This document shows positions 1 to 55,104 of a stretch of DNA of 55,104 nucleotides, piece by piece (position 1 is the stretch's first letter; each line of letters begins with the position of its first letter). The stretch spans positions 1-55,104 of the forward strand of contig JAJYTE010000014.1 in assembly GCA_021793215.1 (NCBI GenBank), read 5' to 3'. This DNA is from Bacillota bacterium (lineage in GTDB: Bacteria; Bacillota; Sulfobacillia; JAJZYS01; JAJYTV01). Position numbers and translations under genes: made by a program. The notes under the pieces are model-generated. The model was not told the DNA's origin. It made no database searches and worked only from the letters and a program-made list of their open reading frames with translations.

Positions 1-47
1 AGAAGAAAGGGAAACCCCGCAACCCTGACGGGAAGCGGGATTGATCT

Positions 48-123
<76 letters not shown>

Positions 124-167
124 AAACATCCGGAACGGCTTGCAGCAACCGCCCAGACACGCAATTC

Positions 168-196
168 ACTATACCGTCGCCGATCTGACGCGTCAA
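168..196 (-). promoter_or_regulatory. sigma-A promoter for tRNA-Ala
   Basis: On the minus strand TTGACG (196-191) and TATAGT (173-168) are separated by exactly 17 bases. The expected transcription start is about 35-40 bases before the mature tRNA 5' end. Confidence 0.8.
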
Positions 197-326
197 GGAA
201 GCGACTTGACTTAGAGAAAAGGTACTCGAGAGCAAACGTTGCCTCGGAAAGAAACCGTATCCAGAGGAGTTGGATGCGATGCTGAGAATCCTCCGGGACC
301 TAGGTCCCGCGGAGGAGGTCGAGGCC

Positions 327-686
327 ATGCCACCGACGCTGCGTGAGCGCCAGGAGGTTGTTCACGAACAGCAGCGGCGGTACCGCAAGAGCAAAGGGCA
401 CAAGTCCGAAATCCTCGCCAAGGTCATGCAACTGCTGGGTTACAACCTCTGCTACGCCACGCGGGCACTCCGCGGCGCGCACGGCTGACGCGGCCGGCGA
501 AGCGCAAGACCGGATCTGGGCGCAAACCTTCTACCCGGAGGCTTCAAGGCGCGCGCTGCGCTTCGTTTGGGTGGTCCTCGGCTTCCCGTCCGGCAAGCGG
601 CTCGCCCTAAAGCCTCGAGATGAGCGCCGCGACGATCGACCGCTACCTCGTGAGCGCTCGCAGGAGCCTCAAGTTCGGTGGCAGGA
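327..686 (+). pseudogene. Decayed transposase (integrase-core type), N-terminal remnant
   Basis: Three pieces in three different reading frames read like successive N-terminal parts of an integrase-core transposase. Bases 327-488 encode a basic helix ending in LLGYNLCYATRALR, which resembles the (L)TGYNRKYAxRLL motif of this group. Bases about 532-615 encode RFVWVVLGFPSGKRLA, resembling the iWe-ldyPcGKRLaP motif. Bases 620-680 encode MSAATIDRYL, resembling the MSxATIDRLL motif that follows. Two frameshifts separate the pieces, and the acidic DDE catalytic core that should follow is absent. The assignment rests on remembered family motifs, not a search; the frame changes are directly visible. 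I see no terminal inverted repeats. Confidence 0.7.
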
Positions 687-841
687 CCAGTGAGACGTCC
701 TCTCCCTACAGCAGGCCCTCGTCGAGCTCAGCCCGAAAGAGGACCTCGTCCGCCGCAAGGTTTGCGTACATTCCATCCGAGGCAAAGCAGACGCGCTCAG
801 ATACCTTTTGTTCTAGACCAAGGGAGCGTGCCCATCTCGTC

Positions 842-1714
842 TCAGCACCCCCGCGACGCCAACGCTTGGTCCTCGCTCGGAGGCATATCTGTGTCATCGG
901 TCGGCAGCACGAAGTCGTCGGATCGGATGCGAATTACCTTCATGCTGCGTCGCCAGGGATGGGCGAGATAGAGCCGCTCGTCGAGGAAGTCTTGCAGCCG
1001 TGGCGGATGGGGGCCGAAGAGCGATTCTCGCGGAAGGAACTCCGGGATGATCGGTTCGCAGGAGCGCTGGTGAAGTAGGACGCAGGGGGCTGCTTCGACT
1101 CCGCGCGCTAGGAGGCCCAACGCGCGATGGGTACCGTCTTTGAGGAAGAGCCTGCCTTGCATCTCTGCGACGACCAGGAACACAGCCGTCTTGCTCAGCG
1201 TGAACGTCACCTTCAGGACAGGATCCGCGTCCATGTGCACCTCACTGACGATGAGGTTCAGGTCACGGCTGCAGACGGTGAAGGAACCGGAGCCCTGCGC
1301 ATCCGTCACGCCGCCCCAGACATCGAGCGTCTGGGATCCAGCGGGCAGGCAGCAGTCCAGGACGGCCTGTTCCCGAGGTGCTTCAGCAACCGCCTCGAGG
1401 GCGAACGAGTAGTCCGCGTGGGGTTGCACCGGTACGAGAGAGGCGAGATCGGCCAGGCAAAGGTCGAAGGCGTAGCCCTGGAAGAGGCTCTGGAAGAGTG
1501 GCCTGGATCGTACCTGCGACAGGTGGTCGGCGTACGACTCAGGACAAGGCAGAGTCGCTTGAGCGAGCTTGCCTCTCGCTACGCGCGCTGCCTGCGCCGC
1601 TGCGCACCGCACTCGGATCGACTCCAGGTCCACCGGAAACGTCGCCGAGCGCCCGAGGAAGGAAGCCGTTCGCTCAGCTGGCTCCACACCGAGAAGGTAG
1701 CGACCCTCAAGCAT
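842..1714 (-). CDS. Hypothetical protein with a DGTHRA motif
   Basis: This 290-residue protein is not assigned to a family. The start is the ATG at 1714, which has TTGGAGG eight bases upstream; the open frame continues five codons further to a TTG that overlaps this ribosome binding site. There is no signal peptide or membrane segment. A central stretch (about residues 175-215) reads FLVVAEMQGRLFLKDGTHRA followed by a hydrophobic LGLLARGV segment. A short DGxHRA motif of this kind occurs in ParB/sulfiredoxin-like nucleotide-binding folds, but that is a weak hint only. The C-terminus is acidic. It lies 45 bases downstream of a DUF2642 gene on the same strand and is probably co-transcribed with it, so a role in spores or stationary phase is possible but not shown. 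Confidence 0.65.
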   Translation of the reverse strand: MLEGRYLLGVEPAERTASFLGRSATFPVDLESIRVRCAAAQAARVARGKLAQATLPCPESYADHLSQVRSRPLFQSLFQGYAFDLCLADLASLVPVQPHADYSFALEAVAEAPREQAVLDCCLPAGSQTLDVWGGVTDAQGSGSFTVCSRDLNLIVSEVHMDADPVLKVTFTLSKTAVFLVVAEMQGRLFLKDGTHRALGLLARGVEAAPCVLLHQRSCEPIIPEFLPRESLFGPHPPRLQDFLDERLYLAHPWRRSMKVIRIRSDDFVLPTDDTDMPPSEDQALASRGC

Positions 1715-1730
1715 GCGAGGTGCCTCCAAG

Positions 1731-1754
1731 ACGGGTTGCCCTGCGACAACCCGT
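1731..1754 (-). repeat. Intergenic hairpin before the DGTHRA gene
   Basis: Perfect 8-bp inverted repeat (acgggttg ... caacccgt) with an 8-base loop, between the DUF2642 stop codon and the ribosome binding site of the next gene. No T-run follows, so it is more likely an RNA-processing or translational element than a terminator. Confidence 0.5.
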
Positions 1755-1759
1755 GGATT

Positions 1760-2002
1760 TTAGAGGGCTGTTACCGCATTGATGTGACGGAAGGGGATGT
1801 ACGTGAGATGGACGCTGGCTGGTGCCGTGGTCTGGGCCAGCGTGACGTACGTCGTTTGCACAGCCGCCAGCTTGCCGAAAAACGCCGAGTCGTTCGTCTG
1901 GATCCTAACCGTCTCGGCGACCAGGGATCGCACCGTTTCACGGAACGAGCTGAAGCGCCATCCCCCACCCGGAACGTGGAACTCGTCGAAGTTCTGGGAC
2001 AC
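1760..2002 (-). CDS. DUF2642 family protein (spore-former small protein)
   Basis: An 80-residue protein with a GTG start preceded by GAGGAGGG at six bases. Residues about 22-78 carry the DUF2642 pattern: an ETVRIQTN strand, a short turn, a VTLA strand and the terminal YIPFRHINAVT. This resembles B. subtilis YuzF-type proteins, which are confined largely to spore-forming Bacilli and often associated with the spore coat (family knowledge). The fold is expected to be a small Sm-like beta barrel. It is the first gene of a likely two-gene unit with the following hypothetical protein. A CAC-N17-CATAATGTG sequence upstream resembles a sigma-K promoter. Family assignment is fairly secure; coat localisation is inference. 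Confidence 0.8.
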   Translation of the reverse strand: MSQNFDEFHVPGGGWRFSSFRETVRSLVAETVRIQTNDSAFFGKLAAVQTTYVTLAQTTAPASVHLTYIPFRHINAVTAL

Positions 2003-2080
2003 GCCCCACCCTCCTCAATCTGTCGATCCAACGCATGCGCGAGCCCGTCGCAGGGGCCGGAGACGCGGAATGCGTACTAC

Positions 2081-2108
2081 ACATTATGTCGCGTCCGCAG
2101 GGCGGGTG
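2081..2108 (-). promoter_or_regulatory. Candidate sigma-K promoter for the DUF2642 gene
   Basis: On the minus strand CAC (2108-2106) is followed after exactly 17 bases by CATAATGTG (from 2088). The mother-cell sigma-K pattern is HAC-N17-CATAnnnTA, so all but the last position match. No sigma-A -35 stands at the right distance. Short motifs of this sort arise by chance, hence the low confidence. Confidence 0.35.
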
Positions 2109-2130
2109 CGGATGATCGGCGCGGATCTGC

Positions 2131-2163
2131 GAAGAGCCCCGGCCTCTTGGCCGGGGCTCTTCG
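2131..2163. terminator. Strong GC-rich stem-loop, terminator-like
   Basis: A perfect inverted repeat gaagagccccggc / gccggggctcttc with a short loop lies just downstream of the minus-strand gene ending at 2169. Neither side has a proper T-run, so termination efficiency is uncertain. Confidence 0.6.
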
Positions 2164-2168
2164 TCAGA

Positions 2169-2915
2169 CTACTCCTCAGCAGATCGATCTACGCGCTGCA
2201 CGGAGTGCAGCGTTCGGCCGCTGACCGGGCCAGACGCGAGGTAACTGGCCAGTGTCCCGCGTTCCGCGGGAGGAACCTCCGGTACATCCGGACGCGCTTC
2301 CGACGTTTCCGGTGCGGTTGGTAGGGGCTGCTCCACTGCGACCACGGAGGCCCCTAGGTCTGGTGGCGGTACGCTCACCTCCGCCCTTGCCGCCGGTGGC
2401 TCGTCGGTCCCTGCCGGGCTCTCGTCCATCGCTTCGGGGCGCTCATCGGTTGCGACCTGCGTCTCGGCCGGGCCCTCGTCGGCCGCTGCGGGCCTCTCGT
2501 CGACCATGCCTTCCACTTCCTCCGAACCCTCCTCCTCCTCCGCGCCATCCTGCGGCCCAGTCTGCGCGGGAAGTGTTTCGGCCGTCTGCTCGCCGGAACC
2601 CTGCTCATCCGCGTGGTCCCGCCTGTGCGCCGCGTCGGCGATCTGCAGGATCAGCAGCGGATACCCGGGAGACGGAAGAACGGAGACGTCACCGTTTCCG
2701 GACTTCAGCGCGATGCCAGGACTCGCGACGAACTGTGCCTCCGCCATCCGGAACTTGCCGATGCCCTGCAGGACGAGGAGGATCTGATCTCTCCCGGCAG
2801 GCGGTAGCTTCACGTTCGCCTCGGCCCTCCACAGCGTGATCCCCATGGCGATGTCTTTCCGCTGCAACGCGCCAGAAGGTTCCCATCGCTGCGCACACAC
2901 GTCTTGGTACAGCAC
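2169..2915 (-). CDS. Hypothetical protein: cupin-like head with long acidic, proline-rich tail
   Basis: This 248-residue protein starts with GTG after GGGGAG at five bases. Residues about 1-95 look like a compact beta-rich domain (alternating strands such as QILLVLQGIGKFRMAEAQF and GYPLLILQI) that would fit a cupin or similar barrel; no metal-binding histidine pattern is evident. Residues about 100-225 are a low-complexity tail dominated by Glu, Ala, Pro and Asp, with loosely repeated DERP, DESP and TDEP elements, and are probably disordered. The tail is followed by a short non-repetitive C-terminus. It is a single gene ended by the strong stem-loop at 2131-2163. I do not recognise a family. 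The base composition matches the neighbours. Confidence 0.6.
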   Translation of the reverse strand: MLYQDVCAQRWEPSGALQRKDIAMGITLWRAEANVKLPPAGRDQILLVLQGIGKFRMAEAQFVASPGIALKSGNGDVSVLPSPGYPLLILQIADAAHRRDHADEQGSGEQTAETLPAQTGPQDGAEEEEGSEEVEGMVDERPAAADEGPAETQVATDERPEAMDESPAGTDEPPAARAEVSVPPPDLGASVVAVEQPLPTAPETSEARPDVPEVPPAERGTLASYLASGPVSGRTLHSVQRVDRSAEE

Positions 2916-3219
2916 GCCATCTCCCCCCGGACCCGGACCATCTAGGGTGCGGCGCCTGAGCGTTCACGATGAAGAAGCCGCCTTCTCCCCGACACATTGA
3001 TATGCACCTTTGCTCCCGATGCGAACCGGGCGTACACCGGGCGAGTTCGCACGTTTGGAGAGCGCGTCAGCGACCGTACCGTTTGCCGTTCAGAGCACAT
3101 ACGAAACGAGAAGCTCGGCATGTGGTGCGAGACCACGTCGCCGAGCTGCCGAAGGACCCGCCTTCGTTCCCGCGTTCCTCGAAGGGGCGGCCGCGCCATG
3201 CTGCGCCGTCAGCTGCGCG
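2916..3219. other. Intergenic stretch without recognisable gene
   Basis: About 300 bases between rsfS and the hypothetical gene ending at 2169. Open frames here run through both strands with arginine- and serine-rich translations typical of GC-driven shadows. I find no tRNA, repeat or convincing promoter. Confidence 0.5.
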
Positions 3220-3579
3220 TCACGGCACGCGGGTCGTTTCCCCCACCGCAAGCCTCGGGGCGTCGCCCCACAGGCGTTCAAGGTCGTAGAAGCGATGTGC
3301 CTCCGGCAGCATGACGTGCACCGCGATGTCCCGGAAGTCCGCCAGGATCCATTCGGCCCCTTCCTTGCCCTCACGGTGGTGGTAGCCTTCGATGCCCTCG
3401 CGCAACGCGTCAACGACCGCCTCCGACTGGATGCGGTTCTGCGTCGTGGCGATCACGAAGTAGTCTACGAATGGCGTGTGCTTGCGCACATCGAGCACGG
3501 TCACGTAGGTGCACTTGCGCTCTTGGCAGATCTCGGCCGCACGCCGCGCGAGCCGTGTACTCTCGTATTCCTTTGGGAT
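3220..3579 (-). CDS. rsfS: Ribosomal silencing factor RsfS, probable ATC start
   Basis: RsfS binds ribosomal protein L14 and blocks subunit joining when nutrients are scarce. The core DVRKHTPFVDYFVIATTQN, the EGxEGAEWILADFRDIAVHVM segment and the terminal FYDLERLWGDAP are diagnostic. The first ATG/GTG/TTG in frame is the GTG at 3504, which would give 94 residues and remove the first helix that the family has. The frame is open upstream to an ATC codon at 3579, eight bases after AGGAGG, giving 119 residues, the usual family length. The upstream residues (TRLARRAAEICQERKC before TYVTVLDV) fit the conserved N-terminal helix. I therefore favour the ATC start. It is the last gene of the rplU to rsfS operon, 13 bases after yqeK. 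Confidence 0.85.
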   Translation of the reverse strand: MPKEYESTRLARRAAEICQERKCTYVTVLDVRKHTPFVDYFVIATTQNRIQSEAVVDALREGIEGYHHREGKEGAEWILADFRDIAVHVMLPEAHRFYDLERLWGDAPRLAVGETTRVP

Positions 3580-3592
3580 CGTCGCTTCCTCC

Positions 3593-4144
3593 TCAGATGA
3601 AGCTGTTGTACGTCGCGAGGCTGCGCGGGTGGATTAGTTGCCCCGTTGCGATGAGGTGTGTGAGCTGCGACTTCAGGCAGGTCGCCACCGCGGTCCGCAG
3701 GCCCTGGCGCGAAACCTCGCGCAGTTCCTCTACGCCAGGATACTCGCGCCCGGGCTCGATCGCATCAGCCACGAAGATGATCTGCGCGAGCTTGCCCATG
3801 CCGGGCGCCCCGGTCGTGTGGAGCCGCACCGCCTGCAGGATGTCGGGGTCGTGCAGACCATCCTCCGCAAGGCGCGATGCCTCGATCGGGCCGTGCAGGA
3901 GGATCGGCGCCTGCCGCTCGACGCGCTCCATCGGTAGTTTGCGCGTCAGCGCCTCCGCTAGCATGTCGGCCGGTCGCATCTCCCGCGCGAGGTCGTGCGT
4001 GATGCCCGCGAGCCGTGCGTGCGCCGGGTCCTCGTCGTAGAACTCGGCGAGCGAGACAGCGACGTCGACCACGCCCAGCGAATGTTTGATGCGCTCGGGT
4101 GAGAGCGTCTCTTGCATGAACGCCATCCAGTCCTTCTCCGGCAA
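3593..4144 (-). CDS. yqeK: HD-domain protein YqeK (Ap4A hydrolase-type)
   Basis: A 183-residue HD-superfamily phosphohydrolase that in Firmicutes cleaves diadenosine tetraphosphate symmetrically. It has HSLGVVDVA near the N-terminus, the metal-binding HD pair in THDLAREM, a second H in LLHG, HTTG, and the late FVADAIEPGR that carries the final aspartate. The start is a TTG at 4144, eight bases after GGAGGG; an ATG six codons later lacks such a site. It lies between nadD and rsfS, the usual arrangement, with 26 bases to nadD. Confidence 0.88.
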   Translation of the reverse strand: MPEKDWMAFMQETLSPERIKHSLGVVDVAVSLAEFYDEDPAHARLAGITHDLAREMRPADMLAEALTRKLPMERVERQAPILLHGPIEASRLAEDGLHDPDILQAVRLHTTGAPGMGKLAQIIFVADAIEPGREYPGVEELREVSRQGLRTAVATCLKSQLTHLIATGQLIHPRSLATYNSFI

Positions 4145-4170
4145 GTGCCAATCCCTCCAGGTCTTGCGGC

Positions 4171-4839
4171 TTAGCGGCGCCAGAAGCCGGACAGCGGTCC
4201 CCCGCCTGTGCCGACGACCTGCTGCCCACCGTAGAGTCCGCTCTTCAGGATGTAGTGCTCCACCGTCTCGGGCACCAAGTACTTGATCGGTTTGCCCTGC
4301 GCGACCCGCGCCCGGATGTCGCTTGAGGAGATCGCCAGCGCCGGCACCTCGATCGTGTGCACACGCTTCGCGTTCGCCTCGGGAATCGCCTTGCGCAAAC
4401 GGCGAATGTCGGCCGGCGGGTAGCCGGGCCTGGTCGCCGCGATCAGTTCGCACATCTGCAGGATCGCCTCGGGGCGGTTCCAGGTCATCAGTTCCATCAC
4501 GGCGTCCGCGCCAGTGATGAAGTAGACGCGGGCATCCGCCTCCAGGCGCTCCCGCAGCGCCTCGATCGTGTCCACCGTGTAGGATGGGCCGGGCCGGTCG
4601 ATCTCGACGCGCGACACGCGGAAGTACGGGTTCGTCGTCGTCGCGAGCACCGTCATCAGGAATCGGTGCTCCGGCGTCGAAACGGATCGGTCCGCCTTGT
4701 GCGGTGGGTTGCCCGACGGAACGAAGATGACTTCAGAGAGACCAAAGCAGGTGCGCGCCGCTTCGGCCGCTACGAGGTGTCCGTAATGGATGGGATCGAA
4801 AGTTCCGCCCATGACGCCGATCGCTCTACTGCCGTGCAT
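4171..4839 (-). CDS. nadD: Nicotinate-nucleotide adenylyltransferase NadD
   Basis: Transfers AMP from ATP to nicotinate mononucleotide, the committed step shared by NAD synthesis routes. The 222-residue protein has the nucleotidyltransferase signature GGTFDPIHYGHL at residues 11-22, PSGNPPHK for substrate binding, and ISSSDIRARV near residue 175, the equivalent of the ISSTxIR motif. The last about 20 residues, rich in glycine, extend slightly beyond the usual family end. It follows obg by 35 bases with no terminator and belongs to the same operon. Confidence 0.95.
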   Translation of the reverse strand: MHGSRAIGVMGGTFDPIHYGHLVAAEAARTCFGLSEVIFVPSGNPPHKADRSVSTPEHRFLMTVLATTTNPYFRVSRVEIDRPGPSYTVDTIEALRERLEADARVYFITGADAVMELMTWNRPEAILQMCELIAATRPGYPPADIRRLRKAIPEANAKRVHTIEVPALAISSSDIRARVAQGKPIKYLVPETVEHYILKSGLYGGQQVVGTGGGPLSGFWRR

Positions 4840-4874
4840 CGCCGGCTCCTTCGGCGCAGTCGCGCCCGTATCCT

Positions 4875-6137
4875 CTACTTCGGTGTCGCGTCGTCGAGGA
4901 AGTCGAACTCGAGGTCGCGAATCAACACGGTGTCGCCTGGCTTGGCGCCTTCGCGCCGCAGCGCCTCCTCGACGCCCTTGCGGCGGAGGTATCGCTGCAA
5001 GCTCCGCACGGCGCTGTCGTTCCCGAGGTCGGTCATCGCGACGCGCCGTTCGACCGTCACACCTTCGACCCGGTAGCCGTCGCCCTCGGGCACGACGCGG
5101 AACGCAGTCGGATCGACCCGCTCCTTCGTCTCAGCAGGCAGCGGATCCTGCCGCGGCGCCGATTGCGCGAGTCGCCACATCTCGTCCGCGAGCTCCTCTA
5201 GTCCCTCCCCGCTGCCCGCGGAGATCGCGATCGAGGGCACCCCCTCGGCCGCCAGCTTCTGCGCGAGCTCGCCCGCCGCCTCGCGCGCCGAAGGCAGGTC
5301 GACCTTGTTCAGCGCGACGAGGAAGGGCCGCGCCGCAAGCTCAGGGTCGTAGAGCGCAAGCTCCTCACGCACCGCGCGGTAGGACGCCAGCGCTCCCTCC
5401 TCGCTCGCGTCCACCACCTGCACGTAGGCCCGGCAGCGGCTCGCGTGCCGCAGAAAATGGTGACCGAGGCCACGCCCCGCATGGGCACCTTCGATCAGTC
5501 CGGGTAGGTCCGCCAGCACCAGGCCTGCCCCGTCGCGCTCCGAGATCCCCAGCTCTGGCTCGAGCGTCGTGAAGGGGTAGTCGCCCACCTTCGGGCGCGC
5601 GTTCGTCAGGCGGCGCAGCAGCGTCGACTTGCCGGCGTTCGGGAAACCGAGCAGCCCGACGTCCGCCACGAGGCGCAGTTCGAACGTGAACCAGCCCTCT
5701 GCGCCGGGTTCGCCCTGCTCCGCGACGCGGGGTGCGCGCTCACGCGAGCTCGCGAAGCGCGCGTTGCCACGCCCGCCCCTCCCACCCTTCGCGACGAGCA
5801 CGCTCTCGTCCGCGGCGCGCAGGTCGCGCACGACGGACCCGTCCTCTCGCCGGATCACCGTACCCGCCGGCACATCCAGGACGATGTCGGCGCCGTCCGC
5901 ACCGTGGCGAAGCGCTCCCGATCCGGCGCCGCCCGTCTCGGCCTTGTAGTGGCGGCGACCGCGGTAGGCGGAGAGCGTCCGCTCGCCCGGGTCGACGCGG
6001 ACGAGGATGTCGCCCCCGCGCCCGCCGTCGCCGCCGTCCGGACCGCCGCGCGGCACGTACTTCTCATGGCGGAAGGAGACGGCGCCTGCTCCGCCGTCCC
6101 CCGCCTTCAAATGGATGCGGGCCTCGTCAACGAACAC
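4875..6137 (-). CDS. obg: GTPase Obg (CgtA)
   Basis: An essential GTPase acting in 50S assembly and, in Bacillus, in stress and sporulation signalling. The 420 residues show the glycine-rich Obg fold (1 to about 157), a G domain with GFPNAGKST (G1), TTLEP (G2), DLPGLIEGA (G3), NKVD (G4) and SAGS (G5), and the C-terminal OCT domain ending in DTVLIRDLEFDF. The start is the GTG at 6137 (translated MFVDEARIHL), seven bases after GGGAGG; the frame is open for 62 further codons but nothing there fits the family. Its first codons overlap the end of spo0B by 11 bases, indicating coupled translation. Confidence 0.96.
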   Translation of the reverse strand: MFVDEARIHLKAGDGGAGAVSFRHEKYVPRGGPDGGDGGRGGDILVRVDPGERTLSAYRGRRHYKAETGGAGSGALRHGADGADIVLDVPAGTVIRREDGSVVRDLRAADESVLVAKGGRGGRGNARFASSRERAPRVAEQGEPGAEGWFTFELRLVADVGLLGFPNAGKSTLLRRLTNARPKVGDYPFTTLEPELGISERDGAGLVLADLPGLIEGAHAGRGLGHHFLRHASRCRAYVQVVDASEEGALASYRAVREELALYDPELAARPFLVALNKVDLPSAREAAGELAQKLAAEGVPSIAISAGSGEGLEELADEMWRLAQSAPRQDPLPAETKERVDPTAFRVVPEGDGYRVEGVTVERRVAMTDLGNDSAVRSLQRYLRRKGVEEALRREGAKPGDTVLIRDLEFDFLDDATPK

Positions 6138-6555
6138 GTGGGTGGCCTCCCTCGGATGGCACGATGCGCACTCCGTCCTCGGCGAGCGCGATCTCGATCG
6201 GTCCTGGACCGCGCTCCATCTCGCGCCGCAGCGCGGCGACCGCGGCAGCAGCTGCCGCCTTGGGCAAAGAGAGCGCGGGTCCGCTGAGGCGCCAAGGACG
6301 TCCCTCGCGCTCGCAGCGCGCAAGGAGCGTCAAGAGCGCACGCTGGTCCCGCCTGCCGAGAGACGAGAGCAGCGCGGAGAGGCGCTGCTCCTCCTGCAGG
6401 TAGTCCTCAAGCGCTGCGCGCGCCTCCTCTCCCTCCCCTAGCTGTGCCCAGCCGTACGCCACCTGCAGGCGGTTGAGGACATGGTGGCGCAGCGGCCGGT
6501 AGACATTCAGCCACGACGCCTGCGCGCCGGCTTCTCGGCTACGGACACGACGCAA
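6127..6555 (-). CDS. spo0B: Spo0B-like sporulation phosphotransferase (short form)
   Basis: Spo0B passes phosphate from Spo0F to Spo0A in the sporulation phosphorelay. The product (142 residues) contains the SPOB alpha-helical hairpin: residues about 17-37 read VYRPLRHHVLNRLQVAYGWA, with the phospho-accepting histidine in RHHVLN, followed by LEDYLQEEQRLSALLSSLG. The C-terminal ATPase-like half is much shorter than in B. subtilis Spo0B (about 192 residues). The start is a TTG at 6555, which has GGGAGGTG about six bases upstream; a TTG six codons earlier overlaps that site. The start codon sits in one arm of a perfect 12-bp hairpin (6551-6595). Position between rpmA and obg is the classic location. 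Confidence 0.85.
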   Translation of the reverse strand: MRRVRSREAGAQASWLNVYRPLRHHVLNRLQVAYGWAQLGEGEEARAALEDYLQEEQRLSALLSSLGRRDQRALLTLLARCEREGRPWRLSGPALSLPKAAAAAAVAALRREMERGPGPIEIALAEDGVRIVPSEGGHPRVR

Positions 6556-6595
6556 GGCGGACACCTCCCTCAAGTGGGGCGGCGTCCGCCTTGCG
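6551..6595 (-). promoter_or_regulatory. Hairpin covering the spo0B start codon
   Basis: Bases 6551-6562 (cgcaaggcggac) and 6584-6595 (gtccgccttgcg) are perfect 12-bp inverted repeats with a 21-base loop. In the transcript the 3' arm contains the TTG start of spo0B while the Shine-Dalgarno GGGAGGT lies in the loop just before it. It lies after rpmA stops, so it may act as a translational switch, an RNA processing site or a weak attenuator between ribosomal protein genes and spo0B-obg. Confidence 0.65.
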
Positions 6596-6612
6596 CAAGA
6601 TGGTGTGCCCGA

Positions 6613-6879
6613 CTACAGCGGCCGGACTGAAACAGCCGACCGGTCGCCGCGCGTTTCGAACGCCACAATGCCGTCCTTCAGCGCGAACAGCGTGTGATCG
6701 CGGCCGACGCCGACGTTGTCGCCGGGGCGCACGCGCGTGCCACGCTGGCGCACGATGATCGTGCCGGCGCGGACGGCCTGACCGCCGAACGCCTTCACTC
6801 CGAGGCGCTTGGGCTGCGAGTCGCGACCGTTGCGCGAGGACCCGCCGCCCTTCTTGTGGGCAAATAGCTGCAGGTTCAT
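6613..6879 (-). CDS. rpmA: 50S ribosomal protein L27
   Basis: The 88 residues match bacterial L27: [37 protein letters not shown] and the terminal [12 protein letters not shown]. The N-terminus MNLQLF precedes AHKKG and is the Firmicutes extension that must be clipped by Prp before L27 can enter the peptidyl-transferase region. The ATG at 6879 overlaps the prp stop (ATGA), and GAAGGAGGAG precedes it. Confidence 0.97.
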
Positions 6880-7193
6880 GCGTACTCCTCCTTCTCGCGT
6901 AGGGAGAGGGAACCGGAATGGGATCTCGCGATGTCCTTGAGTCCGACGACGCAGGCCGCCAGGATGGCCTGTCCGGCCTCGGTGGCGGTCCCTTGCCAGC
7001 GCACGTCCCCGTCGTGGATCTCGCCGGGAGGCGCTGCGGGATCGATCTCCCGCAGGCCAAGCAGCGCGGTCTGCACGACCGCCGACACGGCGGCGCAGAC
7101 GAGGTCGTGTCCCGGTGGGCCGGCGTCGGCGTGGCCGCGCACGCGCAGGTAGCGAATCTCGCCACCCTGGCGGCGGACCTCCGCGCGGATCAC
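6876..7193 (-). CDS. prp: Ribosomal-processing cysteine protease Prp
   Basis: Prp (YsxB) removes the N-terminal extension of L27. The 105-residue product starts at the GTG at 7193, whose GTGA overlaps the rplU stop. The catalytic histidine lies in RGHADAG (His21) and the cysteine in [10 protein letters not shown] (Cys33), the spacing seen in characterised Prp proteins. Wedged between rplU and rpmA, overlapping both by four bases, it should be made in proportion to its substrate. The terminal SLREKEEYA tail is not part of the conserved core. Confidence 0.93.
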
Positions 7194-7501
7194 CCCTCGA
7201 TCGCTTGGATGCGCAGTTCGGCGTACGGCTGGCGGTGGCCATAGCGACGCCGGTAGTTGACCTTCGCCTTGTACTTGAACACGAGAATCTTCTTGTCCTT
7301 GCCGTGCGACACGACGGATGCGCGCACCTTGGCTCCCTCGACGGTCGGGTTGCCGACCTTCACGGTGCCATCGTCGCCCACCACCATCAGCACCTGCGAG
7401 AACTCGATCTCCTCGCCCGGTGCTCCGACCTTCTCGACGCGGATCACGTCGCCAGGCGCGACGCGGTACTGCTTGCCACCGGTCTCGACCACTGCGTACA
7501 A
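7190..7501 (-). CDS. rplU: 50S ribosomal protein L21
   Basis: A 103-residue L21 beginning [14 protein letters not shown] (TTG start at 7501, with GGAGG about ten bases upstream). It has the [13 protein letters not shown] region, the [21 protein letters not shown] basic hairpin that binds 23S rRNA and the final ELRIQAIEG. The frame runs on to 7573, but that part is the untranslated leader. It is the first gene of the rplU-prp-rpmA-spo0B-obg-nadD-yqeK-rsfS unit. Confidence 0.96.
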
Positions 7502-7576
7502 CCGACAAACCTCCAGACACGCCGCGTCCGGTGCGCCTTGTGGCGACTTCAACCGATCGCGAGCGGCATACAAACA
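7502..7576 (-). ncRNA. Probable L21 leader (autoregulatory 5' UTR)
   Basis: Between the promoter and the rplU TTG the transcript can form a nested stem: GCCGC with GCGGC, CGGT with ACCG, and a terminal CGCC-ACAA-GGCG hairpin, followed by the ribosome binding site. L21 operons in Firmicutes commonly carry such a structured leader bound by L21. The nested pairing is seen directly; identity with the known leader family needs a covariance search. Confidence 0.5.
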
Positions 7577-7582
7577 AAATTC

Positions 7583-7611
7583 ATTGTATCGGCTGGGCTC
7601 GGATGCGTCAA
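7583..7611 (-). promoter_or_regulatory. sigma-A promoter of the rplU-rsfS operon
   Basis: TTGACG (7611-7606) and TACAAT (7588-7583) with a 17-base spacer on the minus strand, in the short gap after the MBL hydrolase gene. This is one of the best promoter matches in the window. Confidence 0.88.
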
Positions 7612-7625
7612 CGAAACGGCCTGCG

Positions 7626-8438
7626 TTACGCCCGAAGGTGCGCGGCGTAGCGCCGCGCGGAGCGCTCCAGCGACTCCCTGCCGCCAGAAGGGATCGACAG
7701 CCAGGCGCCGTAGATGCGCTCGAACCGCAGGCTCAGGGCGCGCCGCGCGACGTCCTCGACCGTGCTCGCGGGCAGCGGGATCGAGTTCGGGTAGCTGTAC
7801 ATGAAGCTGAGCCACCCGGGGTCCGGTGTCACCTGCAGCGTATCGCCGACGAGCAGTGCGCCCCGGCCCTCGGCCGCGAACGGCACCTCCAGCACCGATG
7901 ACCCCGGGTAGTGGCCGCCGAGGCGAACGAGTCGCAATCCTCCGAAGAGCGTCACCTCGTCGTCTGCGACGAAGTCGATGCGCCCGGACTCCCCCATCAC
8001 GTACGGCCGGTTCTCCGCGTGCAGCACGATCCGCGCGTCGAACTCCTCCGCCCAGACGGGCATGCTCGCGAAGAAGTGCGGATGCGACGAGGCGATCGCC
8101 CGGACACCGCCGAGCGCCCTCACGATCTCGACGCTCGCCGCGTCGGCGAGGCTCAGGGGATCCCATAGGAGGCTGCCTTCCTCGGTGCGCACGAGCACGG
8201 CCCGCTGCCCAATCGCGAAGTCCGGCACCGTCTGGATGCCCATGAGGCCATCCTCGAGCACCTCAAACGCGTTGCGGTGGCTCCGCGAGAGCTGCTCCAT
8301 CGTGAGAAAGACCTGTCCCGTCCGCGGCACGTACTGGCGTTCGTCCTCGCAGACGGGACAGCTGGCCGGCGGGCGCTCCTGCGGGGCGTACATCGTACCG
8401 CAGGTGCTGCAGATGTACCGGTCCACTGGGGACACCAC
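7626..8438 (-). CDS. MBL-fold hydrolase with N-terminal rubredoxin-like zinc ribbon
   Basis: The first 35 residues hold CSTCG and CPVCE pairs, a rubredoxin-like metal knuckle. The rest resembles a metallo-beta-lactamase fold hydrolase: [10 protein letters not shown] replaces the canonical HxHxDH (histidines present, Asp-His pair missing), [11 protein letters not shown] supplies the later histidine, and VGDTLQ supplies the aspartate. The length (270) suits single-domain MBL proteins. The incomplete first motif means catalytic activity cannot be assumed. It lies eight bases downstream of rng and upstream of the rplU promoter. The substrate is unknown. Confidence 0.75.
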
Positions 8439-8445
8439 CTCTCGG

Positions 8446-10176
8446 CTAGGTGACGGAGGGCACCTCGCCCTTCTGGCGGATGAGCCGTGCCCGAGCGAAC
8501 GTGCGGAAGGCCCCTGTTACGTGCACCTTCACTCGCTCCCCCACTAGGCGGCCCGCGCCCTGCACGTCGATGACATAGCCCTCGAGCCGCGCGATGCCGT
8601 CGTCCGGGTTCGACTGGTGCTGCTCCTCGATCCGCAGCTCGATCTCCTGTCCGGGCTGCACCGGGCGCGCCCGGCGCTCGACCTCCTCGCGCGTCCCGAT
8701 CGCGGGCACGCGCATCACCTCGATGCCGAGCTCCTCCGAGCCGCGCACGTAGACCGAGCGCCCGAGCTCCTTCTCGAACTCCCGCAGGTGGGCGCCGCCC
8801 GTGCCGATCAGGAGCGCGGCGACGGCGGGGTTGACCTCGACGAGCACCGCCTCGGCCTGCTCCTTGCGCAGGAGGCTGCGGACGTCGCGGCGCACCTTCT
8901 GCGCCATCGTCTCCTCCGAGAGCACGCGACCGCGCCCGTCGCAATCCGGGCAGGTCCTCAGCAGCATCCCCTCGAGGCCGTGCCCGACCTTCTTGCGCGT
9001 CATCTCGACGAGCCCGAGCTGCGTCAAGCCCAGGATGTGCACCTTGGTGCGGTCACGTCGGACCGCCTCCTCCAGCGTCGACAGCACCTTCTGGCGGTCC
9101 TCCGCCCTGTCCATGTCGATGAAGTCCACCACGATGATCCCGGCGAGATCCCGCAGGCGAATCTGGCGCGCGATCTCCTCGGCCGCCTCGAGGTTCGCGC
9201 GCAGCACGGTCTCCGCGAGGTTGCGGTTGCCGACGAACTTGCCGGTGTTCACGTCGACGACGGTCAGGGCCTCGGTCTGGTCGATCACGAGGTAGCCGCC
9301 GCAGTGCAGCCAGACCTTGCGCCGGATCGCCTTCTCGATCTCCGGCTCCAGGTTGAACGCGTCGAACAGGCTCGCGCTCTTGTTCGGCCAGAGGCGGATG
9401 CGCTGGCGCAGCTCGGTCGACATCGTGTCGGCGAGCTCCACGACCCGCTCGTACTCCTCCTTGTTGTCGATCCAGACGTGCTCGACCTCATCGGTGAGCA
9501 TGTCGCGCACGATGCGGAATGTCAGGCCAATGTCCTTGTGCAGCACCGCCGGCGCGTTCATCACCTGCGAACGGCGCTGGATGCGGCTCCAGAGGTGCTT
9601 TAGGAACTCCATGTCCTGCTGCAGTTCCTCGTCGGGGCGTCCCTCGGCGACCGTACGCACGATCACCCCGGCTCCTTCCGGCTTCGACGCCTCGGCGAAC
9701 GCCTTTAGCCGGGCGCGCTCCCGCTCGTCGGTGATGCGACGTGAAACGCCGATGAAGTCGTTCATTGGCGTCAGCACGATGTAGCGGCCCGGCAGGCTGA
9801 CGTTCGTCGTCACCCGGGCGCCCTTCGTGCCGATCGCCTCCTTGACGACCTGCACCATGATCTCCTGCTTCGAGCGCACGACGTCGTCGATGTTCACAAA
9901 CTTGCGCGAACTCTTCTGCTGCTCCTCGACGCCGTCCTCTTCCTCGTACAGTGCGATCGCGTCCCCGACGTGCAGGAACGCGTTCTTCTCCAGCCCGATC
10001 GCGATGAACGCGGCCTCCATCCCCGGCAGGACGTTCTCCACCCTGCCCTTGTAGATGTTGCCGACCGCGCGCTGGTGGATTGGACGCTCCACCAGAAGTT
10101 CAACGAGCTCACCGTCCTCGAGGATCGCTGCGCGCGTCTCGAGCGGCTCTACATTCACCAATATTTCGCGGCGCAC
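8446..10176 (-). CDS. rng: Ribonuclease G/E family endoribonuclease
   Basis: Single-strand endoribonuclease of the RNase E/G family involved in rRNA maturation and mRNA turnover. The 576 residues show an S1 RNA-binding domain (about 38-120, with GNIYKGRVENVLPGMEAAFI), the 5'-sensor and RNase H-like core, the catalytic metal aspartates in VDVNTGKF and VVDFIDM, and the zinc-link CPDCDGRG. The last about 65 residues (from EIELRIEEQHQSNPD to ARARLI) form a TRAM-like beta barrel, an addition not present in E. coli RNase G. Start GTG at 10176 after GGGAGTG. A clear promoter lies inside the end of the preceding small gene. Confidence 0.94.
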   Translation of the reverse strand: MRREILVNVEPLETRAAILEDGELVELLVERPIHQRAVGNIYKGRVENVLPGMEAAFIAIGLEKNAFLHVGDAIALYEEEDGVEEQQKSSRKFVNIDDVVRSKQEIMVQVVKEAIGTKGARVTTNVSLPGRYIVLTPMNDFIGVSRRITDERERARLKAFAEASKPEGAGVIVRTVAEGRPDEELQQDMEFLKHLWSRIQRRSQVMNAPAVLHKDIGLTFRIVRDMLTDEVEHVWIDNKEEYERVVELADTMSTELRQRIRLWPNKSASLFDAFNLEPEIEKAIRRKVWLHCGGYLVIDQTEALTVVDVNTGKFVGNRNLAETVLRANLEAAEEIARQIRLRDLAGIIVVDFIDMDRAEDRQKVLSTLEEAVRRDRTKVHILGLTQLGLVEMTRKKVGHGLEGMLLRTCPDCDGRGRVLSEETMAQKVRRDVRSLLRKEQAEAVLVEVNPAVAALLIGTGGAHLREFEKELGRSVYVRGSEELGIEVMRVPAIGTREEVERRARPVQPGQEIELRIEEQHQSNPDDGIARLEGYVIDVQGAGRLVGERVKVHVTGAFRTFARARLIRQKGEVPSVT

Positions 10177-10237
10177 CGCTTGTCTTCACTCCCAAAAGGC
10201 CGCCCCCACCCAAGGTGAAGGACCCAAACTTGTTTGG

Positions 10238-10426
10238 TTAAGTATACGAAGGGTCGTCGGGATTGGCAAGCGCCTGCAGCCCGCTGCCGCCGCACTCCCA
10301 GCAGTGGCCGCTGCCGTGGCATCCGTCGCAGAGCGTGGTGTCGCCCCAGGGAGGCGATACAACGCCGCGCCCCTGGCACTGCGAGCAGACACCCCGACCG
10401 AGACAGGCCGAACACGGCTGCGCCAC
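10238..10426 (-). CDS. Small zinc-finger protein with four CxxCxGxG motifs
   Basis: A 62-residue protein made of four CxxCxGxG units (CSACLGRG, CSQCQGRG, CDGCHGSG, CWECGGSG), the exact arrangement of the DnaJ central zinc-binding domain without any J or substrate-binding domain. GTG start at 10426, six bases after GGAGGG. Such stand-alone DnaJ-type zinc domains can bind unfolded protein or RNA complexes; the function here is unknown. It lies between spoIVFB and rng; the rng promoter overlaps its 3' end. Confidence 0.8.
   Translation of the reverse strand: MAQPCSACLGRGVCSQCQGRGVVSPPWGDTTLCDGCHGSGHCWECGGSGLQALANPDDPSYT
10241..10269 (-). promoter_or_regulatory. sigma-A promoter for rng
   Basis: TTGCCA (10269-10264) and TATACT (10246-10241) with a 17-base spacer on the minus strand, lying within the last codons of the small zinc-finger gene. 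Confidence 0.75.
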
Positions 10427-10468
10427 CGGAATCCCTCCGGGGCAAAGGATGCCCGCGGCGCACGGACC

Positions 10469-11338
10469 CTAACCGTCATGGCGCTCGCGCACCACATCCC
10501 CGAGTGTGCGCTCCAGTTCGCCGCGCTCCGCCGCGCGGTAGATCGCGCGGTCATCGAGCGTGCCGAGCATGCGATCGCGGTCGTAGACGTAGACCCGGTG
10601 CGCGCGCCGGCCGAACAGCCGCGAGAGTACGTGGCGGATCTGGGCAGCTTCTCCCGCCGCGAGCGACTGCAGCGGCAGGATGCCGCCGGCGCGCAGTTCC
10701 TCCTGGCCGCGCAGCCAGAGCGCCCAGCGCGCGAGCGGCACGCGCGCCGCCTCGCGGCGCTGCGCGGAGTAGATGACCACGGAGAGCACCGCGAGCTGCC
10801 AGCCCGGAAAGCCGAGCAGCTGCAGGACGCCCCCCGCCGCAAGGAGCAGAAGGCAGATGAGTCCCGTCATCTGCAGCGCGGCCGATGACGCGCGCGAGAA
10901 ACCGAGGCGGCGGCTCAAGGCGGCACGCACGACCCGACCGCCGTCGAGCGGGAAGGCGGGCAGGAGGTTCACCGCGAGCATCGCGAGGTTCGCGTCGACG
11001 ATCATGCGCACCCGACCCGCGTCCGCAAACCCCAGCCGCCAGAGCGCCGTCGCCGCGGCGAGCGCAACGAGGTTTGCGAGCGGGCCGGCCGCCGCGATCA
11101 CCGCCTCGCCAAGCGCGCCCGAAAGCTCGATGCCGGGAATGTCGGCCCTGCCGCCGAAGGGGTAGAGCTCGACGCGCTCCATCTCGTAGCCGAGCGCGCG
11201 CGCCGCCGTGGCGTGCGCCGCTTCGTGCAGGAGCAACGAGACGACGTACACGACCGTCTGGGTTGCCTGGCCGAGGCCGATGCCGAGCGCGATCAGCGCG
11301 ATCAGCAGCGGATGGACGCGCGGCAGACGCAGCCTCAT
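10469..11338 (-). CDS. spoIVFB: SpoIVFB-type intramembrane metalloprotease
   Basis: Site-2 protease that in Bacillus cuts pro-sigma-K in the mother-cell membrane around the forespore. The 289-residue protein has the zinc motif HEAAH within a transmembrane helix (LLLHEAAHATAA), the second metal motif NLLPAFPLDGGRV, several hydrophobic helices in residues 8-200, and a C-terminal CBS-like region that in B. subtilis senses ATP. The ATG at 11338 overlaps the spoIVFA stop. Identity is supported by family motifs plus the SpoIVFA-like partner directly upstream. Confidence 0.92.
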   Translation of the reverse strand: MRLRLPRVHPLLIALIALGIGLGQATQTVVYVVSLLLHEAAHATAARALGYEMERVELYPFGGRADIPGIELSGALGEAVIAAAGPLANLVALAAATALWRLGFADAGRVRMIVDANLAMLAVNLLPAFPLDGGRVVRAALSRRLGFSRASSAALQMTGLICLLLLAAGGVLQLLGFPGWQLAVLSVVIYSAQRREAARVPLARWALWLRGQEELRAGGILPLQSLAAGEAAQIRHVLSRLFGRRAHRVYVYDRDRMLGTLDDRAIYRAAERGELERTLGDVVRERHDG

Positions 11339-11865
11339 GGACTGCCCAGCAGCGTCAGCACCGAGGTCGGCTTGCCGCCGCGGCGCGCCTGCAGGAGAAC
11401 CGCCGGCGTCTGCCCGGGACCGAAGTGCGGAATCTCGCCCAGCGTCTCGCCCGCCCGCACCACTTGCCCCTTGTGCACGTAGGCCGGCCCCACGTGGCCG
11501 TAGACGAGCGTGAGCCCCTTCCCGGAGATGACGATGTCGACGCCCGGCGCGTCCGCGGGCATCGACTGGACCGTGCCAGCGGAGGCGGCGCGCACCAGCG
11601 TACCGCTCGGCGCGGCGATCGTGATGCCGCCCTTGGCGGCGGGTGCAATCGTGCCCGTGAGCGGCCAGCGCAGCGCCCCGCCATTCGCACTGCTCGGGTG
11701 CGTCGGGGCCCCCGCCGCGATGGTCGTCGGAACGCTGTCGAGCGAGATGTAGGTGTGCAGGACGCGCCGGACCGATGCGGCGGCACTCCCCGTGGCGTGC
11801 GCCGCCCAGAAGACTCCGACCGCGAGCACGACCGCCGCCGCGATGCGCACCGCAAGCTTGCCCAC
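11335..11865 (-). CDS. spoIVFA: SpoIVFA-like membrane-anchored M23 peptidase-fold protein
   Basis: In Bacillus SpoIVFA scaffolds and restrains SpoIVFB together with BofA. The 176-residue product has one N-terminal membrane helix (about residues 5-25) and a C-terminal LytM/M23 fold (LTGTIAPAAKGGITIAAPSG ... VYGHVGPAYVHKGQVV). The start is the GTG at 11865 with GAGGTG seven bases upstream. The family's zinc ligands are incomplete: YGHVG keeps one histidine but not the HxH pair, as expected for a non-enzymatic SpoIVFA. It is shorter than B. subtilis SpoIVFA (264 residues), lacking much of the linker. Confidence 0.85.
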   Translation of the reverse strand: MGKLAVRIAAAVVLAVGVFWAAHATGSAAASVRRVLHTYISLDSVPTTIAAGAPTHPSSANGGALRWPLTGTIAPAAKGGITIAAPSGTLVRAASAGTVQSMPADAPGVDIVISGKGLTLVYGHVGPAYVHKGQVVRAGETLGEIPHFGPGQTPAVLLQARRGGKPTSVLTLLGSP

Positions 11866-12013
11866 GTGGCCACACCTCACGAGCAGGCTTATGCGCGAGC
11901 CTGTCCCGCGATGCACCTTGGGTCGCCCGCGGCGACCGCGAAGGCATTCCCTTGCTCGCCGGGTGGCGGCACCGTTGCGGTTTTCCCAGCCCCGTTTCCG
12001 AAGCCTTCCCGGC

Positions 12014-13141
12014 TCAGGCGCGGAAGGTCAGTTGGCCAGGATGCAGCCGCAGGTTGAGCAAGAGGCCGATGGCGAGGAAGTCCGTGAGGATCGAGGAACC
12101 TCCGTAGCTCAGGAACGGCAGCGGCACGCCGACGACGGGCATGACGCCCATCGCCATGCCCGCGTTCATCAGAACCTGCACCGCGAGCATCGTCACGAGA
12201 CCAGCCCCGAGCAGCGCGCCGAAGGGATCCCGCACCTCGCTGACGATGTTCAGGCCGCGCCACACGAGCACGAGGTAGAGGAAGATCAGCGCCGCGCCGC
12301 CGGCGAAGCCGAAATCGAGCGCCACGACGGCGAAGATGAAGTCGGTCGCATGCTCCGGGAGAAACGTGAGGATCGCCTGGTTCGAGTGGATGCCGAGTCC
12401 CGTCATGCCGCCGGAACCGATCGAGACGAGCGACTGGATGATGTTGTAGCCGCTGCCCGTTGGGTCGACGTTCGGGTTCAGGAAGACGAGCAGGCGCTTG
12501 AGTTGGTAGGCGTGGATCAGCGGCAGCGGCACGTGGAAGTTGAGATGGGCGTAGATCCAAAGCACCACCAGCGCGAAACCTCCGCCGAAGAGCAGCAGGA
12601 GGTGCCAGATGCGCGCGCCCGCCATGAACAGCATCACTACCAGGATCGCGACGAAGATCAGGGCCGTCCCGAGGTCTGGCTGCCTGAAGACCAGCGCGGC
12701 CGGCAACGCGGCGTACGCGATCGGAACGATCAGGTCCCGCATGCGCGTGAGGCGCCTACGACGGCTCAGGAGCTGGGCGAGGCCCACCACGAGCGCCAGC
12801 TTCGCGAACTCGGAGGGCTGCAGCTGAAAGGGACCGAGGGCGATCCAGCGCTGCGCACCGAGCGCACTGTGGCCGTGGACCAGAACCGCGAGCAGCAGAA
12901 GGACGCTGAAGCCGAAGATGTAGTGCGCGTAGGGCTGCAGGTCCCGGTAGTTGATCGAGGCGACGACCGCCATGAGGAGCGTGCCGAGGATCAGCCACTG
13001 CACCTGGTGCTGCACGTAGTAGAGCGGACTTCCGGTCACATCCATCTGCGTCGCCGAGCCAATGACGACGAGGGAGCCGACACTCAGCAGCGCGACGACC
13101 AGAAGGAGGCCGAAGTCGACCCGAAGCAGTCGCGCCACCAC
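12014..13141 (-). CDS. rodA: SEDS-family peptidoglycan polymerase RodA
   Basis: Glycan-chain polymerase of the elongasome; its partner transpeptidase is the PBP2 encoded at 14755. The 375 residues contain about ten membrane helices, GAQRWIALGPFQLQPSEFAKL (the SEDS signature), FRQPDLGTALI with the essential aspartate, and GVPLPFLSYGGSS near the C-terminus. Start GTG at 13141. It lies downstream of the minE hairpin; TAGAAT at 13171-13166 is a possible -10 element without a good -35. Confidence 0.93.
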   Translation of the reverse strand: MVARLLRVDFGLLLVVALLSVGSLVVIGSATQMDVTGSPLYYVQHQVQWLILGTLLMAVVASINYRDLQPYAHYIFGFSVLLLLAVLVHGHSALGAQRWIALGPFQLQPSEFAKLALVVGLAQLLSRRRRLTRMRDLIVPIAYAALPAALVFRQPDLGTALIFVAILVVMLFMAGARIWHLLLLFGGGFALVVLWIYAHLNFHVPLPLIHAYQLKRLLVFLNPNVDPTGSGYNIIQSLVSIGSGGMTGLGIHSNQAILTFLPEHATDFIFAVVALDFGFAGGAALIFLYLVLVWRGLNIVSEVRDPFGALLGAGLVTMLAVQVLMNAGMAMGVMPVVGVPLPFLSYGGSSILTDFLAIGLLLNLRLHPGQLTFRA

Positions 13142-13177
13142 GAAGCCCCCTTCGCAAGTGCATCCATTCTAGCATGC

Positions 13178-13206
13178 AAGGCGCCTGCTCATTGAGCAGG
13201 CGCCTT
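13178..13206. terminator. Palindromic terminator after minE
   Basis: A perfect 14-bp inverted repeat (aaggcgcctgctca / tgagcaggcgcctt) with a one-base loop lies immediately downstream of the minE stop codon and before rodA. The T-run is poor on the minus strand. It may end the mre-min transcript or let part of it read into rodA. Confidence 0.65.
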
Positions 13207-13208
13207 TG

Positions 13209-13463
13209 TCAATTGTTGCCCGGCCGTCGCCCTCTCCGCACCTGTTTCACCGGTATGTTCGCGATCAGCGCCACGTGGTCGTCTACGGATTGCAACTGGA
13301 AGTCGGCGCCGGACTGCCCCACCTCCATGTACTCGCTCACGACGCGCATCAGGTCGTCGCGCAGGTTCGACATGAAGTCGGGCGAGGTGTCGGCGCGGTC
13401 GTGCACCAGCACGTTGCGCAGTCGATCCTTGGCGATCTGTTTCGAGCTATTTCTCATCCACAT
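13209..13463 (-). CDS. minE: Cell division topological specificity factor MinE
   Basis: MinE stimulates the MinD ATPase and drives Min oscillation. The 84-residue product has the basic anti-MinCD helix (SSKQIAKDRLRNVLVHDRAD), the linker FMSNLRDDLMRVVSEYMEV and the final beta strand LIANIPVKQ. The ATG at 13463 is seven bases after GAGGAG; five upstream codons remain open but overlap this site. It directly follows minD. Bacillus subtilis has no MinE (it uses MinJ and DivIVA), so this arrangement is closer to Clostridia and Gram-negatives. Confidence 0.93.
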   Translation of the reverse strand: MWMRNSSKQIAKDRLRNVLVHDRADTSPDFMSNLRDDLMRVVSEYMEVGQSGADFQLQSVDDHVALIANIPVKQVRRGRRPGNN

Positions 13464-13474
13464 GGCGTTACTCC

Positions 13475-14269
13475 TCAAGCCTGCCCGAACATTCGGCGCA
13501 GGCGGTCGAGGAACCCCGAGTTTGCGTCGAGGTCCATGAAGGGCACTTCCTCGCCGGCAATCCGGCGGGCGATGTTGCGGTACGCCTCTCCGGCGCGCGA
13601 CCCCTGGATGAGGGCGGCGGGTTCGCCGCGGTTCGTCGTGACGACGATCTGCTCGTCCTCGGGGACGACGCCGATGAGGTCGATCGCGAGGATGTCGATG
13701 ATGTCCTCGACGCTCATCATGTCGCCCCTGCGGACCATCTGCGGCCGCAGCCGGTTGACGATCAGCTTGGCGGGGGGGATCTCCGCCGCCTCCAGCAGGC
13801 CGATGATCCGGTCGGCGTCGCGGACCGACGCGACCTCGGGCGTCGCCACGATCAGCGCGCGGTCGACGCCGGCGATCGCGTTCTTGAAGCCCTGCTCGAT
13901 GCCCGCCGGGCTGTCTATCAGCACGAACTCGAACTCCTGACGGAGTTCCTGCGTCAGTTCGCGCATCTGCTCCGGCGTCACCGACGTCTTGTCCTTCGTC
14001 TGCGCGGCGGGGAGAAGGTGCAGCCCCTCGAGCCGCTTGTCCCGGATCAGGGCCTGGCGCAGCCGGCAGAATCCCTCGACGACGTCGACGAGGTCGTACA
14101 CGATCCGATTCTCGAGTCCCAGCACGACGTCGAGGTTGCGCAGCCCGATGTCGGCGTCCACCAGGCAGACGCGGGCTCCCGATTGGGCCAGAGCCGTGCC
14201 GAGATTCGCTGTGGTCGTGGTCTTGCCGACCCCACCCTTTCCGGACGTGACGACGATGACCTCACCCAC
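13475..14269 (-). CDS. minD: Septum site-determining ATPase MinD
   Basis: ParA/MinD-type ATPase that carries MinC to the membrane. The 264 residues show the deviant Walker A KGGVGKTTTTANL, VLIDSPAGIEQGF (Walker B and switch II), the NRLRPQMV segment, and the amphipathic membrane-targeting helix FLDRLRRMFGQA at the C-terminus. Its start overlaps the end of minC by eight bases. Confidence 0.97.
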   Translation of the reverse strand: MGEVIVVTSGKGGVGKTTTTANLGTALAQSGARVCLVDADIGLRNLDVVLGLENRIVYDLVDVVEGFCRLRQALIRDKRLEGLHLLPAAQTKDKTSVTPEQMRELTQELRQEFEFVLIDSPAGIEQGFKNAIAGVDRALIVATPEVASVRDADRIIGLLEAAEIPPAKLIVNRLRPQMVRRGDMMSVEDIIDILAIDLIGVVPEDEQIVVTTNRGEPAALIQGSRAGEAYRNIARRIAGEEVPFMDLDANSGFLDRLRRMFGQA

Positions 14270-14732
14270 GGGGTACCCTCCCGTCTTCTCGATCCGCTCG
14301 CTCGATCACAACTTGTCCGCCTTCGATCCGCGCAACCTCCGGCGCGAACGCGGGCGCCTCCCCGCGGTCGGGCGAACGCGCGATCATGCGTCCGATGCGC
14401 AGCTGCACGGGCTCGAGCCGCCACGCGCAGACGCGGGCCGTCTCCGCCCCCGCGGCTCCCGCGTGGACAACGCCGCGCAGGTGTCCGAAGACGAGCACAT
14501 CTCCTCCGGCCACGATCTCGGCCCCGGCGTTCACGTCACCGAACACCACGACGCTCCCGTCGTGGTCGACCCGCTGACCGGCGCGCAGGGTCCGACGCAC
14601 GTAGAGGGCGTCGCGACTCGCGCCGTCGGTCTTTCGTTCAAGCACGGCATGCGAAACGGTGGTCACCCCCGGACACACAGCCGTTTCGCGTGCCGTCAGT
14701 CCATTTCCTGCCGTAGGGAACGGGTTTCGCAC
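14262..14732 (-). CDS. minC: MinC, C-terminal domain only
   Basis: MinC inhibits FtsZ assembly. The 156 residues contain only the C-terminal beta-helix domain that dimerises and binds MinD: RRTLRAGQRVDHDGSVVVFG, VNAGAEIVAGGDVLVFGHL and GRVxAG-like VVHAGAAG followed by LEPVQLRIG. The about 100-residue N-terminal FtsZ-inhibiting domain is missing; only about 45 unrelated residues precede the beta helix. The gene begins 22 bases after the pbp2 stop, so there is no room for the missing domain. Either the start is misplaced by an undetected frameshift inside pbp2's tail or this lineage uses a short MinC. Confidence 0.88.
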   Translation of the reverse strand: MRNPFPTAGNGLTARETAVCPGVTTVSHAVLERKTDGASRDALYVRRTLRAGQRVDHDGSVVVFGDVNAGAEIVAGGDVLVFGHLRGVVHAGAAGAETARVCAWRLEPVQLRIGRMIARSPDRGEAPAFAPEVARIEGGQVVIERADREDGRVPRG

Positions 14733-14754
14733 GACGCCGTTCTACTGCACTCGA

Positions 14755-16797
14755 TCAGTTGCCGCTGCTGCCGGAAGGCGTCGGCTGCCCGCCAGTTGTG
14801 CCCGTGTTGGTCGCCGTCGGAGTGCCTCCAGTTCCGGTCGTGGTCGTCGTCGGAGCGCCCCCGGTTACCCCGCTGCCGCTCTTGTTCGCTCCCTGCGGCG
14901 CGGTTCCCGGCCCACCGCCCGCGCCGGTCTGCGCCGGCGTTGCGGGCGGCGGCGGCGCGAGGATGTTGCCCGGGTCCTTCAGGTGGAAGTAGTAGTCGTA
15001 GAGGTCGCGCGCGACCGGCGCCGCGTAGGATCCTTCCACGCCGCCCGGGACCTGCACCGCGATGGCGATCTGGGGATCCTTGTACGGTCCGTACGAGACG
15101 AACCACGTGATCGACGGCTGATTCGTGACCTGTGCCGTGCCCGTCTTGCCGGCGATCTCCATCGGGAAGCCGGAGAAGAACGAGCCAGCCGTGCCGCCGT
15201 TGCCGGGGATCGATCCGGGGCGCGTCGCCCACTGCATTCCGTCGTGGATGGCGGCCCAGTCGGCCGCCGGAAGGCTGAGCCGTGACAGGACCTTGGGTTT
15301 CCTCTGCAGCACGACCTGGCCCGAGGGCGTCTTGACCGTCTGGACGAGGTACGGCTGGTAGCGCACGCCGCCTACCGCGAGCGACGCCGTGTAGTCCGCA
15401 AGCTGCATCAGCGTCGCGAGGTCGTCGCCCTGGCCGATCGCGACGTTGTAGACGAGGCCGGGGTACCACGCGCCGCCGTTCTGCTTCTCGTACGTCGACT
15501 TGGTCGGCACGAGGCCGGCGGCCTCGCCCGGCAGGTCGATGCCGGTCGGCGTGCCGAAGCCGAGCGCCTTCGCCCACTTCGCGATCGTGTCAATCCCGGT
15601 GATGCGTCCGACTTCGTAGAAGAACACGTCGTTCGACTGGCCAATCGCCTTCGCCAGCCAGTTCGGCCCGGTGTAGGCCCGGATCCAGTTCCAGGGGAAC
15701 GGTGCGTACCAGTAGCGCGCAAGCCCTTGGATGATCGTCGACGGCGTGATCGAGCCGGACTCCAGGGCGGAGATCGCCGTTGCCATCTTGAACGTCGAGC
15801 CGGGCGGGTAGGCGGCGCTGATCGCCCGATTGATCAGGGGCCGCGTCGAGGTGTTGAAGACCTGCTGCGCCTCGGCGTTCGTCAGTCCCTTCGCGAACCA
15901 GTTCGGGTTGAAGGAGGGCAGCGAGGCCATCGCCAGCACGGCGCCCGTGTGGACGTTCATCACGATGACGGCGCCCGAGTTCGCGCCCTGCTGCTTCAGG
16001 ACGTTGGTCTGCCATGTGAGGTCCGCCTGCAGCGCGCGCGTGGCCTCCTTCTCCAGCCCCGCGTTGAGCGTCAGGTAGAGGTTGTCTCCGGGGATCGGCG
16101 CCTTCGTCCCAAGGACGACGAGCGGACGATTGTTCGCGTCGACCTCGACTTCCTCGCCGCCGTTCGTGCCCTGCAGGTACTTCTGATAGCTGTACTCGAG
16201 ACCGCTCTGACCGACGATCGAGTCGGCGGTAAGCCGCGGGTCCTTCCACGTCTTGAGTTCCTGCAGCGTGATGTCCTGCGCGTACCCGAGCACATGCGCG
16301 CCGATCATCCCGAGCGGGTAGGAGCGCAGCGGCTCCGCCTGCACGAAGACCCCCGGCAGGTTCGGCTTCTGCTCGTCGAGGAGCGTGATCTGCTGCGGCG
16401 TCAGGTCGGCTTTGATGCGCACGGGGATGTACGGCTGCCCCTGGTAGGCTGTGATCACGGACTTCAGGGCGGACGGGGTGAGCGCCAGGATCTTCGAGAG
16501 CTGGCTCAGCTCCTTGGGCGGCGGCGGCTGGCCGAGGTCGAAGTACTCCGCGGAGAACGAAGGTTTGTTCGTGACGAGCGGCGTCCCACCGCTCGAGAAG
16601 ATGTCGCCGCGCGGCGCCGAGATCGGCATCACGCGCACGCGGTACGCGATGCCAAGGCTGCGCAGCTTGGCGCCCTGCACCACCTCGAGGTAGGCAAGGC
16701 GCGCCACCAGCGCGCCGAGCACGAGCACGGCCAGCACGGCAAGGAGGATCAGGCGCTTCTCGCGGAATTGGGGTTTCAACGCGGACCTCCGCAGCAA
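14755..16797 (-). CDS. mrdA: Penicillin-binding protein 2 (elongasome transpeptidase)
   Basis: Class B PBP that cross-links peptidoglycan with RodA during elongation. The 680 residues comprise an N-terminal membrane anchor (17-38), the dimerisation region with ISAPRGDIFSSGG, and the transpeptidase domain with STFK (Ser334), SND (388-390) and KTGT (551-554). The last about 60 residues are a low-complexity Gly/Thr/Pro tail, presumably extracellular. Start ATG at 16797 after GGAGG. It lies between mreD and minC. Confidence 0.94.
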   Translation of the reverse strand: MLRRSALKPQFREKRLILLAVLAVLVLGALVARLAYLEVVQGAKLRSLGIAYRVRVMPISAPRGDIFSSGGTPLVTNKPSFSAEYFDLGQPPPPKELSQLSKILALTPSALKSVITAYQGQPYIPVRIKADLTPQQITLLDEQKPNLPGVFVQAEPLRSYPLGMIGAHVLGYAQDITLQELKTWKDPRLTADSIVGQSGLEYSYQKYLQGTNGGEEVEVDANNRPLVVLGTKAPIPGDNLYLTLNAGLEKEATRALQADLTWQTNVLKQQGANSGAVIVMNVHTGAVLAMASLPSFNPNWFAKGLTNAEAQQVFNTSTRPLINRAISAAYPPGSTFKMATAISALESGSITPSTIIQGLARYWYAPFPWNWIRAYTGPNWLAKAIGQSNDVFFYEVGRITGIDTIAKWAKALGFGTPTGIDLPGEAAGLVPTKSTYEKQNGGAWYPGLVYNVAIGQGDDLATLMQLADYTASLAVGGVRYQPYLVQTVKTPSGQVVLQRKPKVLSRLSLPAADWAAIHDGMQWATRPGSIPGNGGTAGSFFSGFPMEIAGKTGTAQVTNQPSITWFVSYGPYKDPQIAIAVQVPGGVEGSYAAPVARDLYDYYFHLKDPGNILAPPPPATPAQTGAGGGPGTAPQGANKSGSGVTGGAPTTTTTGTGGTPTATNTGTTGGQPTPSGSSGN

Positions 16798-16836
16798 ACA
16801 GTTGCTTCAAGTGTAGGCGAAGCGTTGCCGAGGCGT

Positions 16837-17328
16837 CTACGCGGGGGCTTCTGGGCGGTGGAAGACGGGCCGGATGATGTAGGCGAAGGGTGCTGTGTAG
16901 ACGTACTCGATCGCCACCAGCAGCGGCAGCCCTTGCACGTTGAGGTGCGCCACGAGGAACGTGAGCACGGTGACGATCACCTGCAGCGTGAGCCCCAGCA
17001 GCACGCCGAGCAGCGGGACGAACCAAGGATCGGGGTAGAGGCGCCGGCGCAGAAACCCGGCCGCGATGCCCGCCAGCATCAGCCCGAGGGCATGCATGCC
17101 GATCAGGCGACCGGTCGCGAGATCCTCCACGAGCCCTCCGAGCACGCCGATGACGGCTCCCCGCCCCGCCCCCTGGCGCAGCGCGGTCATCACCACGACG
17201 GTCAGCATGAGGTCGGGCGTCACGCCGTCGATCGTCAGCCGCGAGAACACGGTCGCCCGCAGAAGAAGCGCCAGCAAGGCGAACAGTGCGGGCCCGAGGA
17301 AACCGTCCATCGCCTTGCGGAAGGTCAT
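16837..17328 (-). CDS. mreD: Rod-shape determining protein MreD
   Basis: A 163-residue membrane protein with about five helices, TPDLMLTVVVMTALRQG, the conserved GxxGGLVEDLATGRLIGMHAL motif and the terminal FHRP. MreD is a membrane component of the elongasome. Its start overlaps the mreC stop by four bases. Confidence 0.92.
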   Translation of the reverse strand: MTFRKAMDGFLGPALFALLALLLRATVFSRLTIDGVTPDLMLTVVVMTALRQGAGRGAVIGVLGGLVEDLATGRLIGMHALGLMLAGIAAGFLRRRLYPDPWFVPLLGVLLGLTLQVIVTVLTFLVAHLNVQGLPLLVAIEYVYTAPFAYIIRPVFHRPEAPA

Positions 17329-18140
17329 CGCAGGACTACGAGGACGTTCTGCATGGCGTTGAGGTTCGCCAGCGGCGCCACCGTCGCCACCTTGACGAGC
17401 CCGAAGTCCCCCTGGTGCGTGCCGATGACCCGACCCAGCGGCAGCCCGACCGGCAGGAGGTGGTCCAGCCCCGACGTCACCACGAGGTCCCCCTTCCGCA
17501 CGTTCGCGCCGGAGGCGAAGAACTGCATCGTCAGCGTCGCCGCCTTGCCATCGCCGAGCAGAACGCCCGCGTCCGACGTGCGCGCGATCTCCGCGCCGAT
17601 CGCACTCTCCGGATCCGGTAGCAGCATCACGGTCGCGCTCACCGATCCGACGGTCACCACGCGTCCAACGACGCCGCCGTAGGACAGGACGGGATCGCCG
17701 TACTTGATGCCGTTTCGGCTGCCACCCGCGATCACGATTTGGTCGAGCCAGTTCGCCGGCGAGCGGCCGACGACCGGCACCGTCACCGTACGCTCGGTCG
17801 CGGGCAGCGAGTTCTTCATCTTCAGAAGCTTGCGCAGCTCCGTGTCCTGACCCCGCGTCGCCTCAAGGTGCGTGACCTGGGCCTGAAGCCGCTGCACCTC
17901 GGCGCGTAGGCTCTTGTTCTCGGCCTCCGCGCTGAACGCGCCCGTCACGGCACTCACGCCGCTCGACAGCAGAAGGACAACACTATTGGTCCCGATCTCC
18001 AGCGGCAGCAGCACCGTGTTCACCACGCCGCTGACCCGGGATACCGAGGCGCGCGGGAACACGGTCAGGCTCTCCAGCGCCACGAGCCCGAGTACCAGAA
18101 CGGCCGCGATGTAGATGCGGAGCACGCCGCGACGAGGCAA
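17325..18140 (-). CDS. mreC: Rod-shape determining protein MreC
   Basis: Membrane-anchored scaffold of the elongasome. The 271 residues have one N-terminal membrane helix (about 8-27), a coiled coil rich in leucine at about 70-110 (EAENKSLRAEVQRLQAQVTH), and the double beta-barrel MreC domain with ANWLDQIVIAGGSRNGIKYG, GVVGRVV and VTSGLDHLLPVGLPLGRV. Follows mreB by three bases. Confidence 0.95.
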   Translation of the reverse strand: MPRRGVLRIYIAAVLVLGLVALESLTVFPRASVSRVSGVVNTVLLPLEIGTNSVVLLLSSGVSAVTGAFSAEAENKSLRAEVQRLQAQVTHLEATRGQDTELRKLLKMKNSLPATERTVTVPVVGRSPANWLDQIVIAGGSRNGIKYGDPVLSYGGVVGRVVTVGSVSATVMLLPDPESAIGAEIARTSDAGVLLGDGKAATLTMQFFASGANVRKGDLVVTSGLDHLLPVGLPLGRVIGTHQGDFGLVKVATVAPLANLNAMQNVLVVLR

Positions 18141-18143
18141 AGG

Positions 18144-19181
18144 CTAACCCTCGCGTTGAAGTTTCTTGATCTTCTCCAGGATACCGCGGTCTTCCAGGCA
18201 TCGGCCAGTGCCCTTCACCACGCAGAGCAGGGGGTCTTCGGCGACGTGCACCGGCATGCCCGTTTCCTTCATCAGGAGCCGGTCGAAGTTGCGCAGGAGG
18301 GCTCCGCCTCCCGTTACGACGATGCCGCGGTCCATGATGTCCGATGCAAGCTCTGGCGGCGTCCGCTCCAGTGTGAGCTTGATCGCGTCGACGATCGACT
18401 GCAGCGGTTCCGAGAGGGCGCGCTGCACCTCGTCCGCGCCGAGCGGCAGCGTGCGCGGCAGGCCCGTGACGAGGTCGCGGCCGCGTACCTCGATCGTCGT
18501 CTCCTCCGGTTCGACCGCGGCGCCGACGCGAATCTTCACGTCCTCCGCCGTGCGCTCGCCGATCATCATGTTGTACGTCCGCTTCACGTAGTTCACGATC
18601 GCCTCGTCGAGTTCGTCGCCGGCCACGCGCACCGAACGCGACGTGACGATGCCGCCGAGGCTGATGATCGCGACCTCCGTCGTGCCTCCGCCGATGTCCA
18701 CGATCATGTTGCCGGTAGGCTCCTCGACGGGCAGCCCCGCGCCGATCGCAGCGGCGTACGGTTCCTCGATCGTTACGGGGTCGCGCGCTCCGGCCTGCTG
18801 CGCGGCCTCCTTGACTGCGCGGCGCTCGACGCCGGTGATGCCAGAGGGAACGGCGACGACCACCTGCGGGTGGAACATGCTCGCGCGCGGCTGCGCGCGC
18901 CCAATGAAGTACTTGAGCATCGATTGGGTCACTTCGAAGTCCGCGATCACGCCGTCCTTCATCGGGCGCACGGCGACGATGTTGCCTGGCGTCCTCCCGA
19001 TCATCTGCTTCGCCTCGGCGCCGACGGCGAGAATCGACTTCGATTCACGGTCGATCGCCACGACGGAAGGCTCCTGAATGACAATGCCACGTCCCTTGAC
19101 GAAGACGAGCGTGTTGGCTGTGCCGAGGTCGATGCCGAGGTCACGGGAGAAGCTGCGGTAGAACACGTCCGTCAGCGCCAA
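18144..19181 (-). CDS. mreB: Rod-shape actin homologue MreB
   Basis: Actin-like filament protein guiding lateral wall synthesis. The 345 residues include [20 protein letters not shown] (phosphate 1), [18 protein letters not shown], [35 protein letters not shown] (phosphate 2) and [15 protein letters not shown] (adenosine motif). The start is a TTG at 19181, eight bases after AAGGAG; fourteen more upstream codons are open but overlap the radC end region. First of the mre genes after radC. Confidence 0.97.
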
Positions 19182-19197
19182 CGCGTTGGCTCCTTTC

Positions 19198-19875
19198 CTA
19201 CTCCGGATCCAGATAGCCGGCAAGGCGCATGCTCACGAAGCCATTATCGCCGATAATCAGATGGTCAACCAGTTGGATGCCGATGGATCCCGCGGCGCGA
19301 CCGATCGCGGTGGTGGACGCCACGTCCTGCTGCGAAGGCGTCGCGTCGCCGGAGGGATGGTTGTGGGCGAGCAGGATTGCACTCGCGCCGGCCAGCACGG
19401 CAGGCCGCAGTACGTCGGCGGGTCTCAGGGCGAGAGCCGAGAGCCCTCCCTGCGCGAGCCGCGCCTCGCCCAACAGGCGCAGCCGGCGGTCGAGCAGCAG
19501 TCCGATCAGCTGCTCGGCATCGGGCCCGAACCGCATGCGCAGGTACTCGTAAGCGCGCCTGGGCTCGTCCATGGCGAGGCGTTCGGGACTCGGGCCGCTC
19601 GCCGCCCGCCGGCCGAGTTCCAGCGCGGCCGCGACTTGGGCGGCGCGGGCCGGTCCGATCCCGCGCTCGCGCAGCAGGGCCGCCGCACCCCGGCGGTAGA
19701 CGCCCGCGATGCCGTCGTCGCCGAGCAGGCGCTGCGCGAGCGCGAGCGCGTGGTCGCCGGCACTGCCGGCCCCCAGAACGATCGCGAGCAGTTCGTAGTC
19801 GGCCAGCGCGGGCGGGCCCTCGCGCAGCAGCCGCTCGCGCGGCCGCTGCGCACGCGGCAGATCCCGCAGGGGCAT
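19198..19875 (-). CDS. radC: RadC/MPN-JAMM domain protein
   Basis: RadC-type protein of 225 residues, not the originally proposed DNA repair enzyme; its activity is unclear. N-terminal helix-hairpin-helix ([22 protein letters not shown]) precedes the JAB/MPN domain with the metal motif [14 protein letters not shown] and AxAILLAHN. Start ATG at 19875 shares one base with the stop of the upstream DUF4321 gene. Position before mreB is conserved in Bacilli. Confidence 0.93.
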
Positions 19876-20108
19876 CAGAGGAAGCGCGCCAGAAGCAGCC
19901 CGGCCGCGGCCCCGATCAGCCCGAGCACGTTCGTGTCCAGCGCCACCGACAAGGAGAGCACGTAGAGGTTCACGGAAACCGGCGCAAACCCGATGCGCAG
20001 GCTGAGCGGGCCCAGCGGCAGCGCCCGCCCGAGGATCGTCCCCACCGCCAGCAGGATGAGGGCGAACACCGTCGTACCGATCCAGCCCGCATCGCGCCGA
20101 CGCCGCAA
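19875..20108 (-). CDS. DUF4321 small membrane protein
   Basis: A 77-residue protein with two hydrophobic helices (TTVFALILLAVGTILGRAL and VLGLIGAAAGLLLARFL) separated by SLRIGFAPVSVNLYVLSLS. The arrangement and the LRIGF/PVSxNLYVLSL centre fit DUF4321 proteins found beside radC in Firmicutes. TTG start at 20108, seven bases after GGGAGG. It appears to be the first gene of the radC-mre-min operon. Confidence 0.82.
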   Translation of the reverse strand: MRRRRDAGWIGTTVFALILLAVGTILGRALPLGPLSLRIGFAPVSVNLYVLSLSVALDTNVLGLIGAAAGLLLARFL

Positions 20109-20528
20109 TAGGATCCCTCCCCATGACGTTGCGTCCCGTTATGGCGAAACCTCTACTCGATTCCTGCTTCGCGGAAGTCCGCCCACCGAGGTGGGGTCTT
20201 CTATCCCCTCCACAGGCGTTTTCGCGTCTCCGGGGAACTCCCGGCGACGAGGTGCGAGAGGTGCAAGCCGCGTTGACGTCCCGACCCAGAGGACCCCGCA
20301 GTCTGCACCGCTGCAGATCCCGTTGGCAAGCGGGAAGTGGTCCTTGCATGTCCCCTCGGCGCAAAGGCAAGATGCTTGCCCAGACTGTCATGCACCCAAC
20401 AAGGCGACAGAACTCTCCCCAGCCTGCCGAGTTGCGGCGCGAGAGCTGTCGATTCGTGCAAGGCCCTTCGAAGTGTTCTGGCGCTGCGTCGGAAATCCTC
20501 TGCGCGAAACCACAAAGCGGAAACTCTT
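20109..20528. other. Intergenic region between divergent DUF4321 and DUF2993 genes
   Basis: About 420 bases containing no gene I can support. Several frames are open but their translations lack any recognisable pattern. On the minus strand GCAGGAATC (20171-20163) followed after 12 bases by CGCCATAA is reminiscent of a sigma-H promoter (RnAGGAwWW, RnnGAAT) with a defective -10. GC content is slightly lower and several short inverted repeats (for example ccccacctcggtgggc on the minus strand near 20180-20195) suggest a structured leader for the mre operon. Confidence 0.4.
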
Positions 20529-20556
20529 TGTCTGGCAATATCCGCCAGGTAGAATG
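20529..20556 (+). promoter_or_regulatory. Probable sigma-A promoter for the DUF2993 gene
   Basis: TTGTCT (20529-20534) and TAGAAT (20551-20556) with a 16-base spacer, about 67 bases before the TTG start at 20623. Confidence 0.5.
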
Positions 20557-20622
20557 GTGGTGGCAAGGTGCGGCGCCGGTCACGTTGCCCGCCTTCGCCG
20601 ACTCCCCTGGAGGTGTGTCAGC

Positions 20623-21375
20623 TTGCGCGAGGGTCCACCGGAGGTTCGAACGCGGTCCGCCCGTCGGCGCCGGCGGGGGCCCTGGCGCTGGCTCGCCGTG
20701 CTGTTGGCGGCGGCCGTCGCCGGCTACGCGCTGCTGTCCGCATACCTCCCGGCGGCGCTCGGGGCGCGGGTCGCCCAAGCCGTGACGCAGCAGCTGGGGA
20801 GCCGGGCGCAGGTCACGCTGCTCCCCGGCCCGCTCTGGCACCTGGCGCAGGGCCGCTTCGACCGGCTCGAGATCCGAGCAGCCCGCCTCGACTACCAAGG
20901 GCTTCAAGTGCAGGGTGCTCGCCTGGACTGGCGCTCCGGGCAGGTCGACATCGCTGCGCTCCTTCGGGGGCAGCTCGTGATCGTGCGCCAGGGCGCGGTG
21001 TCTCTCTCCGGCACAATCGCCACGGGCACGATCGAGCGGCTGCTGACCGACGCCGTGCGCCCCTACCTGCCCTCGGGATCGGCGTTCACGGTGCCGACAA
21101 TCGAGATCGCGCCGCAGGGCGTCTCACTAGGCGGCGACGTCGACGTGCTCGGCGTGCGGGTCCCCTACCAGTTGAAAGGCACGCTGCAGATCGCCCCCGG
21201 TGGGGGTGCGATCGAGTTCGCGACGCGATCGCTGAACCAGAGCGCGCTGCGCCTCCCTGCGGTCCCGGTGCTGCAGGCCAAGGACCTGCCGAAGGTCGAC
21301 GGCATTGCCTGGCGCTTCCGCGCCGTGTCGCTCGGCGTAGGGAGCGTGCGCGTCACGCTGCAGAACGCGCCCTAG
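20623..21375 (+). CDS. DUF2993 (LmeA-like) protein
   Basis: A 250-residue protein with an arginine-rich start followed by one hydrophobic helix (WLAVLLAAAVAGYALLSAYL), then a long beta-rich region. The pattern (QGRFDRLEIRAARLDYQGLQVQGARLDW ... VRQGAVSLSGTIATGTIERLL ... IEIAPQGVSLGGDVDVLG ... LPLVPVLQAKDLPK-like ending) is that of DUF2993, the LmeA family of lipid-binding envelope proteins. TTG start at 20623 after GGAGG. It converges on folC; the two stop codons overlap in one CTAG. Confidence 0.8.
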   Translation: MREGPPEVRTRSARRRRRGPWRWLAVLLAAAVAGYALLSAYLPAALGARVAQAVTQQLGSRAQVTLLPGPLWHLAQGRFDRLEIRAARLDYQGLQVQGARLDWRSGQVDIAALLRGQLVIVRQGAVSLSGTIATGTIERLLTDAVRPYLPSGSAFTVPTIEIAPQGVSLGGDVDVLGVRVPYQLKGTLQIAPGGGAIEFATRSLNQSALRLPAVPVLQAKDLPKVDGIAWRFRAVSLGVGSVRVTLQNAP

Positions 21376-22640
21376 GCCGAAGGAACTGTCTCGCGCCGGA
21401 GGATCTCCTCCACGGCGCCGATCAGGTAGAGCGAGCCGAAGATCAGGAGCGGCACTCCGCGCCGCAGCGCGTCCGTGCGAGCCGCCAGAAGTCCCTGCGC
21501 GACCGTCGGGTGCGCCTCGCCGCCGAGGATCCTGGCCAAGTCGCCCGCATCCTGCGCGCGGGGCGAGGGCGGCGCGACCGCGTGCAGCGACGCGACCTCC
21601 CCGCGCAGCGCGCCTGCGATGTCGACGGGGTCGCGGTCCCGCAGGCAGCCGAAGAGCGCCACCGGGCGGATCCCGGGGAACACCTCGTGCCACGTCGTTC
21701 TGAGGGACATCGCTCCCTGGGAGTTGTGCGCCCCGTCCAGAATGAGCGTCGGTTCCCCCTCGATCACCTCGAAGCGGCCGGGCCAGCGCACGTCGCCGAG
21801 CGCCGCCGCCGCCCTGGCCGCCTCCTGCGCCCCGAGCGTGCGACGCAGCGCAGCGAGCGCGAGCGCGGCGTTCCCCGCCTGGTGTCCACCAACGAGGGCT
21901 GTCTTGACCGAGAGCGCGCCAACGGGATCGCTGTAGCGAAAGCGCGTGCCGTCCCGCTGCACCTCGACCCCCTCGACCGCGATCTCGCGGCCGAGTCGCC
22001 AGATGTCCACGCCCAGACGACCCGCCTCGTCCTCCACCACCTCGAGCGCCTCGCGCGGCAGGTCGCCGACCACGGCGGGACGCCCGGGTTTGAGGATGCC
22101 CGCCTTCTCCCCGGCGATCGCCGCGAGTGTCGGGCCGAGCCGGTCCATGTGGTCGAGGCCGATCGACGTGATCACGGAAACCTCCGGCGAGACGGCGTTC
22201 GTCGCGTCGTAGCGGCCCCCAAGGCCCGTCTCCCACGCGACGTCCGTGACGCCTTGCTCCCGGAAGTGGAGGAGCGCGATGCCGGTCCAGAGCTCGAACT
22301 CGGTCGGAGGGTCCGCCATGCCGCGCGTCGCCTCCTGCACCACCTCGGCGGCGGCAGCGAGTGAACCGGCGGGGATGTCGAGCCCGTCGACGGCGATGCG
22401 CTCGTGCGCTCGCACGAGGTGCGGCGAGATGAACCGGCCGGTGCGGCGTTTAAGCCGTCGCAGCATCGCGTCGAGGCTGATCGTCGCCGATCCCTTGCCG
22501 TTCGTGCCCGCGACATGGTAGAAGCGCATCCCGCGGTCGGGTCGCGCGAGGGCCGCGAGCAGCCGCTCGGTGCGCTCGAGGCCCAGTTCACCGAAGCGCC
22601 CGGCGGCGCTCAGGAAGTCGAGCGCCTCGCGCTCGGTCAT
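21372..22640 (-). CDS. folC: Folylpolyglutamate/dihydrofolate synthase
   Basis: Adds glutamates to folates and, in bifunctional forms, makes dihydrofolate. The 422 residues carry the P-loop GTNGKGSAT, the FISPHLVRAHERI omega loop, ITSIGLDHMDRLGPTL, AGEKAGILKPGRPAV and the C-terminal LILDGAHNSQGA. ATG start at 22640 overlaps the valS stop (ATGA), so the two are translationally coupled; valS-folC is the normal Bacilli order. Confidence 0.95.
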   Translation of the reverse strand: MTEREALDFLSAAGRFGELGLERTERLLAALARPDRGMRFYHVAGTNGKGSATISLDAMLRRLKRRTGRFISPHLVRAHERIAVDGLDIPAGSLAAAAEVVQEATRGMADPPTEFELWTGIALLHFREQGVTDVAWETGLGGRYDATNAVSPEVSVITSIGLDHMDRLGPTLAAIAGEKAGILKPGRPAVVGDLPREALEVVEDEAGRLGVDIWRLGREIAVEGVEVQRDGTRFRYSDPVGALSVKTALVGGHQAGNAALALAALRRTLGAQEAARAAAALGDVRWPGRFEVIEGEPTLILDGAHNSQGAMSLRTTWHEVFPGIRPVALFGCLRDRDPVDIAGALRGEVASLHAVAPPSPRAQDAGDLARILGGEAHPTVAQGLLAARTDALRRGVPLLIFGSLYLIGAVEEILRRETVPSA

Positions 22641-25240
22641 AGCTCCGAGAGGGCCGACGCGCGTCGGCGTGCCCGATCGAGGCGATCCCGCACGCCCGCG
22701 AGGCGCTCCTCCTCCTGCGCGACGATCTCCCGGGGGGCGCGCTCGCGGAAGAGCGGACGCGCGAGCTTCGCCTCCTGGCCGGCCTCCTCGGCCTCGAGGT
22801 CGGCGATCTCCTTCTGCACGCGCTGGCGCTCCGCGTCGAGGTCCACGAGTCCCGCGGCGGGCAGGTAGAGTTCCAGGCCCGGCATGCGCGCCGAGAGGGC
22901 GCCGCGCGGCGCACCCTCCCCCTCCGCGGCGACGCGCAGGTCGGCCTGCGCGAGCCGGCCGAAGAGTTCCCCGCGCGCCGCGAGCCAGTCGCGCTCGGCC
23001 GGGTCCTCGGCGCGCAGCACGATCGGCGCCCGTTTCCCTTGCGTGATGCCCAGTTCCGCGCGCAGGTTGCGCGCGAGCCGCACCGCCTCGGTGAAGCGGT
23101 CGACCCGCTCCAGCGCCTTCCCGTCCGAGGCTGCACCGGCCTCCACCCAGCGGTCGGTCGCCAGCAGGCGCGACGAGCCGGGCAGCTCCTGCCAGATCGC
23201 CTCGGTGACGAACGGCATGAAGGGGTGCACCATGCGCAGCGCGTCGCGCAGCACGTCCAGCAGCACCCGGCCGACGCCAGGTCGCTCTGACGGATCCTGC
23301 ATGCGCGGCTTCGCGAGCTCCAGGTACCAGTCGCAGAACGTACCCCAGGTGAAGTCGTAGGCGATGCGCCCCGCCTCCCCGAGTTCGTAGCGTTCCATCG
23401 CCTCGTCGATCGCCCGGGCCGCCGCGTCGCGGCGCTGCAGCACCCAGCGGTCGACGTCGTCGTCGGATGGCGCCGCCGAAGGATCCGGCTCCTGCGCCAG
23501 CACGAAGCGCGCTGCGTTCCACAGCTTGTTCGCGAAGTTCCGTCCCTCGAGCACGCGCTCTGGGCTCATGCGGATGTCCTGCCCCGGCGTCGTGCCCGTG
23601 AGGAGCGCGAAGCGGAGCGCGTCGGCGCCGTGCTCTCGGATCACCTCGATCGGGTCGACTCCATTCCCGAGCGACTTCGACATCTTGCGTCCCTTCGCAT
23701 CGCGCACGAGGCCGTGCAGCACCACACTCCGGAAGGGCACCTCGCCCGTGAGATGCATGCCCATCATCACCATGCGCGCGACCCAGAAGAAGAGGATGTC
23801 GTAGCCGGTGACGAGCGCCGTCGTCGGGTAGTAGCGGCGCATGTCCTCCGTGTCGTCGGGCCAACCGAGCGTCGAGAAGGGCCAGAGCGCGGACGAGAAC
23901 CAGGTGTCCAGCACGTCCTCGTCCTGGCGCAGCTCGCCGCCGCAGGCAGGGCAGCGCGAGGGCTCGTCGACGGCGACCACCGTCCCGTGGCAGGCGGCGC
24001 AGTGCCACGCGGGGATGCGGTGGCCCCACCAGAGCTGGCGGCTGACGCACCAGTCCCGGATGTTGTCGAGCCAATCGGTGTAGACCTTCTCGAGGCGCTT
24101 CGGCCAAACGAGCAGGCGACCCTGGCGGGCGGCCTCGGCCGCCGGTTCTGCGAGCGGCTTCATGCGGACGAACCACTGGCGCGAGACGAGCGACTCGACG
24201 GTCGTGCCGCAGCGCTCGCACGTGCCGACGCTGTGGCGGATCGGCTCCACCTCCGTCAGCACGCCCTCCTCCTCGAGCGCCGCGACGACCGCCTTGCGCG
24301 CGTCCTCGCGCGTCATGCCGGCGAAGCGGTCGCCCGCGCTCTCGAGCATGCGACCGTCCTCCCCGATCACGGCGATCGATGCGAGCGCATGGCGCGCCCC
24401 GATCTCGAAGTCGGTCGGATCGTGCGCCGGCGTGACCTTCACGGCGCCGGTGCCGAACTCCGGGTCCGCCGCGGCGTCCGCCACCACCGGGATCTCGCGC
24501 CCGGTCAGCGGGTGGCGCAGCATGCGCCCCACGAGTTCCCGGTAGCGCGCGTCGGCAGGGTGGACGGCCACGGCCGTGTCGCCGAGCATCGTCTCCGGCC
24601 GTGTCGTCGCCACTGTGAGAGAGCCCGTGCCGTCCGCGAGCGGGTAGCGCAAGTGGTAGAGGGCTCCGTCGCGCTCCTCGTGCTCCACCTCGATGTCGGA
24701 GAGCGCGGTACGACAGCTCGGGCACCAGTGGATGAGGTAGTCGCCGCGGTACACGAGCCCCTCCTCGTGCAGACGCACGAACGCCGTGCGCACGGCGCGC
24801 GAGAGTCCCTCATCCAGCGTGAAGCGCTGGCGCGACCAGTCCGGGCTCGCTCCCAGGGCGCGCAGCTGCGAGAGGATCGTGCCCTGGGAGCGCTCCTTCC
24901 AGTCCCAGACGCGCGCGAGGAACTGCTCGCGACCCATGTCGCGGTGCGAGAGACCTTCCTTCGCGAGCTGCTCCTCCACCCGCACCTGGGTCGCGATCCC
25001 CGCGTGGTCGGTGCCCGGCAGCCAGAGCGCGTCGCGCCCGGTGAGGCGCCAGAACCGGATCAGCGCGTCCTGCATGCTGTTGTCGAGCGCATGCCCGATG
25101 TGCAGCACGCCCGTCACGTTCGGCGGGGGCATGACGATCGACCGGCTCTCGCCGCGACCGCTTGGGCGGAGTGCCTCACCCTCCTCCCACAGACGGTAGA
25201 TCGACTCCTCCTTGGCCTTGTCGTAGCGCGCCTCGAGCAT
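22637..25240 (-). CDS. valS: Valyl-tRNA synthetase
   Basis: Class Ia synthetase charging tRNA-Val. The 867 residues contain PPPNVTGVLHIGH (HIGH, about 38-50), the editing domain, a CxxC zinc site (CERCG, CPACGGE), KMSKSLGNG (about 517), the anticodon-binding domain, and the C-terminal coiled coil from about residue 805. The ATG at 25240 has GGAGGAAGC upstream; additional open codons upstream fall in the T-box terminator. Regulated by the T-box leader. Confidence 0.97.
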   Translation of the reverse strand: MLEARYDKAKEESIYRLWEEGEALRPSGRGESRSIVMPPPNVTGVLHIGHALDNSMQDALIRFWRLTGRDALWLPGTDHAGIATQVRVEEQLAKEGLSHRDMGREQFLARVWDWKERSQGTILSQLRALGASPDWSRQRFTLDEGLSRAVRTAFVRLHEEGLVYRGDYLIHWCPSCRTALSDIEVEHEERDGALYHLRYPLADGTGSLTVATTRPETMLGDTAVAVHPADARYRELVGRMLRHPLTGREIPVVADAAADPEFGTGAVKVTPAHDPTDFEIGARHALASIAVIGEDGRMLESAGDRFAGMTREDARKAVVAALEEEGVLTEVEPIRHSVGTCERCGTTVESLVSRQWFVRMKPLAEPAAEAARQGRLLVWPKRLEKVYTDWLDNIRDWCVSRQLWWGHRIPAWHCAACHGTVVAVDEPSRCPACGGELRQDEDVLDTWFSSALWPFSTLGWPDDTEDMRRYYPTTALVTGYDILFFWVARMVMMGMHLTGEVPFRSVVLHGLVRDAKGRKMSKSLGNGVDPIEVIREHGADALRFALLTGTTPGQDIRMSPERVLEGRNFANKLWNAARFVLAQEPDPSAAPSDDDVDRWVLQRRDAAARAIDEAMERYELGEAGRIAYDFTWGTFCDWYLELAKPRMQDPSERPGVGRVLLDVLRDALRMVHPFMPFVTEAIWQELPGSSRLLATDRWVEAGAASDGKALERVDRFTEAVRLARNLRAELGITQGKRAPIVLRAEDPAERDWLAARGELFGRLAQADLRVAAEGEGAPRGALSARMPGLELYLPAAGLVDLDAERQRVQKEIADLEAEEAGQEAKLARPLFRERAPREIVAQEEERLAGVRDRLDRARRRASALSEL

Positions 25241-25496
25241 CCCGCTTCCTCCCGAGCAAACAAATTGGCCGCCCCTCCAAGGGCGGCTTCGCCGCGGTAC
25301 CACCTTGCTTCCCGCCGCATCCGGCGGGCGCTCTCAGGGCGTCTCGTGCCCAAGTCCGGCCACGCCTAGCTTGCGCTTCAGCGCGGCGGCTTCGGGGCGA
25401 CCAGTCTGCACCTGCTTGGCCGGGGATCTTGCAGCGCGAGGATCCCCTCTCTCGGACCGCGGGTGCGAACGCTCCCCATCATCGCCGACTATTCGA
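25241..25496 (-). promoter_or_regulatory. T-box riboswitch leader of valS
   Basis: The leader contains the T-box core AAGGTGGTACCGCGG at 25306-25292, immediately before an intrinsic terminator, and upstream stem-forming sequence of about 150 bases. A GUC at 25401-25399 within GACTGGTCGC is a plausible valine specifier codon. Uncharged tRNA-Val is expected to pair with the specifier and the T-box bulge to prevent termination. The core, terminator and synthetase context are directly seen; the specifier position is inferred. Confidence 0.9.
25268..25287 (-). terminator. T-box regulated terminator
   Basis: GCCGCCC / GGGCGGC stem with a short loop, followed on the minus strand by CAATTTGTTTG. The T-box bases just upstream can pair with its 5' arm to form the antiterminator. 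Confidence 0.8.
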
Positions 25497-25502
25497 TGGC
25501 TG

Positions 25503-25532
25503 ATTATCCCGCCCAACACCGCGCACTGTCAA
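25503..25532 (-). promoter_or_regulatory. sigma-A promoter of valS
   Basis: Perfect -35 TTGACA (25532-25527) and -10 GATAAT (25508-25503) with an 18-base spacer, giving a transcript start near 25496 and a leader of about 255 bases. Confidence 0.82.
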
Positions 25533-25735
25533 GGCGCGGGCTCCCCGCCCTCACGTCGACCCGTCTCTGGGCGCAAACCAGGGGCCGCGCTCCTCGGCGC
25601 GCGTGCAGGGTCCCGCCGTTCGACAGATTGTATCGCGCACCTCGGTCCCTACGCTCTGGCGCGCCCTCGATCCAGGGCGCACCGGGCATGTTCACGCCCT
25701 GCGGACCATACCCCTCCACGGGGGGTATCTGCCGC

Positions 25736-27256
25736 TTGGGCACGCTTGTGCAGGGCACGCTGACCCTCTTCGGCGCCGGACTCGTCAACAGGATCCTCGG
25801 GTTCTTCTACCGGATCGTGCTGGCGCAGCGCCTGGGCAGCCAGGGTATGGGCCTCTTGGGCTTCGCCTTCCCTGTGCTCCACGTCGCGATCACCGCCTCG
25901 ACGGCCGGCCTGCCGGTCGCCGTCTCGAAGATCGTGGCGGAGCGCGCGGCCGTGAACCCGAAGGGCGTGCGCGCGGTGCTGCGCATCGCGCTGCGCTTCG
26001 TCGTGCTCACCTCCCTCGCGATCACCGCGCTGCTGCTCCTGAGCCTGCAGAGCGTGAGCCGCTACCTCCTCGCCGACCCACGCGCCATCTACCCGCTGAT
26101 CGCCCTGGTGCCAATGCTGACGATCGTCGCGATCTCCTCCGTGCTGCGTGGCTACTTCCAGGGTCTGCAGCGCATGACCCCGTCGGCGGTCGGCGCGGTG
26201 ATCGAGCAGATCGTGCGGATCGTCACGGCGCTCTGGCTGATCGACCGGTTCCTGCCGCGTGGCATCGAGTGGGGCGCCGCGGCGGCGGCGGCGGGCATGG
26301 TGATCGGCGAAGCGTGTGGCATGGTCGTGCTCCTGATCACCTACTACCTGCGCCCGGGCCCGGCGCCGTCCCCGGCCGCGTACACTGCCGCCGCATCGCG
26401 CAGCGTGCTGCGCGAACTCCTCGCGATGGCGCTGCCAATCAGCTTCACCCGGATCATCGGCAGCATCACGGAGTTCCTGGACGCGGCGATCATCCCCCGG
26501 CGGCTCGAGGCGGGTGGGCTGAGCCGCGACGCCGCGACTGCCTTCTTCGGCAACCTCACCGGCATGGCGATCCCCCTGCTCTTCTTCCCGACCGTTATCA
26601 CCTTCGCGCTGACGTCGGCGCTCGTGCCAGCCGTCTCCGACGCCTTCGCGCGCAAGAACCTCGCGCTCGTGCGCCTGCGCACCGGGCAGGCGATCTACCT
26701 GGCGCTCGTCGTCTCCCTGCCGGCGAGCGTCGTCTTCGCGCTGTACGGCCATACGCTCGGCGTCCTCTTCTACGGCCAGCGCCAGGTCGGGGACCTGATG
26801 GTCCCGCTCGCCCTGGCTGCCCCGTTCGTCTACCTCGAAGCGAGCGTGTCCGCCGTACTGCGCGGGCTCGGTCTCGCATCGCTTTCCATGTGGAACGGAC
26901 TCGTCGGCTCGGGGGTGCGTCTCGTGATCGTCTACACCTTGACCGCCATGCCGTCGATCGGCATGCGGGCGGTGATCCTCGGCATCTCGATCGACTTCGC
27001 GATCTCGTTCGCGCTGAACTACAGGTCGCTCGCGCAGGCGACAGGCTACACGGCCAACCTGCGGCGCCTGCTGGGTCCGCCGGGCATCGCCGCCGTTGGA
27101 CTCGCGGCGGGTCTCCTGGTGATGCGCTCCGGGACGATCACCCTCGGCGCGTCGCTCTGGGTCTCGACGATCATAGCGATCGGCTGCGGCACCGTGATCT
27201 ACCTCGCCATCCTTCTGGCGCTCGGCGGCGGCTGGCGCCAGTTCACGCACCCATGA
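25736..27256 (+). CDS. spoVB: SpoVB-like lipid flippase (MOP superfamily)
   Basis: A 506-residue membrane protein of the polysaccharide/lipid II flippase type with about 14 helices. The opening QGTLTLFGAGLVNRILGFFYRI resembles SpoVB (KGTLILxxAGLITRILGFxYRI) and GSQGMGLLGFAFPVLHV the next conserved block. SpoVB proteins are needed for spore cortex formation. The start is uncertain: TTG at 25736 (with GGGGGGT upstream) or GTG at 25748; an ATG at 25688 is also in frame. Followed by a lipoprotein gene overlapping by four bases. Confidence 0.85.
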   Translation: MGTLVQGTLTLFGAGLVNRILGFFYRIVLAQRLGSQGMGLLGFAFPVLHVAITASTAGLPVAVSKIVAERAAVNPKGVRAVLRIALRFVVLTSLAITALLLLSLQSVSRYLLADPRAIYPLIALVPMLTIVAISSVLRGYFQGLQRMTPSAVGAVIEQIVRIVTALWLIDRFLPRGIEWGAAAAAAGMVIGEACGMVVLLITYYLRPGPAPSPAAYTAAASRSVLRELLAMALPISFTRIIGSITEFLDAAIIPRRLEAGGLSRDAATAFFGNLTGMAIPLLFFPTVITFALTSALVPAVSDAFARKNLALVRLRTGQAIYLALVVSLPASVVFALYGHTLGVLFYGQRQVGDLMVPLALAAPFVYLEASVSAVLRGLGLASLSMWNGLVGSGVRLVIVYTLTAMPSIGMRAVILGISIDFAISFALNYRSLAQATGYTANLRRLLGPPGIAAVGLAAGLLVMRSGTITLGASLWVSTIIAIGCGTVIYLAILLALGGGWRQFTHP

Positions 27257-28161
27257 GGCGGCTCGCCCTCGCGGCGCTTCTCGCGCTTGCGCTCGGCGGG
27301 TGCGGAGCTGCGCCGGCTCCGCAGCGCCCCGCGCTCGCGCTCGGTCTCGTCGGCGAGCCGCTCGCCGCTGCGCCGATCCTGCTGGCGCAGGACGAGGTGC
27401 CGCTGCCGCTTGAGATCCGGCGTGGCGCAGCCGCCCTCACAGCACCGTATCTCCTCGCGCCGAGCAGCGTCCTGCCCGAGCTGGCGCGCCAGGGTTGGGT
27501 CGTCCTGGGCGCCGCTTGCGCCACGCCGCCGGATGTCCTGCTCTGGCACGAAGGCGGCCTCTTCGGCTGGTCCGCGCTCGACAAGCAGAGCCTCTACGTG
27601 GCGCCGGGCGCCGATGCCGGGGCGCTCGGCGCGGCGATCGCCCGCTACCGGGGCGTAATCTCGCCGCTGCCGGAACCGACCGCCCAGCGCGGCGGGATCG
27701 CAGGGTTCGAGGAGGACCCGGGCTCCTTCCTGCTCGCGCCCGAACCGACCGCTGCGGACCTTCTGGTCAGCGGAAGGGCCGAACTCGCCCAGCCTCTGCC
27801 GGACGAACTCGGCCCCTACCCAACCTGTCTCGTGCTCGCGCAGGCGAAGGTGCTGCAGGCGGACCCGCTGCTCAGCGAGCGACTGCTGCGCGCGATGAAC
27901 CTTGGACTTTGGCGCTTCGCCACCGAGAGCCCCGGCCAGATCGCCTTGGCGCTGCGGCCACTCTCGCCGGCGACGTCGCCCGCGGGACTCCTTCGCAGCG
28001 TGCTGACGGCGCGGCGGGAGGACGTCTTCCCCACATCGGTGACGCTCTCTGCGGCCGTCACCTCGGCGCTAGTCTCCGAATTCCCCCGCGGGCGCCTGTC
28101 CGACGGCGCACTCGCGCCGGGACCGTCGCTCCGTGCGCTGCGCGACCCCTTCCGTCCCTAG
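27253..28161 (+). CDS. ABC-type substrate-binding lipoprotein
   Basis: A 302-residue protein with a lipoprotein signal peptide (RRLALAALLALALGGC, lipobox LGGC, Cys17). The mature part looks like a periplasmic-binding fold of the nitrate/sulfonate/thiamine-precursor (NMT1/SsuA) group: ALALGLVGEPLAAAPILLAQ near the N-terminus, LLVSGRAELAQPLPDELG and a late SLRALRDPFRP. No permease or ATPase gene is nearby, so the substrate is unknown. Its ATG overlaps the spoVB stop, suggesting co-expression. The 3' end overlaps the convergent GNAT gene by 93 bases. Confidence 0.75.
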   Translation: MRRLALAALLALALGGCGAAPAPQRPALALGLVGEPLAAAPILLAQDEVPLPLEIRRGAAALTAPYLLAPSSVLPELARQGWVVLGAACATPPDVLLWHEGGLFGWSALDKQSLYVAPGADAGALGAAIARYRGVISPLPEPTAQRGGIAGFEEDPGSFLLAPEPTAADLLVSGRAELAQPLPDELGPYPTCLVLAQAKVLQADPLLSERLLRAMNLGLWRFATESPGQIALALRPLSPATSPAGLLRSVLTARREDVFPTSVTLSAAVTSALVSEFPRGRLSDGALAPGPSLRALRDPFRP

Positions 28162-28626
28162 GGCGCAGTGCATCAGCAGGATCGGCTCCGGGAAGCGCGC
28201 GCCTTTTAACCGGCCGCTGCGCCGAAAGCCCGCGGCCAAGTAGCAGCGCACTGCGCGGTCATTCTGCTGGCGCACCCTCAGGTAGACGCTCGTCAGCTTC
28301 AGGTGCTCCACCGCATACCTCAGGATGAGCGCGAGCGCCCGGCGCCCGTACCCGCGGCCAAGCAGTTCGCCCGGCGCGATGCCGATGCGCAGCTCCGCGG
28401 TACGGTCGCCGCGCCGGATGTCGAAGAGGTCGACCTCGCCGACCACCTCACCGCTCACGAGCAGCCAGAACGCCTGGCGGCGACGCCTGTCCCACATTTG
28501 GCTCCAAGGGCTTCCCTCGAGTTCCTGGCCGAAGCGTTCGGCCTCCGCGTCCCCGGACCAGTCGAGTTCGAACGCGTCACGCTGCCCGCGGGGACGGAGG
28601 GAGATGTCGGCGTCGGTCAGCGTCAT
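28069..28626 (-). CDS. GNAT-family N-acetyltransferase
   Basis: A 185-residue RimJ/RimL-type acetyltransferase. It has ISLRPRGQRDAFELDW, VVGEVDLFDIRRGDRTAELRIGIAPGELLGRGYGRRAL (the acetyl-CoA loop, here LGRGYGR) and the terminal SVYLRVRQQNDRAVRCYLAAGFRRSGR. The ATG at 28626 follows GAGGTG; the frame is open thirteen codons further. The family core ends near residue 155; the last about 30 residues are encoded opposite the lipoprotein gene and look non-homologous. Substrate unknown. Confidence 0.85.
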   Translation of the reverse strand: MTLTDADISLRPRGQRDAFELDWSGDAEAERFGQELEGSPWSQMWDRRRRQAFWLLVSGEVVGEVDLFDIRRGDRTAELRIGIAPGELLGRGYGRRALALILRYAVEHLKLTSVYLRVRQQNDRAVRCYLAAGFRRSGRLKGARFPEPILLMHCALGTEGVAQRTERRSRRECAVGQAPAGEFGD

Positions 28627-28694
28627 AGGGGGAAGCCACCTCACGCTTTGCATTTTGATGGCCAAGTCTTTCGCCGCTCTGAAACGAGCGACCT

Positions 28695-29300
28695 TTATGT
28701 AATTTGGCCCAGCCCGCGTGATCTCACGCCGGGCACCGCTTCGCGCATGCGCGAGAGGAATTCCTCGACGGCGCGCTTGCCGTCACCGGTGCGGGCCGAC
28801 CAGAAGACCGCCGGCGTCGAGCCGCCGAGCGCGGTGACGATCTCCTTCTCGCGACTGCGCCAGCGGCCGCGGCCGACCTGGTCCGCCTTGCCGAGAAGCA
28901 GCAGAAGCGGCTGGTTGCGCGCCACGAGCTCCTGGTGCCACGCGATGTCGAGCGGGCTCGGCGCGTGACGGATGTCCACGAGCTGGATGGCGCCGCGCAG
29001 CGCCTCGCGGCGCTCCACGTAGCGGCGCATCACCGCATGGATGCGCTGCTCCTGCTCCTTCGAGACGTGCGCGTAGCCGTAGCCGGGCAGGTCGACGAGC
29101 AGCAGATCCCCGCATTCGAAGAAGTTCAGGGTGCGCGTGCGGCCCGGGTCGCGCGAGACGCGCGCGACCCGGGCCGAGGCGAGCGTATTGATCAGCGTGC
29201 TCTTGCCGGCGTTCGACCGCCCGAAGATCGCGACCTCGGGCAGGCCCGTGACCGGCCAGCTCTCCAGCGCCATCGCAGACTGGAGGAAGCGGATGTTCAT
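28695..29300 (-). CDS. engB: Ribosome biogenesis GTPase EngB (YsxC/YihA)
   Basis: GTPase needed for 50S assembly. The 201 residues show GRSNAGKSTLINTL (G1), GRTRTLNFF (G2 region), DLPGYGYA (G3) and SARTGDG (G5). The G4 motif, usually TKxD, reads GKAD here, an uncommon first residue. ATG at 29300 shares a base with the lonA stop, matching the lonA-ysxC order of B. subtilis. Confidence 0.94.
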   Translation of the reverse strand: MNIRFLQSAMALESWPVTGLPEVAIFGRSNAGKSTLINTLASARVARVSRDPGRTRTLNFFECGDLLLVDLPGYGYAHVSKEQEQRIHAVMRRYVERREALRGAIQLVDIRHAPSPLDIAWHQELVARNQPLLLLLGKADQVGRGRWRSREKEIVTALGGSTPAVFWSARTGDGKRAVEEFLSRMREAVPGVRSRGLGQIT

Positions 29301-31606
29301 CAGTGGGCCGGCGATGGCTGCAGTGCCGTCGCCAGCACCTGGTCCATGTTCTCCACCAGCACGAAGTCCATGCCGCGCCGTACCCTGGACGGCAGTTCCT
29401 CGAGGTCCCTCGCGTTCTCCTGCGGCACAATGAGGGTGTGCACGCCGAGGCGGTGCGCCGCGAGCGTCTTCTCCTTCAGCCCGCCGATCGGCAGCACGCG
29501 TCCGCGCAGCGTGATCTCCCCGGTCATGGCGAGGTCCCCGCGCACCGCGCGCCCGCTGAGGGCGGAGGCGAGCGCCGTCGCCATGGTGATGCCCGCGGAC
29601 GGCCCCTCCTTCGGCGTCGCACCCTCCGGCACGTGGATGTGGACATCGACCTTGTCGGGGAACTCCTCGCTGATGCCGAGCTCCGCCCGGCGGGACCGAA
29701 CGTAGGTGTAGCCGGTCTGGGCCGACTCGCGCATCACCTCGCCGAGCTTACCCGTGAGCACGAGGTTGCCCTTGCCGGGCACGACGGTGACCTCGATCGG
29801 CATGGCGTCTCCCCCGACCTCGGTCCAGTAGAGCGCGGTCGCGACGCCGACCTCGTCCTCGCGGCGCAGCTCGTGCGCGTGGAACCTGCGCGGGCCGAGT
29901 TCCTTCTCGATGCCCTTCGGCGTGACGTGCAGCGGGGACTTGCCAGCGATCTTGCGCCGCGCCGCCTTGCGGCAGAGCGTCGCGATGGTCCGCTCCAGGC
30001 TCCGTACGCCCGCCTCGCGGGTGTACCCCTGGATGATGCCCTCCAGAACGCCGCGCCCCAGCTCGAGGTCGCCCGGTTCGAGGCCGTGCTCCTCCATCTG
30101 GCGCCGCAGCAGGTGGCGGGTCGCGATCTGCGCCTTCTCGTCCTCGGTGTAGCCCGGGATCGCGATCGTCTCCATGCGGTCGAGGAGCGGTTGCGGGATC
30201 TGCTGCGCCATGTTCGCCGTCGTGATGAACAGGACGTGCGACAGGTCGAACGGCAGCTCGATGTAGTGGTCGGAGAAGGCGCCGTTCTGCGCCGGGTCCA
30301 ATACCTCGAGAAGCGCCGCGGCCGGGTCGCCGCGGAAGTCCTGAGCCATCTTGTCTACTTCGTCGAGCAGGAAGACGGGGTTGCGGCTGCCGGCTTGGCG
30401 CATGCCCTGCATGATGCGTCCGGGGAGCGCGCCCACGTACGTGCGCCGGTGGCCGCGAACCTCCGCCTCGTCGCGCACGCCGCCCAGGCTGATCCGCACG
30501 AAGTTGCGTCCGAGCGCCCGCGCGACGGAGCGCCCGAGGCTCGTCTTGCCGACGCCGGGCGGGCCGACGAGGCAGAGGATCGGGCCCTTGATCTTGGGCT
30601 GCAGTGCGCGCACGGCGAGGTAGTCGAGGATGCGGTCCTTGACCTTCTGGAGGCCGTAGTGGTCCTCGTCGAGGATGCGCTGCGCCTCCTTGAGGTCGAG
30701 CGCGTCACCCGTCTCCACGGACCACGGCAGGTTCGTCAGCCATTCGAGGTAGGTGCGGACGACGACCGCCTCGGCGGACATCTGGGGCATGTGCTCGAGG
30801 CGGTCCACCTCGCGCAGGGCCTTCTCCTGCGCCTGCTCCGGCAGCTGCGCCTCCTGGATCTTCTTGCGCCACTCCTCGGCTTCGCCGGCAGGGTCCTCGT
30901 GGTCGCCAAGTTCGCGCTGGATCGCCTTGATCTGCTCGCGCAGGTAGTACTCCTTCTGCGTCTTCTCCATCTGACGCCGCACGCGCGCGTGGATCTTGCG
31001 CTCGATCTCCAGGAGGTCGATCTGGCGCGCCAGGATGCGGTGGATGAGCATCAGGCGCTCCGAGACGTCCAGCGTCTCGAGCACCTCCTGGCGCTCCTCG
31101 ATCTTGATCTCGAGGTTCGAGGCGATCGCGTCGCACAGGCGGCCCGGATCGTCGGTGGAGATCGAGAGGCTCGCGTCTCCAGGCATCCTGCGACCGAGCT
31201 TCAGGTACTCCTCGTACATGTGGATCACCGAGCGCATCGCCGCCTCGGTCTCCTCGTTCTCGGGCGCCGGAATCTCCTCGAGTGGCGCGACGTCGCAGAG
31301 GAAGTACTCCGCCTCGTCGGCGAACGCGTCGATGCGCACGCGCTCCTCGCCGTAGACGACGGCCTTCCACGTACCGTCCGGCAGCTTCACAACCTGCTTG
31401 ATCTCGCAGACGACCCCAACGGGAAAGAGGTCCTCCGGGTTCGGGTCGTCTTCCCTCGGGTCACGCTGACTCGCGAAGACGAGGCGGTGCTCGGTGTCCC
31501 ACGCCTGCTCGAGCGCACGCACAGAGCGCTCCCGCCCGATCTCAAGCGGCACGACGAGGCCCGGGAACACCAGCACGCCGCGCAGCGGCAGCAGCGGATA
31601 TTGCAA
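29300..31606 (-). CDS. lon: ATP-dependent protease LonA
   Basis: Cytosolic AAA+ serine protease, 768 residues: N-terminal substrate domain (PLLPLRGVLVFPG ...), central coiled coil, AAA+ module with GPPGVGKTSLGRSVA (Walker A) and VFLLDEVDKM (Walker B), and the protease domain with EGPSAGITMATAL (catalytic Ser) and the downstream lysine in VLPIGGLKEKTLAAHR. The start is a TTG at 31606; AAGGGGTG lies about eight bases upstream. It has its own promoter. Confidence 0.97.
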   Translation of the reverse strand: MQYPLLPLRGVLVFPGLVVPLEIGRERSVRALEQAWDTEHRLVFASQRDPREDDPNPEDLFPVGVVCEIKQVVKLPDGTWKAVVYGEERVRIDAFADEAEYFLCDVAPLEEIPAPENEETEAAMRSVIHMYEEYLKLGRRMPGDASLSISTDDPGRLCDAIASNLEIKIEERQEVLETLDVSERLMLIHRILARQIDLLEIERKIHARVRRQMEKTQKEYYLREQIKAIQRELGDHEDPAGEAEEWRKKIQEAQLPEQAQEKALREVDRLEHMPQMSAEAVVVRTYLEWLTNLPWSVETGDALDLKEAQRILDEDHYGLQKVKDRILDYLAVRALQPKIKGPILCLVGPPGVGKTSLGRSVARALGRNFVRISLGGVRDEAEVRGHRRTYVGALPGRIMQGMRQAGSRNPVFLLDEVDKMAQDFRGDPAAALLEVLDPAQNGAFSDHYIELPFDLSHVLFITTANMAQQIPQPLLDRMETIAIPGYTEDEKAQIATRHLLRRQMEEHGLEPGDLELGRGVLEGIIQGYTREAGVRSLERTIATLCRKAARRKIAGKSPLHVTPKGIEKELGPRRFHAHELRREDEVGVATALYWTEVGGDAMPIEVTVVPGKGNLVLTGKLGEVMRESAQTGYTYVRSRRAELGISEEFPDKVDVHIHVPEGATPKEGPSAGITMATALASALSGRAVRGDLAMTGEITLRGRVLPIGGLKEKTLAAHRLGVHTLIVPQENARDLEELPSRVRRGMDFVLVENMDQVLATALQPSPAH

Positions 31607-31635
31607 ACGAACACCCCTTGGTTGAACTCGCGCAC

Positions 31636-31643
31636 ATTATACC
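31636..31643 (-). promoter_or_regulatory. Extended -10 promoter of lonA
   Basis: TGG followed by a perfect TATAAT (31641-31636) forms an extended -10 on the minus strand about 30 bases before the start codon. There is no TTGACA-like -35. I see no CIRCE or CtsR operator nearby. Confidence 0.65.
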
Positions 31644-31874
31644 ATTCGCAGAGCCCTGCCCCGGCGTCCCGCTCAGTTTTCCCGGGGCGCCGGTTGAAAC
31701 GCACGCACCGGATGTGACCGTCGTTCCACATACTTCCACTTGCGTGACTTCCCGGCGAACTGGTGGATGACGAACGCGCGCCAAGCCTCTACGATGGCAT
31801 CATTCGGCCCAGCGCCCGCTGCGCCGCTCCCGCACGATGACTGCCCGTTCAGTGGCTATACCCAGTACGAGGTG

Positions 31875-32564
31875 ATGCAGTTGCGCTCCCTATGGAGCCG
31901 GCGCCTGGGCGCGGCGGCCATGGCGTTCGTACCCCCGCCCTCGAGGAACCAGCTGCCGCGTCGCGTCGCGCAGCTCTTCGCGGGTCTTCTTCTCTACGGC
32001 GTGAGCGATTCACTGCTGGTGCTCGGCACGCTCGGACTCGACCCGTGGGACGTCTTTCACCAGGGACTCTCGCTCCACACGGGCATCCCGATCGGCACGT
32101 GGTCGATCCTCGTCGGCGGCGGCGTTCTGCTGCTCTGGATCCCGCTGCGGCAACGGCCCGGCCTTGGAACGCTCGCCAACGTCGTCCTGATCGGCTCGGT
32201 GATGGACGTCGTACTCGCCGCCATCCCGGCGCCGCATGCCCTCCTGCTGCGCGCCCTCTTCCTCGCGACAGGCGTCTTCATGAACGGCGTCGCGACCGGC
32301 TGCTACATCGGTGCTGGCCTCGGGCCGGGGCCGCGCGACGGGCTGATGGTGGGACTCGCGGCCCGTGGCCACTCCCTGCGCGTCGTCCGCACCGCGATCG
32401 AGCTCACGGTGCTCGCAGCGGGGTGGCTCCTCGGCGGCGACGTCGGCCTCGGTACGGTCGTCTACGCGCTGGCCATCGGCCCCCTGGCGCACGTCTTCAT
32501 CCCGCGCTTCACGATCACAGCAGCGCCGGCCGGCGCGCGCGCCGCCGCTTCCGCCGCGCCGTAG
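31875..32564 (+). CDS. YczE/YitT-type membrane protein
   Basis: A 229-residue protein with about five membrane helices. The run LLLYGVSDSLLVLGTLGLDPWDVFHQGLS closely follows the YczE pattern (GLGxSLxxxAxLGLxPWDVLHQGLS), and GCYIGAGLGPGPRDGLMVGLA is the second conserved block. YczE in B. subtilis influences surfactin production, but no general function is known. The start is uncertain: ATG 31875 with GAGG close upstream, or ATG 31920; the frame is open to 31740. It converges with the EamA gene seven bases away. Confidence 0.8.
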   Translation: MQLRSLWSRRLGAAAMAFVPPPSRNQLPRRVAQLFAGLLLYGVSDSLLVLGTLGLDPWDVFHQGLSLHTGIPIGTWSILVGGGVLLLWIPLRQRPGLGTLANVVLIGSVMDVVLAAIPAPHALLLRALFLATGVFMNGVATGCYIGAGLGPGPRDGLMVGLAARGHSLRVVRTAIELTVLAAGWLLGGDVGLGTVVYALAIGPLAHVFIPRFTITAAPAGARAAASAAP

Positions 32565-32571
32565 TCCCCGC

Positions 32572-33474
32572 TCAGTCGAGCGCGGGCTCTGGCGCCGCGC
32601 CCTCGCGGCGCGCCCCCCGCTCGAACACGAGGAGACCCCCGATCGCCAAGGCGCCGCCCAGCACGTCGAGGCCGCTCGGCAGGGTATGCAGGAGCGGCCA
32701 GGCGATCAGCACCGCGAAGAGCGGCTCAAGCAGCGCAACCATCGCGACGGTGCTCGAGCGGATGCGCTGCAGGGCGTTGTTGAACCCCGTGTGGCCGACG
32801 AGCGTCGGAAGGAGCACAAGAAGCGCCGTCATCTCCCACGCCGCGCCTGAAAGCGGCCACACAGGCGGCCCCACCAGCGGCTGCAGCAGGAGCAGCAGCG
32901 CGCCCGCGAGGCCGTAGACGGGGGCGACGTACGCCAGGACGGGCAGCTGCTGGCGCGCGCGGCTGCCCGCCCGGAGGTAGACGGAGAACGCGAGCGCGCC
33001 GAGGAGCGCCAGCGCGTCGCCGAGGAGCGCCGTCGGGCCATGCAGGCCCATGTCGCCGCCGGCGATCAGCACGACGCCGAGAAGGCCCATCGAGGCTCCG
33101 ATCCACTGGCCGCGCCGCACGCGCTCGCCGGAGAGGATCTCCCAGAGCAGCACGAAGAGCGGGCTCGAGCAGACGAGCACGACGCTCGAGGCGACCGACG
33201 TGAGGTACAAGGACTCCACCCAGCTGCCGAAGTGCACCGCGAGCGCGAGCGCGGCGAGGGCCACGCTCCAGCGCATGGGGCGGCCGAGGCCGAAGAGCGT
33301 CTTCGCGCCGAAGGGCGCCAGAACGACGCCGGCGACGAAGAGGCGCAGCCCTGCCGCCTCGAGGGCGGGCAGCTGCGCGAGGCGGAAGAGGCTCGCGGCC
33401 GTCGACGCCGCGATCACGGCCGCGACGAGCCAGGTCCAGGCGAAGGAGTGGGACATACGGTCTCGGTTGCGCAT
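32572..33474 (-). CDS. EamA-family (DMT) transporter
   Basis: A 300-residue integral membrane protein with ten predicted helices and two EamA repeats: the first ends around VVLVCSSPLFVLLWEILSGERVRRGQWIGASM, the second around VAMVALLEPLFAVLIAWPLLHTLPS. Members export or import small metabolites; the substrate cannot be read from sequence. Start taken at 33474; a second in-frame methionine codon lies six codons later. Lies 54 bases downstream of the dehydrogenase at 33529-34518. Confidence 0.88.
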   Translation of the reverse strand: MRNRDRMSHSFAWTWLVAAVIAASTAASLFRLAQLPALEAAGLRLFVAGVVLAPFGAKTLFGLGRPMRWSVALAALALAVHFGSWVESLYLTSVASSVVLVCSSPLFVLLWEILSGERVRRGQWIGASMGLLGVVLIAGGDMGLHGPTALLGDALALLGALAFSVYLRAGSRARQQLPVLAYVAPVYGLAGALLLLLQPLVGPPVWPLSGAAWEMTALLVLLPTLVGHTGFNNALQRIRSSTVAMVALLEPLFAVLIAWPLLHTLPSGLDVLGGALAIGGLLVFERGARREGAAPEPALD

Positions 33475-33528
33475 GGGGCAGGGTTTCGGGGCGCGCGTGG
33501 GCTTTCCTTCGCGGGTGGCGCGCAGGCG

Positions 33529-34518
33529 CTACGCCCCGAAGAGGTCCGCCCTGCGCAAGATGCCCTGGGGCTCCTCTCCGCGCAGAAAGCGCGCGACGTT
33601 CTGGCAGGCGCGCTCCACTGCACCGATCACGGCGCCCTGCGTCACGCCGGAGTTGTGCGGCGAGCCAAGCACGTTCGGCAGGCCGAGGAAGGGATGGCGC
33701 ACGCGGAACGGCTGTCCGCGGAACGGTTCCTCCCACCAGACGTCGATGCCCGCCAGCACCTTCGGGTGTCCTTTGAGGTGCTCGTAGAGCGCGTCCTCAT
33801 CCCAGATCGCTGCGCGCGCGACGTTGATGATGATCGACTCCTCACGCAGGAGAGAGAGCTCGCGCCGGCCGATCAGTCCGCGCGTCTCGGGCGTGAGCGC
33901 TGCCGAGAGCACCACGATGTCGCTGCGTGAGAGCACCGCGTCGAGGTCCCGGAGCATACCGTGGAACTCCACGGGGTCCGCGATCGGGCCTCCCCGGTTG
34001 ATCGCGAGGATGCTGCAGCCGAGTGCGCGGAACGCCTCCCCGACCGCGCGGCCGATGCCGCCGTAGCCGATGACGCCCACAGTCGAGCCGCGCAGCGCGC
34101 GCGACGGCGTGCGCTGGTCGAGGATGCCGCGGCGCAGTTCCTCGTGCCCCTGAAGGAGGCGCTTCGAGAGCGCGAGCGCCATCGCCAGCACGTGCTCCGC
34201 CATCGGCTGCGCGAAGACGCCGGCGTTCGAGCAGAGGATCGCGTCCTCGGGGAACACCCGCGGGTCCAGGTGGTCGGCTCCCGCGGAGAAGAGCTGCACC
34301 ATGCGAAGCTTCTCCATCTCCCGGCAGGCGTCTTGCCCCAGCTCCAGCAGGGGGTTCCAGCCGAGCAGCACGTCGGCGCGGCGTTCTCTCTGAATGCGCT
34401 CCCCTGGCTCAAGGTCCTGCAGGTACGAAAGGTTCCCGAGCGGGGCCAAGAGCTGCGCGTGCACGCCGCGCTCACGCGGCGACGCCGCGTGCGAGATCGC
34501 TACCTCCAGGGCTCCCAC
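33529..34518 (-). CDS. D-2-hydroxyacid dehydrogenase family protein
   Basis: NAD-dependent oxidoreductase of about 329 residues. It has the nucleotide-binding STVGVIGYGGIGRAVGEAFRAL, the arginine in IINVARAAIWDEDAL, the glutamate in DVWWEEP and the histidine in SPHNSG, the catalytic triad of the family, and it lacks any ACT domain. The start is unclear: GTG at 34518 sits only two bases from GGGAGG, whereas a CTG at 34509 lies eight bases from it. The substrate is unknown. Upstream lies a terminator that separates it from lonB. Confidence 0.85.
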   Translation of the reverse strand: MGALEVAISHAASPRERGVHAQLLAPLGNLSYLQDLEPGERIQRERRADVLLGWNPLLELGQDACREMEKLRMVQLFSAGADHLDPRVFPEDAILCSNAGVFAQPMAEHVLAMALALSKRLLQGHEELRRGILDQRTPSRALRGSTVGVIGYGGIGRAVGEAFRALGCSILAINRGGPIADPVEFHGMLRDLDAVLSRSDIVVLSAALTPETRGLIGRRELSLLREESIIINVARAAIWDEDALYEHLKGHPKVLAGIDVWWEEPFRGQPFRVRHPFLGLPNVLGSPHNSGVTQGAVIGAVERACQNVARFLRGEEPQGILRRADLFGA

Positions 34519-34540
34519 CTCCTCCCGAGAGCATAGCAAA

Positions 34541-34570
34541 GGCCCGTCCCCCGCGTGCGGCGGACGGACC
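34541..34570 (-). terminator. Rho-independent terminator after lonB
   Basis: On the minus strand GGTCCGTCC pairs with GGACGGGCC across a GC-rich loop, followed by TTTGC. It lies 14 bases downstream of the lonB stop and upstream of the dehydrogenase ribosome binding site. Confidence 0.7.
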
Positions 34571-34583
34571 CGAGATGGCCACG

Positions 34584-36296
34584 CTAGATCGGCAGGTCGC
34601 GGGCCTGCGGCGCGGCGAGCGGCGCTGCGGCGACGGCGGAGCGATCGGCCGGCGCCGGCGCCGCAGAGGCTTGCGCCTCGCGCGCGGGCAAGAGCGCGTA
34701 CTCCAGCACCTCCGCGAAGCGCGCGACGGGGATTACCTCGATGCCGAGCTGGTGCAGGCGCTCCTGGTCGTTCTCCTTCGGAACGAGCACGCGCCGCGCG
34801 CCCGCCTCGACGGCGGCTTGCACCTTCGCCGGCACGCCGCCCACGGGTCGCACCCCGCCGTGGATCGAGAGTTCGCCCGTCATGGCGAGCCGGTGGTCGA
34901 TCGGCCGGCCGATCACGGCCGAGTAGATGGCGGCGGCGATCGTCACACCGGCCGACGGGCCGTCCACCGGCATGCCGCCCGGCAGGTTCACATGCAGGTC
35001 GTAGTCCTGCAGATCCTCGTCGACGAGCGGCTGCAGAAGCGTCAGAACGTTCTCGACGGAGGAGCGGCCCATGCTCTTGCGCCGCAGCGTACGGCCGCGC
35101 GCACCGATCTCCTCCTCCTCGACCATGCCGGTCACGCGCACCCTGCCGCGGCCGTGGCCGACGCGGCGGGCGGTCGCCTCGATCTCGAGGATCGTTCCGA
35201 CGTTCGGACCGATCACCGCGAGCCCCGTCGCGACCCCGACCCTCGCCTCGTCGGGCACCTTGCGCTCGTGGCGCGGCGTGTACTGGCCGGCGTTGACGAC
35301 CCACTCGACATCGCTGCGCTCGATGCGCTGGCGACCCTCCGTGAAGGCGAGCGACGCGGCGATCTGGACGATGTTCACCGACTCGCGCCCGTTCTGCGCG
35401 AAGTCCGCGACCACGGAAAGCGCCCCTTCCCCGAGCGCCAGATCGACCTTGCGGGCCGCCCCCTCCGCGATCTCGAGCACCTCCGGCCGGCGCAGCGGCC
35501 GGAAGAACACCTCGACGCAGCGCGAACGCAGCGCGGGCGGCAGGTCCTCGGGCTGGCGCGTCGTGGCGCCGACGAGCCGGAAGTCTGCCGGCAGGCCGTT
35601 CTCAAAGATGTCCTGGATGTGGCGCGGGATGTTCGGGTCCTCGCTCGAGTAGTAGGCGCTCTCGAGGAACACCTTGCGGTCCTCCAGGACCTTCAGGAGC
35701 TTGTTCATCTGCATCGGGTGCAGTTCGCCGATCTCGTCGATGAACAGCATCCCCCCGTGCGCCTTCGTCACCGCACCGGGTTTCGGCTGCGGGATGCCCG
35801 CCATGCCCATCGCCCCGGCGCCCTGGTAGATCGGGTCGTGCACGGAGCCGATCAGGGGATCGGCGATGCCGCGCTCGTCGAAACGCGCCGTCGTGGCGTC
35901 GAGCTCGATGAACTTCGCCTCCGCCTTGAACGGCGAGTGGCCGCGGCTCTTCGCCTCCTCGAGCACCAGTCGCGCGGCGGCCGTCTTGCCGACCCCGGGC
36001 GGCCCGTAGACCAGAACGTGCTGGGGGTTCGGACCGCAGAGCGCGGCCCGGAGCGCGCGGATGCCCTCCTCCTGGCCGACGATCTCACCCATCTTGGCAG
36101 GCCGCGTACGCTCCGAGAGCGGCTCCGAGAGGGAGATGTCGCGCAGCTGGCGCAGCTTCTCGACCTCCTTGCGCGACTCGCGGTCGATCGCGACGCGGCT
36201 GCCCTGCTGCGTGCGCAGCAGGTTCCAGAAGTAGAGGCCGATCACCACCGCGAAGAAGAACTGCACGAACGTGAAGATCTCTGCCGCGTAGTCCAT
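34584..36296 (-). CDS. lonB: LonB ATP-dependent protease (sporulation type)
   Basis: Membrane-tethered Lon-like protease, 570 residues. Near the N-terminus is a membrane helix (EIFTFVQFFFAVVIGLYFW), then AAA+ motifs YGPPGVGKTAAARLV (Walker A) and GGMLFIDEIGEL (Walker B), the sensor region VGATTRQPEDLPPALRSRC, and the protease domain with VDGPSAGVTIAAAIYS (catalytic Ser) and the lysine in RPVGGVPAKVQAA. It lacks the LonA N-terminal domain. In B. subtilis LonB is forespore-made under sigma-F. ATG at 36296 with GGGGGAG upstream. The Ala/Pro-rich C-terminus is probably flexible. Confidence 0.95.
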   Translation of the reverse strand: MDYAAEIFTFVQFFFAVVIGLYFWNLLRTQQGSRVAIDRESRKEVEKLRQLRDISLSEPLSERTRPAKMGEIVGQEEGIRALRAALCGPNPQHVLVYGPPGVGKTAAARLVLEEAKSRGHSPFKAEAKFIELDATTARFDERGIADPLIGSVHDPIYQGAGAMGMAGIPQPKPGAVTKAHGGMLFIDEIGELHPMQMNKLLKVLEDRKVFLESAYYSSEDPNIPRHIQDIFENGLPADFRLVGATTRQPEDLPPALRSRCVEVFFRPLRRPEVLEIAEGAARKVDLALGEGALSVVADFAQNGRESVNIVQIAASLAFTEGRQRIERSDVEWVVNAGQYTPRHERKVPDEARVGVATGLAVIGPNVGTILEIEATARRVGHGRGRVRVTGMVEEEEIGARGRTLRRKSMGRSSVENVLTLLQPLVDEDLQDYDLHVNLPGGMPVDGPSAGVTIAAAIYSAVIGRPIDHRLAMTGELSIHGGVRPVGGVPAKVQAAVEAGARRVLVPKENDQERLHQLGIEVIPVARFAEVLEYALLPAREAQASAAPAPADRSAVAAAPLAAPQARDLPI

Positions 36297-36318
36297 CGCC
36301 ACTCCCCCCATCCGGGGG

Positions 36319-36348
36319 TAGTATGGCGCGCAGGGCCCGCTCCTATTA
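36319..36348 (-). promoter_or_regulatory. Candidate forespore (sigma-G/F) promoter for lonB
   Basis: TAATA (36348-36344) and CATACTA (36325-36319) on the minus strand are 18 bases apart. The sigma-G pattern is GHATR-N18-CATWNTA; the -10 matches fully and the -35 in four of five. It lies just before lonB and overlaps the stop codon of the upstream transglutaminase gene. Confidence 0.5.
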
Positions 36349-38250
36349 CCCGTAATTGCGACGCGGGTCGCGAGCAGGCAGCGTACGTCCGCGCCTTGGC
36401 CTGTGCGCCCCGAGGTAGAGTGCGCTGAGGTCGCTCCGCGCCGCCTGCAGCGAAACGGGGCCGTCGGGCGCCGGGCGGTAGATCCGCCACTCCAGGAACG
36501 CCTGGAGGGCCGGCGCCCGGCCGTCGAGCCAGGCCCGCACGGTCACGTCGCGCGGCCACGGGTCGCGGAAGATCCGCGCGACAGTCCGCAGCCACCAGAG
36601 CGGCAGCCGTCGCCGCACGAGCACGGCGCAGACAATTGCCGCTGCGACGAGCAGCGCCAGAGCGTAGGGCCAAGGGCTCACTCCGCGCGCCTTCTGGTGC
36701 GCAAGTGGACCATGGCCGAGCCCCGACGCCGCGCGCAGCTGCGCGGCGCGCGCCTGGCGCAGCGCCTTCGCGACGCTCGTCGAGGCGGCGGGCGCGGTCT
36801 TCGGTGCCGGCTGGGGCACCGCGAAGCCCGGCGTCGGGTCGATCGCGACCCAGCCGGTGCCGGAAATGTAGATCTCATCCCAGCTGTGCGCATCGTTGGC
36901 CCGCACGAGGTAGCCGCCCTTGACCCGCGTCCCGGGCAGGAAGCCCGTGACCCAGCGCGTCGGGATGCCATCCTCGCGCGCCAGGATCGCAAACGCGCTC
37001 GAGAAGCCGTTACAGTCGCCGGCGTGGCTCACGAAGAGGAAGTTCGTCACGAAGTCGCGTCCATGGTCCGGCGGCACCTTCAGGGTGTAGCGCTCGTTCG
37101 CCTGAAGGTAGGCGACGATCGCCTGCGCCTTCGCGAGCTCGCCGGGCCCGGCGCCGGCGATCGCCTGCCTCGCGGCCAGCGGGGTGGGACCGGTCAAGAG
37201 CGGTGCCGGGACGGCGAGGTCGCCGGCGGAGACGGGCTGCACGAGGGGTCCGGTGAGGCCGCCGGAGGAACCACTCTGCACCGCGAGCACCTCGATCTTG
37301 CTGCCTGGCACGCTGTAGGACTCGCTTCCGCCCCGGTAGCGCCACACTTTGGCGGGCGAGAGGACGGTCACGACGGCTCCGTCGACCGGATCGGTAGGCA
37401 GTTTCGCGTAAAGGGTGATGCGCTCTTTGAGGACGCGTTCCCCCTGCTGCACCTGCCCCGTCAGCTCGAGCGGCTGCATGCGACGCCAGCGGCCTGCCAC
37501 CTTCCATCCCTGCCCGGTGTAGGTCTGGCCGATGTAGGTCATCCAGTAGAGCGGCTGCTGCACCGCGGCGAAGAACTCGCGCGCCTGGCTCGTCTGGACG
37601 CCCACGTCGACGTTCTGGGGATTCGCGAGGTAGCCCTCGGTGGCGATGCCTCCTTTGCCGTAGGCGATCCCCGGCGCGATCACGGGGTTCAGGTAGAGGA
37701 GTGCGACAGCGGCGGCGGCGAAGACGACGGCCGCCGCGAATGCGCTCGGGCGCCCCGCCGGCCGATCGCCCGCGAGGTCGAAGTAGCGCACCGGGAAGTA
37801 AAGCGCGGCGAAACAGAGGAGCTCGCCGCCGACCGCGACGTCGAGACTCTGCAGCACGGCGAGCAGCGCGGCCCCGCCGAGCGCCTGCCAGAGACGAAGC
37901 TGTGATCCGCCGCCCGTGCGCTCGAAGATCGCGATCAGCGCGGGCACGAGCAGGAGGAAGATCAGCATCGACTCGGGCGCCGTGAGCGCGGTGAGATGGC
38001 CATGTCGCAGTACAGAAAGCGTCTGCTCCGGCAGATGCCAAAGGCTCCTCGGCCCCAGGAGGCGCAGGTAGATCGCGCCGAGGTACAGGGTCGCGCGCAG
38101 CGCGATGCGCAGCCACGCCACCGGCACGAGTCCAAGCGCGGCGAAGAGCCCCGCGCTGACGAGCGCGAGGCGGATGTCCCCGCCGATCCCCTGCGAGATT
38201 GCGTAGACGAGCGGCAGGGACCAGAGTGCGCCCTGCGCGCCGCGCCTCAC
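36346..38250 (-). CDS. Membrane transglutaminase-like protein (TgpA-type)
   Basis: A 634-residue protein with a block of N-terminal membrane helices (about 5-200), an extracytoplasmic transglutaminase-like domain and one more helix (about 525-545) before a cytosolic tail. The catalytic triad is visible: Cys in HAGDCNGFSSAF, His in NDAHSWDEIY, Asp in WVAIDPTPGF. The preceding region PDHGRDFVTNFLF fits the family. GTG start at 38250 overlaps the DUF58 stop (GTGA). In many bacteria moxR, DUF58 and this family form one operon of unclear function, probably in envelope assembly. Confidence 0.9.
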   Translation of the reverse strand: MRRGAQGALWSLPLVYAISQGIGGDIRLALVSAGLFAALGLVPVAWLRIALRATLYLGAIYLRLLGPRSLWHLPEQTLSVLRHGHLTALTAPESMLIFLLLVPALIAIFERTGGGSQLRLWQALGGAALLAVLQSLDVAVGGELLCFAALYFPVRYFDLAGDRPAGRPSAFAAAVVFAAAAVALLYLNPVIAPGIAYGKGGIATEGYLANPQNVDVGVQTSQAREFFAAVQQPLYWMTYIGQTYTGQGWKVAGRWRRMQPLELTGQVQQGERVLKERITLYAKLPTDPVDGAVVTVLSPAKVWRYRGGSESYSVPGSKIEVLAVQSGSSGGLTGPLVQPVSAGDLAVPAPLLTGPTPLAARQAIAGAGPGELAKAQAIVAYLQANERYTLKVPPDHGRDFVTNFLFVSHAGDCNGFSSAFAILAREDGIPTRWVTGFLPGTRVKGGYLVRANDAHSWDEIYISGTGWVAIDPTPGFAVPQPAPKTAPAASTSVAKALRQARAAQLRAASGLGHGPLAHQKARGVSPWPYALALLVAAAIVCAVLVRRRLPLWWLRTVARIFRDPWPRDVTVRAWLDGRAPALQAFLEWRIYRPAPDGPVSLQAARSDLSALYLGAHRPRRGRTLPARDPRRNYG

Positions 38251-39296
38251 CGGGCCGCCCTCGCGCCGCGCGCGAGCGCGTAGAGCGCGGGCCAGTCCCG
38301 GATGCAAAGATCCTCGCCCTGGGCGTCCCGCCCGACCGCCACGGCGAAGGCGAGCGGCCGGTGGGTTCGCAGCGCCGCTGCGCCCTGCGCGGTCCCGACG
38401 TAGATCAGCGCGCCGGTAGACCCGGGCATCGCGGCGTCCGTGCGCTCTACGCGGGTCAGGACATCCATCAGGCGTGCAGCCGTCGCGAGGCGAGCCGGGA
38501 CGAAGGCGTCGCCGGCCAGGAGCCCCACCGCCTCGCCGCGGCGCGCGGCGGAGAGCGCGAGCGACGCCGCCACGCCCACGGCGAGCTCGAACGTCTGCTC
38601 GTCCGGGTAGGCGCCGCGGCGCGTGTCGAGTGCGATCGTGCGCAGGACGGTGCCGCGGGTGTAGGCGTCTCGCACCTGCGTCTCGCCCATGCGCAGCGTC
38701 TGGGGCCAGTGCACTTCCGCCAGCCGGTCCCCCGGCAGGTAGCGGCGCACGCCGGACGGGGCGTCGGAGCGTTGCGCATGGCGCTGCCCGACCTGCGGAC
38801 CTCGCGCGCCGAAGCGCGCGCCGAGGTCGGGCAGCGGGACGGTCCGTGGGCGCACCGAGAGCTCCACCTCGCCGGAGAACACCATGCGGCGCGAGAGGAG
38901 ACCGAGCGGGTCGCGGTAGCTGATGCGCACGCGGTAGACGTGGACGCCGCGGCGCACGGCCTTGTGCTCGAGGTGCGCGCGTTGGCGCCCTGGGGCGAAC
39001 CACCCGCCCGTCGTGAGCTCGGCGTCCTGCGCGGTCGCCTCGATCCGCCAGAGGCCGGGAACCGGCGCGCGCAAGCGCACGTCGATGCCCGCGAAGTCGC
39101 CGCTCTCCGGATGCTCTGGCCAGGCGGACATCTCGGCCCGCACGCGGCCGGCGAACCAGCGGCACGCGAGGGAGATCAGGATGTACAGGAAAGCTACTCG
39201 CGCGAGGAACGTCCAGAGCGGACTCGGCAAGAGTCCCGCCAAGACGGCGGCGCAGATCAGCAGCACCGCGGTGGAGAGAACGGAGCCGGCCCTCAT
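38247..39296 (-). CDS. DUF58 domain protein
   Basis: A 349-residue protein with two N-terminal membrane helices (about 5-45) and a soluble region containing the DUF58 signature SGVRRYLPGDRLAEVHWPQTLR near residue 205, followed by a von Willebrand-like part (LRTIALDTRR). DUF58 proteins usually accompany MoxR ATPases. Its start overlaps the moxR stop (ATGA) and its stop overlaps the transglutaminase start. Confidence 0.88.
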   Translation of the reverse strand: MRAGSVLSTAVLLICAAVLAGLLPSPLWTFLARVAFLYILISLACRWFAGRVRAEMSAWPEHPESGDFAGIDVRLRAPVPGLWRIEATAQDAELTTGGWFAPGRQRAHLEHKAVRRGVHVYRVRISYRDPLGLLSRRMVFSGEVELSVRPRTVPLPDLGARFGARGPQVGQRHAQRSDAPSGVRRYLPGDRLAEVHWPQTLRMGETQVRDAYTRGTVLRTIALDTRRGAYPDEQTFELAVGVAASLALSAARRGEAVGLLAGDAFVPARLATAARLMDVLTRVERTDAAMPGSTGALIYVGTAQGAAALRTHRPLAFAVAVGRDAQGEDLCIRDWPALYALARGARAAR

Positions 39297-40360
39297 CGCG
39301 CCGCGGAGCGGACGCCCGGAAGCGGCGTCTGGGCGATCGCCTCGTCGAGCACGGCGCGCGGCGAGACGCCGTGCAGCGCGGACTCGGGCTTCAGCACCAG
39401 GCGGTGGCAGATGACTTCGTGCGCCAGTTCGCGCAGGTGATCGGGCGTGACGTACGCCTCGTCCCGGACGAACGCGAGCGCCCGCGCCGCGCGCACCCAG
39501 GCGATCGTGCCGCGCGGGCTGAGCCCCAGGATGAGCGAGGGGTGGCTGCGCGTGCGCTCCGCGAGCGCGAGCGCGTACTGCGCGACGGGCTCTCCGACGG
39601 GCACCGCCTGCGCCGCCTCGGTCGCCTCTATGAGCGCCTCGCGCGTGATGACCTGGGCGAGGCGCGGCGCGCGCTGCTCCTTGCCGGGCCGCATCAGCAC
39701 CTCGGTCTCCGCCCCACGCTCCGGGTAGCCGAGGCGCAGGCGCAGAAGGAAGCGGTCGAGCTGCGACTCGGGCAGCGGGAACGTCCCCTCGTACTCGATC
39801 GGGTTCTCCGTCGCGCAGACGACGAACGGCTGAGGCAGTTCCCGCACCTCTCCGTCAATCGTCACCTGGTGCTCTTCCATCGCCTCGAGGAGGCTCGACT
39901 GGGTCTTCGGCGACGTCCGGTTGATCTCGTCGGCCAGGAGGAGGTTCGTGAAGACGGGCCCGCGCCGGAACACGAGTTCGCGGCGCTGCGGCTCGTAGTA
40001 GGTGTAGCCCGTCACGTCGGAGGGCAAGAGGTCCGGTGTGAACTGGATGCGCCGCGTCTCGAGGCCCAGGCTCTCTGCGAGCGCGCGCACGAGGGTCGTC
40101 TTCCCGACGCCCGGCACATCCTCGACGAGCACGTGGCCCTCGGCCAGAACGCAGACCAAAAGTCGTTCCGCGGTGCGCTGCCTGCCCCATGCGGCCGTGC
40201 GCAGCTGCTCGAGCAACGTGTGGAGCGCCAGAGACAACACCTCCCTGCCTGAGGCTAAGTTGGCGGTAGCGCGCTGCAGTTCCTCCAAGAAGGAACTACC
40301 CCTGACGCCGTGAAAGGTGATGCGGGACGGGGGAATTCTTTCAATGGTCTCCGCTTCCAT
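39293..40360 (-). CDS. MoxR-family AAA+ ATPase
   Basis: A 355-residue AAA+ protein with the MoxR motifs GHVLVEDVPGVGKTTLVRAL (Walker A), LLLADEINRTSPKTQSSLLEAM (Walker B), the ATENPIEYEGTFPLPESQLDRF sensor/arginine-finger region and SPRGTIAW in the lid. MoxR ATPases act as chaperone-like activators of partner proteins, here presumably DUF58 and the transglutaminase. The ATG at 40360 has no clear ribosome binding site; a start near CTG 40230, after GGGAGG, would fit the family's usual N-terminus better and would shorten the protein by about 40 residues. Confidence 0.9.
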   Translation of the reverse strand: MEAETIERIPPSRITFHGVRGSSFLEELQRATANLASGREVLSLALHTLLEQLRTAAWGRQRTAERLLVCVLAEGHVLVEDVPGVGKTTLVRALAESLGLETRRIQFTPDLLPSDVTGYTYYEPQRRELVFRRGPVFTNLLLADEINRTSPKTQSSLLEAMEEHQVTIDGEVRELPQPFVVCATENPIEYEGTFPLPESQLDRFLLRLRLGYPERGAETEVLMRPGKEQRAPRLAQVITREALIEATEAAQAVPVGEPVAQYALALAERTRSHPSLILGLSPRGTIAWVRAARALAFVRDEAYVTPDHLRELAHEVICHRLVLKPESALHGVSPRAVLDEAIAQTPLPGVRSAAR

Positions 40361-40481
40361 GCCGGCACCGGACGTCGAGCGGATGACAAGCCTCAACCGC
40401 TTCAACAACCGGCTGGCCGGGGTGCAGGGAGTGATGCAGGTCGCGATCATCCTCGTGATGGCACACCTGGCCGTCGGGTAG
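40344..40481 (+). CDS. Candidate small hydrophobic protein (45 aa)
   Basis: A short open frame with ATG at 40344, about nine bases after GGGGGA, encoding a polar N-terminal half (MPAPDVERMTSLNRFNNRLA) and a hydrophobic C-terminal helix (VMQVAIILVMAHLAVG). It runs divergently to moxR and ends just before a strong hairpin (40495-40530). The first 17 bases overlap the proposed moxR start. No family is recognised; the support is only the start site, the helix and the following hairpin. Confidence 0.4.
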   Translation: MVSASMPAPDVERMTSLNRFNNRLAGVQGVMQVAIILVMAHLAVG

Positions 40482-40494
40482 CGGCCCAGAACGC

Positions 40495-40530
40495 GCGAAG
40501 CGCCCCGCCCTTGCGGGCGGGGCGCTTCGC
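40495..40530. terminator. Bidirectional terminator between small ORF and clpX
   Basis: A perfect 16-bp inverted repeat (gcgaagcgccccgccc / gggcggggcgcttcgc) with loop ttgc, located seven bases from the clpX stop. The T-runs are weak on both sides, but the stem is very stable. Confidence 0.75.
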
Positions 40531-40536
40531 GCTGCG

Positions 40537-41802
40537 TCAGGCCGTCTCTTCCTGCTTCTTGCGTCCCTTGCGCTCCGAGGTGACCAGCAGCGGCTCCTCG
40601 TGACGCAGCACGACTTCCTTCGTGACGACGCACTTCGTCACGTCCTTGCGCGAGGGCGTGTCGAACATCACGTCCAGCATGATGTCCTCGATGATCGCCC
40701 GTAGACCGCGCGCACCGGTGTTGCGCTTGAGGGCCTCCTGCGCGATCGCGTGGATCGCGTCGTCCTTGATCTCAAGGTCCAGGCCATCGAGCTCAAAGAG
40801 CTTCTGGTACTGCTTGACGAGCGCGTTGCGCGGCTCCTGCAGGATGCGCACCAGCGCCTCCTCGTCCAACGCGTCCAGCGTCACGATGATCGGCAGGCGG
40901 CCGACGAACTCCGGAATCAGCCCGTAATGCAGGAGGTCCTCCGGCAGCACGCGCGCCAGCACCTCACCGATCCGTTCGGTCTTCGTGTGGCCGACCTCCG
41001 CGCCAAAGCCGAGGCCCTTCTTGCCGATGCGGTTCTTGATCACGCGGTCGATGCCATCGAAGGCGCCGCCGCAGATGAACAACACGTTCGTCGTGTCGAT
41101 CTGGATGAACTCCTGGTGCGGGTGCTTGCGGCCGCCCTGCGGCGGCACGGAGGCGACCGTGCCCTCCAGGATCTTCAGCAGCGCCTGCTGCACGCCCTCG
41201 CCCGAGACATCGCGCGTGATGGAGGGGTTCTCGGACTTGCGCGCGATCTTGTCGACCTCGTCGATGTAGACGATGCCCTTCTCGGCCTTCTCGACGTCGT
41301 AGTCGGCTGCCTGGATCAACTTCAGGAGGATGTTCTCGACGTCCTCGCCGACGTAGCCCGCCTCCGTCAGAGACGTCGCGTCCGCGATCGCGAACGGGAC
41401 GTTCAGGATGCGCGCCAGGGTCTGCAGCATGTACGTCTTGCCGGAGCCCGTGGGCCCCATCATGATCAGGTTCGACTTCTGCAGTTCGACGTCGTCGATC
41501 TTCGAGCCGAGGTTGATCCGCTTGTAATGGTTGTAGACGGCCACGGAGAGGGTGCGTTTCGCGCGCTCCTGCCCGATCACGTACTGGTCCAGGATCGACT
41601 TGATCTCGGCCGGCTTGGGGATGTTCTTGAGTTCGACCTCGACGTCGTCGCCCAGTTCCTCGTCGATGATCTCCGAGCACAGTTCAATGCACTCGTCGCA
41701 GATGTACACGCCTGGGCCCGCGATCAGGCGCTTCACCTGATCCTGGAACTTTCCGCAGAAGGAGCACTTCAGCTGGCCCTTCTCGTCGGTGAACTTAAAC
41801 AT
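40537..41802 (-). CDS. clpX: ClpX ATPase subunit of ClpXP
   Basis: Unfoldase that feeds substrates to ClpP. The 421 residues start [18 protein letters not shown] (ATG 41802, eight bases after GGGGG), with the C4 zinc finger (CSFC ... CDEC), [11 protein letters not shown] (Walker A), the GYVGEDVE pore loop, [13 protein letters not shown] (Walker B), the IGF-like loop ([10 protein letters not shown]) for ClpP docking, and [19 protein letters not shown] at the C-terminus. Follows clpP by 16 bases. Confidence 0.97.
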
Positions 41803-41818
41803 CCGCGACACCCCCTTG

Positions 41819-42430
41819 TTAGCGGGATGGACTCTTGACGTCCCGAGAGGTGATCACCTCGTCGATCAGTCCGTACTCCTTCGCTTCCTCCGCCGACATG
41901 AACTTGTCGCGGTCGGTGTCCTTGTAGATCTCCTCCACCGGGCGCCCCGTGTGGCGCGCCAGGATCTGGCTGGTGACCTCCTTGATCTTCAGCAGCTCGC
42001 GCGTGAAGATCTCGATGTCGCTAGCCTTGCCGGGAGGTCCGCCGCCTACGCCCGCCTGATGGATCATCACGCGGGAGTTCGGCAGCGCGAAGCGCTTCCC
42101 CTTCGCGCCTCCGGCCAGCAGCAGGGCCGCCATGCTCGCGGCCTGGCCGACGCAAATCGTGGAGACGTCGGCGCGGATGTACTGCATGGTATCGTATATG
42201 CCCAGGCCTGCGTCCACGACACCGCCCGGTGAGTTGATGTAGATGTGCACGTCCTTCTCGGGGTCCTCGCTCTCGAGAAACAAAAGCTGTGCGACGACGA
42301 GGTTGGCCACCTGGTCGTCGATCGGCGACCCGAGGAAGATGATCCGCTCCTTGAGCAGGCGCGAGTAGATGTCGTAGGCGCGTTCTCCGCGATTCGTCTG
42401 CTCGACGACCATCGGCACCATGTAGCCCAT
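41819..42430 (-). CDS. clpP: ClpP protease subunit
   Basis: Self-compartmentalised serine protease, 203 residues. Catalytic Ser99 in [14 protein letters not shown], His124 in NSRVMIHQ, and the aspartate in the [14 protein letters not shown] segment are all present, as is [15 protein letters not shown] precedes the ATG by about seven bases. It lies between tig and clpX. There is no propeptide beyond a few residues. Confidence 0.97.
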
Positions 42431-42451
42431 TGGTTCCCTCTCCTTCGCGGC

Positions 42452-43699
42452 CTACTCGACTTGCGGCTGTTCGGCTTCGGCCGCCGGCGGCTGGGGCTGG
42501 GACTCCTCGGGCTCGGGCGCCGTCGGCTCCTCACCCAAGTTGCCCAAAAACGAACGAAGCTTCTCGTCGAGGAGTATGCCGTAGAGCGACTGGAGTTCAC
42601 GGTCACCGAACTTCTGACCCTGCCCGTTCCCCTCGAGCGCGCGCCGGGCGGCATCGAACTCCGCCTGGGTCAGCGCGATCCCCTCCGCCTCCATCAGTTT
42701 GCCCACGACGATCTTGGCGCGAACGCGCTCGCCCGCTTCCTTGCGCATCTGCTCGTCCGGATCGCCGTGGTCGTGGGCCGCCTCGCCGTAGCGCTCGTGC
42801 AGCAGCGAGTGCGCCTCGCGCTCGACGAGGGCTTCGGGGATGCGAACCTCCGCCTCCTGGATCACCCGGTCCAGCAGCGCGGAGCGGCGCGCGTTCTCCG
42901 CAGCGCGATCCGCCTCGGCGCGCAGAGCATTCGCGAGCCCCTCGCGCATCTCCTTCAGGTCCTTATGCCCATGCTCCTGCGCGAACGCGTCGTCCGCCTG
43001 CGGCAGCTCGAGCGTGCGCACGTCGTCGATCACGACGCGGCCCGTCTTTTCGCTCTGTGCACCCTCGAGCGGCACCTGGCGCTCGTCGCCGACCTTCGCG
43101 CCCAGGAGCGCGTCGCGCAGTTCCGGGAATGCCCGGTCGAGCGCGATCTGGGTGCGCGGGATGACGGCCGGGGCACCTGCATCGTCGATGTACGTTCCGC
43201 TCAGCTCGACGACGGACTCGGGACCGACCACCTCGCTCGGCACGAGCGTCGCGTGGGCCCGGCGCTCCTCCTCGAGCGCGCGGTCGATGTCCTCCTCCGG
43301 AACGTCCTGCGCCGCCGCCGCCTCCCGCGGGTAGGCGCGGTAGTCCGGCAGTGCGACCTCCGGCTCAAGCAGCACGCGCGCCTTGACCCGCACTCCCTCG
43401 TCGGCCGGCTCGATCTCCTCGATCTGCCCATCCTCGTAGGGGTGCAGCTCCAGCTGCTCGATCGCCTCGCTGTACACCTGCGGCACGAGGTCCTGCAGGG
43501 CGTCCTCGTAGAGGCGCTGCGTGCCGTAGGCGCGCTCGACGATCGGACGCGGCGCCCGGCCGGGACGGAACCCGGGCACGTTCACGCGCTTCGCGATCTT
43601 GCGGTACGCTTCGTCCAATGCGCCCTGCAACCGGTCCTGCTCCACGGCGATCGTGACGCGAACCTCGTCTTCGTTCAGTTTCTCCAGCTCGACCTGCAC
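42452..43699 (-). CDS. tig: Trigger factor
   Basis: Ribosome-associated chaperone and prolyl isomerase of 415 residues: ribosome-binding domain with the GFRPGRAPRPIVE signature, an FKBP-type central domain (VVELSGTYIDDAG ... LLGAKVGDERQVPL) and the helical C-terminal arms ending in an acidic, proline-rich tail. GTG start at 43699 lies seven bases after GGAAGAGG; another GTG two codons upstream is too close to it. Confidence 0.95.
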   Translation of the reverse strand: MQVELEKLNEDEVRVTIAVEQDRLQGALDEAYRKIAKRVNVPGFRPGRAPRPIVERAYGTQRLYEDALQDLVPQVYSEAIEQLELHPYEDGQIEEIEPADEGVRVKARVLLEPEVALPDYRAYPREAAAAQDVPEEDIDRALEEERRAHATLVPSEVVGPESVVELSGTYIDDAGAPAVIPRTQIALDRAFPELRDALLGAKVGDERQVPLEGAQSEKTGRVVIDDVRTLELPQADDAFAQEHGHKDLKEMREGLANALRAEADRAAENARRSALLDRVIQEAEVRIPEALVEREAHSLLHERYGEAAHDHGDPDEQMRKEAGERVRAKIVVGKLMEAEGIALTQAEFDAARRALEGNGQGQKFGDRELQSLYGILLDEKLRSFLGNLGEEPTAPEPEESQPQPPAAEAEQPQVE

Positions 43700-43722
43700 G
43701 TCCACACCTCTTCCAACTGATA

Positions 43723-43746
43723 GGGCCGGACGGCAGTGTCCGGCCC
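43723..43746 (-). terminator. Hairpin between the tRNA cluster and tig
   Basis: Inverted repeat gggccggac / gtccggccc with a six-base loop on the minus strand, 37 bases downstream of tRNA-Gly and 24 bases upstream of the tig start. It could end the tRNA transcript, with tig transcription arising by read-through; no separate tig promoter is evident. Confidence 0.55.
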
Positions 43747-43782
43747 GAGCTGGGCGACCCTCGGCCATCGCCCGACAAAATT

Positions 43783-43857
43783 TGGAGCGGAAGACGGGAT
43801 TCGAACCCGCGACCTTCGCCTTGGCAAGGCGACGCTCTACCACTGAGCCACTTCCGC
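43783..43857 (-). tRNA. tRNA-Gly (anticodon GCC)
   Basis: Cloverleaf with acceptor GCGGAAG/CTTCCGC, anticodon stem TCGCC/GGCGA, loop TTGCCAA (anticodon GCC), T-arm GCGGG/CCCGT and encoded CCA. Last of five tRNA genes in the cluster. Confidence 0.96.
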
Positions 43858-43862
43858 AAACC

Positions 43863-43947
43863 TGGTGCGGGCGGAGAGACTCGAACTCTCACGGGTGTCC
43901 CCATGGGATCCTAAGTCCCACGCGTCTACCATTCCGCCACGCCCGCC
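43863..43947 (-). tRNA. tRNA-Leu (anticodon TAG)
   Basis: Class II tRNA with a long variable arm (TGGGGACACCCG). Acceptor GGCGGGC, anticodon stem TGGGA/TCCCA, loop CTTAGGA (anticodon TAG), encoded CCA. Confidence 0.95.
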
Positions 43948-43948
43948 T

Positions 43949-44024
43949 TGGTGGGCCATGATGGATTCGAACCATCGACGCCCCGCTTAAAAGGCGGGCG
44001 CTCTAACCACTGAGCTAATGGCCC
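43949..44024 (-). tRNA. tRNA-Lys (anticodon TTT)
   Basis: Acceptor GGGCCAT/ATGGCCC, anticodon stem CCCGC/GCGGG, loop CTTTTAA (anticodon TTT), T-arm with TTCGAAT, encoded CCA. Confidence 0.96.
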
Positions 44025-44029
44025 AAACT

Positions 44030-44105
44030 TGGTTGGGGCGGTAGGACTCGAACCTACGCATGCGGGATCCAAAGTCCCGTGCCTTACCAGCTTGGCGACG
44101 CCCCA
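44030..44105 (-). tRNA. tRNA-Gln (anticodon TTG)
   Basis: Starts TGGGGCG as usual for tRNA-Gln, anticodon stem CGGGA/TCCCG, loop CTTTGGA (anticodon TTG), T-arm TAGG/CCTA and encoded CCA. Confidence 0.96.
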
Positions 44106-44131
44106 GCGTCGGCGGAAACCCACACGAAAAA

Positions 44132-44209
44132 TGGGGTGAATGAGGGGACTCGAACCCCCGACCCCCAGGGCCACAGCCTGGTGCTCTAACCAACTGAGCT
44201 ACATTCACC
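44132..44209 (-). tRNA. tRNA-His (anticodon GTG)
   Basis: Has the extra 5' G (position -1) opposite C73 that marks tRNA-His, acceptor GTGAATG/CATTCAC, anticodon stem CCAGG/CCTGG, loop CTGTGGC (anticodon GTG) and encoded CCA. First gene of the cluster. Confidence 0.96.
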
Positions 44210-44222
44210 GAGTCGCGTAAGG

Positions 44223-44251
44223 ATTTTAGCATTGGGTCCGCGCGCAGTCAA
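44223..44251 (-). promoter_or_regulatory. sigma-A promoter of the five-tRNA cluster
   Basis: TTGACT (44251-44246) and TAAAAT (44228-44223) with a 17-base spacer on the minus strand; the -10 ends 14 bases before tRNA-His. It lies between murI and the tRNAs and may also drive tig-clpP-clpX by read-through. Confidence 0.88.
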
Positions 44252-44266
44252 CGAAGCGCAAACCCG

Positions 44267-45040
44267 CTACGCGCCCAGCGCGGGAGGTTTGATGCGCGCG
44301 ATGCGCGCCTGCTTGTACACCTCGGGCAACTCCAGCGCGAAACGGCGCGCGAGCGCGTCCGCGTCGCCGGTCGTCACGCAGCGCACGCGGCCGTGCCCGC
44401 TGCGCGGCGGAAGTTCCGCCGTGAGACGGTCGGCGAGCGCCTCGCCCGGATCGAGCAGGGTCGCCCACGGCGAGATCAGCTCGCGCAGCACACGCTCGAA
44501 GTGCGGCAGGTGGGTGCACCCGAGGATCACGACGTCCGCGCCGGTCGCGCGCACTTTCGCCAAGGGGGCGCTCGCCTCTCGCTCGACGTCGCAGTCGCTC
44601 GCGCCGCCGATCTCCGCAAGCGCGATCAGTTCGGGGCAGGCCACCTCCTCGACGCGGGCCTGTACAGCTTGGCGGTACGCGTGGGTTCGGCACGTGTTCG
44701 TCGTCGCGAGCACGCCGACGACGCCGCGTTTCGACCGCTCGGCGGCCTGGGCCGCGACGTCCGCGATCACGCCGTACGTTGGGCCTGTGAAGGCGCTGCG
44801 CGCCTCGGCGAGTGCGAGTGCGCTCGCCGTGTTGCAGGCGAGGACAAGCGCCTGCGCGCCCTCCTGGCGAGCGTACGCGGCGAACGCCGCGACGTCCCTG
44901 CGCACGTCGGCCGCGGGCCGGTCGCCGTACGGGAAGTGCGCCTGATCGCTGAGGTAGAGGTAGTCCCGCTGCGGCATCCGGCGCCAGAGCGAACCGAGGA
45001 CCGTGAGGCCACCGATGCCGGAGTCGAAGAGCGCGATCAC
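44267..45040 (-). CDS. murI: Glutamate racemase
   Basis: Makes D-glutamate for peptidoglycan. The 257 residues show FDSGIGGLTVL, PYGDR, the two catalytic cysteines in LACNTASA and LGCTHLPH, and LLDPGEALADRL. Start GTG at 45040. It ends just before the tRNA promoter and is divergent from the SDR gene. Confidence 0.95.
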   Translation of the reverse strand: MIALFDSGIGGLTVLGSLWRRMPQRDYLYLSDQAHFPYGDRPAADVRRDVAAFAAYARQEGAQALVLACNTASALALAEARSAFTGPTYGVIADVAAQAAERSKRGVVGVLATTNTCRTHAYRQAVQARVEEVACPELIALAEIGGASDCDVEREASAPLAKVRATGADVVILGCTHLPHFERVLRELISPWATLLDPGEALADRLTAELPPRSGHGRVRCVTTGDADALARRFALELPEVYKQARIARIKPPALGA

Positions 45041-45119
45041 GCGGAAACCTCCCCAGGGTGTACGAGAAGGAGCGGGCCGGTGCGAACCGAAGATGCATCA
45101 TCGCATGGAGGCGATGCAC

Positions 45120-45788
45120 GTGAAACGGCACGGCGCAGCGGTGCTCGGGACGGGGCAGCTCGGGCGGGTCATGGTGGAGCGATTCGCGGCCGCGGGGTAC
45201 GAGGTGCTCGCGGTGGATCGCCGGTTGCCCGAGGATCTTCCCAAGGGCGTGCAGGCGTTCGCTGCGGACCTCGGTACGCCTGACGGCGTCGCGGCGGCCT
45301 GCGAGCGGATCGCCGCCCAACCGCTCGACGCCCTCCTCCTGACCGCGGGCGCCTACGCGGGCGGGCGCGGAATCGAGGAGACTCCGCCCGAGGAGTTCGA
45401 GCGTCTCTTCTGGATCAACGCGCGCATGCCCTTCTACGCATTGCGCCACCTTCTTCCTGCACTGCGGGCCGCGCGCGGCAGCGCGGTCGCGATCGGCGCG
45501 CTCGGCGCGCAGGACGCGCGCGCGCGCCAGGTCTCCTACAACGCGTCGAAGGCTGCGCTACATAGTATCGTACAAACGGCCGCGCAGGAACTGAAGGGCT
45601 CCGGAGCCCGGGTGAACGCGCTCTTGCCGCTGACGATCGACACGCCGTCGAACCGCGCCGCGATGCCGGGTCGCGATCCCGCGGCATGGGTCTCGCCCGC
45701 GCGGCTCGCCGATCTCGCGCTGTTCCTCTGCTCAGAGGCGGGGCGCGATGTCTCGGGCGCGCTGATCCCGGTGCGCGGCGGTAGCTGA
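45120..45788 (+). CDS. Short-chain dehydrogenase/reductase
   Basis: A 222-residue SDR with a variant nucleotide motif (AVLGTGQLGRVMVERFAAAGYEV, GTGxLG instead of TGxxxGxG), LLLTAGAYAGGRG, an alanine where the usual active-site serine stands (VAIGALGAQ), and the YxxxK pair in SYNASKAAL. The lost serine means activity should not be assumed. The overall pattern, short with an N-terminal GxGxLG, resembles dihydropteridine reductase-type SDRs. GTG start at 45120 lies eight bases after GGAGG; ATG codons at 45114 and 45102 are also in frame. Confidence 0.85.
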   Translation: MKRHGAAVLGTGQLGRVMVERFAAAGYEVLAVDRRLPEDLPKGVQAFAADLGTPDGVAAACERIAAQPLDALLLTAGAYAGGRGIEETPPEEFERLFWINARMPFYALRHLLPALRAARGSAVAIGALGAQDARARQVSYNASKAALHSIVQTAAQELKGSGARVNALLPLTIDTPSNRAAMPGRDPAAWVSPARLADLALFLCSEAGRDVSGALIPVRGGS

Positions 45789-45793
45789 GCCGC

Positions 45794-45817
45794 CTGCCGA
45801 GTCGAGCTCGACGGCAG
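45794..45817. terminator. Palindrome between convergent SDR and HAD genes
   Basis: ctgccg / cggcag arms enclose the palindrome tcgagctcga just after the SDR stop. It may serve as a terminator for the SDR gene; no T-run. Confidence 0.45.
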
Positions 45818-45889
45818 CCCTGCGGGGATGTGGCTTCCGACATCCTCTCCCGCGATCACGCGCCCGAGACGGCCCTGGCCCGTCGCGCG

Positions 45890-46540
45890 CTACTCGGCCG
45901 CCTCAAGGCCCGACGGGGTGTCCGAGAGCCGCTCGAGCGCAGCCCGCAGCGCGGGGAACTCCTCGAGCACCAGGAGCGCGCCCGCCGCGCGTAGCGCATC
46001 CCCGCCGCTCCAGCCCCAGCCAGCCCCGATCGGCAGCATCCCGGCCGCGCGCGCCGCCAGGACGTCGGTGTCCTGGTCGCCGAGGTAGGCGCCACCGCCG
46101 AGGCCGAGCCGCGCCTGGGCCAGGAGGAGCGGCTGCGGGTTCGGCTTGTGCTGCGTGGTGTCGTCTCGGCAGACGACCACTTCGAACGCCTCCGCCAGCC
46201 GGGTCTGCCGCAGTTCGAGCTCCACCGCCCAGCGCTGCTTCGACGTGACGACGCCGAGGCGATGACCTGCCTTCGCCAAGGCGTGGAGCGTCTCGGGTGC
46301 GCCCGGAAACGGCCGCACAGAGGGCAGCGCCTCGGCGTACAGCGGTTGCATGTCCTGCCAGACCGAAAGGAAGAGCGCTTCGGGAAGGCCCGCGGCCGCG
46401 CCGTCCTGGGCGACGAGGAACCGCCGGACGAACGCCGGGTCAAAAGGCAGGCCGCGCCCACGCAGGGCGGCCCCGGCGGCGTAGGCGTGCGCGGCGCTCG
46501 TGTCGAGCACCGTTCCATCGAGATCGAAGAGCGCGAGCAA
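45890..46540 (-). CDS. HAD-superfamily hydrolase (phosphoglycolate phosphatase-like)
   Basis: A 216-residue HAD phosphatase: motif I FDLDGTVLDTS at residue 5, an alpha-helical cap, motif II VVTSKQR, motif III lysine in QHKPNPQPL and motif IV GDQDTDVLAA. This set matches the Gph/PpaX group; the substrate is not determined by sequence. TTG start at 46540. Confidence 0.88.
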   Translation of the reverse strand: MLALFDLDGTVLDTSAAHAYAAGAALRGRGLPFDPAFVRRFLVAQDGAAAGLPEALFLSVWQDMQPLYAEALPSVRPFPGAPETLHALAKAGHRLGVVTSKQRWAVELELRQTRLAEAFEVVVCRDDTTQHKPNPQPLLLAQARLGLGGGAYLGDQDTDVLAARAAGMLPIGAGWGWSGGDALRAAGALLVLEEFPALRAALERLSDTPSGLEAAE

Positions 46541-46643
46541 TCGAAGCCCCCCCGTTCCTGGCCTACAGTTCGCGCCCCGTCCCGACTACCCTCCCGGAAG
46601 GAGTCGTGGACGCGGGCGCCAAACTTGATCTGCAAGGGAGGCC

Positions 46644-47225
46644 GTCACTGCGGACGCCGACGAAACCCGCCCCGCGGCCGAGAACCTCAAGCGCCTGCGC
46701 GCAAACCTCGCGCCCCGCGTCTCCCTGCCGGCCGGCCGTCCGTCGGCCGTCCTCGTCCTTCTGTACCCGGATGCCGCCGACCTGCGGATCCTGCTGACGC
46801 GCCGCACCGACGACCTCGACCACCACAAGGGACAGATCAGCTTCCCCGGGGGCTCATGCGACGCGTCCGACGCCGACCACTGGGCGACCGCGCTGCGCGA
46901 GGCGCGCGAGGAGGTCGGGCTCTCGGAAGCACCGGAGCGCCTCGGCTGCCTGCCCGCCCAGTTCATCCCGGTATCCGGCTTCGCGATCGCTCCCTGCGTC
47001 GGCTTCCTTCCTCATTCTCCGTCCGTCCGCGCAGCCAGCGGCGAGGTGGCTGCGATCCTCGAGCCACCGCTCCAGGAGCTCTGGTCGCTCGAGGGCTGGG
47101 AGGACATCGCCACCCCGGCGGGCGGCGTGTGGCGCATGCCGGTCTACCCCTGGCGCGGCAACCGCATCTGGGGCGCGACGGCGCGCATGCTGCACACGCT
47201 GCGACGCGCGCTTGAGTCGCAGTAG
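46644..47225 (+). CDS. Nudix hydrolase (CoA pyrophosphatase-like), no standard start codon
   Basis: An open frame from 46629 to the stop at 47223-47225 encodes about 193 residues of a Nudix protein. LLTRRTDDLDHHKGQISFPG, typical of the YeaB/NUDT7 CoA pyrophosphatase group, precedes a complete Nudix box: GGSCDASDADHWATALREAR followed by EEVGL. The later region continues PVSGFAIAPCVGFLP and ends in IWGATARMLHTLRRAL, also typical. Upstream, ENLKRLRANL is the usual first helix. No ATG, GTG or TTG exists in frame before residue about 135; a TGA closes the frame at 46626. GGGAGG at 46636-46641 is well placed for a start around 46644-46650 (GTC, ACT, GCG). Either a rare start codon is used or the start has been mutated. 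The coordinates begin at the GTC. Confidence 0.75.
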   Translation, partial: VTADADETRPAAENLKRLRANLAPRVSLPAGRPSAVLVLLYPDAADLRILLTRRTDDLDHHKGQISFPGGSCDASDADHWATALREAREEVGLSEAPERLGCLPAQFIPVSGFAIAPCVGFLPHSPSVRAASGEVAAILEPPLQELWSLEGWEDIATPAGGVWRMPVYPWRGNRIWGATARMLHTLRRALESQ

Positions 47226-47226
47226 A

Positions 47227-48153
47227 TCAGTAGCCGCGCGCGCGGTCGACGAGGCCCATGAGCGCCTCGTCGGCGAGGTAGCGGCGCAGGTTCTCGGCGG
47301 CGAACGCGCCGACGCGCTCGAACTCGCTGGGCCCAGAGCAGTGGGCCGAGAGGTAGCAGTTCGCGAGGTCCCAGAGCGGGCTCTTCTCCGGCAGGGGCTC
47401 CTCGCGGAACACATCGAGTTGGGCGAAGGCGGGATGGCCGGCACGCAGCCCATCCGCGAGCGCATCCTCGTCGAGCGCGTTGCCCCGGCCGACGTTGATC
47501 AGGATCGAGCCCTCCGGCATCGCCTGGAACTCCCGCGCACCGAATAGGCCGTCGGTGGCCGGCGTCGCCGGAAGGACGAGCACCAGGTTCTCGACGCCCG
47601 CCGCGAACTCGCGCGCTTCGTTCGGCAGGAAGTGGCGGTCGACGATCGCCGCCTGCGCACCGCTGCGGCTGAGTCCCCAGACCTCCATCCCGAAGGCGCG
47701 GCCGACGGCGACGATCTCCCGACCGATCGCGCCGAGGCCGGCGACGCCCAGACGCTGCCCGCGCAGCGGCTGGGCCATGACCTTCTGCCAGCGGCGCTCC
47801 TGCTGCATGCTGCGTATCTTGAAGACGTCTCGGCGGATCGCGAGCAGGAAGGCGAAGACGTGCTCGGTCATCAGCGAGCTGAACGCGCCGACGATGCGCG
47901 TCAGCGCGACGTCCTCCGGCAGCGCGCGCACCACCTTGTCGACGCCAGCGCCAAGCCACTGCACCCAGCGGAGGTTGGGCATGCGCGAGGCGAGGTCCGC
48001 GGGCAGTCCCCAGGAGATGACGATCTCGGCATCGAGGTGCGCCATCGCCTCCTGGCGCGTCGACGCGGACGCGATTTCCATGTCCGGAGCCACTTTGTGC
48101 AGGATCGGAAGGTACTTGGCGGCATCGGCCGCGTAGACGAGAATTCGCGCCAA
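47227..48153 (-). CDS. D-2-hydroxyacid dehydrogenase (GhrA-like)
   Basis: A 308-residue NAD(P)-dependent dehydrogenase: WVQWLGAGVDKVV, RGQRLGVAGLGAIGREIVAVGRAFG (Rossmann GxGxxG), INVGRGNALDEDAL (Arg), DVFREEPLP (Glu) and SAHCSG in which a conserved His precedes Cys. The family acts on glyoxylate or hydroxypyruvate; the substrate here is unknown. TTG start at 48153 without a strong ribosome binding site. It converges with the Nudix gene, one base apart. A second member of the family is at 33529-34518, only distantly similar. Confidence 0.88.
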   Translation of the reverse strand: MARILVYAADAAKYLPILHKVAPDMEIASASTRQEAMAHLDAEIVISWGLPADLASRMPNLRWVQWLGAGVDKVVRALPEDVALTRIVGAFSSLMTEHVFAFLLAIRRDVFKIRSMQQERRWQKVMAQPLRGQRLGVAGLGAIGREIVAVGRAFGMEVWGLSRSGAQAAIVDRHFLPNEAREFAAGVENLVLVLPATPATDGLFGAREFQAMPEGSILINVGRGNALDEDALADGLRAGHPAFAQLDVFREEPLPEKSPLWDLANCYLSAHCSGPSEFERVGAFAAENLRRYLADEALMGLVDRARGY

Positions 48154-48718
48154 ATCTGACGGCCGACGGCACGGCGCCGCGGCCCCGGCCCCCTTTCTGT
48201 CCCCGCCCGCGCCCCAGTCGTTGGGGGGAGAGGGGCAGGATGTTCAGTTCGCAAGGGTGCGGAAGGCTTCCTTCAAGGCACAACGCCAACGCACAACGCA
48301 CAACGCAGAGCACGCACGCCACCATGCGCGTGCAGCCCGGAGTCACCCCCGGGCCGGAGGGCGCGCAGCCGCGCCTTGCGGCGCCAGGGTGCGTGCACCG
48401 CCACCTGCTGGTGGATGCGGCCTTCGTCTGCCCGCAGCGCGGTGGCGCGAGTCCGCGCCCCGGGGCGTCTCGGCGCGATCGTGCACCGACACCCGCGGAC
48501 CGCCCGCGCCCGAACTCGCGATGGGCGCAGGGCTCCGCCTACGCGTTCGCGACGGCGACCAGATCCGGCTGCTGCGTGAGGCCCCCGCTCCGAGGCGCCC
48601 TGCCAGATGGCGTATGCGGGGAAGGTCAGAGAAGTGCGCGCGCGCTGCGCCCCGCATCTCGCGGCATCCGCCGCCACTCCTTGGTCCGTTCGGACAGGGC
48701 CCGTGGGCTGGGCGGCTC
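48154..48718. other. Non-coding or degenerate stretch upstream of aspA
   Basis: About 560 bases with no gene I can support. It contains a short tandem run of acaacgc-type units (48280-48307). From about 48330 to 48650 very GC-rich sequence is open in several frames on both strands; none gives a recognisable protein. A decayed gene is possible. Confidence 0.4.
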
Positions 48719-48727
48719 TGCTATAAT
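48719..48727 (+). promoter_or_regulatory. Extended -10 promoter of the aspA gene
   Basis: TGC directly followed by a perfect TATAAT (48722-48727), 44 bases before the ATG. No good -35 hexamer at 16-18 bases. Confidence 0.65.
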
Positions 48728-48770
48728 GCCTGTGGTCTTGACCTCGGAACGAGCGCAGGAGGAATGCAGC

Positions 48771-50159
48771 ATGCCACGGATCGAACGCGACGCCCTCGGC
48801 GAGGTACAGGTGCCGGACGGCGCCCTCTGGGGATCCCACGCCCAGCGCTCGCATGAGAACTTCCCCATCAGCGGACGCCTGCCGCGTCCTGAGTTCCTCG
48901 CCGCGGGCGCGCACGTGAAGCGCGCCGCCGCCATCGCGCACCGCGAGACCGGCCGCATGAAGCCCGAGATCGCCGACGCGATCGTCTGGGCGGCGGAGGA
49001 GATCATCGCAGGCCGCTACCTCGACCAGTTCATCGTCGACGTCTACCAGGCCGGCGCCGGCACCTCGTTCAACATGAACCTCAACGAGGTCATCGGAAAC
49101 CTCTCCTCGATCCACCTCGGCGGCAGGGCCGGCGACCACAAGGTCTCCTCGCACGACGACGTGAACATGGGCCAGTCGACGAACGACATCTTCCCAACGA
49201 TCATGCGGGTCGCTTCGACCACGCTCTGGCGGCAGACCCGCGCGCAGGTCCTCGCGCTCGCCGCCGCCTTCGAGGTGCTCGCCGAGCGCTACGACGGCGT
49301 CCTAAAGACGGGGCGCACGCACCTCCAGGACGCGGTGCCGATCCGCTACGGGCAGGAGTTCTCCGGCTACGCAGCCTCGATCCGCCAGGCGGTCGAGCAG
49401 ACGGACCACGCCGCGGAGTACCTCTACGAGCTGAACATGGGATCCACGGCGAACGGCACCGGCCTGAACGCGGAGCCCGGCTACCCCGAGGCCGGCGCGC
49501 ACGAGCTAGGGGCCGCCCTGTCGCTGCCCTTCCGCGCGCCGCGCAACCGCTTCCGCATCACGCAGAGCCTCGGGGACTTCGTCTTCTTCTCCTCGGGCCT
49601 GCAGGTACTGGCGATCGAACTGACGCGCATCTCCTCGGACCTTCGCCTTCTCTCCTCCGGACCTCACGCCGGCATCGGCGAGATCCTCCTGCCGGCCGTG
49701 CAGCCTGGGTCCTCGATCATGCCGGGCAAGGTGAACCCCTCCGTTCCCGAGATGGTCAACATGGTGGCGCTCGACGTGATCGGCGGCCATGTGACGATCG
49801 CAACGGCGGCCCAGTACGGCCAGATGGAGCTGAACGTGATGATGCCGGTCGTCGCCGACCGGCTCGTCGAATCGCTGATCATCCTGGGCAACGCCGCGGA
49901 CACGCTGCGCTCGCGCTGCGTGGAGGGCATCACCGTCGACGCGCAGCGTTCCCTCAGCCTGCTTGAGGGCTCCGGCGCCCTCGCGACCGCCGTCGCACCG
50001 CATGTCGGGTACGCGAAGGCCGCAGAACTGCAGAACGAGTCCACCAGAACCGGCCGAAGTGTGCGCGACCTCGTGGTCGAGCAGGGCCTGCTCAGCGCGG
50101 AACAGGCGGACGCGATCCTCGATGTGCGCAAGATGACCGAACCGGGGATTACCGGCTAG
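48771..50159 (+). CDS. aspA: Aspartate ammonia-lyase (aspartase/fumarase family)
   Basis: Likely converts aspartate to fumarate and ammonia. The 462 residues show DVYQAGAGTSFNMNLNEV (the aspartase form rather than the fumarase GSGTQTNMN), MGQSTNDIFPT, TGRTHLQDAVPIRYGQEF, STANGTGLNAEPGY, LRLLSSGPHAGIGEI, the catalytic-loop signature GSSIMPGKVNP and the C-terminal TGRSVRDLVVEQGLLSAEQ. ATG 48771 has AGGAGGA seven bases upstream. Fumarase activity cannot be excluded by eye. It converges with the EAL-domain gene and shares a CTAG for both stop codons. Confidence 0.88.
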   Translation: MPRIERDALGEVQVPDGALWGSHAQRSHENFPISGRLPRPEFLAAGAHVKRAAAIAHRETGRMKPEIADAIVWAAEEIIAGRYLDQFIVDVYQAGAGTSFNMNLNEVIGNLSSIHLGGRAGDHKVSSHDDVNMGQSTNDIFPTIMRVASTTLWRQTRAQVLALAAAFEVLAERYDGVLKTGRTHLQDAVPIRYGQEFSGYAASIRQAVEQTDHAAEYLYELNMGSTANGTGLNAEPGYPEAGAHELGAALSLPFRAPRNRFRITQSLGDFVFFSSGLQVLAIELTRISSDLRLLSSGPHAGIGEILLPAVQPGSSIMPGKVNPSVPEMVNMVALDVIGGHVTIATAAQYGQMELNVMMPVVADRLVESLIILGNAADTLRSRCVEGITVDAQRSLSLLEGSGALATAVAPHVGYAKAAELQNESTRTGRSVRDLVVEQGLLSAEQADAILDVRKMTEPGITG

Positions 50160-52273
50160 TCCCCCAGGGCCAGCGGCTCCGCATGCTCAAAGCGCGCCTG
50201 CGCGAGGCTGAAGAGCGCCGCCGCCCGCTCGAGTGTCTCCACCGCCCGCGCGTCGATCCTGCGGTCGCGGTAGTCGAGCGCGCCCACGGCGCCGAGTGCC
50301 TCTCCCCCTGCGAGGATCGGCGCGGCCGCAACCGACCGCATGTCTCCGAAGCCGCTGCCGCCTTCGCGCAGGAAGAGCGGCTCCCCTTCGCCGCAGACCC
50401 ACTGCGTCACCGCCGTGATCTCCCGGCTCGCGAGCGAAGCGGCGCTCGCCGGGTGCGTGGCGAGCGTCGTCGTCACGCGCCCGGTCGCGCTGTCCCACAG
50501 CGCGACGAAGTAGGACTCGGCCGAGAACAGGCGGCGCAGGCTCGCGAGCAGTTCGCGGGCCGCTTCCGGCGCCTCCCGGACGTCGCGCAGCGCTGTCGCC
50601 GTCTCCTCCAGCACCAGTAGTTCACGCTCGCGGCGCACCACCTCCCCGAGGCGCGCGTAGGCATGCGTCGCCGCGGCGATCTGACCGGCCAGCAGCCCGA
50701 GGGCCTCTGTGTCGCGGCGCGAGAACTTCACGGGTTCTCGCCTCCAGGCGGCGAGTACGCCGATCGGCTCGCCATCGAAGGCGATCGGCAAGGAAGCCAT
50801 GCTCGAGAAGGGCCCATCCAGGTGGCGGATGCCCCCGCCGATGCGGTGCCGCACCTCGCTGCCGAGCGGACCTGCGCGGCGGAGCCAAGCCGCTGTAGCC
50901 TCCCGCACGTCGTCGCTCGTGCACGGGTGCGTGAGCATGTCCCGCACCGTACCATCGCGCGACGTCAGGACGATCGCAACGCCGTCCGCCCCCACGAGCT
51001 GGGCCGCACGCTGCGGCACCAGGTCGTCGAGCCTGCCCTCACCGAGGCTGGTGAGGAGCTCGCGGAGGATGGCTGACTGCCGCGCGCGCTGCGCAAGCTC
51101 CTCGTCGCGGAAGGCCTCGCGCTGCAAGGTCAGGCGCTCGCGCCGGCGCAGCACCTCAATCTCGAGCGCGTCGAGCCAGTCGCCGATGCGCTGGAGTTTG
51201 TCGCCGTGCCGGACGCCTTTCTCGGCGAGGCGATGCGTCAGGTACCCCCTCAGGTAGGAGAAGGCCTGCGCGACCTCGACGCCCTGCGCCTCGACGGCCG
51301 CGATGCGTCGCCCGAGTTCCGCCGACCCGCCGTAGTCCCACGTCGCGGCGTGCGACCCCTCCTCGAGGACCAAAAGCAGTGCCCTGAGGGTCTGCGGCGG
51401 CACTCCCTCGCGGCCGTAGGCGGGAAAGCCAGCGCCCACCACGTCCTCGAGGTGCGCCCCGAGGTACTGGCGCATGGCCTTGCCAAGCGGCTCCGGGAGC
51501 GTCGCGGCCCGCGGATCCGGGCGGCCCTGCGAGAGCGGCGCACGGCTTCGGCCAGCGGCCAAGAGCGCCCCGGCGGAGGCAGGCCGACCGACGGCGAAAC
51601 CCTGGGCCAGCGCGACTCCGCGATCCGCGAGGTCTGTGAGCCACTCCTCGTGCTCGATTCCTTCCGCCAGCACGAGGCATCCCGTGGATTCCGCCAGCGC
51701 CACGTACTCCCGGAGCTTCCCTCTCGCTCCCCGGTCACCGGCGACGCAGCGGGCGATGACTTGCCGATCGATCTTCATCACCTCGGGCGCCAGCAGCTGG
51801 AACCGGTGCCGGTCCGACAGGCCGTAGCCCATGTCGTCGACGGCTAGGCGCAGTCCGCCGCGCCGCAACTCGTCCACGACGTACACGAGGTGCTCCGCCT
51901 GGTCGACGAGGCCCTCGGTCAGTTCCACGACGATCTGCTCCGTGTGGGGGCTCTCCCGCGCGATGCGCCCCACCTCGACTGCGCTCGCGGGCGAGGACGC
52001 GTTGAGGAAGAGAAGCGCATGCGGCACCTCCTCTGCCAGTCGCGAGAAGTCGCCGATCGCCTGGCGGCAGGCCAAGCGGTTCAACGGGAGTTCTAGCCCG
52101 TGGTGGCGGGCCGCCTGAAACCAGCGCGGCGGTGTGTGCTGCTCGAACCGGGCCAGCGCCTCGTAGCCGAACACCTCCCCGCGCCGCAGGTCCCAGAGCG
52201 GCTGGAAGGCGGTGCGCACTGCCGCGCGGCGCAGTGTCCGGCGGATCTCCGTCGCACTGATCTCGGCTCGCAC
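50156..52273 (-). CDS. EAL-domain protein with two C-terminal GAF domains
   Basis: A 705-residue cytosolic signalling protein. Residues about 5-235 form an EAL domain (cyclic-di-GMP phosphodiesterase type) with the key residues apparently present: GYEALARFE, FLNASSP, VVELTEGL, LAVDDMGYGLS, VMKIDRQ and LVLAEGIEHEE. Residues about 255-400 are helical. Two GAF domains follow (about 405-545 and 560-700). There is no GGDEF domain and no membrane helix. GTG start at 52273 after GGGGGTG. It probably links an unknown ligand or redox signal to cyclic-di-GMP breakdown. Divergent from aspartokinase. Confidence 0.88.
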   Translation of the reverse strand: MRAEISATEIRRTLRRAAVRTAFQPLWDLRRGEVFGYEALARFEQHTPPRWFQAARHHGLELPLNRLACRQAIGDFSRLAEEVPHALLFLNASSPASAVEVGRIARESPHTEQIVVELTEGLVDQAEHLVYVVDELRRGGLRLAVDDMGYGLSDRHRFQLLAPEVMKIDRQVIARCVAGDRGARGKLREYVALAESTGCLVLAEGIEHEEWLTDLADRGVALAQGFAVGRPASAGALLAAGRSRAPLSQGRPDPRAATLPEPLGKAMRQYLGAHLEDVVGAGFPAYGREGVPPQTLRALLLVLEEGSHAATWDYGGSAELGRRIAAVEAQGVEVAQAFSYLRGYLTHRLAEKGVRHGDKLQRIGDWLDALEIEVLRRRERLTLQREAFRDEELAQRARQSAILRELLTSLGEGRLDDLVPQRAAQLVGADGVAIVLTSRDGTVRDMLTHPCTSDDVREATAAWLRRAGPLGSEVRHRIGGGIRHLDGPFSSMASLPIAFDGEPIGVLAAWRREPVKFSRRDTEALGLLAGQIAAATHAYARLGEVVRRERELLVLEETATALRDVREAPEAARELLASLRRLFSAESYFVALWDSATGRVTTTLATHPASAASLASREITAVTQWVCGEGEPLFLREGGSGFGDMRSVAAAPILAGGEALGAVGALDYRDRRIDARAVETLERAAALFSLAQARFEHAEPLALGD

Positions 52274-52348
52274 GGCAACACCCCCGCTAGCGCTTTCTTG
52301 GCGCCTAGCGTTCGACGCAGCCCCCAGGTAGCCTGTCGATCGAGGCAC

Positions 52349-52357
52349 AATATACCA
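52349..52357 (-). promoter_or_regulatory. Extended -10 promoter of the EAL-GAF gene
   Basis: TGG followed by TATATT (52354-52349) on the minus strand, about 75 bases before the GTG start; no convincing -35. Confidence 0.5.
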
Positions 52358-52413
52358 AGTTCCTGAAACACTTTACCGAACCTTGCCACGGGGCCAAGGC
52401 GGACCACCAACCG

Positions 52414-52442
52414 TTGACACGGCGTGGAGTGTCACCTACGAT
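52414..52442 (+). promoter_or_regulatory. sigma-A promoter of aspartokinase
   Basis: A perfect TTGACA (52414-52419) and TACGAT (52437-52442) separated by 17 bases. The start codon is 33 bases after the -10, leaving little room for a long leader or lysine riboswitch. Confidence 0.85.
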
Positions 52443-52475
52443 TTTCGGAATAGTCCTTTCCCCGGGGGGCGCCAC

Positions 52476-53711
52476 ATGCCGCAGCCTGTCGTCGTGATGA
52501 AGTTCGGAGGATCCTCGCTGGCTACGACCGATCGGGTCCGACTCGTCGCCGAGCGGATCGCAGGGCGAAAGCGGGACGGCTGCAACGTCGTCGCCGTCGT
52601 CTCTGCGCAGGGGGATGTGACGGACGAGCTGCTGGAGCGCCTGCGCGCCCTGGCGCCCAACCCGCCGGCGCGTGAGGTGGACATGTTGCTGGCCACGGGC
52701 GAGCAGCAGTCCGCCGCGCTGATCGCGGCTGCGCTCTGCGCCAGGGGGGTAGACGCGGTCTCCCTCACGGGCTGGCAGGCCGGCATCACCACGGACGGCA
52801 ACCATCGGAAGGCGCGCATCCACCGCGTCAGTCCGCACGTCGTGCGCAGCTTCCTCGACTCCGGTCGCGTGGCCGTCGTCGCCGGCTTTCAGGGAATCTC
52901 CGGGGAGCGCGACATCACGACGCTCGGGCGCGGCGGATCCGACCTCACAGCCGTCGCGCTCGCCGAGAGCCTCGGCGGCGCCTGCGAGATCTACTCCGAC
53001 GTCGCGGGCGTATTCACCGCCGACCCGCGCATCGTCGAGGACGCGCGCCTTCTGCCGGAGATCCGCTATGACGAGATGCTCGAGCTCGCGGCGCTTGGGG
53101 CGCAAGTGCTGCAGGGCCGCGCCGTCGAGTACGGCTGGCAGCATGGCGTCGAGATCCGCGCGCTCTCGACGTTCGATGACTCACCTGGAACGCTTGTACG
53201 GGAGGGATCGCCCATGGAGCGACTGCAGTCCGTGACCGGTGTCGCGATCGACCGCAAAGTCTCGCGCGTACTCTGCGAAAGCGTGCCGGACCTTCCCGGC
53301 GCGGCGGCCGCGATCTTCGACGGCCTTGCCGAAGCCGGGGTGAACGTCGACGTGATCGTCCAGAGTCCGAGCCGCGAGGGGCGCACGGATATCGGGTTCA
53401 CCGTATCCGATGACGAAGCCGACACTGCGCTCGAGATCACCCGGTCGGCGATGGTTCGCCTCGGCGCGCAGGGCGCGACGCTCGACCCCAACGTCGCGAA
53501 GGTCTCCGCCGTGGGGGCGGGCATGCAGTCGCGGCCCGGCGTCGCGTCGCGCGCCTTCCGCGCGATCGCGGACGCCGGGGTGAACATCATCGCGATCTCC
53601 ACGTCGGAGATCAAGATCTCGTGCCTCGTGCGGCGCGACCAGGCCGAGGCGTCCGCAAGGGCCCTGCATGCCGCCTTCGACCTCGCGATGCAGCCGAGCC
53701 TCTCCGACTAG
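52476..53711 (+). CDS. lysC: Aspartokinase (monofunctional, with ACT domains)
   Basis: Phosphorylates aspartate, first step toward lysine, threonine, methionine and diaminopimelate. The 411 residues have the kinase motif VVVMKFGGSSLA, LLATGEQQSAALIAAAL, TTLGRGGSDLTAVALAE, EIYSDVAGVFTADPRIV, and two ACT domains (from about residue 260: VTGVAIDRKVSRVL ... SAVGAGMQSRPGVASRAF ... INIIAISTSEIKISCLV-type ending) for feedback control. The length fits the Bacillus LysC/DapG type. ATG at 52476. Which isozyme it is cannot be told from one copy. Confidence 0.94.
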   Translation: MPQPVVVMKFGGSSLATTDRVRLVAERIAGRKRDGCNVVAVVSAQGDVTDELLERLRALAPNPPAREVDMLLATGEQQSAALIAAALCARGVDAVSLTGWQAGITTDGNHRKARIHRVSPHVVRSFLDSGRVAVVAGFQGISGERDITTLGRGGSDLTAVALAESLGGACEIYSDVAGVFTADPRIVEDARLLPEIRYDEMLELAALGAQVLQGRAVEYGWQHGVEIRALSTFDDSPGTLVREGSPMERLQSVTGVAIDRKVSRVLCESVPDLPGAAAAIFDGLAEAGVNVDVIVQSPSREGRTDIGFTVSDDEADTALEITRSAMVRLGAQGATLDPNVAKVSAVGAGMQSRPGVASRAFRAIADAGVNIIAISTSEIKISCLVRRDQAEASARALHAAFDLAMQPSLSD

Positions 53712-54904
53712 GCCCCCGCGAGTTCTCCCACCGCGTCCCGCAGCGCCTTGAGCTCCTCGCGCAGGACGTAGAAGCCCGTGCACGCCCGGACGGCTTCGTG
53801 CGGAGCGGGCAGGAAGCGAACCAGCAGGCCCTTGCCCTGAAGGCGCTTCGTCGCCTCGGGCGCCGCCATACCCGCGACGCGGAAGCTGACGATGCCGCTC
53901 GCTGCGCGCGCGGCGGGCGTCAGCACCTCGACACCGCGCAATTCCGCGAGTGCGGCGCGCAGTTCCTGCGCCAGGGCGGCCACGCGATCGAGCGCCCAGT
54001 CCTCCGGCGCCATCTCCTCCTGCCAGCGCAGGCTCTCGAGTTGTCCGATCGTCGCCGCCGGCAGCGCGGAGCCGACCTCGTAGCGACGCGCGCCGGCGGA
54101 GGGCAGGTAGTTCGGAGCGAACGGATCGACTCCGGCCGTCGAGAGGTATCCCGTGAAGGTGGGCTGGCAGAGCGCCTGCGCGTCGCGCGCGGCGTAGAAT
54201 GCACCTGTCCCCTCCGGCCCGAGCAGCCACTTCTGGCCCGGCAGGGCGTAGAAGTCCGCGCCGAGGGTGGAGAAGTCGAGCGGGATGGCGCCGGCCGCCT
54301 GCGCGCCGTCCACGAGGACGAGCGCAGATGCGCCATGCGCCTGCTCCGCGATCCTCTCCACCGGAAGGCGTGCACCGTTCGTCCAGAGGACGTGCGAGAA
54401 GGCCAAAAGTCGCGTGCGCGCAGTCGTGGCGCGCGCGAGGGCCTCCGCCGCAAGCGAGGGATCCTCCTGCGGCCAGTCGACGTAGCGGACCGAGACGCCG
54501 CGCCGACTCGCGAGGGCCGCGAGCGGCACCAGGAGGCCGGGGTGCTCGTGTCGCGTGGTGAGCACCTCATCTCCCGGTTGCAGCGGCAGTCCCCAGAGCG
54601 CGATGTTCATCCCGTCGGTCGTGCGCGCCGTCAGCGCGATCTCGTCCGGCGCGCAGTGCAGCCGCCGCGCCAAGGCCGCACGCGCCGCCTCGCGGGCCTG
54701 CAGCACCTGCTCGTGTACAGCCGGTCGGATGCGGCCCTGCTCGAGTTCGTCGGCGAGCGCAGCCTGCATGGCCTCGACCACCCGTTGCGGCAATGGACCC
54801 GCAGTACCGCAGTTCAAGTAGACCGCCGTCTTGACGGCGGGAAGTTCGTCCCGGATGATCGCTAGTCGGGCAAGTTCCTCTGGAGGATCGATAGACATCG
54901 TCAT
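53708..54904 (-). CDS. Class V aminotransferase (cysteine desulfurase-like fold)
   Basis: PLP enzyme of 398 residues: VYLNCGTAGPLPQRVVEAM at the N-terminus, TTDGMNIALWGLPLQPGDEVL, HEHPG, VLVDGAQAAGAIPLDF (Asp for the pyridine nitrogen) and LPGQKWLLGPEGTG with the PLP lysine. The C-terminal half has AGVDPFAPNYLPSAGARRYE and VRACTGFYVLREEL. There is no clear desulfurase cysteine loop; the isopenicillin-N-epimerase/SufS-like subgroup is most similar. ATG 54904 after AAGGGG; the GTG two codons upstream is the alternative. Converges with aspartokinase in a shared CTAG. Confidence 0.9.
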   Translation of the reverse strand: MTMSIDPPEELARLAIIRDELPAVKTAVYLNCGTAGPLPQRVVEAMQAALADELEQGRIRPAVHEQVLQAREAARAALARRLHCAPDEIALTARTTDGMNIALWGLPLQPGDEVLTTRHEHPGLLVPLAALASRRGVSVRYVDWPQEDPSLAAEALARATTARTRLLAFSHVLWTNGARLPVERIAEQAHGASALVLVDGAQAAGAIPLDFSTLGADFYALPGQKWLLGPEGTGAFYAARDAQALCQPTFTGYLSTAGVDPFAPNYLPSAGARRYEVGSALPAATIGQLESLRWQEEMAPEDWALDRVAALAQELRAALAELRGVEVLTPAARAASGIVSFRVAGMAAPEATKRLQGKGLLVRFLPAPHEAVRACTGFYVLREELKALRDAVGELAGA

Positions 54905-54986
54905 CGCCACCCCTTCATGATCCTCCTTCGCCTGCCGTCATCCGCTTCCTGCCCATATGCCCCCACTGCCAAGGAGGCCCCCCGCT

Positions 54987-55104
54987 TTGCGCCTGTACGG
55001 ACTCGCGCTCGCCGTTCTCTCGGCGGTCGCGTTCGGCTTCTACATGGTACCCCGGCGCTTCTCCCGCGCTTCACAGTCGGACTTCACCGCTGCCCTGGGA
55101 CTCG
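54987..55104 (+). CDS. Membrane protein, probably DMT-type transporter (cut by window end)
   Basis: TTG start at 54987, nine bases after AAGGAGG. Only 39 residues are visible: a hydrophobic helix LYGLALAVLSAVAFGFYMVP followed by RRFSRASQSDFTAALGL. The helix-proline-arginine pattern resembles the first helix of EamA/GRP-type sugar or drug transporters, but the fragment is too short to assign. Confidence 0.5.
   Translation, partial: MRLYGLALAVLSAVAFGFYMVPRRFSRASQSDFTAALGL

Follow-up and report, generated by a model that had tools for sequence, protein, structure and literature searches.

A Nudix hydrolase gene, apparently under purifying selection, that lacks a standard start codon behind its Shine–Dalgarno sequence

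How is a bacterial gene read when its coding frame is intact, its Shine–Dalgarno sequence is in place and no ATG, GTG or TTG stands between the two? The question is raised by an open frame of 198 codons on the forward strand (46629–47225, closed by TAG at 47223–47225) in a 55,104-nucleotide stretch of DNA from a Bacillota bacterium, here called the window. The window genome (G000) and three congeners (G001–G003) form genus g1, which together with its sister genus g2 (G004–G009) belongs to family f1. The features of the locus are as follows.

45890–46540, reverse strand: HAD-type phosphatase gene, divergent (name from motif reading)
46626–46628, forward strand: TGA, upstream limit of the Nudix frame
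46634–46641, forward strand: Shine–Dalgarno sequence AAGGGAGG, with its GGGAGG part at 46636–46641
46644–46646, forward strand: GTC, in frame, 2 nt past GGAGG, an alternative start
46647–46649, forward strand: ACT, the start slot, 5 nt past GGAGG, putative start codon
46648–46650, forward strand: CTG, out of frame (+1), 6 nt past GGAGG; its frame stops at 46797
46647–47225, forward strand: Nudix hydrolase gene, predicted CoA-pyrophosphatase type, 192 residues counted from ACT
46668–46706, forward strand: predicted N-terminal helix, residues 8–20 counted from ACT
46791–46853, forward strand: LLTRRTDDLDHHKGQISFPGG, which resembles the CoA-pyrophosphatase signature (motif compared by eye)
46851–46922, forward strand: Nudix box region, ending in REAREEVGL
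47227–48153, reverse strand: D-2-hydroxyacid dehydrogenase-like gene, convergent (name by reading)

The earlier note on this DNA described a complete CoA-pyrophosphatase-type Nudix frame that is preceded by GGGAGG, closed upstream by a TGA at 46626 and devoid of in-frame ATG, GTG or TTG ahead of the Nudix box. All four points are borne out. The TGA and the GGGAGG are where they were said to be, the protein matches the Nudix profile PF00293 with 47.1 bits (cut-off 21.1), and the earliest in-frame ATG, GTG or TTG is GTG 47046, which lies downstream of the Nudix box and would give a product of only 59 residues. Between them, the TGA and the Shine–Dalgarno sequence restrict the choice of start to GTC, ACT, GCG and a few codons after these.

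From sequence comparison and structure prediction, the product is a Nudix hydrolase, predicted to be of the CoA-pyrophosphatase type. Its nearest relatives of known structure, by sequence and fold, are the CoA pyrophosphatases of Deinococcus (1NQY/1NQZ), human (NUDT7) and Arabidopsis (NUDT11): the best match among solved structures by sequence profile is 1nqy (E 1.9e-32), and by fold the top eight Foldseek hits all belong to NUDT7, NUDT11 or 1nqz/1nqy. It differs from these enzymes in scoring 99.5 bits against the NCBIfam CoA pyrophosphatase equivalog NF007980, below the cut-off of 134, and for this reason we keep the identity to ‘CoA-pyrophosphatase type’. A second, possible difference lies in the stretch before the Nudix box, where we take the CoA signature to be LLTxR(S/A)xxxRxxxGxxxFPGG. 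Compared by eye with this motif, LLTRRTDDLDHHKGQISFPGG has T for S/A and D for R. In g1 relatives the latter position is likewise D, and in those of g2 it is A. The best of five structural models has a pLDDT of 86.7 (two of the five are poor); residues 1–6 fall below 50, and the block 11–20 reaches 92. This block is part of the predicted helix 8–20, and its Leu17, as well as Leu21, is invariant in 9/9 aligned sequences. Such a helix would need a start before ∼ 46668.

Judged by its pattern of change, the gene is real and under purifying selection. The dN/dS of the Nudix domain in the window is 0.18 against G001, 0.28 against G002 and 0.24 against G003; in the same four genomes the flanking genes give 0.20–0.38 (HAD-type phosphatase) and 0.18–0.28 (dehydrogenase), and rsfS gives 0.08–0.13. 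No internal stop interrupts the gene in the window or in G001, both of which retain the Nudix-box residues REAxEExGL, and it does not behave as a decaying gene would (dN/dS near 1, stops or frameshifts). Codon usage marks the frame as coding. Over the 27 codons from 46647 the Nudix frame scores +0.27 per codon, the two alternative frames −0.43 and −0.54; over codons 1–13 the values are +0.15 versus −0.40 and −0.48. The G+C coding pattern of the frame is absent upstream of the slot, and the coding signature thus starts at the slot. The surroundings are shared as well, with the phosphatase gene present in the Nudix locus of all seven f1 genomes examined and the dehydrogenase-like gene in six of them (partial in G004, missing in G005).

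Matches were found in 17 of 61 genomes, including 10/10 genomes of f1, and the start region was compared in one readable sequence per f1 genome (n = 10). The second copy in G009 (L012) is truncated at a contig end with its start unreadable and was left out, and the readable one (L022) is near-identical to that of G008, so that these two genomes are not independent. L012 resembles the G007 copy; as its two copies of the locus differ, G009 is perhaps a mixed bin of genomes. Three named records (L002, L003 and L004) have start regions identical to those of G001, G003 and G002, and were not counted twice. The Shine–Dalgarno sequence reads (A/G)AGGGAGG in 4/4 members of g1, and GGAGG is present in all 10 readable f1 sequences. 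The codons 2, 5 and 8 nt past GGAGG are GTC ACT GCG in the window, GCC ACA GCG in G001, GCC ATG CCG in G002 and GTC ATG GCG in G003. The sister genus has GTA GCT GTG (G005, G006, G007), GTA GCT CTG (G008, G009) or GTC TCT CTG (G004), and its start codon, GTG or CTG, sits one codon later than the g1 slot. Five different codons thus occupy the start slot of ten genomes (ATG 2, ACT 1, ACA 1, GTG 3, CTG 3), and the start codon is unconserved between species. Eight genomes have ATG, GTG or CTG there; the remaining two, the window and G001, have no near-cognate codon.

This comparison bears on two ways in which, according to the earlier note, the absence of a start might be only apparent: a start hidden by a frameshift and a sequencing error. 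A hidden frameshift finds no support: from GGAGG to the end of the slot the f1 orthologues can be aligned gap-free, with the ATG of G002 and G003 and the ACT of the window in one frame. As for an error that destroyed an ATG, the genome is a draft of 87 contigs, and the record that carries the G001 start region (L002) has a stated coverage of 1.3, so that the supporting sequence is thin. Nevertheless, G001 is a different species (69% identity) and is likewise start-less, with ACA in the slot, so that both assemblies would have to carry errors at two neighbouring bases. We therefore consider an error very improbable; most likely, the start codon is truly missing and not misread.

The same alignment, which is gap-free but covers a short stretch, suggests an order of change. 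The codon at +5 has C as its middle base in the window, in G001 and in each of the six g2 sequences that could be read. Only G002 and G003 have T there; for this reason ATG probably arose in their common ancestor and was not lost twice. The GTG or CTG at +8 appears to belong to g2, and an intermediate state with neither would then persist in the window and G001. Trees were calculated for 7/10 f1 genomes from seven concatenated proteins (some genes being absent in some genomes), from the same set minus Nudix and from Nudix alone. The G002 + G003 node has support values of 85, 63 and 88 in the three trees. The window and G001 are not sisters in any of them, and the nodes that separate the two are weakly supported (52, 54 and 73).

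We propose that the Nudix gene is still selected, that weak initiation at ACT (ACA in G001) is placed by the Shine–Dalgarno sequence, and that the start codon has turned over; we give this reading, our best explanation, a little under an even chance. The strong Shine–Dalgarno sequence at 46634–46641 would position the 30S subunit, the initiator tRNA would then be accepted, inefficiently, on a mismatched codon (ACT 46647–46649 here, ACA in G001), and the start codon of a gene still under selection would have been exchanged in the course of evolution. ACT is the likeliest start, at low efficiency, because it holds the orthologous position of the ATG in G002 and G003. Drifting between ACT and ACA, the codon in the slot shows no conservation as a special start. 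In favour of ACT, f1 has non-standard starts elsewhere (rsfS, infC, a uppP-like gene and an SDR gene, see below). Against it, ACT has two mismatches with the initiator anticodon, the middle base among them, and its 5-nt spacing from GGAGG is rare here (4/203 single-hit genes; in this G000 sample the spacing is 6–10 nt in 169/203 and 2 nt in 4/203). In addition, the weak constraint on the 21 codons ahead of the domain would suit a start further downstream equally well. We infer all three of translation itself, the use of ACT and a low output. A broader claim, that a bacterial gene can be initiated by its Shine–Dalgarno sequence on a codon mismatched to the tRNA and can persist in this start-less state for a long time across a genus, we advance tentatively, at clearly less than an even chance.

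The weak constraint just mentioned is one argument for a start inside the frame, at CTG 46695 (Leu17), CTG 46725 (Leu27) or nearby, which would give a shorter protein with a complete Nudix domain. Through LP, the 21 codons have a pN/pS of 0.91 in G000 versus its congeners, 0.71–0.77 among the others and 0.44 in g2. CTG starts occur in other f1 genes, both start-less species encode Leu17 by CTG where the two species with ATG use CTC or CTT, and G001 has an in-frame GTG two codons ahead of Leu17. However, across f1 Leu17 is CTG, CTC or CTT and so behaves as an ordinary leucine; no Shine–Dalgarno sequence was seen ahead of either CTG in the window, and the one at 46634–46641 has been retained. 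An internal start would also cut or remove the predicted helix 8–20, and coding composition persists in the first 13 codons. We regard such a start as unlikely, though it deserves to be kept in mind. A start at GTC 46644–46646 would be in frame and would have a precedent in Streptomyces sigR, for which GTC is a proven start (PMC5472188). It is a mere 2 nt from GGAGG, a spacing found in 4/203 genes, its position is GCC in the equally start-less G001 (and in G002), and in G003 the GTC directly precedes the ATG; the chance that this codon is used is small.

It is also conceivable that the gene is barely translated or not at all, being silenced, heading for loss or rescued by rare events only. The lack of a canonical or near-cognate codon in the slot points that way, and within g1 the window has the longest dN branch for Nudix, about twice that of G001, an excess that the two flanking genes do not show. 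The out-of-frame CTG 46648, which is well spaced, could moreover divert ribosomes into a dead-end frame. Yet dN/dS between the two start-less species is 0.18, no internal stop has arisen, REAxEExGL is kept and both species have retained the Shine–Dalgarno sequence. Because the slots of the window and G001 are two of three bases off ATG and ∼ 165 domain codons are intact, the gene is a poor fit to one that was recently broken, and we judge this reading, of little or no translation, to be distinctly unlikely. A programmed route would use that same CTG, either as a start followed by a frameshift or, by a different device, would edit C to U in the mRNA (ACU/ACA to AUU/AUA). The CTG has the usual spacing (6 nt past GGAGG) and f1 uses CTG starts; however, CTG 46648 has no counterpart in G001, no standard slippery heptamer was seen on reading the stretch, and we know of no C-to-U mRNA editing in bacteria. 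A route of this kind seems extremely improbable.

Does the organism have a device that would make ACT readable? Loss of IF3 can be dismissed: IF3_C is present in 10/12 genomes, that of the window included, and the two misses are genomes of limited completeness (G002, 82%; G008, 78%). The initiator tRNA, considered as a second candidate, is ordinary, with C1:A72, a GGG/CCC anticodon stem and two identical copies. Of 40 tRNA hits, 30 had loci that were scanned with ARAGORN, and in these no unusual anticodon was detected on an initiator tRNA; among the other 10, one or more (Tyr, contig C23) turned up in the locus of a neighbour. The threonine tRNAs seen have the anticodons GGT and TGT. With IF3 and an ordinary initiator tRNA present, we found no special decoding device.

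Upstream of the gene, a block at 46588–46625 (AGGAG, then CAAA ∼ 15–20 nt on) is conserved in part across f1. Compared with what we take to be the sigma-H-like consensus, the block suggested a promoter for an alternative sigma factor. This idea was rejected; two patterns of this kind occur upstream of just 2 and 1 of 574 genes. A sigma-70-like site was not found in 46400–47300, and we claim no promoter for the Nudix gene.

To place the Nudix gene among its peers, 705,871 of the 2,744,402 bases of G000 were surveyed. This sample holds 560 ORFs that scored well and are closed at both ends. In seven of them the stretch from −60 to +20 codons relative to the coding start is free of standard starts. 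We read three of these as gene-caller noise, which leaves rsfS and the SDR (short-chain dehydrogenase) gene, both with ATC, a glutaredoxin-like gene with ATC or CTG, and the Nudix gene. A second scan, for GGAGG near the coding start and no standard start from −12 to +40, returned 20/260 genes: seven with ATC or CTG in the slot, the Nudix gene, and 12 with neither, which we take as chance occurrences of GGAGG away from the real start. An apparent enrichment of ACT and ACA in start slots was also considered and set aside. Each occurs four times in 448 slots, above its coding frequency, but further rare, A/T-rich codons (AGA, CTA, AGT, CCA) rise too; we read the excess as sequence that precedes the start, not as a sign of start use. 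ATC, CTG and ACG are not enriched in these 448 slots.

One conserved case lies in the window itself.

3220–3579, reverse strand: rsfS, with ATC in the start slot at 3579–3577, 8 nt past GGAGG

The earlier note had counted the Nudix gene as the second case of its kind after rsfS. It was right that rsfS has no standard start, there being no in-frame ATG, GTG or TTG before its conserved part, but the two are different in kind: ATC is in the rsfS slot of 10/10 f1 genomes (G008 and G009 being identical there). The infC gene has ATC in 8/8 f1 loci read (10 loci were fetched, two of which, from other families, were unmatched by the script). Since orthologues show conservation, the lineage uses non-standard starts in several genes.

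Further observations concern single genes. Outside f1, rsfS of G012 (L034) has ATC at the same place with an in-frame TTG after it, and G011 and G015 have TTG. A uppP-like gene (name by reading; L107:5520–6359, reverse strand) has CTG in the slot in 9/9 loci read (L118–L126), from both genera, with an in-frame GTG five codons after the CTG, lacking a Shine–Dalgarno sequence, in the four g1 genomes. The SDR gene (L042:7349–8119, forward strand) has ATC, ATC and ATT in three close congener orthologues; that of G003 has an in-frame TTG two codons before the slot, 2 nt past GGAGG. The glutaredoxin-like gene (L106:6187–6444, reverse strand) has CTG in 3/3 g1 genomes and GTG or TTG in 6/6 of g2. Candidate CTG or ATC starts behind GGAGG are also present at L100:5273–7336 and L105:6176–7351 (reverse strand) and at L093:11486–12571 and L096:2884–3348 (forward strand); one of these four genes is Nudix-like by reading.

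Among known systems, infC, which encodes IF3 and uses AUU or AUC under autocontrol by IF3, is similar in that a strong Shine–Dalgarno sequence precedes a non-standard start. It differs in having a conserved near-cognate codon, whereas the Nudix slot varies by species and here holds none. Like genes whose starts are discriminated by IF3, the Nudix gene combines the lack of a standard start with a Shine–Dalgarno sequence in place; the codon with a single mismatch (ATC, ATT or CTG) is not there, the slot being ACT in the window and ACA in G001, with CTG only in G004, G008 and G009. All 64 codons are reportedly covered by Hecht's 2017 work in E. coli. The infC gene starts at ATT in E. coli and at ATC in Streptomyces, and Streptomyces sigR starts at GTC and is repressed by IF3 (PMC5472188). 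The sigR gene resembles the Nudix gene in a start two bases off ATG, in its mis-annotation and in a strong ribosome-binding site; mutation has proven its GTC, which Streptomyces species conserve well, whereas the Nudix ACT/ACA is unconserved and deduced from sequence. In the Chlamydomonas chloroplast, ACU was among the start-codon changes tested in petA (PMC9845219). Among the papers listed on ACU/ACA, CUG and AUC starts, titles and abstract openings contained no bacterial ACU or ACA start.

Gene callers that assume ATG, GTG or TTG would lose the Nudix gene or cut it to 59 residues. Because housekeeping genes of f1 (rsfS, the uppP-like gene and infC) keep non-standard starts, some genes are probably missing from the gene sets of such lineages. 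Its ATC would place rsfS, and with it ribosome silencing factor, under the start-codon discrimination of IF3, like infC. The start-less pair of Nudix genes offers a natural experiment on the extent to which a ribosome-binding site can replace a start codon. If our reading is true, start codons would turn over by way of a long-lived start-less state, in a lineage whose other non-standard starts include AUC, AUU and CUG.
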